A stretch of 40,281 nt of DNA from the NCBI GenBank assembly GCA_903850425.1, contig CAINLR010000018.1:1-40281 (forward strand), in the 5' to 3' direction. This DNA is from an uncultured Verrucomicrobia subdivision 3 bacterium. GTDB taxonomy: Bacteria; Verrucomicrobiota; Verrucomicrobiia; Limisphaerales; UBA11358. Made by a program: the position numbers and the translations under genes. Positions 1-40,281 of the stretch are shown here, piece after piece (position 1 is the stretch's first letter; the number at the start of each line of letters is the position of its first letter). Under the pieces are notes generated by a model. It searched no databases. It had not been told where the DNA came from and worked only from the letters and a program-made list of their open reading frames with translations.

Positions 1-755
1 AAATTGCCCTGTTGCACATCCAACACGCCGCTGGGCTGATTGTAGAGAACGGCACCGGTAAACAAAGTCTGGCTGGAATTCGTCCCGCCCGATTTGCGCA
101 AAGTGGCGAAGTTGTTGAAGACCGTGGCACCGTTATAGCCGCTGGTGGTCAATTGCTGGTCGCTCTGCGCGTCCCACAAACCGTAATTGTAAATCGTCGT
201 GCCGGCACCGCCGCCGCTGCGGATGGCTCCGTTGTTCCAAACCACCGTGCCGTTGTTCGTGAAAGTGCAGTTCGGCAGGTCGTGGTTGTTCGCCGTGGTG
301 ATATTCAGGGTGCTGCCGGCAGGCAGCGTCAAAATTCCATCCACAATACCGGCGGTCCAGCCAATCGCGCCGTGCAACACGGCATTGGTGTTGCCCACAA
401 GCGCGCCGCTGTCCACCGTGAACGAGCCGCTCGCATTCACCGTCAAAGGGCCGTTTAATGAAAGCGTCTGGCCCGCGAGTGAAAGGGTCACAGGGCCGGC
501 ACCGTTGGTGCCAAGAATGATCCCGCCGACGGTCGTCGTGCCATTGAGCGAGACGGTTACGCCCGCGTTGGTGATGACGGCGGTGTCCGTCGCTCCGGGC
601 ACGGTGTTGGGATTCCAATTGGCCGCCGAATTCCAGACGCCGCTGGCGCTGTTGGTCCAATTGATAGTGGCGGCCTGCACCGCGAGGCTGGCCAGGACGC
701 CACAGCCAACCACCGCCGTTTTGAAATATGTTTTAAACAAATGGATGGTCTTCAT
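1..755 (-). CDS. Exported beta-strand-repeat (passenger-like) protein, 3' end cut by window edge
   Basis: The reading frame is open from an ATG at 755 down to base 1, about 251 residues with no stop, so the C-terminus lies outside the window. It opens with a basic and hydrophobic signal peptide (MKTIHLFKTYFKTAVVGCGV..., probable cleavage after VQA near residue 31). Next comes a Trp/Asn-rich motif, WTNSASGVWNSAANWNPNTV, followed by PGATDTAVI. This is typical of the N-terminus of large verrucomicrobial proteins with autotransporter-associated beta-strand repeats. The rest is rich in Gly, Thr, Asn and Ser (for example LSLAGQTLSLNGPLTVNASG), as expected for a right-handed beta-helix on the cell surface. 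No enzymatic motif is seen. A C-terminal sorting signal or barrel cannot be judged. It is divergent from the ECF sigma gene across 240 bp in which no clear promoter was picked out. Confidence 0.75.
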   Translation of the reverse strand, partial: MKTIHLFKTYFKTAVVGCGVLASLAVQAATINWTNSASGVWNSAANWNPNTVPGATDTAVITNAGVTVSLNGTTTVGGIILGTNGAGPVTLSLAGQTLSLNGPLTVNASGSFTVDSGALVGNTNAVLHGAIGWTAGIVDGILTLPAGSTLNITTANNHDLPNCTFTNNGTVVWNNGAIRSGGGAGTTIYNYGLWDAQSDQQLTTSGYNGATVFNNFATLRKSGGTNSSQTLFTGAVLYNQPSGVLDVQQGN

Positions 756-995
756 GGTATTCACTTTTATTTTGATTCGCTTTTGGTTCAGTCGGGTTCT
801 TTAGCACCAGACGTTGGTTTCGTTGGACGGCCGGCGGCCTACCGCTCCAGCGGTTACGGCACCCATGGCCTTCACGGGCACGCTCAAAGCACCAACGCTG
901 ATAGTCTCCATCAGTAATAGCGCGGGAATGGCTGAAACATTACAGCCAATTCGTCCGGCCTTGTGTGGCGGCCGATTTAACTTAGTATCAACGGC

Positions 996-1721
996 GTGGC
1001 CGAGACCCAGAAGCACGTTGACTTTCCGGCGACCAAATGGAGCGTCATTATTCGCGCCACGGCGGCTCCATCGCCTCTTTCCCGCGCCGCCTTGGAGGAG
1101 CTTTGCCGGCTTTACTGGCCGCCGCTCTACGCCTTTTTGCGCCGCTCCGGCCAGACGCCCCACGCGGCGCAAGATTTGGTGCAGGGTTATCTGGCGCGCC
1201 TGCTGGAACGCGAGGATCTGGCCACGGTCAGTCCGACGAAAGGACGGTTCCGCTCCTATTTGCTGGCGGGATTGCGCAATTACCTGGTGAGTGAAGCCCG
1301 GCAGGCCGCCACCCACAAACGCGGCGGGCGCGCCGAAATCATTTCGCTCGACTTGGAAAATGCCGAGGCGCTCTGCCCGCTGGCGCACACGGACGCGATC
1401 ACCCCGGACCTGGCGTTTGACCGGCGCTGGGCGGAAACCGTGCTGGAACAGGCCCTCGAAAAATTGCGGCTGGAAAACATCGCGCGCGGCAAGGAACAGC
1501 TTTACGAAAGGCTCAAGCCCCAACTGGCGACGGCGGCGGCGGACGATTACGCGACCCTGGGCCGCGAACTCGGAATGACTCCGGGGGCCATCGCGGTGGC
1601 CATTCACCGGCTCCGTGTGCGGCTGCGCGAACTCGTGCGCGCCGCCGTCGCCGATACGGTCGGATCGGCGGCGGACCTGGAGGAAGAAATGAGAAATTTG
1701 CTGGCCATCCTATCGCCGTAA
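996..1721 (+). CDS. ECF-type RNA polymerase sigma factor (kinase-linked type)
   Basis: A 241-residue protein starting at GTG 996. The N-terminal TKWSVIIRA motif is characteristic of the long ECF sigma factors of Planctomycetes and Verrucomicrobia. Region 2 spans about residues 36-98 (LCRLYWPPLYAFLRR..., then TKGRFRSYLLAGLRNYL), and a region 4 helix-turn-helix spans about 184-218 (DYATLGRELGMTPGAIAVAIHRLR). It would direct RNA polymerase to a small regulon. The gene lies 43 bp before a transmembrane Ser/Thr kinase on the same strand. In these phyla this gene order usually means that the kinase controls the sigma factor, which takes the place of a classical anti-sigma gene; none is seen here. 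The start is uncertain because no strong ribosome binding site precedes the GTG. Confidence 0.85.
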   Translation: MAETQKHVDFPATKWSVIIRATAAPSPLSRAALEELCRLYWPPLYAFLRRSGQTPHAAQDLVQGYLARLLEREDLATVSPTKGRFRSYLLAGLRNYLVSEARQAATHKRGGRAEIISLDLENAEALCPLAHTDAITPDLAFDRRWAETVLEQALEKLRLENIARGKEQLYERLKPQLATAAADDYATLGRELGMTPGAIAVAIHRLRVRLRELVRAAVADTVGSAADLEEEMRNLLAILSP

Positions 1722-1764
1722 CCATTCGGCGTAATGCCCGAACGAAAATCGCGCTGTATCAAAG

Positions 1765-4110
1765 ATGGCCACGCCCACACCTCAACCACCGCTCCGCTGT
1801 CCGCAATGCGGCCGTCCGCTGGCGCCGGAGCGCTCGCAGGGATTGTGCCTGGCCTGCCTTGCCGGTTTTGCCTTCGCGACTGAATTGTCTGCCTCCCCGG
1901 CCCTGCCGGTTTCCCTCGGGACCTTGCGTTATTTTGGCGACTATGAGTTGATCAAGGAAATCGCACGTGGTGGCATGGGCGTGGTTTATCGGGCGCGGCA
2001 AACCAACTTGGGCCGCGAGGTGGCGGTCAAACTGCTGTTGCACGGCGCGCTGGCGTCCACGCAGGACGTGGACCGGTTTCGCGCGGAAGCCGCCGCCGCC
2101 GCGTCGCTCAAACATCCGGGCATTGTCGCCATTCATGAAGTGGGGGAATGCGACGGCCAGCATTATTTTTCGATGGATTTGATCGCCGGTCGCGATCTCG
2201 CCGCCGTGACGCGCGAGGGGCCGCTGCCGGTGCGGCAGGCGGCGGAAATCGTCGCGCTGGTCGCGCAGGCCGTGCAACACGCGCACGATCACGGCGTGCT
2301 GCATCGCGATCTCAAACCGTCCAATATTCTCCTGGATGCCGTCGCCCAGCCGCACGTCACCGATTTCGGCCTGGCGCGCCGAAGCGGGGACGCCGCGTCG
2401 CTCACCCAAACCGGCAGCCTCTTGGGCACGCCGGGCTACATGGCCCCGGAACAGGCCGCTGGCAACCGTGGGGCCATTGACGCGCGCACCGATGTGTATG
2501 GTCTGGGAGCGGTATTGTATCAGTTGCTTACGGCGCGCGCGCCCTTCACCGGCGAAAGCGCGCCGGAGATTCTCAAGCAGGTCGTCGAGGAGGAGCCCAT
2601 CGCGCCATCGCTCTTGAATCGGAGCCTGCCGCGCGATTTGGAAACGATTTGCCTCAAGTGCCTGAGCCAGGAACCCGGCCGGCGCTATGCCAGCGCCACC
2701 TTGGTGGCGGAAGAACTTGGTCGGTGGCTGCGGCACGAGCCGATCCTGGCCCGGCCCATTTCCCCGCTCGGCCGGCTTGCACGCTGGGCGCGGCGCAAAC
2801 CCTTGGTGGCGGCGCTCGCGGCAGCCTTGATGTTCCTGCTGCTCGCCAGCGCGATCGGCTCGCTCGTCTTTGTGCGGAACATTCACCAAGCCTGGCAGGC
2901 CGAGGCCGCCCAGCGCCTCCGGGCCGAAGACCGTCAACGTGAAGGCGAAGATCTGATCAACTTTATGCTCGGCGATCTGGCCGATCGTTTGGAGCCGGTC
3001 GGCCGGCTCGATGTGCTGGAGACGACCATTGCGCAGGTGGACAAATATTACGCGCAAATGCCGCGCGACCAGATGACGTTGGCCAGCCAGCATTCGCAGG
3101 CCAAGGCCTTGTATCAGTTCGCCGACATCCGCTCAATTCAAGGGCTGCTCGCGGAATCCGTGACCAATTTTGACCGCGCCATCCAGCAATACAACCAACT
3201 GCTCGCCGCCAATCCAACCAATCTGGACTGGCAGTTTGAGCTGTCGCGCACTTGGAATGAACTCGGCATTTCTTACGCGCGGCAGGCGGATTACACCAAC
3301 GCCTTCGCGGCCTTGACCCAGTCGCTCGCGTTGCGCGAACGCCTCTGCCGGGTGCGACCGACCAACACCTTTTGGTCCGCCAGTTACGGCAGCACGGCGG
3401 TCAATCTCGGCCAGGTTTGCCGGCATCTGAGCCGGCTGGATCAGGCCGACGAATATTTGCATCAGGCTGAAGCCGTGTTTAGAAATTGGATCGCGATGGA
3501 GCCAGCCTCACCGCTGCCGAAACAGCGGCTGGCCACGACGCTTGGGGCAATCGGGCAACTCGCCAGCGAGCGCGGTCACTTGGATGAAGCCGAGCGGGCT
3601 TATACGAACTATGTCCAGGTGGCCCGGGAAACGATGCGTGCCAATCCTAAGTCCGCCGCCCCCATCAGCGACCTCGTGCTGGCGTTGAGCTATGCCGGCG
3701 CGGCGCAACTGAACCAGTCCAATTATGTGGCCGCCATCGCGACCCTGACCGAGGGCATTGAATATGGCGAACAATTGGTCCAGCGCGATCCTGGCAACCG
3801 CGAATGGCAGATGCTGCTCACGACGGCTTATATTGATCACGCCGAATCCTTAAGTTCCCTTCAAAGGCCGCAGGCGGCGCTCGCGGCGGTTCAACGGGCG
3901 CTGGCGCTTTGCGACCGGCAAACCAACGCCGTGCTGCAGTCGCCGCATTGGACCACGAACTGGCGCCAGGCGCTCGCGTGCGCCGAAGCCGCCGAACGCG
4001 AACTCGCCACGCAGGCCGCCACCAACGGTCGCACCGCCGAGGCCGCCAGCCATCGTGCGGCAGCGGATCAATTTCTCGCCCAACGCCAAGCGTTGCCGCC
4101 CCAACCGTGA
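1765..4110 (+). CDS. Transmembrane Ser/Thr protein kinase with N-terminal Cys4 motif and C-terminal TPR domain
   Basis: A 781-residue Hanks-type kinase. An N-terminal zinc-ribbon-like motif has two CxxC pairs (C12/C15 and C28/C31). The kinase domain (about 58-325) has a glycine loop at ARGGMGVVYRA, the ATP-binding Lys K89 (VAVKL), the catalytic HRDLKPSN loop with D182, DFG at 200-202 and APE at 227-229, so it looks active. A transmembrane helix at about 347-370 follows, then some 400 residues of TPR-like helices, probably extracytoplasmic and suited to sensing or protein binding. It follows the ECF sigma gene by 43 bp and is probably cotranscribed, so that sigma factor is the likely target. 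The stimulus is not evident. Confidence 0.93.
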   Translation: MATPTPQPPLRCPQCGRPLAPERSQGLCLACLAGFAFATELSASPALPVSLGTLRYFGDYELIKEIARGGMGVVYRARQTNLGREVAVKLLLHGALASTQDVDRFRAEAAAAASLKHPGIVAIHEVGECDGQHYFSMDLIAGRDLAAVTREGPLPVRQAAEIVALVAQAVQHAHDHGVLHRDLKPSNILLDAVAQPHVTDFGLARRSGDAASLTQTGSLLGTPGYMAPEQAAGNRGAIDARTDVYGLGAVLYQLLTARAPFTGESAPEILKQVVEEEPIAPSLLNRSLPRDLETICLKCLSQEPGRRYASATLVAEELGRWLRHEPILARPISPLGRLARWARRKPLVAALAAALMFLLLASAIGSLVFVRNIHQAWQAEAAQRLRAEDRQREGEDLINFMLGDLADRLEPVGRLDVLETTIAQVDKYYAQMPRDQMTLASQHSQAKALYQFADIRSIQGLLAESVTNFDRAIQQYNQLLAANPTNLDWQFELSRTWNELGISYARQADYTNAFAALTQSLALRERLCRVRPTNTFWSASYGSTAVNLGQVCRHLSRLDQADEYLHQAEAVFRNWIAMEPASPLPKQRLATTLGAIGQLASERGHLDEAERAYTNYVQVARETMRANPKSAAPISDLVLALSYAGAAQLNQSNYVAAIATLTEGIEYGEQLVQRDPGNREWQMLLTTAYIDHAESLSSLQRPQAALAAVQRALALCDRQTNAVLQSPHWTTNWRQALACAEAAERELATQAATNGRTAEAASHRAAADQFLAQRQALPPQP

Positions 4111-4467
4111 GCCAGCCGCCCCAGGCTGGGTCGCGCGAATTTCAGATTTACCCCTGGCCGTCGCCAGCACTGGATTGACCGGAGACAGAAAATGGTCGGT
4201 TTCTGAAATTGAACACTCCATCCCGCGACATTTTTTTGAGGTAAAACGGGGTGGTGTGGTGATGGAACCAAGGATCGTCTGGCATTGATATCGCTCAATG
4301 TTTAAGGGCATGGGGTGAGGAGACGTCCGTTGGGGTGAAAGGTGGTTAGAAGGTCCTAATACGATCAGAAGGCAGAGGCTCGGTCCAATAGATCTCCAGG
4401 CGCAGCCAAGTAAACCCTGCCGATGATGCGCCAGCGGTGCAGGCAGGACGCAGCCGCAGGACGCAAC
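4111..4467. other. Intergenic stretch without a recognisable gene
   Basis: The gap between the convergent kinase and LpxR-like genes. Short open frames here lack coding character. A small inverted repeat (CAGAAA / TTTCTG, about 4185-4206) and a T7 run near 4230 are visible but do not form a convincing terminator. Positions 4124-4136 share the 13-mer GGCTGGGTCGCGC with another intergenic spot at 35839-35851. No RNA gene was recognised. Confidence 0.5.
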
Positions 4468-4500
4468 GGGCCGCAGCGAACACAAGCTTTTCTGCGGCCC
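4468..4500 (-). terminator. Perfect 9-bp hairpin at the 3' end of the LpxR-like gene
   Basis: GGGCCGCAG (4468-4476) and CTGCGGCCC (4492-4500) form a perfect 9-bp stem with a 15-nt loop, abutting the TAG stop of the minus-strand gene. There is no U-tract on either strand, so it may protect the mRNA 3' end or act with Rho rather than terminate intrinsically. Confidence 0.45.
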
Positions 4501-5540
4501 TAAAATGCGAAGAAGAATTTCAGCTCCAGCGAGCCGAAGACGTCCTTGTGCTGCTGGCCGACGAATTCCTTGCTGCGAGTGACCTGGGCGTAACTGAATT
4601 CAAAATGGCGTCCCGCTTGCAGGGCGAGACCCCAGCTCAGATCGTTCACGAAATTATATTTCTCCACGCTGGGTCCGTTGCGGAATGAATTGCCGTCGAG
4701 CGTAATGTCGTGGAGCACGGCCCGGCCCTCCACCCCGGCGAAGACATAGCTTGAGAACCAAGCCGACGACGGCAACCGGCCATTGGCGGACGCGGGCGAG
4801 TCAATAATCTGCACGCCGAAATCCGGTGGCAGATTGAAGCCGAGCCGGGCGGCGGCACCCACGGTGCCGAGGATGGCGACGTTGCCAAGTTCAATCCCGG
4901 CGCGAGGAATGACGTCAAAGTATTTGGCCGTGCCGGCGGTTGGTGCCAGCCGCCATAGTCGCGCATACTTCAGAATCAGGCCGGGTTCGTTCTCAATCTG
5001 GTTGTCCCAGCCTTGGGGAATGTCCTCGGGAAACCGCCAGCGGTGGATCAATTTCTGCGCGGCATCCGCATATGAATGGTGGCCGACGACGCCAAAATTG
5101 ATTTCGAAATTTTCCATCACCGCGACGTTTGCCGCCGGTTCAGCGTGGCGCTGAAACACGAGTCCGGCGTAAAGCCAGCCGGCATAAGGCCGGTCCGTCG
5201 GAATGGGTTGCGGGTCGAGAATATTCTCCGGCGTGAACATGTTCTGGCCGGCGACCACGCCGACATTCCCCACGGCTTTTTCCATGCCCCACTGCGGAAT
5301 CTGGTTGAGCCAAGCCGTGGTGTCCGGCAGAAAATCGTCCGCCGCGAGGTAGGTAAGTTTGAGGCCGTGGGTGTAATGGCGATCCTGGTGCGGGCCAAAA
5401 AAATTCGACCACGCATCATTTTCATCCGTGATGGCCAGCAAACCGCCAGATTCATTTGGCGCGGCTGGCGCGGTGAAAAATGAAACCAAGCCCGCCAGGA
5501 GTCCGGCTGCCAGTGCACCGCGAAGGGATCGTTTCCGCAT
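4500..5540 (-). CDS. LpxR-family (DUF2219) outer-membrane protein, putative lipid A deacylase
   Basis: A 346-residue outer-membrane beta-barrel. I chose the ATG at 5540 because it begins a good signal peptide (MRKRSLRGALAAGLLAGLVS, then FFTAPAAP); the frame extends further upstream to 5615 without coding character. After the signal comes the family signature: ENDAW (N41, D42) and DRHYTHGLKLTYL (H55-H58), then VGHHSYADAAQKLIHRW in the middle. The protein ends in Phe (LKFFFAF), the usual C-terminal signature for barrel insertion. Known LpxR enzymes remove the 3'-acyloxyacyl group of lipid A using Asn/Asp/His residues and calcium; activity here is inferred from family. It lies 79 bp after feoB on the same strand and could be cotranscribed. 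Confidence 0.8.
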   Translation of the reverse strand: MRKRSLRGALAAGLLAGLVSFFTAPAAPNESGGLLAITDENDAWSNFFGPHQDRHYTHGLKLTYLAADDFLPDTTAWLNQIPQWGMEKAVGNVGVVAGQNMFTPENILDPQPIPTDRPYAGWLYAGLVFQRHAEPAANVAVMENFEINFGVVGHHSYADAAQKLIHRWRFPEDIPQGWDNQIENEPGLILKYARLWRLAPTAGTAKYFDVIPRAGIELGNVAILGTVGAAARLGFNLPPDFGVQIIDSPASANGRLPSSAWFSSYVFAGVEGRAVLHDITLDGNSFRNGPSVEKYNFVNDLSWGLALQAGRHFEFSYAQVTRSKEFVGQQHKDVFGSLELKFFFAF

Positions 5541-5619
5541 AATTTTCCCGGGCAGATTTCGCGCAAAGCGGCCGGAAGTAAAGCGCCAAACGCGGCCGGT
5601 TCGCGCCGGCCGCATCCGT

Positions 5620-7638
5620 TCACGCGTGGCCGAAGTGGCGCAGCACCTGATACACCACCAGCGCTGCGACGTAGGCCAGGCCGGTCATGTAGGCGATTTG
5701 AAAGAGCGGCCATTTCCAACTGTTCGTCTCGCGCCGCACGACCGCCGTGGTGGCCAGGCATTGCGCCGCCAGGATGTAAAACACCAGCAGGCTCGCACAC
5801 GTGGCCACGTTGAAAATCGGGGTGCCGTCCGTGCGCCGGGCCTGCCGCAGGGTGGCGTAAAGCGACGATTGGTTGTCCTCGGCCGCGTCCTTGCCCACGC
5901 CATAAACAATCGCCAGCGTGGAGACGATGACCTCGCGCGCGGCAAACGAACTGATGATGCCGATGCCGATCTGCCAGTCGTAGCCGAGCGGCGCGATGAC
6001 TGGTTCGAGGACATGACCAATCTTTCCGGCGAAGGAATTTTGCAGCGAAGTTTGCGCGGTCAAATGATCGGCGGCCGCGCGCAGTTCCACGGCCTTGTTC
6101 GTGTCGCCGGATTTTTCCAATTGCTCAGCCTGCGCCGTCATGGCCACGGCGGTCGGCGGCGGACTGGATTTGGGATAATAGGAAAGCGCCCACAAAACCA
6201 GCGAAATGCCCAGGATGACCGTGCCCGCCTGTTTCACGAAAATTTTTGCGCGGTCAAACGTGTGCAACAAGGCCGTGCGCAGGGCCGGCAGCCGGTAAGG
6301 CGGCAGCTCAATCATCAGCGGCTTGCTCGCGCCCGGCAGAATGGTCCGCCGGAACACCAGCGCCGCCGCCAGCGCCGCCGCCACGCCCACGGCATACGCG
6401 GCGGTGAATACCAACGCCGCCTTCAACGGCGAGTGCGGAAACAGCAGCGCCGTGATCATGGCATAGACGGGAATGCGCGCCGAGCACGCCATCAGCGGCG
6501 TGACCAGAATCGTGATCAACCGGTCGCGCGGATTTTCGATGACGCGCGTGGACATGATGGCGGGAATCGCACAGGCGTGCGCCGTGAGCAGCGGCACGAA
6601 CGCCTTGCCCGGCAGGCCGAGTTTGCGCATGATTTTGTCCATCACAAACGCGGCGCGCGACAGATAGCCCGTGTCTTCCAACATCGAAAGCGCGAAAAAT
6701 AAGATGCAAATTTGCGGCAGGAAAACCAGGATGCCGCCGACGCCGCCGACCACGCCATCCGACACCAGGCTTTGCCAATCGCCCGGCGGCAAAATGGAAC
6801 TCGTCCACGCTTTGATGCCTGCAAACAAATGGTCAATCAGCTCCATCGGAATTTGCGCCGCCCAGAAAATCAGCGCGAACAGCGCCAGCATCACGACGTG
6901 GAACACCACCACGCCGATGACCGGGTGAGTGAAATAATCGTCGAGCTTGTCCGTCCATTCCGAGCGCTGGATGATAGAAGCATCCATGACCCGCGTGGAA
7001 ATCTGCTCCGTCCACTCGTAGCGCGCCTGAAACGTGCAGCCGGTGCAGCCGGCGCAGTTCGGATCAACGTGATCCACCGCCTCGGGCATCGCGCCGGTGA
7101 CGAGCCGGTTCAACTCCGCTTTTAATTCCGCCAGTCCCTCGCCGTTGCGGGCGGAGACCGGCACGACCACGCAGCCCAATTCATCGCGGAGTTTCGCCAC
7201 GTCGATGCGGATGCCGTCGCGCCGCGCCATGTCCATCATGTTCAGCGCCACGACGACCGGGCATTTCAATTCCAAAACCTGGCTCGCCAAAAATAGATTC
7301 CGTTCCAGGTTCGTTGCGTCCACCACCACCAGCACGGCATCAGGCGCGGTGTGGTCGAGCTTCCCTTGCAACGCGTCGGCGGCGAGTTTTTCATCCGGCG
7401 ATTTGCTGTCGAGGCTGTAAAGCCCGGGCAAATCCACGACGACAATCTGTTTGTGATCGAGATGCAGCCGGCCGACTTTGCGTTCCACGGTGGTGCCGGG
7501 AAAATTCGCGGTCTTGGCGCGCAGCCCCGTCAAGGCATTGAACAACGTGGTTTTGCCCGCATTGGGATTGCCGACCAGCGCGAGTGTAAACGCGTGGTGC
7601 GAAGGCGGCGCGGGCGGCGTGTCGTGACCTGCGCTCAT
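5620..7638 (-). CDS. feoB: Ferrous iron transporter FeoB
   Basis: A 672-residue inner-membrane Fe(II) transporter with an N-terminal G-protein domain. GTPase motifs are all visible: G1 GNPNAGKT (23-30), G2 Thr in FPGTTVERK (about 46-54), G3 DLPG (69-72), G4 NMMD (133-136), G5 VSARNGEG (161-168). The channel portion has the gate motif GKAFVPLLTAHACAIPAIM followed by TRVIENPRDR, a second gate repeat, and C-terminal helices with VATCASLLVFYILAAQC. The start is the ATG at 7638, which overlaps the feoA stop by the 4-bp ATGA. An odd feature is a Cys cluster, DPNCAGCTGC (C195, C198, C201), between the G domain and the first membrane helix. No FeoC is present and no Fur box was recognised upstream of feoA. 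Confidence 0.97.
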   Translation of the reverse strand: MSAGHDTPPAPPSHHAFTLALVGNPNAGKTTLFNALTGLRAKTANFPGTTVERKVGRLHLDHKQIVVVDLPGLYSLDSKSPDEKLAADALQGKLDHTAPDAVLVVVDATNLERNLFLASQVLELKCPVVVALNMMDMARRDGIRIDVAKLRDELGCVVVPVSARNGEGLAELKAELNRLVTGAMPEAVDHVDPNCAGCTGCTFQARYEWTEQISTRVMDASIIQRSEWTDKLDDYFTHPVIGVVVFHVVMLALFALIFWAAQIPMELIDHLFAGIKAWTSSILPPGDWQSLVSDGVVGGVGGILVFLPQICILFFALSMLEDTGYLSRAAFVMDKIMRKLGLPGKAFVPLLTAHACAIPAIMSTRVIENPRDRLITILVTPLMACSARIPVYAMITALLFPHSPLKAALVFTAAYAVGVAAALAAALVFRRTILPGASKPLMIELPPYRLPALRTALLHTFDRAKIFVKQAGTVILGISLVLWALSYYPKSSPPPTAVAMTAQAEQLEKSGDTNKAVELRAAADHLTAQTSLQNSFAGKIGHVLEPVIAPLGYDWQIGIGIISSFAAREVIVSTLAIVYGVGKDAAEDNQSSLYATLRQARRTDGTPIFNVATCASLLVFYILAAQCLATTAVVRRETNSWKWPLFQIAYMTGLAYVAALVVYQVLRHFGHA

Positions 7639-7922
7639 GCGCCTTCGTGCTCGCGCAGGGCGCAATGGCCGGGCTGGCAGATTTCCACATGCACCCGCGT
7701 GGCGAGGCTGGCCGACAAGCCGAGCCGCGAGCCAAACACTTTCAAAATCAGCGGGTCGCCGACGCGGACCAGTTCCACGCGCCGGCCCAGACAAATGCCT
7801 AAAGTTTTGAGACGATGGGTGTCGTCGTCGTCCGTGTCCACGCGCCGCACCACGGCGCAGACGCGCGCCGGCAGGTCGTCCAGCCGCACCAAGGCGAGCG
7901 TGGGGTGTTCAAGAGTTGTCAC
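7635..7922 (-). CDS. feoA: Ferrous iron transport accessory protein FeoA
   Basis: A small SH3-like protein of about 95 residues. The sequence has the family pattern RLDDLPARVCAVVRRV, then RLKTLGICLGRRVELVRVGD, then a C-terminal SASLATRVHVE. FeoA binds the cytoplasmic side of FeoB and modulates its transport. It immediately precedes feoB and overlaps it by 4 bp, so the two are translationally coupled. The start is uncertain: GTG at 7922 is used here, while an in-frame TTG at 7928 lies at better spacing from a GGAAAG sequence and would add two residues. The C-terminus (CQPGHCALREHEGA) is richer in Cys/His than usual. Confidence 0.93.
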   Translation of the reverse strand: MTTLEHPTLALVRLDDLPARVCAVVRRVDTDDDDTHRLKTLGICLGRRVELVRVGDPLILKVFGSRLGLSASLATRVHVEICQPGHCALREHEGA

Positions 7923-7928
7923 AACCAA

Positions 7929-8252
7929 GGCAAAATAAGCTTTCCGCCCGGCAAGTCAACCACGCCGCTGCCGCCGGTTGACCGACGACAGCCAAGAGCG
8001 TGACGCGCCCGCAATAAATATTTTTGCACGGGGGAAAAATTAACCAAAGCGGGGAAATCCCGCTGCCGCCGGCTTGCGATTTATTAACGGTGGTTTGCGT
8101 TCTACCCCCGAGATTGCCTCACACAAAGCGCGCGGAGGACGCAAAGGCGGAAAGTCCATGAAAGACCCTTGGCAACCTTGGCGACCTTGGCGGGCGGAAA
8201 ATCGAAATGACGTTTGGTTGAAAAAACCCGCCGCATCCGGCAAATTGGGCAC
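7929..8252. other. Intergenic region between divergent feoAB and the DUF192 lipoprotein
   Basis: The gap holds the unmapped promoters of the two divergent units, an AT-rich patch around 8014-8045 (ATAAATATTTTT then GGAAAAATTAA), and a dispersed repeat at 8121-8200. No Fur-type operator and no gene were recognised. A 60-codon open frame across the repeat (8074-8256) has the composition of the repeat, not of a protein. Confidence 0.6.
8121..8200. repeat. Dispersed GCAAAG/CTTGGC-type repeat, copy 1
   Basis: A purine-rich left arm (ACAAAGCGCGCGGAGGACGC then AAAGGCGGAAAG) is followed by a right arm with three tandem 9-mers, CCTTGGCAA-CCTTGGCGA-CCTTGGCGG (8167-8193). The arms are roughly complementary, giving an imperfect foldback. 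The same design recurs at 25199-25268. I recognise this as a type of intergenic repeat common in environmental genomes; that recognition is from memory. Confidence 0.55.
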
Positions 8253-8771
8253 GTGAAATTATTTTCCCTGCTGCTCGTTGTGCTGCTGTCGGCTGGTTGC
8301 GGCAAATCCAGTCCGCCCCCGGCACCGGCAGCCCTCTCCATGGACGACCTGTTGCCCAAGCAGGCGCAGCCGAAATTGCGGACGATGAGCATCTATCTTG
8401 GCGCGGAGACGCTGGCCGCCGAACTGGCCCTGACGGTGCAGGAAGAAATGACGGGCATGATGTTTCGCACGAACATTCTGGAGACGGATGCCATGCTGTT
8501 TGATCTCCGTTCTCCCCAGCGCGCGAGCTTTTGGATGAAAAACTGTCCGGAGTCCATCTCCGCCGCCTACATCACCAGCGACGGCGTGATCCAGGAAATT
8601 CATCACTTGGAAAAAAATGACACCAACTCCGTGGTCGCCGCGCGCGATGACATCCGCTTTGTCTTGGAAACGTCGGAAGGCTGGTTCACACGCCACCACA
8701 TCACCCCCGGCACGGTCATCCGCACAGAAAAAGGATCGCTGACGGAGACTCTCTCGCCCGGCCGCCGATAA
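8253..8771 (+). CDS. DUF192-domain lipoprotein
   Basis: A 172-residue protein. GTG 8253 is chosen because it directly begins a lipoprotein signal (VKLFSLLLVVLLSAGC, lipobox LSAGC); the frame is open 39 bp further upstream without adding sense. After a Pro/Ser linker the DUF192 fold follows: a lead strand (SIYLGAETLAAELALT), the EMTGMMFR motif, then AMLFDLRSPQRASFWMKNCP and the strand AAYITSDGVIQEIHHLE. DUF192 proteins are small beta proteins of unknown biochemical role, often exported. The gene ends with TAA at 8771, abutting the stop of the convergent thioredoxin gene with no spacer. Confidence 0.88.
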   Translation: MKLFSLLLVVLLSAGCGKSSPPPAPAALSMDDLLPKQAQPKLRTMSIYLGAETLAAELALTVQEEMTGMMFRTNILETDAMLFDLRSPQRASFWMKNCPESISAAYITSDGVIQEIHHLEKNDTNSVVAARDDIRFVLETSEGWFTRHHITPGTVIRTEKGSLTETLSPGRR

Positions 8772-9206
8772 TTATTTTGCCGCCGCCAGCGCTTCCAGTT
8801 TCGCTTGCAGGGCCGTTTCCGTCGGCAGGCCGGTAAGGCGGTCGGCCAACTTACCGTCCTTGAACAAGAGCACCGTCGGGATGGCCTGGATCTGAAAGTT
8901 CTGCGCCAGCCCTGGTGATTCATCAATGTTCACCTTGAAGAATTTTATTTTTCCCGCCATCGGCTCGGCGAGTTTGTCCAGCATGGGGGCCAGCACCCGG
9001 CACGGTCCGCACCACGTCGCGTAAAAATCCACCACCACCGGACCCGTGGCGCGCGTGACTTCATTGGCAAATTCACCCTGCGCGATATGTTTCACGCTCG
9101 CCGTGGACGCATTCATCGCCGAGGGATTGCCACACCCGGCCGCGAGGAGCAAACTCGCAGCCGCAACGATGCCAGTGAACGATTTCAATTGTCCGCGCCA
9201 ATTCAT
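8772..9206 (-). CDS. Lipoprotein thioredoxin
   Basis: A 144-residue protein made of a lipoprotein signal (MNWRGQLKSFTGIVAAASLL then LAAGC, Cys25) and a complete thioredoxin domain. The active site is WCGPC at 65-69 within VVDFYATWCGPCRVLAPMLD. The cis-Pro loop is in IQAIPTVLLFKDG, and LTGLPTETALQAKLEAL closes the fold. The membrane anchor implies a periplasmic thiol-disulfide role, although the CGPC redox motif is that of cytoplasmic thioredoxins and is not enough to tell oxidant from reductant. It converges end to end with the DUF192 gene. A 133-bp gap separates its start from divergent bioD. Confidence 0.93.
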   Translation of the reverse strand: MNWRGQLKSFTGIVAAASLLLAAGCGNPSAMNASTASVKHIAQGEFANEVTRATGPVVVDFYATWCGPCRVLAPMLDKLAEPMAGKIKFFKVNIDESPGLAQNFQIQAIPTVLLFKDGKLADRLTGLPTETALQAKLEALAAAK

Positions 9207-9339
9207 GCGGCGAATCTAACGCCATCCGCCAGCCGCGCAAAACTTTTTCTCACCGGCCAGCGGTTGGCGCGCCGCTCGAACGAGTCGGAAATGCGGTTTT
9301 GATGGCAGGCCGCCGCCGTTTCCGCTTTGATGGGGGCGA

Positions 9340-10011
9340 ATGACGCACACATATTTCATCACCGGCACGGACACCGGCGTGGGCAAAACGGTTTTAACCT
9401 CGCTGCTGACGCGGTTTTTGCGCGCCGGCGGCGTCCCGGCGGCGGCGCTCAAACCCATTTGTTCGGGTGGCCGCGCCGACGCCCGCGCGCTGCACGCGGC
9501 CATGAACGGCGCGCTCAGCCTGGATGAAATCAATCCGTGGCATTTTCGCGCAGCGGTGGCGCCGGCACTCGCCGCGCCGCGCGAAAAGAAAACCGTTACG
9601 CTCGCGCAAGTCGTTGCCCGCATCCGCTCGGCGCAGAAGAAGTTTGCTGTGGTGCTGGTGGAAGGGGCCGGCGGCCTGCTCAGTCCGCTCGGCGAAAACT
9701 TTGATTCGCGCGATCTGATCGCGGCCTTGCGGGCCACGCCCGTCATCGTGGCGCCCAACCGACTGGGCGTGGTGAATCACTTGTTGCTCACCCTCGAAGC
9801 GCTGCCCCGGAATCGGCGCGCCCAGGCGAAAGTGGTTTTGATGGCACCGCCGAAACCGGACGCCGCGACTGCCTCGAACCTCAAACTGCTGGCGCAATTT
9901 TTTCCGGCCGTGAAAATCTTCCCGCTGCCGTGGCTCGGCCGGGGGTCCGCGACCAACTTGATTTTGAAAAAGCGCGTGCGCCAGACGCTGGAGGGTTTGG
10001 TGAACGGTTGA
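9340..10011 (+). CDS. bioD: ATP-dependent dethiobiotin synthetase BioD
   Basis: A 223-residue P-loop ligase that converts 7,8-diaminopelargonate, CO2 and ATP to dethiobiotin, the penultimate step of biotin synthesis. The P-loop GTDTGVGKT is at 9-17, the substrate Lys and Pro lie in ALKPICSG (K40), and the second conserved loop is VEGAGGLLSPLGE. Length and motif order are normal for the family. No bioA, bioB or bioF is nearby, so the biotin genes are scattered or the rest is outside the window. It converges with the methyltransferase gene across 42 bp. Confidence 0.95.
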   Translation: MTHTYFITGTDTGVGKTVLTSLLTRFLRAGGVPAAALKPICSGGRADARALHAAMNGALSLDEINPWHFRAAVAPALAAPREKKTVTLAQVVARIRSAQKKFAVVLVEGAGGLLSPLGENFDSRDLIAALRATPVIVAPNRLGVVNHLLLTLEALPRNRRAQAKVVLMAPPKPDAATASNLKLLAQFFPAVKIFPLPWLGRGSATNLILKKRVRQTLEGLVNG

Positions 10012-10053
10012 GGATGTTCGCAGCGGGGCGGCCGATCGGTGGGGCGGTGCCAG

Positions 10054-10638
10054 TTACTTTTGATAAACGCTGACGCGGGCAGGTGGCAAATTCAGCCACA
10101 CAATCTGCGAGGCGAGCAGGCGGAAGTCGTCCGCACCCCGGCTGCGGTGTTTGCTGATTTGATAGGTGTATTGCACCCACCGGCCACGCGGATCGAGGAC
10201 CGAACGGATTTTGGCCGCCAGCGCCTCGGCCTCCTCCTTGGAAAAATTTAACAGTGGCAAACTGGAGATGACGGCCCCGACGGACGGAATCGGCGGCACA
10301 CGGTCGCGCAACAATTGATCCAGGTGCCAGGCGTCGCCCGTGATGATGTGGGCGTGGGGAAAGCGCTTGCGCAGCAGCTTGGCGAGCGTGGCATTATGCT
10401 CGATGGCCACCAACCGGTCTTCGCGCAGGCCCCGCTTGATCAACGCGGCCGTCACCGCGCCGGTGCCCGGGCCGAGTTCGAGCACATAACTTTCCGGATC
10501 GCGCGGGAGCCAGCGCGCCATGGCGGCCGCGAGCTTCGGCGAACTGGGCGCGACCGCGCCCGTGCGCTGCGGATTCACGAGCCATTCGCGGAGGAACAGC
10601 GTCGAGTCGGCGATTGCCGCAATGATTTTTCGTGCCAT
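10054..10638 (-). CDS. SAM-dependent methyltransferase, PmtA / phospholipid N-methyltransferase-like
   Basis: A 194-residue class I methyltransferase. SAM motif I is YVLELGPGTGAVTAAL (51-66), followed by the acidic strand VAIEHN, the motif ITGDAWHL and the motif GAVISSLPLLNFSKEE. The N-terminal FLREWLVNPQRTGAVAPSSP is typical of the Rhodobacter/Agrobacterium-type PmtA and related rRNA-dimethylase-like enzymes, which methylate phosphatidylethanolamine. An SLPLLNF motif in place of NPPF fits a lipid rather than an RNA substrate. The substrate is inferred. It lies 60 bp after the TPR gene on the same strand and may be cotranscribed with it. Confidence 0.8.
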   Translation of the reverse strand: MARKIIAAIADSTLFLREWLVNPQRTGAVAPSSPKLAAAMARWLPRDPESYVLELGPGTGAVTAALIKRGLREDRLVAIEHNATLAKLLRKRFPHAHIITGDAWHLDQLLRDRVPPIPSVGAVISSLPLLNFSKEEAEALAAKIRSVLDPRGRWVQYTYQISKHRSRGADDFRLLASQIVWLNLPPARVSVYQK

Positions 10639-10698
10639 GAATAGCGCCGGATTAGAACGTGAGCTTAAACATCTGTTTCTGCTTGCACCACAGAAATT

Positions 10699-11505
10699 TC
10701 ACGGGCGCGGTGCCGCGGGCTTTTTTTCCGGTGTCAGCCGGTCCGCTTCCGGCCGGGTCGCCAGCCGCCGGCCGCGCCATTCGGCCCAGCTTGGCTCCCA
10801 GGCGGCCCCGTTGAGATTCGTCTGCGCCACCGGCCAGAGGGCGTCGAGCTTTTGCAGGGTTTTCTCCGCGTCGTCGGTCTGACGCCATTTCAACTGCGCC
10901 TCGGCGAGGTTCAGCAGATTCTCCGGATAATCGGGCGCGAGCGCCGCCGCCCGTTCCAGCCATTCGCGGGCCTTGCGCTTGTTGCCGACGCTCAGCGGCC
11001 AGCCTGGGGCTTGAAAATAAAGTTGACCGAGGTTCCGCACCGGGCCGGCGTAGTCGAACTTGTCATCAAGCTCGGCCGCCGTCTTGAATTCGCGCTCAAT
11101 TTCATGGACCAGCTTGTAGGCCGCCAAAGATGGAGCCTCGGCATCCGCCAGTTCGCCGCAGTTCATCGCGAGATAATAGTGTGCCGGCGCGGATTTGGGT
11201 TCGCGCGCCACCAGTTGGCGGCACGCGGCAATGCCCCGGCGCGCGAGGTCGGCGCGCTGGGTTTTGTTCGTGGCCAGTTCGCCAAGATCAAAGCACGCCC
11301 TGGCAAAATTCCAGGCATTGGATGAATTATCCGATGCCGCTTGATACTGTGCCTGCGTCCGGAAAAATTCCTTTTCGGCGCGGGCGGTGAAGAGTTGCTT
11401 TGGGTCTTCCGCGCCCGCCACCCCGGTAATGAGGAGCAAAAATAGTCCGGCCACGGCCAATTTTGTATTGGTCAGTGACTTAGCAAGGGAATAAAAAGTT
11501 GCCAT
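10699..11505 (-). CDS. Exported TPR-repeat protein
   Basis: A 268-residue protein with an N-terminal signal peptide (hydrophobic stretch KLAVAGLFLLLITGVAGA, cleavage around VAGA-ED) followed by tetratricopeptide-like helical pairs. Visible repeats include AWNFARACFDLGELA, APAHYYLAMNCGELAD, and PENLLNLAEAQLKWRQTDDA near the C-terminus. A segment between two repeats (VRNLGQLYFQAPGWPLSVGN) resembles the TPR proteins annotated as TRAP-transporter TatT-like, but no transporter gene is nearby. The C-terminal tail is rich in Pro and Lys. It probably works in the periplasm as a scaffold. It is divergent from the small lipoprotein gene by only 27 bp. Confidence 0.75.
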   Translation of the reverse strand: MATFYSLAKSLTNTKLAVAGLFLLLITGVAGAEDPKQLFTARAEKEFFRTQAQYQAASDNSSNAWNFARACFDLGELATNKTQRADLARRGIAACRQLVAREPKSAPAHYYLAMNCGELADAEAPSLAAYKLVHEIEREFKTAAELDDKFDYAGPVRNLGQLYFQAPGWPLSVGNKRKAREWLERAAALAPDYPENLLNLAEAQLKWRQTDDAEKTLQKLDALWPVAQTNLNGAAWEPSWAEWRGRRLATRPEADRLTPEKKPAAPRP

Positions 11506-11526
11506 CGCGTCAGGCTATTTTATACT
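11499..11526 (+). promoter_or_regulatory. Candidate sigma70 promoter for the hpnHJ operon, possibly leaderless
   Basis: TTGCCA (11499-11504), a 16-bp spacer and TATACT (11521-11526) make a good sigma70-like promoter. Transcription would be expected to begin about 7 nt later, at or next to the GTG at 11533, so the first gene could be translated from a leaderless mRNA. The -35 overlaps the start codon of the divergent TPR gene. Confidence 0.5.
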
Positions 11527-11532
11527 AGGCAG

Positions 11533-11736
11533 GTGAGATTAAATTGGAATTTTCCCGTTCTGGCAATCATTGTCGCACTGGCGCTGGCCAGCGCCGGTTG
11601 TGGCGGCGTTAATGCCTCCCATACGGTTACGCCGGCCAGTTTCTTCATGCCGGGCCTGCTCAAGGCCGACCCGCCGCGCACCAATGCGCCGGCGTTGCTG
11701 GTTGAAAATCCACTCCTGTTGGCCACGGTCCGTTAA
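11533..11736 (+). CDS. Small lipoprotein preceding hpnH
   Basis: A 67-residue protein starting at GTG 11533. The N-terminus is a lipoprotein signal (VRLNWNFPVLAIIVALALAS then AGC, lipobox ASAGC), leaving a mature peptide of about 44 residues. That peptide (GGVNASHTVTPASFFMPGLL...NAPALLVENPLLL) has no known domain. It lies 6 bp before hpnH on the same strand, so it is very probably the first gene of the hopanoid operon. I do not recognise its function; an envelope-anchored accessory role is only a guess from position. Confidence 0.6.
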   Translation: MRLNWNFPVLAIIVALALASAGCGGVNASHTVTPASFFMPGLLKADPPRTNAPALLVENPLLLATVR

Positions 11737-11742
11737 TCATTT

Positions 11743-13164
11743 ATGCGTTTCCCATTCGCGCTGACGAAGAAAATCGCCAGTCACATCATCAAGCACAAAG
11801 TCCGCAAGACGCCTAAATTTGCGATGGTGCTGCAGCTCGAACCGCTGCACACATGCAACCTCACTTGCACCGGCTGCGGGCGCATCCGCGAATATTCCAC
11901 GTCGCTCAAAGACATGGTGCCGCTGGAACAATGCCTGCAAGCCGCCGTGGAATGTGATGCGCCGATGGTTTCCATCTGCGGGGGCGAACCCCTGATTTAT
12001 CCGAAGATTGAGGAGTTGATTGCCGGGTTGCTCGAACAGGGCCGCGTGCTCTACATCTGCACGAACGGCATGTTCATGCGCAAAAAAATGCGCGATTACC
12101 TCGCGGCCATTTACTCGCCCGCCGTTGAGCCGACGCTGAAACAGTTGCTCGCCGGCAAATTGATCACCGACAAGGAAGCTGACGTCATCCGCAAATCCGA
12201 CGCCGCAGCGAAAAGCAAAGTCGTCATCCGTCCCACCAAATGGATGTATTGGAACGTCCATGTGGACGGTCTGGAATTCACCCACGACCTCATCGTCGAG
12301 CGCGAAGGCGTGTTCAAGGAATGCGTCGAGGCCATCAAGATGGCGAAAATTTGCGGCTATCAAGTCGCGACCAACACGACGGTTTATCGCGAAACCGACG
12401 TGGCGGAGATCGAGGACATGTTCAAGTATTTGAGCTCGCTCGAAGTGGATGGTCACACCATTTCGCCCGGCTACGATTATGATGCGGCGAAGAAGGACAT
12501 GGTTTCGCGGCTCGCTCGCGACCCGAAGGAATTTTTCCTGACGCGCGACATGACGCGGCAGAAATTCGCCAAGATTCAGGACTGGGGCAAGGCGTTCACC
12601 ATTTTCGGCACGCCGGTCTATCAGGAATTTCTCGCCGGCAAACGCGAGCTGACCTGCACCGCCTGGGCGATCCCGACCTACAACGTCAAGGGCTGGAAAG
12701 CTCCGTGCTACCTGATGACCGATGGTCATTATGCCGGCTATCACGAAATGCTCACGAAGGTGCAATGGGAAAAATACGGCGTCGTCAATGGCGTCGCGCG
12801 CGACCCGCGCTGCGAGCATTGCATGGTGCATTGCGGCTACGACCCGAGCGGCGCGCTCGGCACCAACTATCAATCCGGCGACAACTGGAAGAATTTCAAA
12901 TACAACTTCGGAGCGAAACCGAAGCCGTATCCGGCCTCGCCGGAACTGGCGAAACGCGCGTTCAACGGCGTGACCATCGGCAAAGGCCATCTGGCCGAGG
13001 CCAAGGCGATCATCAATTCGCCCGCCGCCGGTGCGCGCGGAGCCTTCGCCAATGAAGTGCATCACGACCATGCGGCGCACGTCGGCAGCCACTGCGGCTC
13101 GGGCGACACGTCCGAACGCGATGATTTGCTGGCGAAGATCAAAGACACGAAAAACGCAAAGTAA
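11743..13164 (+). CDS. hpnH: HpnH-type radical SAM enzyme (adenosylhopane synthesis)
   Basis: A 473-residue radical SAM protein. The 4Fe-4S motif CxxxCxxC is C38, C42, C45 in LEPLHTCNLTCTGCGRIREY, followed by the GGEP motif (VSICGGEPLIYP) and VDGLEFTHD. The C-terminal Cys-rich part, CTAWAIPTYNVKGW, PCYLMTDGH and CEHCMVHCGYDPSGAL, matches the HpnH/DUF3463 family. HpnH adds the 5'-deoxyadenosyl group to diploptene to give adenosylhopane, the first side-chain step of extended hopanoids. It is longer than typical HpnH: about 35 extra residues lie around 122-158 (VEPTLKQLLAGKLITDKEAD and following), and the C-terminus is extended and His-rich (HHDHAAHVGSHCGSGD). hpnJ follows 31 bp downstream. Confidence 0.88.
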   Translation: MRFPFALTKKIASHIIKHKVRKTPKFAMVLQLEPLHTCNLTCTGCGRIREYSTSLKDMVPLEQCLQAAVECDAPMVSICGGEPLIYPKIEELIAGLLEQGRVLYICTNGMFMRKKMRDYLAAIYSPAVEPTLKQLLAGKLITDKEADVIRKSDAAAKSKVVIRPTKWMYWNVHVDGLEFTHDLIVEREGVFKECVEAIKMAKICGYQVATNTTVYRETDVAEIEDMFKYLSSLEVDGHTISPGYDYDAAKKDMVSRLARDPKEFFLTRDMTRQKFAKIQDWGKAFTIFGTPVYQEFLAGKRELTCTAWAIPTYNVKGWKAPCYLMTDGHYAGYHEMLTKVQWEKYGVVNGVARDPRCEHCMVHCGYDPSGALGTNYQSGDNWKNFKYNFGAKPKPYPASPELAKRAFNGVTIGKGHLAEAKAIINSPAAGARGAFANEVHHDHAAHVGSHCGSGDTSERDDLLAKIKDTKNAK

Positions 13165-13195
13165 GTTTTTCGGCGTCGAAAGCTGAGGTGTCCAA

Positions 13196-14650
13196 ATGAG
13201 CCAGACCCTGTTTCTTTCTCCACCGTCTTTTGACGGATTCGACGGCGGCGCGGGGGCGAGGTATCAGGCGCGGCGCGAAGTCACCAGCTATTGGTATCCG
13301 ACCTGGCTCGCGCAACCGGCCGCGTTGGTGCCCGGTTCCAAGTTGCTGGATTGCCCGCCGCACAACGTCGGCATGACCGAAACCCTCGCCATCGCGAAAG
13401 ATTTCAATCACGTCATCATCAACACCTCCACGCCGTCGCTGAAGAACGATTGCAAGGTGGCCGAGGCCATCAAGGCGCAGAAGCCGGACACAAAAATTGG
13501 CTTCGTCGGCGCGCACACGATGGTGTTGCCAACGGAGACCTTGAAGGCGTCGCCGGCGATTGACTGGGTCGGCCGCAAGGAATTTGATTTCACCTGCAAA
13601 GAAGTCGCCGAAGACCGCGACCTCGCCAGCATCGCCGGCCTCTCCTACAAAAACAAAGACGGCAAGATCGTTCACAATCCCGAGCGCGAAATGATCTCGG
13701 ACATGGATACGCTGCCCTGGGTGGCGGACGTTTACAAACGCGACTTGCAGATCGAAAAATATTTCATCGGCTATCTGCTGCATCCTTATATTTCGATGTA
13801 TACCGGCCGCGGCTGTCCGGCCCAATGCACCTTCTGCCTTTGGCCGCAGACGATCGGTGGCCACAAATATCGTGTACGTTCGCCGCAAAATGTCGCGGAC
13901 GAAATGGCTTACATGAAGAAAATTTTCCCGCAGGTGCGCGAATTTTTTTTCGATGATGACACGTTCACCGCGAATCTGCCTCGGGCACGCGAAATCGCCA
14001 AGAAGCTGGCGCCGCTCGGCGTTCACTGGAGTTGCAACAGCCGCGCGAACCTCGATTACGACACGATAAAATCTTTCAAAGACAATGGTCTTCGCTTGTT
14101 CCTCGTCGGCTACGAAAGCGGCAACGACGACATTCTTACGCGCATCAAAAAAGGCGTGACGATGGATGAGATGCGCCGCTTCACCAAGTCCTGCCATCAG
14201 GCGGACGTGGTGATTCACGGCACGTTCATTCTGGGGTTGCCCGTCGAGACGGAGCAGAGCATCGAGAACACGATCAACTTCGCGAAGGAGCTGGACGTCT
14301 TCAGCCTGCAAGTCTCGCTCGCCGCGCCGTATCCCGGCACCGAGCTTTACGAAATGGCCAAGCAGAACGGCTGGTTCGTGAAGAAGGACAAGACCGACCT
14401 CGTGGAAAGCGACGGCCTGCAACAGAGCACGCTGGAATATCCCGGCTTGAGCAAAGACAAGATTTTTGAGGAAGTGGATCGTTTTTATCGCGCCTATTAT
14501 CTGCGCCCGAAGCCTATTCTGCGCATCATCAAAACGATGCTGGAGGACAAGGATATTCTGGTTCGCCGCTGCCGCGAAGGCTACGAATTCTTCCGCAGCT
14601 TAAACGAGCGCAAGGCCGACTTGGCGGCATCCAAAGCAGCGGCAGCCTAA
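13196..14650 (+). CDS. hpnJ: HpnJ, hopanoid cyclitol-ether radical SAM enzyme
   Basis: A 484-residue B12-binding-type radical SAM protein. The N-terminus SFDGFDGGAGARYQARREVT, then SYWYPTWLAQPAALVPGS, is diagnostic of HpnJ. The 4Fe-4S motif is C207, C211, C214 (GRGCPAQCTFCLWPQT), followed by EFFFDDDTFTANLPRA, GLRLFLVGYESGNDDIL and HGTFILGLPVETEQSIE. HpnJ is known to be required for the cyclitol ether head group of bacteriohopanepolyols, by ring contraction of the glucosamine form. It follows hpnH by 31 bp and ends at a strong terminator. No squalene-hopene cyclase, hpnG, hpnI or hpnK is in the window, so the rest of the pathway must be elsewhere. Confidence 0.93.
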   Translation: MSQTLFLSPPSFDGFDGGAGARYQARREVTSYWYPTWLAQPAALVPGSKLLDCPPHNVGMTETLAIAKDFNHVIINTSTPSLKNDCKVAEAIKAQKPDTKIGFVGAHTMVLPTETLKASPAIDWVGRKEFDFTCKEVAEDRDLASIAGLSYKNKDGKIVHNPEREMISDMDTLPWVADVYKRDLQIEKYFIGYLLHPYISMYTGRGCPAQCTFCLWPQTIGGHKYRVRSPQNVADEMAYMKKIFPQVREFFFDDDTFTANLPRAREIAKKLAPLGVHWSCNSRANLDYDTIKSFKDNGLRLFLVGYESGNDDILTRIKKGVTMDEMRRFTKSCHQADVVIHGTFILGLPVETEQSIENTINFAKELDVFSLQVSLAAPYPGTELYEMAKQNGWFVKKDKTDLVESDGLQQSTLEYPGLSKDKIFEEVDRFYRAYYLRPKPILRIIKTMLEDKDILVRRCREGYEFFRSLNERKADLAASKAAAA

Positions 14651-14674
14651 TCACTTCGCCGCAACAACAGAGAT

Positions 14675-14708
14675 GCGGCGCGTCAGCCATCAAGCGCCGC
14701 TATTTTTT
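14675..14708 (+). terminator. Rho-independent terminator after hpnJ
   Basis: GCGGCGC (14675-14681) and GCGCCGC (14694-14700) form a 7-bp stem with a 12-nt loop, followed by TATTTTTT. It lies 25 bp after the hpnJ stop. Confidence 0.85.
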
Positions 14709-14788
14709 GGCGGATCGAAACGCGACTTGGGTTCCCTCCCAAACAGCCCAGGCTGGCAACCCTGGAAAAATCTTGGCTTGGTAAATTA

Positions 14789-15259
14789 TTGTCGCGCACA
14801 CCCAAAACCAATCCGGTCGCCGAGCCGACTGGGGTGGGTTGCACCGATGCGAACGCGCAGTTCAGCCAAGGAGTGAAATGTGCCAGCGGCACCGGCCCGG
14901 CGCAGGATTATGTGCAGGCGGCGGTTTGGTATCGCCAGGCGGCGGAGCAAAATCATGGCCTGGCCCAATATAATCTCGGCACGATGTATGCCCTCGGTCA
15001 GGGCGTCGCCAAGGATGCCGCGCAATCCCGGTTCTGGTTTGGGTGGGCGGCGCATCTGGGCGATGCCGGCGGCCAATATAACATGGGCCGGAGCTGCCAA
15101 CGCGCCAGCCTGGCCGCGCTGCCGGCCGCTGCGCCAGGCTGCCAAAACGCCGAAGGCGCTTACGCCACGCTGACTTTCAAAATGACCTGCGCTGACGTGG
15201 CCGCAGCCAGCCGGCGGGTGGCGCAATTTTCGCCCGCCCGCCAACCGCGGCCGGTTTGA
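14789..15259 (+). CDS. Sel1-like repeat protein, probably degenerate
   Basis: A 156-residue frame from TTG 14789 (in-frame GTGs at 14834 and 14873 are alternatives). It contains about two Sel1/TPR-like repeats: AVWYRQAAEQNHGLAQYNLG with TMYALGQGVAKD, and SRFWFGWAAHLGDAGGQYNM. The tail AYATLTFKMTCADVAAASRR resembles the conserved end of verrucomicrobial Sel1 proteins. The expected repeat before that tail (an EAYKW-type block, from memory of the family) is missing and is replaced by Ala/Pro-rich sequence. There is no signal peptide and a weak start, so this may be a decaying paralogue. It converges with the small orphan gene at 15275. Confidence 0.5.
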   Translation: MSRTPKTNPVAEPTGVGCTDANAQFSQGVKCASGTGPAQDYVQAAVWYRQAAEQNHGLAQYNLGTMYALGQGVAKDAAQSRFWFGWAAHLGDAGGQYNMGRSCQRASLAALPAAAPGCQNAEGAYATLTFKMTCADVAAASRRVAQFSPARQPRPV

Positions 15260-15274
15260 CCGGCGCAGGGCGAC

Positions 15275-15505
15275 TCACGCCGCCACGCCCGCCACGCCCT
15301 TGCCTTTGCCGGAATCGAGATTGATGAATTGTCCGGTTTCGCTGACGTAGCCGACAATGTTGAACTTGCCGACGGCTTCCTGTTTCGCCGTTTTGAAGGC
15401 CAAAGCGGTGCCGGAAAAGCGCCGTCCGTCCGTGGCCGTTTTGCTCCACAAACCGTCGCTGGTGAAAAATTTCAGGGAGTCCGCGTCTTCGATGAGGATG
15501 TTCAT
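15275..15505 (-). CDS. Small hypothetical protein
   Basis: A 76-residue frame beginning at ATG 15505 (MNILIEDADSLKFFTSDGLW); the frame is open to 15544 upstream. No domain was recognised. The residues alternate in a beta-rich manner (KFNIVGYVSETGQFINLDSG) and the tail is Gly/Ala/Lys. Codon use and the acidic, soluble start are compatible with a real small cytoplasmic protein, but there is no homology argument. It is divergent from the SLATT gene. Confidence 0.5.
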   Translation of the reverse strand: MNILIEDADSLKFFTSDGLWSKTATDGRRFSGTALAFKTAKQEAVGKFNIVGYVSETGQFINLDSGKGKGVAGVAA

Positions 15506-15628
15506 AGACGCACAGATTAACACGGTTGCCGCCATAACCCGCATGTTAAACCGGATTAAATTTTTTTAAGGTTGGACCACCTTTGTCCGAGCCGCTCGGT
15601 TAATCTCGTGGCTAAACCAAAAACCAAA

Positions 15629-15634
15629 AAGGAG
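15629..15634 (+). promoter_or_regulatory. Strong ribosome binding site that fixes the SLATT start
   Basis: AAGGAG just before ATG 15638 (AAGGAGATTATG) is the clearest Shine-Dalgarno seen in the window. It favours this start over the open frame that extends upstream to 15572. Confidence 0.75.
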
Positions 15635-15637
15635 ATT

Positions 15638-16153
15638 ATGCAACCAAACGAATTGATCAAAGAATGGCACGCCGGAATTCGCATCAACGTCCTGGCGCAC
15701 TACGAATGTTCCAAGCTGTTCGAGCGCTGTCACCGGCTGCTCGGTTATCCAACGGTGATTCTCTCCGCGCTGGCCGGCACGGCTTTTGTCTCGACGCTCA
15801 ATGATTCCAGTCTCAAGTGGGCGCGGGCTGGGGCCGTCCTGTTGAGCCTGGCCGTCACGGTGTTCGCGAGCCTGCAGACATTTTTGCGCTACGCCGAACG
15901 CGCCGAGAAGCACAAGCGCGCCGCGACCGAGTTCGGCAAACTGCGGCGGGAACTGGAACAGATCATCGCGCTGATCCCGGCGGAAGGCGCTGTCTCGGCC
16001 GGCGACATGCAATCCATCCGCACGCAATGGGGCGAATTGAGCACCCACGCGCCCTCCATTCCGAACCAAGTCTATACCCGGATGTTCTTGAAAGTCTGGC
16101 ACAAAGCCGCCATCGCCGGCAAGCCGCTCGTCCCACCACCCACGGCACCTTGA
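15638..16153 (+). CDS. Solitary SLATT-domain two-helix membrane protein
   Basis: A 171-residue protein. The cytosolic N-terminus (NELIKEWHAGIRINVLAHYE) is followed by two transmembrane helices, about residues 34-52 (LLGYPTVILSALAGTAFVST) and 61-80 (ARAGAVLLSLAVTVFASLQT). A charged helix then carries the family pattern FLRYAERAEKHKRAATEFGK followed by LRRELEQI. This is the SLATT architecture (SMODS- and SLOG-associating two-TM effector), predicted to act as a pore-like effector in nucleotide-signal defence systems. No SMODS/CD-NTase, SLOG or reverse transcriptase partner is adjacent, so the defence role is unproven here. A small hairpin (CCGAG-CCG-CTCGG, near 15587-15599) lies upstream. Confidence 0.72.
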   Translation: MQPNELIKEWHAGIRINVLAHYECSKLFERCHRLLGYPTVILSALAGTAFVSTLNDSSLKWARAGAVLLSLAVTVFASLQTFLRYAERAEKHKRAATEFGKLRRELEQIIALIPAEGAVSAGDMQSIRTQWGELSTHAPSIPNQVYTRMFLKVWHKAAIAGKPLVPPPTAP

Positions 16154-16197
16154 ATCAACGGGAGCAACGGCGGCACGTCAGCAGAGCTGCGCCGATC

Positions 16198-16611
16198 TTA
16201 TTCCGAACGGACCGGGCGGCGCGCGGCTTTCTTTTCGCCCTGATGCGACTTGTCGGCGAGCATCCGCGCTTTGGCGCGGCGGGACCGCTTGCGTTTTTGG
16301 CGGCGGATTTTTTCCATCTCGGCGCGTTGCGCGGCGACGAAGCCATTCTTCTTTTCCTCGATTTTATCGAGCAGCAAGCGCCGCGCGATGAAACGGTTCA
16401 TCCCCTGCTGGCGCGTCTCCTGACATTTCACCTGCACGCCGGTCGGCCGATGCAGGAGCATCACGCAGGTGGAAACCTTGTTGACGTTCTGCCCGCCGTG
16501 GCCGCCCGAACGGACGAAGGATTCCTCAATGTCGGCCTCGCGCACCTCCAGCGCGGCCATGCGCAGAGCCAGTTGATCGGCTTTTTCGAGGCTGACAGGA
16601 AACGCACTCAT
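16198..16611 (-). CDS. Peptide chain release factor-like protein (GGQ domain only)
   Basis: A 137-residue protein starting at ATG 16611. It consists of the class I release factor catalytic domain alone. The GGQ motif lies at 39-41 in [16 protein letters not shown], preceded by the conserved [11 protein letters not shown], and the C-terminal tail is very basic ([20 protein letters not shown]). There is no codon-recognition domain, so it resembles the C12orf65/ArfB-like hydrolases that release peptides from stalled ribosomes or free peptidyl-tRNA. The basic tail would enter the mRNA channel. It is divergent from the NtrC-type regulator (90 bp apart). A longer open frame running upstream on this strand is antisense to that regulator and is not coding. 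Confidence 0.87.
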
Positions 16612-16701
16612 GCCGGCAATGTAGCGAGGATTCCCGCCCACCGCCACAAGCGGAATGGAAATTTTCTTTTGACCCCCAGCGCAATGGCTTAGTTTGCCAG
16701 C

Positions 16702-18069
16702 GTGACAACTGAATCGCGCAAAGCCAAACCGCCGCGCATCCTCATCGTGGATGACGATCCCGGGCAGCGCAGTCTGCTGGATTCGTTTCTGCGCGGCCAG
16801 GGATTCGAGACGGTGCTGGCGGATGCCGGCGAACGCGCGCTGGAGCTGCTGCCGGCCGGCAAATTTGACATGATGATTTCCGACGTGCGCATGCCCGGCT
16901 TGTCCGGCCTCGACACGTTGCGCCGCGTGCGCGAAAACTTTTCCGACCTGCCCGTATTGCTGGTCACCGCCTATGCCGACATCCGCGAAGCCGTGGTGGC
17001 CATGCGCGACGGCGCGCTCAATTATCTCGCGAAGCCGATTGATCTCGACGAACTGCTTGCCACCGTTCGCCAAGCCACCGGCATGACCGAGGCCAACCCG
17101 CTGCGATTTGCCGAGGAGAAAAAAATTCCGCCGCACATCGTCGCGCACAGTCCGCTCACGATCGCGCTGTTTCAACAGATCGCGCTCATCGCACCCTCGG
17201 AAACCCGCGTGCTGATCACCGGCGAAAGCGGCACGGGCAAGGAAGTCGTCGCCGATGTGATCCACCTTTGGAGCGCCCGCGCCACTGGCAAAATCATCAA
17301 AGTCAACTGCGCCGCGATTCCCGAAACACTGCTGGAAAGCGAATTGTTCGGCCACGAAAAAGGCGCGTTCACCGGCGCGACCGCGCAGCGCATCGGCCGC
17401 TTCGAGGAGGCCGATGGCGGCACGATTTTTCTCGATGAGATCGCCGAGATGTCCCAGCCATTGCAGGCGAAACTGCTGCGCGTGACGCAGGACGGGCGTT
17501 TTCAGCGCATCGGTTCCAACCGCGAAATCCGCACCAACGCCCGCATTCTCGCCGCGAGCAACCGTCATCTCGAAGACGAAGTGAAGCATGGCCGTTTCCG
17601 CGAGGATTTATTTTACCGGCTCAACGTGGTCGAACTCAGCGTCCCGCCGCTGCGCGAACGCCGCGAGGATATTCTGCCGCTGACGAATTTATTTGTGGCG
17701 GAGCTGGCGCGGAACCGGACGCGGCTGGCGGAGGCAACGGTCGTGTGCCTGCAAAATTATGCCTGGCCCGGCAACGTGCGCGAGTTGCGCAACGCCGTTG
17801 AACGAGCCGTGCTGCTCTCGCGCAGCGAAATGATGCTGCCCGAACATCTGCCCGCCAAAATGCGCGAGGCGGCGAAAGCTTCGGCGGCCACCACCGCGCC
17901 GCTGGCCGACACGCAACAACTGGATGAGATGGAGCGCGCCGCGATTTTATCAGCGCTCGCCCAGCACAAATCCAATCGCACCGAAACGGCCAAAGCCCTT
18001 GGCATCAGCCGCCGCGCGCTGCTCTACAAATTGCAGCGGCTCCGCCAGCAGGGGTTTCAATTTGAGTGA
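16702..18069 (+). CDS. NtrC-family sigma54-dependent response regulator
   Basis: A 455-residue protein starting at GTG 16702. A receiver domain (11-125) has the acidic triplet DDD 17-19, phospho-acceptor D61 (ISDVRMPG), T89 and K111. The AAA+ domain follows, with Walker A GESGTGKE (174-181), the sigma54-contact loop GAFTGA (221-226), Walker B GGTIFLDE (239-246) and the [11 protein letters not shown] motif. A Fis-type helix-turn-helix ends the protein ([22 protein letters not shown]). It activates sigma54 promoters when phosphorylated. No histidine kinase is adjacent, so it is an orphan regulator and its targets are unknown. It converges with the beta-galactosidase gene across 7 bp. Confidence 0.95.
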
Positions 18070-18076
18070 CCGAAAC

Positions 18077-21559
<3,483 letters not shown>

Positions 21560-21692
21560 CTACGCTGTTTGAGGAGAACAAGCAATCGCGCCCATAATGC
21601 TGGCGGTTTTCCAAAGTCTTTCGGCGGTTTTTAGATGACTCGCCGGGCTTGGATGCGCTACAAGAAAGCCGCACACTCAAGCCAACCCGAGC

Positions 21693-23000
21693 ATGGACAG
21701 AATTTCCGCCACTTATCTGATTGAAACGCCGCTGGCCGTAGAGAAAGCGGCGGCAGCGCTCGCGGGCGAACAGTCGTCGGGCACCTTCGTCGCCGTGCCG
21801 GGCGAAACCGAGGAGCTGAAACAGCGCTTCGCCGCGCGCGTGGAAAAAATCACGCCGCTCGAAGCCGTCAGCGAGCCGAGCTTGCCGGGCTGTCGAAGTG
21901 CGACTGGAACATTTCGCCGCGCGGAGATCGTTGTGTCCTGGTCGGTGGACAATTTCGGGTTCAACCTGCCGGCGCTCGTTTCAACGATTCAGGGAAATCT
22001 CTATGAGCTGTCCCAGTTCTCCGGTCTCAAGCTGATGGATCTGGAATTGCCGCCGTCGTTCGCCAGACAGTTTCGCGGGCCGAAATTCGGTGTTGCCGGC
22101 ACGCGCCAGCTCACCGGCGTTGGCGTTCAAGCTTCAGCTTGTTCCCTTGCGAATGCCGACACAGACAAGCTAAAGCTCGAACGCCAACGCCCCCTCATCG
22201 GCACGATCATCAAGCCGAGCATTGGCCTGTCGCCGCAGCAGACGGCCGCGCTGGTGAACATTTTGTGCGCCGCGGGCATTGATTTTATCAAGGACGATGA
22301 ACTCATGGCAAATCCACCGCACTCGCCGTTTGACGAACGGGTGGACGCCATCATGCGCGTCATCAACGCCCATGCCGACCGCACGGGCAAGCTGGTGATG
22401 TATGCCTTCAACGTGAGCGACGAGCTCGACGCGATGCAGCGGCATTATGAGAAAATCGTGAAGGCTGGCGGAACGAGCGCGATGATTTCACTGAATAGTG
22501 TCGGCCTCGCGGCCACGAAGAAGATTTGCGACCATGGCGCGCTGGCGATCCACGGTCATCGCAATGGCTGGGGCCTGTTGAACCGGCATCCGCTGCTCGG
22601 CATCGAATTTCCCGCGTATCAAAAACTCTGGCGGCTCGCGGGCGTGGACCAACTTCATGTCAATGGCATCGCGAATAAATTTTGGGAGAGCGACGATTCC
22701 GTGGTGCGCTCGCTGGAAGCCTGCGCGAAACCTTTGCTTGGTGGCATGTCCGTCTTGCCCGTGGTTTCCTCCGGTCAATGGGGCGGCCAAGCTTGTGAAA
22801 CATTTCGCCGCACGCAGACCGTGGACCTGCTTTACATGGCAGGCGGCGGCATCATGGCCCATCCGGATGGTCCAGCCGCAGGCGTGCGCTCGCTGCAAAC
22901 ATGGTGGGAGGCGGCGGTCGAAGGGCTGACGCCAGAACAGGCGGCGGCGAAATATCCCGAACTGAAAACATCCGTGGAGAAATTCGGGAAAACAAAATGA
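21693..23000 (+). CDS. RuBisCO-like protein (form IV, OiaX-like), with in-frame palindrome insertion
   Basis: A 435-residue RuBisCO large-subunit homologue. Catalytic positions are largely kept: K174 (GTIIKPSIGLSP), the metal-binding KDDE with K200/D202/E203, H289 (IHGHRNGWG), H322 and K329 (LHVNGIANKFWE), VVSSGQWGGQ and GGGIMAHPDGPAAG. They correspond to K175, K201, D203, E204, H294, H327 and K334 of RuBisCO. Known form IV proteins with these residues include OiaX, which acts on 3-oxo-isoapionate 4-phosphate. An acid-sugar kinase gene follows, which fits OiaK-OiaX. Residues 142-166, at the junction of the N-terminal domain and the barrel, are encoded by a 74-bp palindrome and look like inserted sequence. 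No small subunit or phosphoribulokinase is present, so carbon fixation is unlikely. Confidence 0.88.
   Translation: MDRISATYLIETPLAVEKAAAALAGEQSSGTFVAVPGETEELKQRFAARVEKITPLEAVSEPSLPGCRSATGTFRRAEIVVSWSVDNFGFNLPALVSTIQGNLYELSQFSGLKLMDLELPPSFARQFRGPKFGVAGTRQLTGVGVQASACSLANADTDKLKLERQRPLIGTIIKPSIGLSPQQTAALVNILCAAGIDFIKDDELMANPPHSPFDERVDAIMRVINAHADRTGKLVMYAFNVSDELDAMQRHYEKIVKAGGTSAMISLNSVGLAATKKICDHGALAIHGHRNGWGLLNRHPLLGIEFPAYQKLWRLAGVDQLHVNGIANKFWESDDSVVRSLEACAKPLLGGMSVLPVVSSGQWGGQACETFRRTQTVDLLYMAGGGIMAHPDGPAAGVRSLQTWWEAAVEGLTPEQAAAKYPELKTSVEKFGKTK
22117..22190. repeat. 74-bp palindromic element inserted in frame in the RuBisCO-like gene
   Basis: Arms 22117-22142 and 22165-22190 match as reverse complements at 24 of 26 positions, around a 22-nt loop. 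The left arm begins GCGTTGGCGTTCAAGCTTCA. It encodes residues 142-166 (GVGVQASACSLANADTDKLK then LERQR) without a stop or frameshift, directly before the conserved RPLIGTIIKP strand. Confidence 0.85.
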
Positions 23001-23082
23001 AACATTCAACATTCAACTTCGAACAGCCAGGGGCGGGCGCACAGGCAGTTGCTTGGACGTTGAGAGTTCAATGTTGAAGGTT
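23001..23082. repeat. Intergenic palindromic element between the RuBisCO-like and kinase genes
   Basis: The arms 23001-23024 (begins AACATTCAACATTCAACTTC) and 23059-23082 match as reverse complements at 19 of 24 positions, with a 34-nt loop. It starts at the first base after the RuBisCO-like stop codon and ends 13 bp before the kinase ATG. No T-tract follows, so a simple terminator role is not supported. Confidence 0.65.
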
Positions 23083-23095
23083 TCCCTGCCTTCGC

Positions 23096-24484
23096 ATGAG
23101 CCAGCTTCTCCTCACCTTCTATGGCGATGATTTCACCGGCTCGACCGATGCGCTGGAGCAGCTCACGCTCGGCGGCATCCGCACGGCGCTGTTCATTGAT
23201 CCACCGGCGCCGGCGCAGTTGAAAAGGTTTCCCAGCCTGCAGGCCATCGGCGTCGCGGGCAAGACGCGCGCGCTCGCGCCGGAGGCGATGGAACGCGAAC
23301 TCAAGCCGGCGTTGCTCGCGCTGAAGAAGCTCGGCGCGCGGCACATTCATTACAAAATTTGCTCCACGTTCGATTCCTCCCCGAGCATCGGCAGCATCGG
23401 TTGCGCGATGGATGTGGCGGCAAAGATTTTTCCGGCGCCATTTATTCCATTGCTCGTCGCCGCGCCGGCGCTGGGGCGTTACACGATTTTCGGCCAGCAC
23501 TTCGCGCGCTACGGTATCGGCAGTAGTGGCGCGATTCACCGGTTGGATCGGCATCCGTCCATCAGCCAGCATCCCGTCACGCCGATGGCCGAGGCGGATC
23601 TGCGGCAGCATCTCGCGCAGCAGACGCAGAAGCGCATCGCGCTGTTTGACATCTTGAAGCTGGCGTTGCCGGAAAAAAATTTCCGCGCTGCGTTTCAAAA
23701 CCTGCTCGACGAAAAGCCGGACGTGGTTTTGTTTGACGCGCTGACCCACGAAGATCTCGCGCGCATCGGCGGGCTGCTGGAAGCTGCCGCGACGAAGCAG
23801 GACCAGCTGTTTTCAGTCGGTTCGTCAGGCATCGAGGCGGCGCTGGCGACAAATTTTAGTCCCCGTAGCCACCGGCGTAAGGCGGCTCTGACAAATAAAT
23901 CAGCCATCGGCCATCGGCCATCGGCCATGGATTTGAGCCTCCTTACCTCGGCGGCTACGAAGCAAATCCTGGTCATCTCGGGAAGCTGTTCGCCGGTAAC
24001 CGGCGGGCAAATTGCCTGGGCGTTGAAGCGCGGTTTTCAAGAAGTGCGGCTGCGGCTGCCGGTGCTTGCTGCCGATCCCACCGGCGAAATCAATCGTGTT
24101 GCGCGAGCGGCGAATGCACTTTTACACAGCGGGCGCAGTGTCATCGTCCACACCACTCGACGGGGTGCCGACCAAAGAATTCCGGCCAAGCTCAAGGGCA
24201 AGACCGCCCGCTGGCTCGGCATGGCGCTGGGTGTGGTGGCCCACGGCGCATTGAAGAACAGGCTCGTCCGGCGCGTGTGCCTCGCCGGCGGGGACACGTC
24301 CAGTTACGCCGCGCGGGTGATGGGAATTGAAGCGTTGGAAATGATTGCGCCACTCACGCCCGGTGCGCCGTTGTGCCGCGTCCACGCCGCGGGCCGGCCG
24401 GCCGACGGCTGCGAAGTGGTGTTCAAAGGGGGCCAAGTCGGGCCGGAAAATTATTTTGAAATGGTTCTGAAAGGAAAAGCATGA
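23096..24484 (+). CDS. DUF1537-family four-carbon acid-sugar kinase (OiaK-like), with in-frame palindrome insertion
   Basis: A 462-residue ATP-dependent sugar-acid kinase. The N-terminal substrate domain starts with FYGDDFTGSTDALEQLTLGG and includes YKICSTFDSSPSIGSIG. The C-terminal nucleotide domain has ISGSCSPVTGGQIAWAL (about 294-310) and LAGGDTSSYAARVMGIEALE. Family members phosphorylate erythronate, threonate, related four-carbon acids or 3-oxo-isoapionate. Next to a RuBisCO-like gene the last (OiaK) is the best guess, by inference. Residues 257-288, at the linker between the two domains, are encoded by a 96-bp palindromic element and have no family character. The stop overlaps the start of the racemase-family gene (ATGA), so the two are coupled. 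Confidence 0.86.
   Translation: MSQLLLTFYGDDFTGSTDALEQLTLGGIRTALFIDPPAPAQLKRFPSLQAIGVAGKTRALAPEAMERELKPALLALKKLGARHIHYKICSTFDSSPSIGSIGCAMDVAAKIFPAPFIPLLVAAPALGRYTIFGQHFARYGIGSSGAIHRLDRHPSISQHPVTPMAEADLRQHLAQQTQKRIALFDILKLALPEKNFRAAFQNLLDEKPDVVLFDALTHEDLARIGGLLEAAATKQDQLFSVGSSGIEAALATNFSPRSHRRKAALTNKSAIGHRPSAMDLSLLTSAATKQILVISGSCSPVTGGQIAWALKRGFQEVRLRLPVLAADPTGEINRVARAANALLHSGRSVIVHTTRRGADQRIPAKLKGKTARWLGMALGVVAHGALKNRLVRRVCLAGGDTSSYAARVMGIEALEMIAPLTPGAPLCRVHAAGRPADGCEVVFKGGQVGPENYFEMVLKGKA
23864..23959. repeat. 96-bp palindromic element with heptamer core, in frame in the sugar kinase gene
   Basis: Arms 23864-23888 (begins CGTAGCCACCGGCGTAAGGC) and 23935-23959 match as reverse complements at 21 of 25 positions. 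The core holds four 7-bp units, GCCATCG x3 plus GCCATGG (23903-23930). Arm to arm it is exactly 32 codons and starts on a codon boundary, encoding residues 257-288. Confidence 0.83.
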
Positions 24485-25143
24485 AGAAGAAGCGACTTGG
24501 TTTGATTCACACCTCGGCGACGCTCGTGCCGGTGTTTGCGGCGCTGTGCAAAGCGAAGTTGCCGCATGTGGACGTCTTTAACATCGTGGATGATTCGCTG
24601 GTGCGCAGCATCCGCGAAGCGGGCCGCATTACTCCGACCATCGAAATGCGGGTGGCGGGCTATCTGACCTCAGCGGCTTATGCCGGTGCGGATTACATCA
24701 TGGTCACCTGCTCGTCCATCGGGCCGGCGGTCGAAGCGGGTGCCAAGGGGATTCCAACCCCCGTGCTGCGCGTGGATTTGCCGATGGCTGACCAAGCCGT
24801 GGCCGCCGGCAAAAAAATCGGCGTCATCGCCACGCTCTCCACGACGCTGGAACCGACGGCGGAATTGATTGAACGCCGCGCGGCGTTGGCCGAAAAGAAA
24901 ATCGAACTCACTGCCAAGCTCGTCGAGGGCGCGTTTGAAGCATTGATGGCGGGCGACGGATCAACGCACGACGCAAAAGTAGCGGCCGCGTTGCGGGAAT
25001 TGTCCCGACACGTTGACGTCATCGTCCTGGCGCAAGCCTCGATGGCGCGCGTGGTGGATTCACTCGCGGCCGCGGACAAGCGCGTGCCGATTCTGGCCAG
25101 TCCGGGCATCGCCGTGGATTATCTGGCGACGGTTTTGCAATGA
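24481..25143 (+). CDS. Asp/Glu/hydantoin racemase-superfamily protein lacking the second catalytic Cys
   Basis: A 220-residue protein of the aspartate/glutamate racemase superfamily. The N-terminal strand is RLGLIHTSATLVPVF and the first active-site Cys is kept as C77 in DYIMVTCSSIGPAVEAG. At the second position, where racemases have Cys, this protein has VIVLAQASMARV (A186, S187). One-Cys members include maleate isomerase-like and decarboxylase-like enzymes, so plain racemization is unlikely. It overlaps the kinase gene by 4 bp, implying that it acts in the same sugar-acid pathway, but no defined step of known apionate pathways is assigned to it. The reaction is unknown. Confidence 0.8.
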   Translation: MKKKRLGLIHTSATLVPVFAALCKAKLPHVDVFNIVDDSLVRSIREAGRITPTIEMRVAGYLTSAAYAGADYIMVTCSSIGPAVEAGAKGIPTPVLRVDLPMADQAVAAGKKIGVIATLSTTLEPTAELIERRAALAEKKIELTAKLVEGAFEALMAGDGSTHDAKVAAALRELSRHVDVIVLAQASMARVVDSLAAADKRVPILASPGIAVDYLATVLQ

Positions 25144-25198
25144 GACACTGGCGCGGCGGATCCGAGCGCCAGGCAGCCGCGGGCAACATAACTCGCCT

Positions 25199-25268
25199 GA
25201 ACGCAGGGAACGCCAAGCGACCGCCGGTGCTAAGTTTTCTCTCTGTTCTTTGCGCTCTTTGCGGTTAA
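25199..25268. repeat. Dispersed GCAAAG/CTTTGC-type repeat, copy 2
   Basis: A left arm with GAACGCAGG-GAACGCCAAG (25199-25217) and a right arm with GTTCTTTGCG-CTCTTTGCGG (25245-25264) are roughly inverted relative to each other. The design matches the repeat at 8121-8200. It fills most of the gap before coaB and ends 10 bp before its ATG. Confidence 0.5.
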
Positions 25269-25277
25269 TTTGGCGAC

Positions 25278-25922
25278 ATGAATTGCATCGTCACCGCCGG
25301 CCCAACCTACGAACCGCTGGACGACGTGCGTCGGCTCACCAACTTTTCCACGGGCCGGCTCGGCACCGAACTGGCCAACTTTCTCACAGCGCGCGGGCAC
25401 AAGGTCACGCTGCTGATCGGTGAGTCCGCCACTTACTCCGGCAAGCGCAAGGCGAAGTCCGTGCAAATCTTTTCCACGACCGCGGATTTGCGCGCCAAGC
25501 TGGAATCTTTTTCCGGAAAACGCGTTCATGCCATCTTCCACGCGGCGGCGGTGAGCGATTTCGGTTTCGGAAAAATTTTTACACCGAACGACAAGGGCGA
25601 ATTGATCGCACTCAAGGCCTCCAGAAAAATGTCCACTCGCGCCGGTGCCATGCTGGTGGAACTGGTGCCGACGCCCAAGATCCTCGCAGAACTACGCGGC
25701 TGGTTTCCGCAGACGGGCCTCGTGGGCTGGAAATATGAAGCGAACGGGAAGCGCACCAACGCCATCGGCGCGGCGCAGCGGCAGATGGTGGATTGCGACA
25801 CGGATGCCTGCGTGGCGAACGGCCCGGCCTACGGCCCGGGCTTTGGCCTGGTGGCGGACGGCGGGCAAAAGCATTTTGCGGACGCAACGAAATTATTCTC
25901 GGCGCTGGCAAAGCTCTTCTAG
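25278..25922 (+). CDS. coaB: Stand-alone phosphopantothenate-cysteine ligase CoaB
   Basis: A 214-residue protein equal to the C-terminal half of bacterial CoaBC. The start MNCIVTAGPTYEPLDDVRRL then TNFSTGRLG carries the nucleotide-binding and conserved DDVR..TNxSTG motifs. HAAAVSDFGFGK forms the middle motif, and TGLVGWKYEANGKR is the usual late strand, with W in place of the common F. It joins 4'-phosphopantothenate and cysteine on the way to coenzyme A. The decarboxylase half (CoaC) is not in this window, so the two activities are on separate genes here. It could be cotranscribed with the sugar-acid operon but is set apart by a dispersed repeat. Two terminator-like hairpins follow. Confidence 0.88.
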   Translation: MNCIVTAGPTYEPLDDVRRLTNFSTGRLGTELANFLTARGHKVTLLIGESATYSGKRKAKSVQIFSTTADLRAKLESFSGKRVHAIFHAAAVSDFGFGKIFTPNDKGELIALKASRKMSTRAGAMLVELVPTPKILAELRGWFPQTGLVGWKYEANGKRTNAIGAAQRQMVDCDTDACVANGPAYGPGFGLVADGGQKHFADATKLFSALAKLF

Positions 25923-25957
25923 CCACGGAGGGACAAGGGATTTGCAATTCAGTGCTT

Positions 25958-25984
25958 GCCGCCAACGGATGGCGGCTGGTTTTT
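25958..25984 (+). terminator. Rho-independent terminator after coaB
   Basis: GCCGCCA (25958-25964), loop ACGGA and TGGCGGC (25970-25976) give a 7-bp perfect stem, followed by TGGTTTTT. Confidence 0.78.
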
Positions 25985-25985
25985 G

Positions 25986-26022
25986 ACCCCGTGTTTATCC
26001 ATGTCCAGCGGGGTTAGTTTTT
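25986..26022 (+). terminator. Second, weaker terminator-like hairpin after coaB
   Basis: ACCCCG (25986-25991) pairs with CGGGGT (26009-26014), with TTAGTTTTT following. The tail overlaps the last codons of the convergent minus-strand frame. Confidence 0.45.
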
Positions 26023-26241
26023 GCGCCGCTGCCGCAGTTCGTGGATCGCCTCAACGATCTTGGGCTGGTTCATTTCGTGAACTTTCACACCCCACCCGAT
26101 TTCCTTTAACAGCGTGATGGTGAGCTCGCCGCCGAGATGTTCGCGGAATTCTTCGAGGCCGGACAAGAGGGTCAGCTGGCCGGCGGCATCCAAGTTGAGC
26201 AGCTCATCGGCAAACAAATCGAAGCCGAGTTTTTCGAGCAC
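26014..26241 (-). pseudogene. C-terminal remnant of a 3-dehydroquinate-synthase-like (EboD-type) protein
   Basis: A 75-residue frame from GTG 26241. It reads VLEKLGFDLFADELLNLDA..., then GLEEFREHLGGELTITLLKE and IGWGVKVHEMNQPKIVEAIH. To my recognition this is the extreme C-terminus of the EboD-type 3-dehydroquinate synthase family, whose members are near 390 residues; the whole catalytic part is absent. The frame is the same as that of hppA just upstream: after the hppA TGA only three codons intervene before the GTG. It may therefore be a decayed leftover joined to hppA by deletion, or a small translated protein coupled to hppA. Homology is from memory. Confidence 0.5.
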
Positions 26242-26250
26242 AATCGGTGG

Positions 26251-28731
<2,481 letters not shown>

Positions 28732-28783
28732 AAGGATGGCCAATCCTGCCCAAGCAAAATTTTATTAGCCAGTAATTTTTTTG

Positions 28784-28817
28784 AAAAGGTGGCCGGCGGT
28801 GCCGTTGATGCCGCCGG
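28784..28817 (-). terminator. Candidate terminator between pseudopilin and hppA genes
   Basis: On the minus strand CCGGCGG and CCGCCGG (plus 28793-28799 and 28811-28817) form a 7-bp stem with an 11-nt loop. A short TTTT run follows five bases later, so it is weak. Confidence 0.4.
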
Positions 28818-28838
28818 GTGCGGCCGGGCCCGGCCGGG

Positions 28839-29720
28839 CTATTTCTTTGAAGTGGTCCGCTCCCCGAGCCAGATTAAATCCTGGCTGGTGGCCGCGGACG
28901 TGCCATGGGGAATGTAGGCGGTGCCGCCCGCCAAATGGGTCATGGTGCGGGCATCCAGCCAGCGATGGGCTTCCACATGACCGTCGGCAAAGGCCAGCAC
29001 GCCCCGTTGCCGGTGCAAGTCGGATGGCAAATGAACCCAGCTCGCCAGACTCATGTCCATCCCGAAGGCCGGGGTGCAGATGCTGGCCGGATTCACATCA
29101 ATGAACACGAACCGGTTCACGGGCGAGTCCGCGGCCAGTTGCGAGGACCGGAGGTAAGTCTTGTAGGCGGTGCTGATACTGATCGGAGAAACGATTCCCG
29201 CGGTCCCCATATAACAGTTCATCCCATAGCTGCGCATTTCGGCGACGTAAGTTAATTTTGAATTCCACACCGGCCACATGCTGCGGTCCGCCGGGCATTT
29301 ATAAATCCGCTCCGTGGGAATGATTTTGGCGAACAGCGCGAAATTCGCGCCGGTCAGATAAAGTGTGTTGGTCAGCGTATCGGGCGCGCCGTGGTTGCCG
29401 CCATGAACCCACAAATGCGCCGAGGTGGAAGTCGTGGCCGTGTCGCCCCCGTTCAGAACGAGCTTCTCGCTGTTGTCGCCGGAGTAAACCGTCCAGGCCA
29501 GGATCATCTGCTTCTCATTGTTGATGCACTGGATGCGCGCCGCCTGCATCTGCGCGCCCGCCAGCGCCGGCAACAGCAGCGCCGCCACAATGGCGATAAT
29601 CGCAATGACGACCAGCAGTTCAATCAGCGTAAACGCGGACGTGAAAAAGCAATTACCCGCCGGCCGGCCACGGTTCCCGGCCAACCCACGCCAACCCGTC
29701 TTGGATGATTTCGGGGTCAT
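28839..29720 (-). CDS. Type II secretion-like pseudopilin with H-X9-DG motif
   Basis: A 293-residue protein. The start ATG 29720 gives a 28-residue leader ending in SA, then the prepilin motif [20 protein letters not shown] followed by LPALAGAQ, cut and N-methylated by prepilin peptidase. The C-terminal region has [19 protein letters not shown], an exact H-X9-DG motif. Such proteins are greatly expanded in Planctomycetes and Verrucomicrobia, where their exact role is unclear. Cys pairs such as [10 protein letters not shown] and [10 protein letters not shown] are typical. The frame is open far upstream, antisense to ruvB, and that part is not coding. It is divergent from ruvB (85 bp). Confidence 0.9.
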
Positions 29721-29805
29721 TGGTTTAGTGCCACCATATACCGGTTCTGCTTTTTGTAAACACCATGCTTGCCGCTGCGGGCGGACTGCCGCAATCTTTC
29801 CGGCG

Positions 29806-30822
29806 ATGTCCGAACGACCAGTGGCCAGCTTGAACAAACCCGACGTGGTGCTCGAAATGACGCTGCGGCCCTCGCTCTTTTCCGATTTCACCGGGCAGCC
29901 CAAGGTGAAAGAGCGACTGGAAATTTCCGTTGCCGCCGCCCAGCAGCGCGGTGAATCGCTCGACCACATTCTGCTTTCCGGCCCGCCCGGCTTGGGCAAA
30001 ACCACCATTGCCAACATTCTGGCCAAGGCGATGGGCGCGAATGTCAAAGCCACCAGCGGCCCGACCATCGAAAAGGCCAGCGACCTCGCCGGGTTGCTCA
30101 CAAATCTTGAGGAAGGCGATGTGCTGTTCATCGACGAGATTCATCGCCTGCAAAAAACCATCGAGGAATATTTGTATCCCGCGATGGAGGATTTCAAGTT
30201 GGACATCATCATTGATTCCGGCCCCAACGCCCGCAGCGTCCGCCTGAATCTCCCACGCTTCACGCTCATTGGGGCGACGACGCGCAGCGGTTTGCTGTCC
30301 GCGCCGTTGCTCACGCGCTTCGGCATGCGCGAGCGGCTGGATTATTATTGCACGGCCGATCTGGATAAAATCGTCGTGCGGTCGGCCAATTTGCTCAACG
30401 TCGAAATTGATCCGGCGGGCGCGCACGAAGTCGCGCGGCGCAGCCGCGGCACGCCGCGCATTGTGAACAATCTGCTCCGCCGGGTCCGCGATTACGCGCA
30501 GGTGCGGCACGACGGTCGCATCACTCGGGAAGTGGCCGACAAGGCGCTGGCTATGCTGGAAATTGACGAGAATGGTCTCGACGAAATGGACAAGCGCATC
30601 CTCGAAGCCATCATCGTGAAATTCGGCGGTGGACCGGTGGGCGTGAATTCGCTTGCCGTCGCCGTCGGCGAAGAGCCGGACACGATTGAGGAAGTTTATG
30701 AGCCGTATCTCATCATGGAAGGCTACCTCAACCGCACCTCGCAGGGCCGCATCGCCACGGAGTTGAGCTACCAGAAACTGGGCTTGAAACCGGCGACGGG
30801 CAGCCAGCCGCCGCTACTCTGA
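29806..30822 (+). CDS. ruvB: Holliday junction branch-migration helicase RuvB
   Basis: A 338-residue AAA+ motor of the RuvABC complex. Walker A is GPPGLGKTT (59-67), Walker [12 protein letters not shown], sensor 1 IGATTRSG, and the arginine-finger region follows at [14 protein letters not shown]. The C-terminal winged helix contains [17 protein letters not shown] and [20 protein letters not shown]. The start ATG 29806 matches the usual RuvB N-terminus ([13 protein letters not shown] follows 18 residues later); the longer open frame upstream overlaps the pilin gene. No ruvA or ruvC is adjacent. Confidence 0.97.
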
Positions 30823-30858
30823 GACGGTGACATCAGCGACTGGTTTAGGTTGCAGGGC

Positions 30859-33800
30859 TCACGGATTCAAAACCACCCGGTAGAATCGGTTGGGGCCGGA
30901 GAAGGCCGTCGGATCCAGCACCGACATTTCCGGGAGGGTCGCGGTGAGATTGGTCAGCGTCACCCAGTTCGGCGGGTTCAAATCGCCGGTGTATTGAATC
31001 GTGTAATTGCGGTTTAACAACGCCGCCCAACTCAGCCTGAATCCATTGGTTCCGGGCACCGCCTTGAAAAATTGCGGCGCGAGTCCGGCGTTCGGCGCAA
31101 AGGCCACGCCGCGAAAGATCTGGTTCACGCCGGCGGTCGCGAGCGTGGTGGCGGCGGACGCCGCGCCGGTATCGGTGATGGCCACCAGGCGGTTCGGGCT
31201 GTTTTCCGCCGTGGTCGCGTAAATGACCGGCTGCCCGCCGCTGAAATCCACCGCCACGCCGCGGGCGCCGACGTTGGTCAGGCTGGTGAACGCATACGTC
31301 ATTGCCCACGCGCCGCCACTGAAATCCCAGCGCTGGATGCCGCCGCTGCCTTTGAGCGTGTCGTCCGCGAGATAGGCGGTGGTGGCGCTGGCGTTGAGCA
31401 CGAAAGCATAAGTCGCGGCCTTGGAGCCGGCGCTTAAGAACACGGCGGCGTTGGTGACGGGAACCGTGGGCGTGCCGGGAATCTTCCAGATGCCGTTCGT
31501 GGTTTTTTGCGTGCTGAAATAAAGATTTCCGCCGAGGTCCTGAATGACGATGGAGTTGGCGACATTGGTTTGGACCGTATTCGTCGGGCCGCCGCCGAAA
31601 TAAAACGTCCCGCTCGCCGCGCCCGCGCCCCAATAATTGCCGCGCCCGTCGCTGGCACCGGCGCGCATGTTGTTCGCGCTGTATTGACTGGTCGTCACCC
31701 CAACAAGCGTGAAGTTGCCCAGCGCGTCCAGCACGCCGAGGGCGCGCGGCACATTGGTCGAGCTGGAACCGGGCAGCGACGAGGCGCTGTTCGTCAGCGC
31801 GATATTGTAGCCGCCGACGATCAGCAGCCGCCCGTCCGCCGAGCGCGTCAGTGCGCCTTCGGAGGACGCACTGCCGCTGATGATGAGCGCGTTCGTGGCG
31901 TTATCGGGAAGGACGATGCTGCCCGCGAGCGTGCCGTTGGTGGTGAACTGGTCGATGAAAATTGAATTGCCGGAACTGCCCAGAGTTTCCGTGCCGTCGC
32001 CGATGCGCAGCACCGCAAGATTCCCGGCGGTGAAGGGCGCTCCTGAAATATTTCCCGCGTAGCTGTTCCGGCTGACCAGCGCGCCCGTGGCATTTTCCAA
32101 AATCAAAGGCGAGTTGCCCTGCGTGCTCAAGAACCCGCCGAACGGTCCCTGAACAAAAATGTTTTGCCCAGCGCGCGGGCTGGCAGCGCGGGCGCGGAAG
32201 GCGTTGACGTTCGCGGCGACATAAAGCGATTCGCCGGCAGGAATGACCGTGCCGGACCGCATTCTGAATTCGATGGCGCCAACGAGCCGCCAACTGGAAA
32301 CATCCACGGCGTAGGCGTTCGTGTTGCGCAATTCCACGAATTGTTCCGCCGCGTTGCCGCTGACCGGGTTGTAATCCCACGAGCCGATTTGAATGACCGT
32401 GTTGGTCGGCTGCGCCGCCGGAATGGAATCGCCGTTGAGCGTCGCCGTCGGATCATTATAAAGAAACGCGCGCCGGCCGGGGAGGTAAGTGGAAATGAGC
32501 TGCTCGGCGGCGGCGGGCACAATGCTCAAGCTGGTGCTGCCCCAAGTCGGTCCCCACGCGTTGTAATCCAGCGCGGCGTCATTCGGCGAAAAATTGGTCG
32601 GATTCATCAGGGCTTCGGACTGGCGGACGAGCGGCTCGATGACCAGCGCGTTCGTCGGCGTGCCGGCGGGCATGAGAATCGTGTCCATCAACGTCCGCAG
32701 GCGGCGCAGATACATCTGGCGGAATTCGCTTTGGGCGAAAAACAAATCGAACAGGCGGTTCGAGGGCTTGCTTTGCTGCGACAGGTTGTAAAAATTCAGC
32801 ACGTTGGTCGTGAAAATTGTGTCGGTGAAATAGCCGCTGGCGTCGAGCCAGTTCCGGCCCCAGGTCAAATCCACGTCCCACGGCGTGATGGCCCATTCGC
32901 CGGTGCCCTCGGTGTCGCGGTAGAGATAATAATTTTTGTGGCCGAGATCCTGGCTGCTCGCGATGGCCATGTCCGCGAAATAACTCGCGGTCTGCGGCAG
33001 GTCCAGATTGTCCCAGGCATAAGTGACGCGCGTCGCCAGCGGCAGCGACTCATCCAGATTCGTGATCAGCGCGGTCAAATCGTCCGTGCCTTCGTCGGTG
33101 CGGGTTTTCTTTTCGTTGCCGGAGGCGGTGCTCAGGTCGTTATACATTTTGTAAAGCGCGCCGTTGCCATCGCGGCCGATGCGGTCGAGCCACAAATCAT
33201 CGCCGTGCTCCACCATGTCCTCGATGCCAAAAAACGCGTTGTTGAGCTGGATGCGGATTGGGAACGAAAACATGCTCGCACCGCCAGACAGCGCGCACGC
33301 TTGCCAGGTCAGCGTAGTGTGCATCCGCGCCTTGTCGCCGTAATTGCTCATGAAAATGACCTTGTCCTCGCGCGTGCCGCCCGGCTGGTAAAGAAATCGG
33401 TGGTCGTTCGGAAATTCCAAATTGTGGCTTTTCTTCGGCCAGCCGACCGAGGACTGGCCGTGAACGTAAATCGTGAGGTTGTCGTAAAGTTCGTTCAAAT
33501 AAAACAGCGAGCCTTGCGTGCCGGTTTGATTGTCGGCAGCCGTCGGGTTTTGAATGAACAAATACGCCACGGGCAGTTGTGACTGGACCGAGGGATCGGC
33601 CACGACGGTTCCGTAATACTGCTGCGAACCGGTGGCGTCCGGGAAAAACGGCCAGCGGGAAATGTTATTGGAAGCGTCCGTGGCGGTGACGTAATAACGC
33701 AGCAGTTGTCCCGCGGTGGCCACGCCGCCGGGAATGGTGCCCGTCCAGGTGCCGTTGGTGTTGGCCAGACTCATCGGCACGTTCGTTTCGGAATTGAACA

Positions 33801-35679
33801 TCACGCGGTAATGCAGCGTGACATTGGAAATGGCATAAAATCCCGGCGTCGCTTGCGCGGTGACCGTGAGCGCGGTGCCTGCCGAGGGCACGTTGGGCGA
33901 ATGCGCGGCCCCGGTCATGACCGGGCCGAAATCATTCGTGCTGGTGCCGTTCGGCGCGCCCGGCGTCGGCCCGGTGAAAAACCGCCAGCCCACGGCGGTG
34001 TCGGCAATGCTCTGGCCGACCAGTTGCGCCTGCATCAGAAAATCCGTGTTTGTCGCCGCGATGTTCAGCGCCTGGATCGCCAGGACATTGTTGCCCGGCT
34101 GCAGCCATTGCCGCGCCGCGCTGACGTCGAAAGCCGTCCATTGCACAGCCTGCGGATCGAGATGCCGCTGCGTGGCGGCGGAATTCCACGCGAGCGCCGC
34201 CGGCGCATTGGAACTCGCGATCAGATGCCCGTTCAAAAACGCGGCGAAGCCGTCATCATAACGCATCAGCAGTTGCAGGCTGTCAAACGTATTGGAACTG
34301 GAGACCGTGAACGGAATGCGGACATACGCGGTGGCGTTGGAGCCATACATTTGCGAACGCACGTCGGTGCTGAGGTAATTTGTGTAATTAACCTGTTCGG
34401 CGTTGGTGGCGAGCAGCGCGGTGATTTCATTTGTCGCCAGCGCGCGGAACCAGACGGCGACCTCGTCAAGCTGGCCTTTGAAATAATTTCCGCTCGCGTC
34501 AAAAACCCCGCCGCCGCCGGCGTTGAAGTCGTATTCCGACTCGCCGAAATTCGCCGCTGAAATCGTCGTGCTGGTTTTGAGCACGCCGTCAAAATAGAGC
34601 GAGAGCTGCCCGTTGCCGCCGACGGCCAGGATGTAATGCCAGGTGTTCGTGGGGAAAGAATAAGCGGCCGATGCCGAACCGACGGGCGTCCAGATCTGGA
34701 TGGTTGAGGACGAACTGAAACCAAATTCCATGGTGTCGTTCTGACCGAACAAACCGGCGCGGCTGCTCTGGGTGTTGGTCGGATAAATCCAGCCGCCGAT
34801 GGTGAACGCCGGCAAATTGTTCACCAGTTGATACGGCCCGTTCACATAGCTCGCGCCGTTGAAAAGCGGCGCATAGTTGTTGGTCTCGAAAGTCGGATAC
34901 GTTGGCGGACGCGGCCCGGCGGCACCCAGCGTGACGCCGCCAATGTAACCGCCCTGATCCGACACGCCGCCGCTGCCGAGATTCAACGCCGTCGTGCCAT
35001 TGGTTTCGTTCAGCCGCCAGTAAAGCACCGGTCCCAAGGCCTGGACTTTTGCACCGAACGATTCTTCCTGCGGATCGGCGAGGCCGGTTTCGTAGCCAAT
35101 GCCGTTGGTGCCAGTCCGCCAGCTTGCGTCGTTGAAGTTCGTCTGCGTCCACGTCGCGTCCGCGGCTGAATTTGTCGGAATCCAATAATGAATTGCCGCG
35201 TTCGTGGCGACCAGCGGGGTGGTCGTGAGCTGCATGCCGATGCCGTAGGAAACGTCCGGGAATTGCGGCGGAAATTGCGGCGCAATTTCCGTGGCCGCCG
35301 TGCCGTCGGGCGCAAACAGGCCGAGATATTCACCATCCGAGCCGAGCTTGAAATTCGTGTGCAGCTCCGCGCCGTTTGTGGCGCGGTCCTTGCCGGAGGC
35401 GAAGACGATCATAAAACTTTTCGGCGGCATGTTCGTGGCCGGAAACCGCCACTTGCCCGGATTGCTCGCACTGTCCGTCAGCGCCCAGTTGAGCAGGCTG
35501 ACGCTGTTGGTCGTGAGGTTTTGGAGTTCAATCCAATCCGAAGACGCCCCATCCGCGTCCAGCAACGTGTGGGTATTGCTGGCCATGAATTCGGAGATGC
35601 GGACTTGTCCTCTGGCATCGAAGCCGACGGCCAGGGCAAGCACCAGAAGTCCGCACCGGAAGCGAGTAAAGAGCATCAT
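30859..35679 (-). CDS. Giant exported protein with lamin-tail, LamG and CotH-kinase domains
   Basis: A 1,606-residue secreted protein. The start is the ATG pair at 35679/35676, beginning a signal peptide (MMLFTRFRCGLLVLALAVGF then DARG). Domains in order: lamin-tail domain about 27-140 (RISEFMASNTHTLLDADGAS then SDWIELQN), LamG/concanavalin-like domain about 216-420 (LYWRLNETNG ... LDEVAVWFRALATNEI), CotH-kinase domain about 700-940 (GWPKKSHNLEF; PWDVDLTWGRNW with the paired Asp near 933), a second lamin-tail domain about 1095-1140, and a C-terminal beta module (RNYTIQYTGDLNPPNWVTL). CotH proteins are atypical secreted kinases. Substrate and location (cell surface or released) are not shown. 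A weaker upstream extension to 35790 is not favoured. Confidence 0.87.
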   Translation of the reverse strand: MMLFTRFRCGLLVLALAVGFDARGQVRISEFMASNTHTLLDADGASSDWIELQNLTTNSVSLLNWALTDSASNPGKWRFPATNMPPKSFMIVFASGKDRATNGAELHTNFKLGSDGEYLGLFAPDGTAATEIAPQFPPQFPDVSYGIGMQLTTTPLVATNAAIHYWIPTNSAADATWTQTNFNDASWRTGTNGIGYETGLADPQEESFGAKVQALGPVLYWRLNETNGTTALNLGSGGVSDQGGYIGGVTLGAAGPRPPTYPTFETNNYAPLFNGASYVNGPYQLVNNLPAFTIGGWIYPTNTQSSRAGLFGQNDTMEFGFSSSSTIQIWTPVGSASAAYSFPTNTWHYILAVGGNGQLSLYFDGVLKTSTTISAANFGESEYDFNAGGGGVFDASGNYFKGQLDEVAVWFRALATNEITALLATNAEQVNYTNYLSTDVRSQMYGSNATAYVRIPFTVSSSNTFDSLQLLMRYDDGFAAFLNGHLIASSNAPAALAWNSAATQRHLDPQAVQWTAFDVSAARQWLQPGNNVLAIQALNIAATNTDFLMQAQLVGQSIADTAVGWRFFTGPTPGAPNGTSTNDFGPVMTGAAHSPNVPSAGTALTVTAQATPGFYAISNVTLHYRVMFNSETNVPMSLANTNGTWTGTIPGGVATAGQLLRYYVTATDASNNISRWPFFPDATGSQQYYGTVVADPSVQSQLPVAYLFIQNPTAADNQTGTQGSLFYLNELYDNLTIYVHGQSSVGWPKKSHNLEFPNDHRFLYQPGGTREDKVIFMSNYGDKARMHTTLTWQACALSGGASMFSFPIRIQLNNAFFGIEDMVEHGDDLWLDRIGRDGNGALYKMYNDLSTASGNEKKTRTDEGTDDLTALITNLDESLPLATRVTYAWDNLDLPQTASYFADMAIASSQDLGHKNYYLYRDTEGTGEWAITPWDVDLTWGRNWLDASGYFTDTIFTTNVLNFYNLSQQSKPSNRLFDLFFAQSEFRQMYLRRLRTLMDTILMPAGTPTNALVIEPLVRQSEALMNPTNFSPNDAALDYNAWGPTWGSTSLSIVPAAAEQLISTYLPGRRAFLYNDPTATLNGDSIPAAQPTNTVIQIGSWDYNPVSGNAAEQFVELRNTNAYAVDVSSWRLVGAIEFRMRSGTVIPAGESLYVAANVNAFRARAASPRAGQNIFVQGPFGGFLSTQGNSPLILENATGALVSRNSYAGNISGAPFTAGNLAVLRIGDGTETLGSSGNSIFIDQFTTNGTLAGSIVLPDNATNALIISGSASSEGALTRSADGRLLIVGGYNIALTNSASSLPGSSSTNVPRALGVLDALGNFTLVGVTTSQYSANNMRAGASDGRGNYWGAGAASGTFYFGGGPTNTVQTNVANSIVIQDLGGNLYFSTQKTTNGIWKIPGTPTVPVTNAAVFLSAGSKAATYAFVLNASATTAYLADDTLKGSGGIQRWDFSGGAWAMTYAFTSLTNVGARGVAVDFSGGQPVIYATTAENSPNRLVAITDTGAASAATTLATAGVNQIFRGVAFAPNAGLAPQFFKAVPGTNGFRLSWAALLNRNYTIQYTGDLNPPNWVTLTNLTATLPEMSVLDPTAFSGPNRFYRVVLNP

Positions 35680-35951
35680 ATTTAAATTCAGTTGTGGGAA
35701 AAAATCATTTTGAATCTGCCACTCTGTGGTGGCCGGCACAAGGCGTAATAAAAATTCGCCGACCCGTGCGGGAATCTGGTCCGTCGGCAAGCGGTGCCGC
35801 GAGCGCCAGGTTCAAAGTCGTGGCTCGAGTGTCCCCCCGGCTGGGTCGCGCCAGGGTTGAGTTAGCGGACACTTGCGTTAAGGTGGGGCGGAGCGTCTGT
35901 CCGGCTGAGGTTGATTAAATCAGCGGCGGAACTTTCAACAAGGCAACGGTC

Positions 35952-36650
35952 ATGGCTGATTTGCCCAGCGATTGCAGAGTGTTTGCCGCCGCGCGAAAGC
36001 GCATGGTGCGGGAGCAACTGTCCGAATTTCCGCCGAAGGTGCGCGCGGCGATGGCCACGGTGCCGCGTCACGCATTCCTGCCCGAAGAAAAGCAAACCTA
36101 CGCTCACGCGGACGGCCCGGTGCCCATCGGTTTTGGCCAGACGATTTCCCAGCCCTACATCGTCGCGCTGATGACGACGCAGCTCGCGCCGCAGCCCACC
36201 GACCGCGTGCTGGAGATTGGGACAGGCTCGGGCTATCAAGCCGCCGTGCTGGCGCAGTTGGTCGCGGCGGTCTTCACCATCGAAATCATCGAGCCGCTGG
36301 CGCAGCGCGCGGCGGCCAGCTTGCGCCGGCTCGGCTATGCCAATGTGCATCAGCGGATCGGTGATGGTTCCGGCGGCTGGCCCGAGGCCGCGCCGTTTGA
36401 TGCTGTCATTGTCACTTGCGCGCCAACCCAAATCCCGCCACCGCTCATCGCGCAACTCAAGGATGGCGGCCGGCTGGTCATCCCGCTCGGCCCGGCGCAC
36501 GATCAGAAACTAATGCTGTTTCACAAAACCCCGAGCCGGCTTGAAACTCGCGCAGTGGTGCCCGTGCGTTTCGTGCCCATGACCGGCGAGCCGCCGAACC
36601 CCGCACGGGGGCCGCGTGCGCTCCCCAACCAACCGCATGGTTGCGGCTGA
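35952..36650 (+). CDS. pcm: Protein-L-isoaspartate O-methyltransferase
   Basis: A 232-residue repair methyltransferase that methylates isoaspartyl residues in damaged proteins. The family motif GQTISQPYIVALM lies at 62-74, SAM motif I VLEIGTGSGYQAAVLA at 86-101, then FDAVIVTCAP and LKDGGRLVIPLG. The C-terminus runs past the usual end (VRFVPMTGE) with a Pro/Arg-rich tail, NPARGPRALPNQPHGCG, that looks unrelated to the family and may come from intergenic repeat sequence read in frame. It is divergent from the CotH gene across 272 bp, where no other gene was seen. Confidence 0.93.
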   Translation: MADLPSDCRVFAAARKRMVREQLSEFPPKVRAAMATVPRHAFLPEEKQTYAHADGPVPIGFGQTISQPYIVALMTTQLAPQPTDRVLEIGTGSGYQAAVLAQLVAAVFTIEIIEPLAQRAAASLRRLGYANVHQRIGDGSGGWPEAAPFDAVIVTCAPTQIPPPLIAQLKDGGRLVIPLGPAHDQKLMLFHKTPSRLETRAVVPVRFVPMTGEPPNPARGPRALPNQPHGCG

Positions 36651-36678
36651 TTCAAATGCGCTCTCAAGTTGAGCGGAT

Positions 36679-37251
36679 TTATTTTGCTGCCGCCTCGAGC
36701 TTCGCGGCGGCGGCGCGCAATTCTTCCTGATAGGCCGGGAGCAACTCCGCTTCCTGCCATGCGAATTTGTCCCGGGGCACTGGCGACCAATGCAGGCGGC
36801 CGCAATCGCGCCACGCGTCCAGCGCCAAGCCATTCGTGAACGCCTGGTCGGCCGCCATGAGGACCACGCAACTGTGTTCGTGCCGGGTGCCGAGCCGCGC
36901 CACGCCGCGATGCAGTTCGAGCGTGCGCAGATGGAGCGTCATCAACTTGACCGTGAGGTCGTCGGCCCATTGAAAACAGAGGCCGCGCGAATGAATGCCC
37001 GCGTTGATGAAGACGTTGTTGATGACCGCCGGCGGCGTGGCGTGGTAGGTCTGCGCGAGCTGCAGCGGATAGCGCACGGCGGCTTCGGCCGCCCGCGCCG
37101 CTTCGTTCGTGTTGACCGACGGCGAGAGGTCGCGCAATTGTTCGGCGAGCGCGGCGATTTCGGCTTCCTGTTTGGCCTCCGGCACCCGCACCGTGGCGCA
37201 GCCGGAGACGAGCGCGAGGGCGAAAATAATAAACGCGCAGGAGCGGAGCAT
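36679..37251 (-). CDS. Conserved lipoprotein with possible Cys-His-Asp triad
   Basis: A 190-residue lipoprotein (signal MLRSCAFIIFALALVSGC, lipobox VSGC, Cys18). The mature part contains HSRGLCFQWADDL, then RHEHSCVVLMAAD, then GLALDAWRDCGRLHWSPV. The order Cys, His, Asp in these conserved-looking blocks is that of a papain- or transglutaminase-like thiol enzyme, but I cannot name a family, so the catalytic reading is inference. It ends with an Ala/Lys-rich helix. It starts 13 bp after the DUF11 paralogue at 37265 and is probably cotranscribed with it. Confidence 0.65.
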   Translation of the reverse strand: MLRSCAFIIFALALVSGCATVRVPEAKQEAEIAALAEQLRDLSPSVNTNEAARAAEAAVRYPLQLAQTYHATPPAVINNVFINAGIHSRGLCFQWADDLTVKLMTLHLRTLELHRGVARLGTRHEHSCVVLMAADQAFTNGLALDAWRDCGRLHWSPVPRDKFAWQEAELLPAYQEELRAAAAKLEAAAK

Positions 37252-37264
37252 GGAACAGTTCAGC

Positions 37265-38428
37265 TCAATAAACCGTGGTGCTTTCCTCGGCGTTGAGGGG
37301 CGATTTCAAAACATCCGAAGTGAGCGTGAACTTCGAGTGGCCATCGCCGGCAATCATGCCTTTGGCCACAATTTTATAAGTGACCGCCTGTTTGGCGGCC
37401 AGCTTCGCGACCACCGGGAGGGTGACGGTGTTGCCGCTGATGGTGCCTTCGCTGCTGCTGAGCGGCGCGAGTTCCGGCGCAATGGTCACCACCACCTGCA
37501 CATTCGCGTCATCGGCGGAGCCTTGATTCGTGACCTTGACGGTGTAGGTCGTGTTGCTGCCAACCTGGACCGGATCGGGATCGTCCGCTTTTTCCAGCAG
37601 GATGGCCGGCATGCCGAGCACGGCGGTTTCACAGGCGCTTTGCACGGACGGAACCGTCGCGCTGGCGGCGGTGGAATTGAACACCAGCGGGCCGGCTTGC
37701 ACCGGTTTCAGCACCGCGCAAACTTGTTTCGTCGAACTGGCCGGCAGATTGGCAATCTCCCACCGCACGGAATTATTCGTGACGCAGCCGCCGTCGGTCG
37801 TGGCCGTGACGATCACGTTTTCCGGCAACGCCAGCGTGGCGATGGCGTTGGGTTCAACGCCATTGCCGGTGTTGTGAACCGTCAGGCAGACTCTTAATTT
37901 CCGGCCCGCGATGATTTTTTCGGGGACGCTACAATCAATTGCCAGCCCGGCTTGCGGTGCCGGGCCGAGGTCTTCCACGAAAAAATTGCTGCACGGTTTG
38001 GGAATCACGCAGCGATATTGCTGACCCTTCGAACTGAAGTTAAAGGCGTAGGCCGAGATCGGTTCCGTGCCCGCCCAAGTCACGTTGCGCAGGCAGAGCG
38101 GCCGGCCGGCTTCGCGCGTGGACATGAAGGGCATCGTCTCGCCGACCGGAATCTGCCACTCAACGATTTCGTTCGTCAGGCCGGCCGCAAAAAAATCGGC
38201 GAGGTCGCCGGTCCAGCCCCACTGGCGCAAAACCTCGGCGAAATCCGGCCGCAATTTTTCATCCTGGAAGCGCGCCCGCAGATCGTCTGGCGTGTGCATC
38301 GTCGGCGCGAAGCGCGTGGCGGGATTGCCGAGGCGCGTGGCGCGGTGATGTTCGGCCTGCGCGTTGACGCTGACCAGAAAAGCCAGCACTAAACCCAAGG
38401 CGAAGCCGCGAGGAAGAATATGTTTCAT
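37265..38428 (-). CDS. Exported DUF11-repeat protein, paralogue of the OmcB-like lipoprotein
   Basis: A 387-residue protein from ATG 38428 with a signal peptide (MKHILPRGFALGLVLAFLVS then VNAQA). Residues up to about 160 are unique and contain several Cys. Two DUF11 beta-sandwich repeats follow: LAIDCSVPEKIIAGRKLRVC with LTVHNTGNG, and ILLEKADDPDPVQVG with TYTVKVTNQGSADDANVQVV. The last 112 residues match those of the neighbouring protein at 38548 at 91 positions by eye, so the genes arose by duplication or share a converted 3' end. Both end in AEEST-x-VY. An envelope structural role is inferred from Chlamydia OmcB-type proteins. Confidence 0.83.
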   Translation of the reverse strand: MKHILPRGFALGLVLAFLVSVNAQAEHHRATRLGNPATRFAPTMHTPDDLRARFQDEKLRPDFAEVLRQWGWTGDLADFFAAGLTNEIVEWQIPVGETMPFMSTREAGRPLCLRNVTWAGTEPISAYAFNFSSKGQQYRCVIPKPCSNFFVEDLGPAPQAGLAIDCSVPEKIIAGRKLRVCLTVHNTGNGVEPNAIATLALPENVIVTATTDGGCVTNNSVRWEIANLPASSTKQVCAVLKPVQAGPLVFNSTAASATVPSVQSACETAVLGMPAILLEKADDPDPVQVGSNTTYTVKVTNQGSADDANVQVVVTIAPELAPLSSSEGTISGNTVTLPVVAKLAAKQAVTYKIVAKGMIAGDGHSKFTLTSDVLKSPLNAEESTTVY

Positions 38429-38501
38429 AAAGGGACTTTGGTTAAAAAACGGATGCGCGCCAATCCAAAACTCGCGGGCGTCCGCAATTATTTCAGCCAA
38501 T

Positions 38502-38533
38502 AAAAAAGGCCGCCAAATTTCTTTGGCGGCCTT
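38502..38533 (-). terminator. Strong Rho-independent terminator after the OmcB-like gene
   Basis: On the minus strand AAGGCCGCCAAA, loop GAAA and TTTGGCGGCCTT form a perfect 12-bp stem closed by a tetraloop and ending in a run of six T (plus 38502-38507, overlapping the stem base). It separates the OmcB-like gene from its paralogue downstream. Confidence 0.92.
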
Positions 38534-38547
38534 GTGACTAGATCAGA

Positions 38548-40062
38548 TTAATAAACGTGCGTGCTTTCCTCGGCGGAAATCGCGGATTTCAGCACGTCGG
38601 AGGTGAGCTTGAACGAGGTGTGACCGTCGCCGGCCGTGACGCCCTTGGCCACGATCTTGTAGGTGACCGCCTGTTTGGCGCCGAGTTTCGCGACCACCGG
38701 CATGGTGACGGTGTTGCCGCTGATGGTGCCTTCGCTGGTGCTGACCGGCGTGAGTTCCGGCGCAATGGTCACCACGATCTGCACGTTGGAGTCGTCCGCC
38801 GAACCTTGGTTGGTGACCTTGACCGTGTAAGTCGTGGTGTCGCCAATGGCCACCGGATCCGGGTCATCCGATTTTTCAAGCAAGATGGCCGCAATGCCAA
38901 CCACCTTGGATTCGCAACTGGTCGAGACGGCGGCGGCACAGGTGCCTTTGGCCGTGCCGGCGAACTGATAGACGCCCGCGCCTTCGCTGCTGAAGGTCGC
39001 GCACACATTCTGCGGTGCGCTCGCGTCCACCGAGCCGAGGTTCCAGGTGATCTTGTTGCCGCTGACCGCGCCGCCCGCCGTGGTGGAGGCGACCGTCAAA
39101 CCGGCCGGCACGGTGACTTCGAGGGTTGAACCCGCGGCCGGAGCATCACCGGTGTTGGAAACAGTGTAGCAGACGTTGAATTTGCGGCCCATGTATTGTT
39201 GCTCATCGGCTTTGCAGGCGATGGCGAGGACGGGCTGGTGAACGGTCGTGGTGGCCGAGGCTTCGGCGCTCACGCCTTGCGTGGAAGTCACTTTCGCAGT
39301 GTTCACCAGTTTGCCCGTGCTGGAAGCGGCGGCGGTATATTTGACTTCCTTGCTTTCGCCAGGGGCCAGGTTGCCGATGTCAAAGCTCAGGTTGCCCTTG
39401 CCGTCGCTGGTCATGCCCGCCGGAAGCGCATCGGCGATTTGCACGCCGGTGAGGGCGCTGCTGCCGGTGTTCTTGACGGTGAGGGTGACGGGGATCGGGT
39501 CGCAGAGGAGTTCATCCGCCGGTTCCGACTTGGTCAAGGTGATGTTGGCTTTCACGACGTGAATGTCCAGGCAGGCGATCGGATTGTAGGTGGCCGAGCC
39601 GCAGGTGGTCACCACGCCTTCATCGGGGCTGGAGCCATTGACCGTGATGGTTTTGGATTCTTTCGGCCCGAGGGAGCCTAGATTCCAGGTGGCCGCTCCG
39701 TTGCCGGCGGTGGTGGCCTTCGGTTCCGAATCGCCGGCGGCGAAGCCACTGCTGACGCGGTCGCTGACCACGACGTTTTCAAGCGTCGCATCCGTCAGGT
39801 TGCTGACTTTATAAGCATATTGGTAAGGCTGGCCAGCGAGGACTTCAGCGGGCGCCATCTTTTCGAAGAGCAGACCGCTGCCTTCAGCTTTGCCGCTCGG
39901 GAAATATGCCGAGGAGCCACCGGATTTCGCCGGGGTGGCGGTCGCCGACGCTTTGGAGGTCGGGGCAGCGCTGTATTTGCCTTGTTGCTGTTGTTGAGCG
40001 CAACCGGCGAGCAGCACGGCGCAACTCATCACGGACATTACTTTTTTCAGGTTTAGTTTCAT
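38548..40062 (-). CDS. OmcB-like cysteine-rich lipoprotein with four DUF11 repeats
   Basis: A 504-residue lipoprotein from ATG 40062 (MKLNLKKVMSVMSCAVLLAG then C20, lipobox LAGC). A low-complexity Gln and Ser/Ala/Thr linker follows. Four DUF11 repeats come next, beginning near LLFEKMAPAEVLAGQPYQYA, ITLTKSEPADELLCDPIPVT, LAIACKADEQQYMGRKFNVC and ILLEKSDDPDPVAIGDTTTY. Cys residues recur in repeats 2-4, as in the large cysteine-rich outer-membrane protein OmcB of Chlamydia, which cross-links the envelope. The presence here in a related phylum fits a shared PVC-type envelope protein. The strong terminator suggests high expression. An IS630-type element begins about 80 bp upstream of the start. 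Confidence 0.87.
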   Translation of the reverse strand: MKLNLKKVMSVMSCAVLLAGCAQQQQQGKYSAAPTSKASATATPAKSGGSSAYFPSGKAEGSGLLFEKMAPAEVLAGQPYQYAYKVSNLTDATLENVVVSDRVSSGFAAGDSEPKATTAGNGAATWNLGSLGPKESKTITVNGSSPDEGVVTTCGSATYNPIACLDIHVVKANITLTKSEPADELLCDPIPVTLTVKNTGSSALTGVQIADALPAGMTSDGKGNLSFDIGNLAPGESKEVKYTAAASSTGKLVNTAKVTSTQGVSAEASATTTVHQPVLAIACKADEQQYMGRKFNVCYTVSNTGDAPAAGSTLEVTVPAGLTVASTTAGGAVSGNKITWNLGSVDASAPQNVCATFSSEGAGVYQFAGTAKGTCAAAVSTSCESKVVGIAAILLEKSDDPDPVAIGDTTTYTVKVTNQGSADDSNVQIVVTIAPELTPVSTSEGTISGNTVTMPVVAKLGAKQAVTYKIVAKGVTAGDGHTSFKLTSDVLKSAISAEESTHVY

Positions 40063-40143
40063 AACTAGTTGTGTTTTTTGCAAAGGGACAAAATCACGCT
40101 TTGGCCATTTTTTCCATGGAAAAAGCTCCAACGCCGATAATGC

Positions 40144-40281
40144 TAGTGTAGTGTCCCTTAAAAGCGTGACACAACTGCTAATGGGGATTATTGTGGGTGA
40201 ACGATGTCACGCCACGCCCCCCACCTTGAACTCACGGCGGCACAAGCCGTCGAGTTGCGTGCCTTGGTGCGCGCCACTACC
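40144..40281 (+). mobile_element. Left end of an IS630-family insertion sequence (cut by window edge)
   Basis: A terminal segment beginning near TAGTGTAGTGTCCCTTAAAA, in a TA context as expected for IS630 target sites, is followed 60 bp later by the start of a transposase gene. The right end, the inverted partner and the TA duplication are outside the window, so the boundary is approximate. Confidence 0.6.
40204..40281 (+). CDS. IS630-family transposase, N-terminal fragment (continues past the edge)
   Basis: The ATG at 40204 opens a frame that runs to the window end (26 codons). It reads MSRHAPHLELTAAQAVELRA then LVRATT, the usual first helix of IS630-type transposases (x-LT-x3-x-ELxxLVR-x-TT). 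The catalytic DDE part lies beyond the edge. The gene points away from the OmcB-like lipoprotein. Confidence 0.68.
   Translation, partial: MSRHAPHLELTAAQAVELRALVRATT

Follow-up and report, generated by a model that had tools for sequence, protein, structure and literature searches.

A REPIN-like palindrome in frame within a RuBisCO-like gene belongs to a dispersed family in Verrucomicrobia

How does a long palindrome come to lie within the coding sequence of a RuBisCO-like gene, and how does the protein accommodate it? The question is raised by a 40,281-nt stretch of DNA from an uncultured Verrucomicrobia subdivision 3 bacterium, contig CAINLR010000018.1, which is referred to here as the window. 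An inverted repeat with two arms of 27 nt each, which are 93% complementary and 22 nt apart, is located wholly within the open reading frame (ORF) of the RuBisCO-like protein (Table 1). The original prediction had placed a palindrome with 26-nt arms, matching at 24 of 26 positions, in frame at 22117-22190; the palindrome is real, extends from 22116 to 22191, has the 22-nt loop that was proposed and leaves the frame intact. It is the sole inverted repeat reported between positions 21900 and 22500 and one of seven of at least 18 nt reported across the whole window. Folded as single-stranded DNA, the segment from 22110 to 22197 reaches -27.7 kcal/mol, compared to a mean of -10.1 kcal/mol for shuffled sequences (z = -7.6; 0 of 200 shuffles were as good), which, together with the copies found elsewhere, rules out a chance hairpin.

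The product of the host gene matches the RuBisCO_large family with an E-value of 7e-61, and its best NCBIfam match is OiaX, a 3-oxo-isoapionate-4-phosphate decarboxylase (496 bits, below the curated cut-off of 700). The next gene matches OiaK, a 3-oxo-isoapionate kinase (405 of 700 bits, below the cut-off), and is followed by a gene of the Asp/Glu racemase family. Judged by these matches, of which those to OiaX and OiaK stay below their cut-offs, the region 21693-25143 looks like an operon for an isoapionate-type pathway. A second, imperfect palindrome (22999-23084; 31-nt arms, 77% complementary, 24 nt apart) begins at the RuBisCO-like stop codon, spans the greater part of the downstream intergenic gap and may represent another repeat family.

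Table 1. Coordinates of the RuBisCO-like locus and of the palindromic element inside it (positions in the window)
Feature	Position	Strand	Basis
RuBisCO-like (OiaX-like) host gene, 435 aa	21693..23000	+	ORF and family matches
Inverted repeat, left arm	22116..22142	+	Inverted-repeat search
Palindromic element, 70 nt (codons 143-165 and one base of codon 166)	22119..22188	+	Model R1 match (8e-15 on the - strand, 6e-14 on the + strand); alignment with other copies
Left-half mini-hairpin, CAAGCTTCAGCTTG	22128..22141	+	Half-unit positions 10-23
Spacer between half-units, 24 nt	22142..22165	+	70-nt element minus two 23-nt halves
Inverted repeat, right arm	22165..22191	+	Inverted-repeat search
Right-half mini-hairpin, CAAGCTAAAGCTCG	22166..22179	+	Half-unit anatomy
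OiaK-like kinase gene, downstream context	23096..24484	+	Match below curated cut-off
Asp/Glu racemase family gene, context	24481..25143	+	Family match

Comparison with homologues shows that the segment is an addition to this one gene. RuBisCO-like homologues were found at E <= 1e-40 in 23 of 97 related genomes, the own genome included, and in the alignment 20 residues are absent from the homologues of all 22 other genomes, exactly between RQLTGV and ERQRPLIG; in one of these genomes the gene is split across two contigs, and the site is visible in both. PDB entry 3NWR, the closest solved relative, has a 20-residue gap at the same place. The segment is thus not a feature of the RuBisCO-like family, and the element copy is private to the own genome among the 23 with the gene. 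The extra in-frame residues that had been proposed are therefore present, but their net number relative to the homologues is 20 rather than 22 to 25. The unit that recurs elsewhere is the 70-nt element, whose predicted peptide within the RuBisCO-like protein includes, for example, GVQASACSLANADTDK. An AlphaFold2 model based on 37 sequences (mean pLDDT 84.5, pTM 0.86) places the segment between the helix 133-141 and the next strand, 168-172, with pLDDT values below 50 at residues 146-164 and also at a short stretch, 293-297. Residues 146-164 of the model fit a disordered surface loop, in keeping with the loop that the original prediction expected, and the column of the catalytic residue K174 is invariant in the 37-sequence alignment, which includes the own protein, so that this residue is kept as claimed. 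Four other genomes carry different in-frame inserts near query residue 350 of their RuBisCO-like genes (L041 in G035, L042 in G042, L043 in G022 and L051 in G021); two of these fold as very strong hairpins (-75 and -76 kcal/mol), and one reads GTGVPPV...RRDACPT.

Further copies of the element were found in the own genome by DNA search. A half-site pattern allowing up to three mismatches gave 20 matches there and none when the pattern was reversed. The covariance model R1, which was built from 10 copies with a long-hairpin structure, recognizes at least 13 distinct places in the own genome including the 10 seeds, and as 150 of 4360 first-look candidates were scored, the number of copies may exceed 13. 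The weakest of the 13 (C149) has an E-value of 0.03, and the pattern match C57:22962, which is not among the model matches, was left out of the count. Of the 97 related genomes, 32 (own included) match R1 at E <= 0.001, and four of these do so with every one of their 57 scored candidates. With up to two mismatches, the half-site occurs 213 times in genome G073 and 52 times in genome G038, with no match of the reversed control in either. G015 and G084 are, like these two, rich in the element. The original prediction had hinged on other copies existing, and these are present both in the own genome and among its relatives. Across the phylum, a threshold of E <= 1e-5 is reached by 16 of 288 genomes, the own one among them; nine matches from other families were inspected, and the readable ones are variants of the element sequence. 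The first 300 bases of one locus from another family of the phylum (L278, G334) contain several copies of an element variant, arranged head to tail and separated by near-constant spacers. The RuBisCO-like segment is one somewhat decayed copy of a palindrome that is dispersed among Verrucomicrobia subdivision 3 relatives. A published description of this element family was not found in titles and abstract openings of the open-licence literature, which does not prove that there is none.

The anatomy of the element was derived from 93 copies, 13 from the own genome and 80 from relatives, the latter being the best-scoring ones listed rather than a random sample. These copies are 50-79 nt long and follow the consensus GTTGGAGTTCAxGCTTYAGCx'TG, a spacer of 4-33 nt and the inverse; they consist of two inverted half-units, each made up of a 9-nt tag and a 14-nt mini-hairpin. 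By column counts, the tag (half-unit positions 1-9) reads GTTGGAGTT. Covariation was assessed in 90 copies, i.e. 180 halves, after L072, L073 and L014 (own) had been dropped for indels or decay. The mini-hairpin pair x/x' (positions 12-21) is Watson-Crick in 176 of the 180 halves, compared to a mean of 95 and a maximum of 114 in shuffled data, whereas pairing between the halves at the covarying positions occurs in 64 of 180, which is below all 2000 shuffles (mean 94, minimum 73). Since the pair is kept within the halves and not between them, the conserved unit is the tagged mini-hairpin, used twice in inverted orientation; one long hairpin is ruled out as the structure conserved across copies, as between-half pairing lies below chance. 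Judging from this covariation, the conserved structure is a pair of mini-hairpins under a short outer stem, which is the plan of a REPIN. The long hairpin that had originally been described holds for the single RuBisCO-like copy, for which it is still the lowest-energy fold, but not for the family. The two halves of a copy tend to differ from each other.

Read from the consensus, the right half of the element is free of stops in one frame (KLKLELQ) and the left half in two (VGVQASACS and WSSSFSLS), with a third when Y is C; by its sequence, the element is compatible with coding, and the length of the spacer sets the phase. In the own genome, 5 of the 13 copies lie in frame within long ORFs with family matches, namely the RuBisCO-like gene and those for MnmE, RecJ, a Methyltransf_30 (MnmC-like) protein and a DUF2851 protein, and all five use the VGVQASACS-type frame. 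Among the relatives, 37 of the 80 copies are located in ORFs that reach 240 aa or more and leave 40 aa or more to each side of the element (L185 on both strands). For 17 of the 80 copies, the element falls within a single Pfam match, and for another 11 it is flanked by separate Pfam matches of the ORF; of these 11, two are weaker cases (L221, whose second domain is below the cut-off, and L226, possibly two fused genes); this gives 28 Pfam-supported in-frame copies out of 80, which is not an unbiased share, as the 80 are the best-scoring copies listed. The remaining nine relative copies in these long ORFs are not supported by Pfam on both sides, and two of them (L242 and L246) lie within an MnmC-like gene according to the alignment of orthologues. 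Genome G073 provides two additional in-frame cases, in MnmE and a class I/II aminotransferase. The hosts in relatives comprise MutS (two genomes), Mfd (three), FabD (two), UvrB, SelA, CysS, XseA, TatD, a CCA-type polymerase, RhaT, ApbE, two aminotransferases and others, where gene names such as Mfd, FabD or MnmC-like are interpretations of the Pfam matches. As a control for broken genes, 51 copies outside those ORFs were inspected and yielded 22 cases (21 copies) flanked by open frames of at least 110 and at least 70 codons; at none of these 22 candidate out-of-frame sites was one Pfam family found on both sides. As the frame is unbroken in the host genes, the element is probably translated as a floppy extra loop. 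A different kind of coding repeat was seen at locus L061 (G000:C4:71267-74563), where an ORF that, from reading its sequence, looks like alanyl-tRNA synthetase carries tandem SPNVGTP/SPNVGMP-type repeats.

These observations are best explained by a non-autonomous, REPIN-like palindrome that would be mobile, would keep the frame of the genes in which it persists and would be translated as a loop that the protein tolerates, an account that we regard as likely. A trans-acting enzyme that recognizes the mini-hairpins would copy the element, insertions that shift the frame or hit the core of a protein would be purged, and the survivors would be translated as disordered surface loops with little consequence for their hosts. 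At the two sites that could be resolved, the net gain is 20 residues (RuBisCO-like protein) and 16 residues (FabD).

The element could instead be retained for a function that its loop or hairpin performs in the host gene, for instance in regulation, localization or protein contact, and sites shared between genomes bear on this. The FabD genes of G073 and G010, two genomes from different families, carry the element at an identical site; among 31 aligned FabD sequences, two contain the element, one contains a different insert and the remaining 28 have nothing inserted there. The two FabD elements are identical at 56 of 58 positions, compared to 142 of 180 and 145 of 180 positions in the flanks. 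Shared sites were also found in DUF2851 (own genome and G015), MutS (G017 and G005) and Mfd (G046 and G031, with G073 at about the same place), and the alignment of 21 Mfd sequences shows the element in 3 of them. Of 30 aligned sequences of the MnmC-like gene, 4 carry the element in one variable loop, and the own copy is in a different reading phase, which suggests that a tolerant spot was hit more than once. The glycogen-debranching copies L226/L243, which are not at a shared site, and L207/L208, which do not lie in a recognised gene, were rejected as same-site pairs; both were left out of the pooled identities, as were the pairs of the own MnmC-like copy with L242 and L246. Pooled over six same-site pairs, of which the two Mfd pairs share one sequence, the elements are identical at 306 of 350 positions, compared to 1666 of 2145 in the flanks. 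This excess, the mere two differences in the FabD pair from two families, and the fact that, as a raw share, 16 of the 33 hosts (5 own and 28 from relatives) have family names that point to DNA, tRNA or transcription as their target speak for a function. However, the excess varies between pairs (P = 0.0002 for FabD, 0.002 and 0.06 for Mfd, 0.004 for MnmC) and is missing from MutS (P = 0.29) and DUF2851 (P = 0.44), and the RuBisCO-like copy is private to its genome. Within the same-site pairs, the halves are identical at 261 of 276 positions and the spacers at 45 of 74, a likeness that is compatible with shared ancestry, gene conversion, selection or repeated insertion of like copies alike. Retention of the element for a function in the host is thus improbable.

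Two of these host genes contain other repeats as well. A second variable spot of Mfd carries inserts ending in CDACPT and RRDACPT (L287 in G031 and L301 in G040), pointing to further coding repeat families in the genus. In the own MnmC-like gene (L062, around 1475-1590), the element is nested in a second palindrome with the outer arms GCCGAGCACCGTCTCGGC and GCCGAGACGGTGCTCGGC, and the flanks of the MnmE copy of G073 (L367), which read ERRAPTR...AETVPG, suggest the same composite.

How the element inserts was approached from its flanks and from candidate mobilizing enzymes. Small size, palindromic ends and many copies would also suit a MITE, which is a truncated DDE transposon with terminal inverted repeats that relies on an ordinary, target-duplicating transposase. 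However, no target-site duplication was detected in the 93 copies, as flank matches of 1-8 nt are within the shuffled range, and the covariation marks a mini-hairpin within each half instead of pairing between the halves; a longer or autonomous copy with a transposase was likewise not found in ten stretches of G073 (seven around half-sites and three around Y1 genes), which is a weak test. A MITE is therefore an unlikely identity for the element. Base composition next to the element is not strongly biased in the 93 copies. In FabD, an element of 58 nt stands in place of about 10 nt, e.g. GTGCCGAATC, with a net gain of 48 nt, and in the RuBisCO-like gene the 70-nt element adds a net 60 nt, so that again 10 nt were replaced; this figure comes from two sites compared with diverged orthologues, and the requirement for an intact frame alone would select 1, 4, 7 or 10 replaced nucleotides. 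By analogy with REPINs, a Y1-type transposase is the natural suspect for a mobilizing enzyme. No mobilizing gene came to light, however: the DNA around Y1-transposase loci contains no half-site at 30 loci in relatives (part of the Y1 matches there), 3 in the own genome and 3 further loci in G073, and the background of half-sites is low, with 4 in 120 kb of other loci including the RuBisCO-like element.

It is very unlikely that the hairpin is cut from the RNA or skipped by the ribosome to leave a protein without extra residues: bypassed hairpins do occur in some yeast mitochondria, and the element forms strong hairpins within conserved genes, but the in-gene copies, which were picked by their open frame, are open through both halves and the spacer, for which there would then be no need, none of the 22 candidate out-of-frame sites has one Pfam family on both sides, and both resolved sites show net gains divisible by three, whereas the lengths of the elements (70 and 58 nt) are not.

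The tolerated, translated REPIN-like palindrome thus remains the preferred reading, and it can tentatively be taken further. The element might be readable on both strands and owe its movement to an enzyme that does not belong to the known RAYT set and exchanges about 10 nt of target for the inserted copy, and it might serve as a routine source of new loops in core genes, with some insertions shared between families and with the halves kept unlike, as if perfect palindromes were avoided; we consider this extended version possible but rather doubtful.

In the accessible parts of the literature, in-frame coding palindromes are treated chiefly for Rickettsia. The present data extend this to environmental bacteria, whose conserved genes provide dozens of in-frame cases, with orthologues that lack the insert available from sister genomes. 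What began with a single odd gene is thereby extended to a palindromic family that lies in frame in many genes of a poorly studied group of environmental bacteria, and it becomes directly testable how mobile DNA adds loops to enzymes and how the survival of an insertion depends on the sequence of the element and the length of its spacer.

Several known systems invite comparison. MITEs are likewise small, apparently non-autonomous and present in many copies with inverted-repeat ends, but differ in their target-site duplications; a parent transposon was not seen in the ten G073 stretches. REPs and REPINs share with the element the tagged short hairpin units, the inverted pairing and the variable spacer; the tag GTTGGAGTT, however, is neither GTAG nor CGTC, and in contrast to REPINs with their RAYTs, no half-site lies beside the Y1-transposase loci checked. 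REPs of the GTAG and CGTC types have been reported within ORFs in several species, including GTAG REPs in the verrucomicrobium Opitutus terrae, which resemble the element in this respect, and the ORFs that contain REPs frequently have roles in DNA synthesis and repair (PMC3733652), which the raw share of hosts acting on DNA, tRNA or transcription recalls. The Rickettsia palindromic elements (RPEs) are described as in-frame palindromes of 100-150 bp, and orthologous host genes may share an insert at one position (PMC3767692, PMC10969869). RPEs and their Wolbachia counterparts are, like the present element, dispersed palindromes in frame in unrelated genes (here 5 of 13 own and 28 of the 80 best-scoring relative copies); the verrucomicrobial element differs in its two tagged mini-hairpin halves, its phylum and its length of 50-79 nt, although some in-gene RPEs are shorter and one RPE-4 of 84 is listed in PMC3767692, so that length is a soft criterion. 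The resemblance to RPEs that the original prediction had noted thus appears to be one of behaviour. A review of MITEs considers a similar route conceivable in other prokaryotes and calls the effect on the protein unexplored (PMC10969869). The verrucomicrobial element is built like a REPIN and behaves like an RPE.
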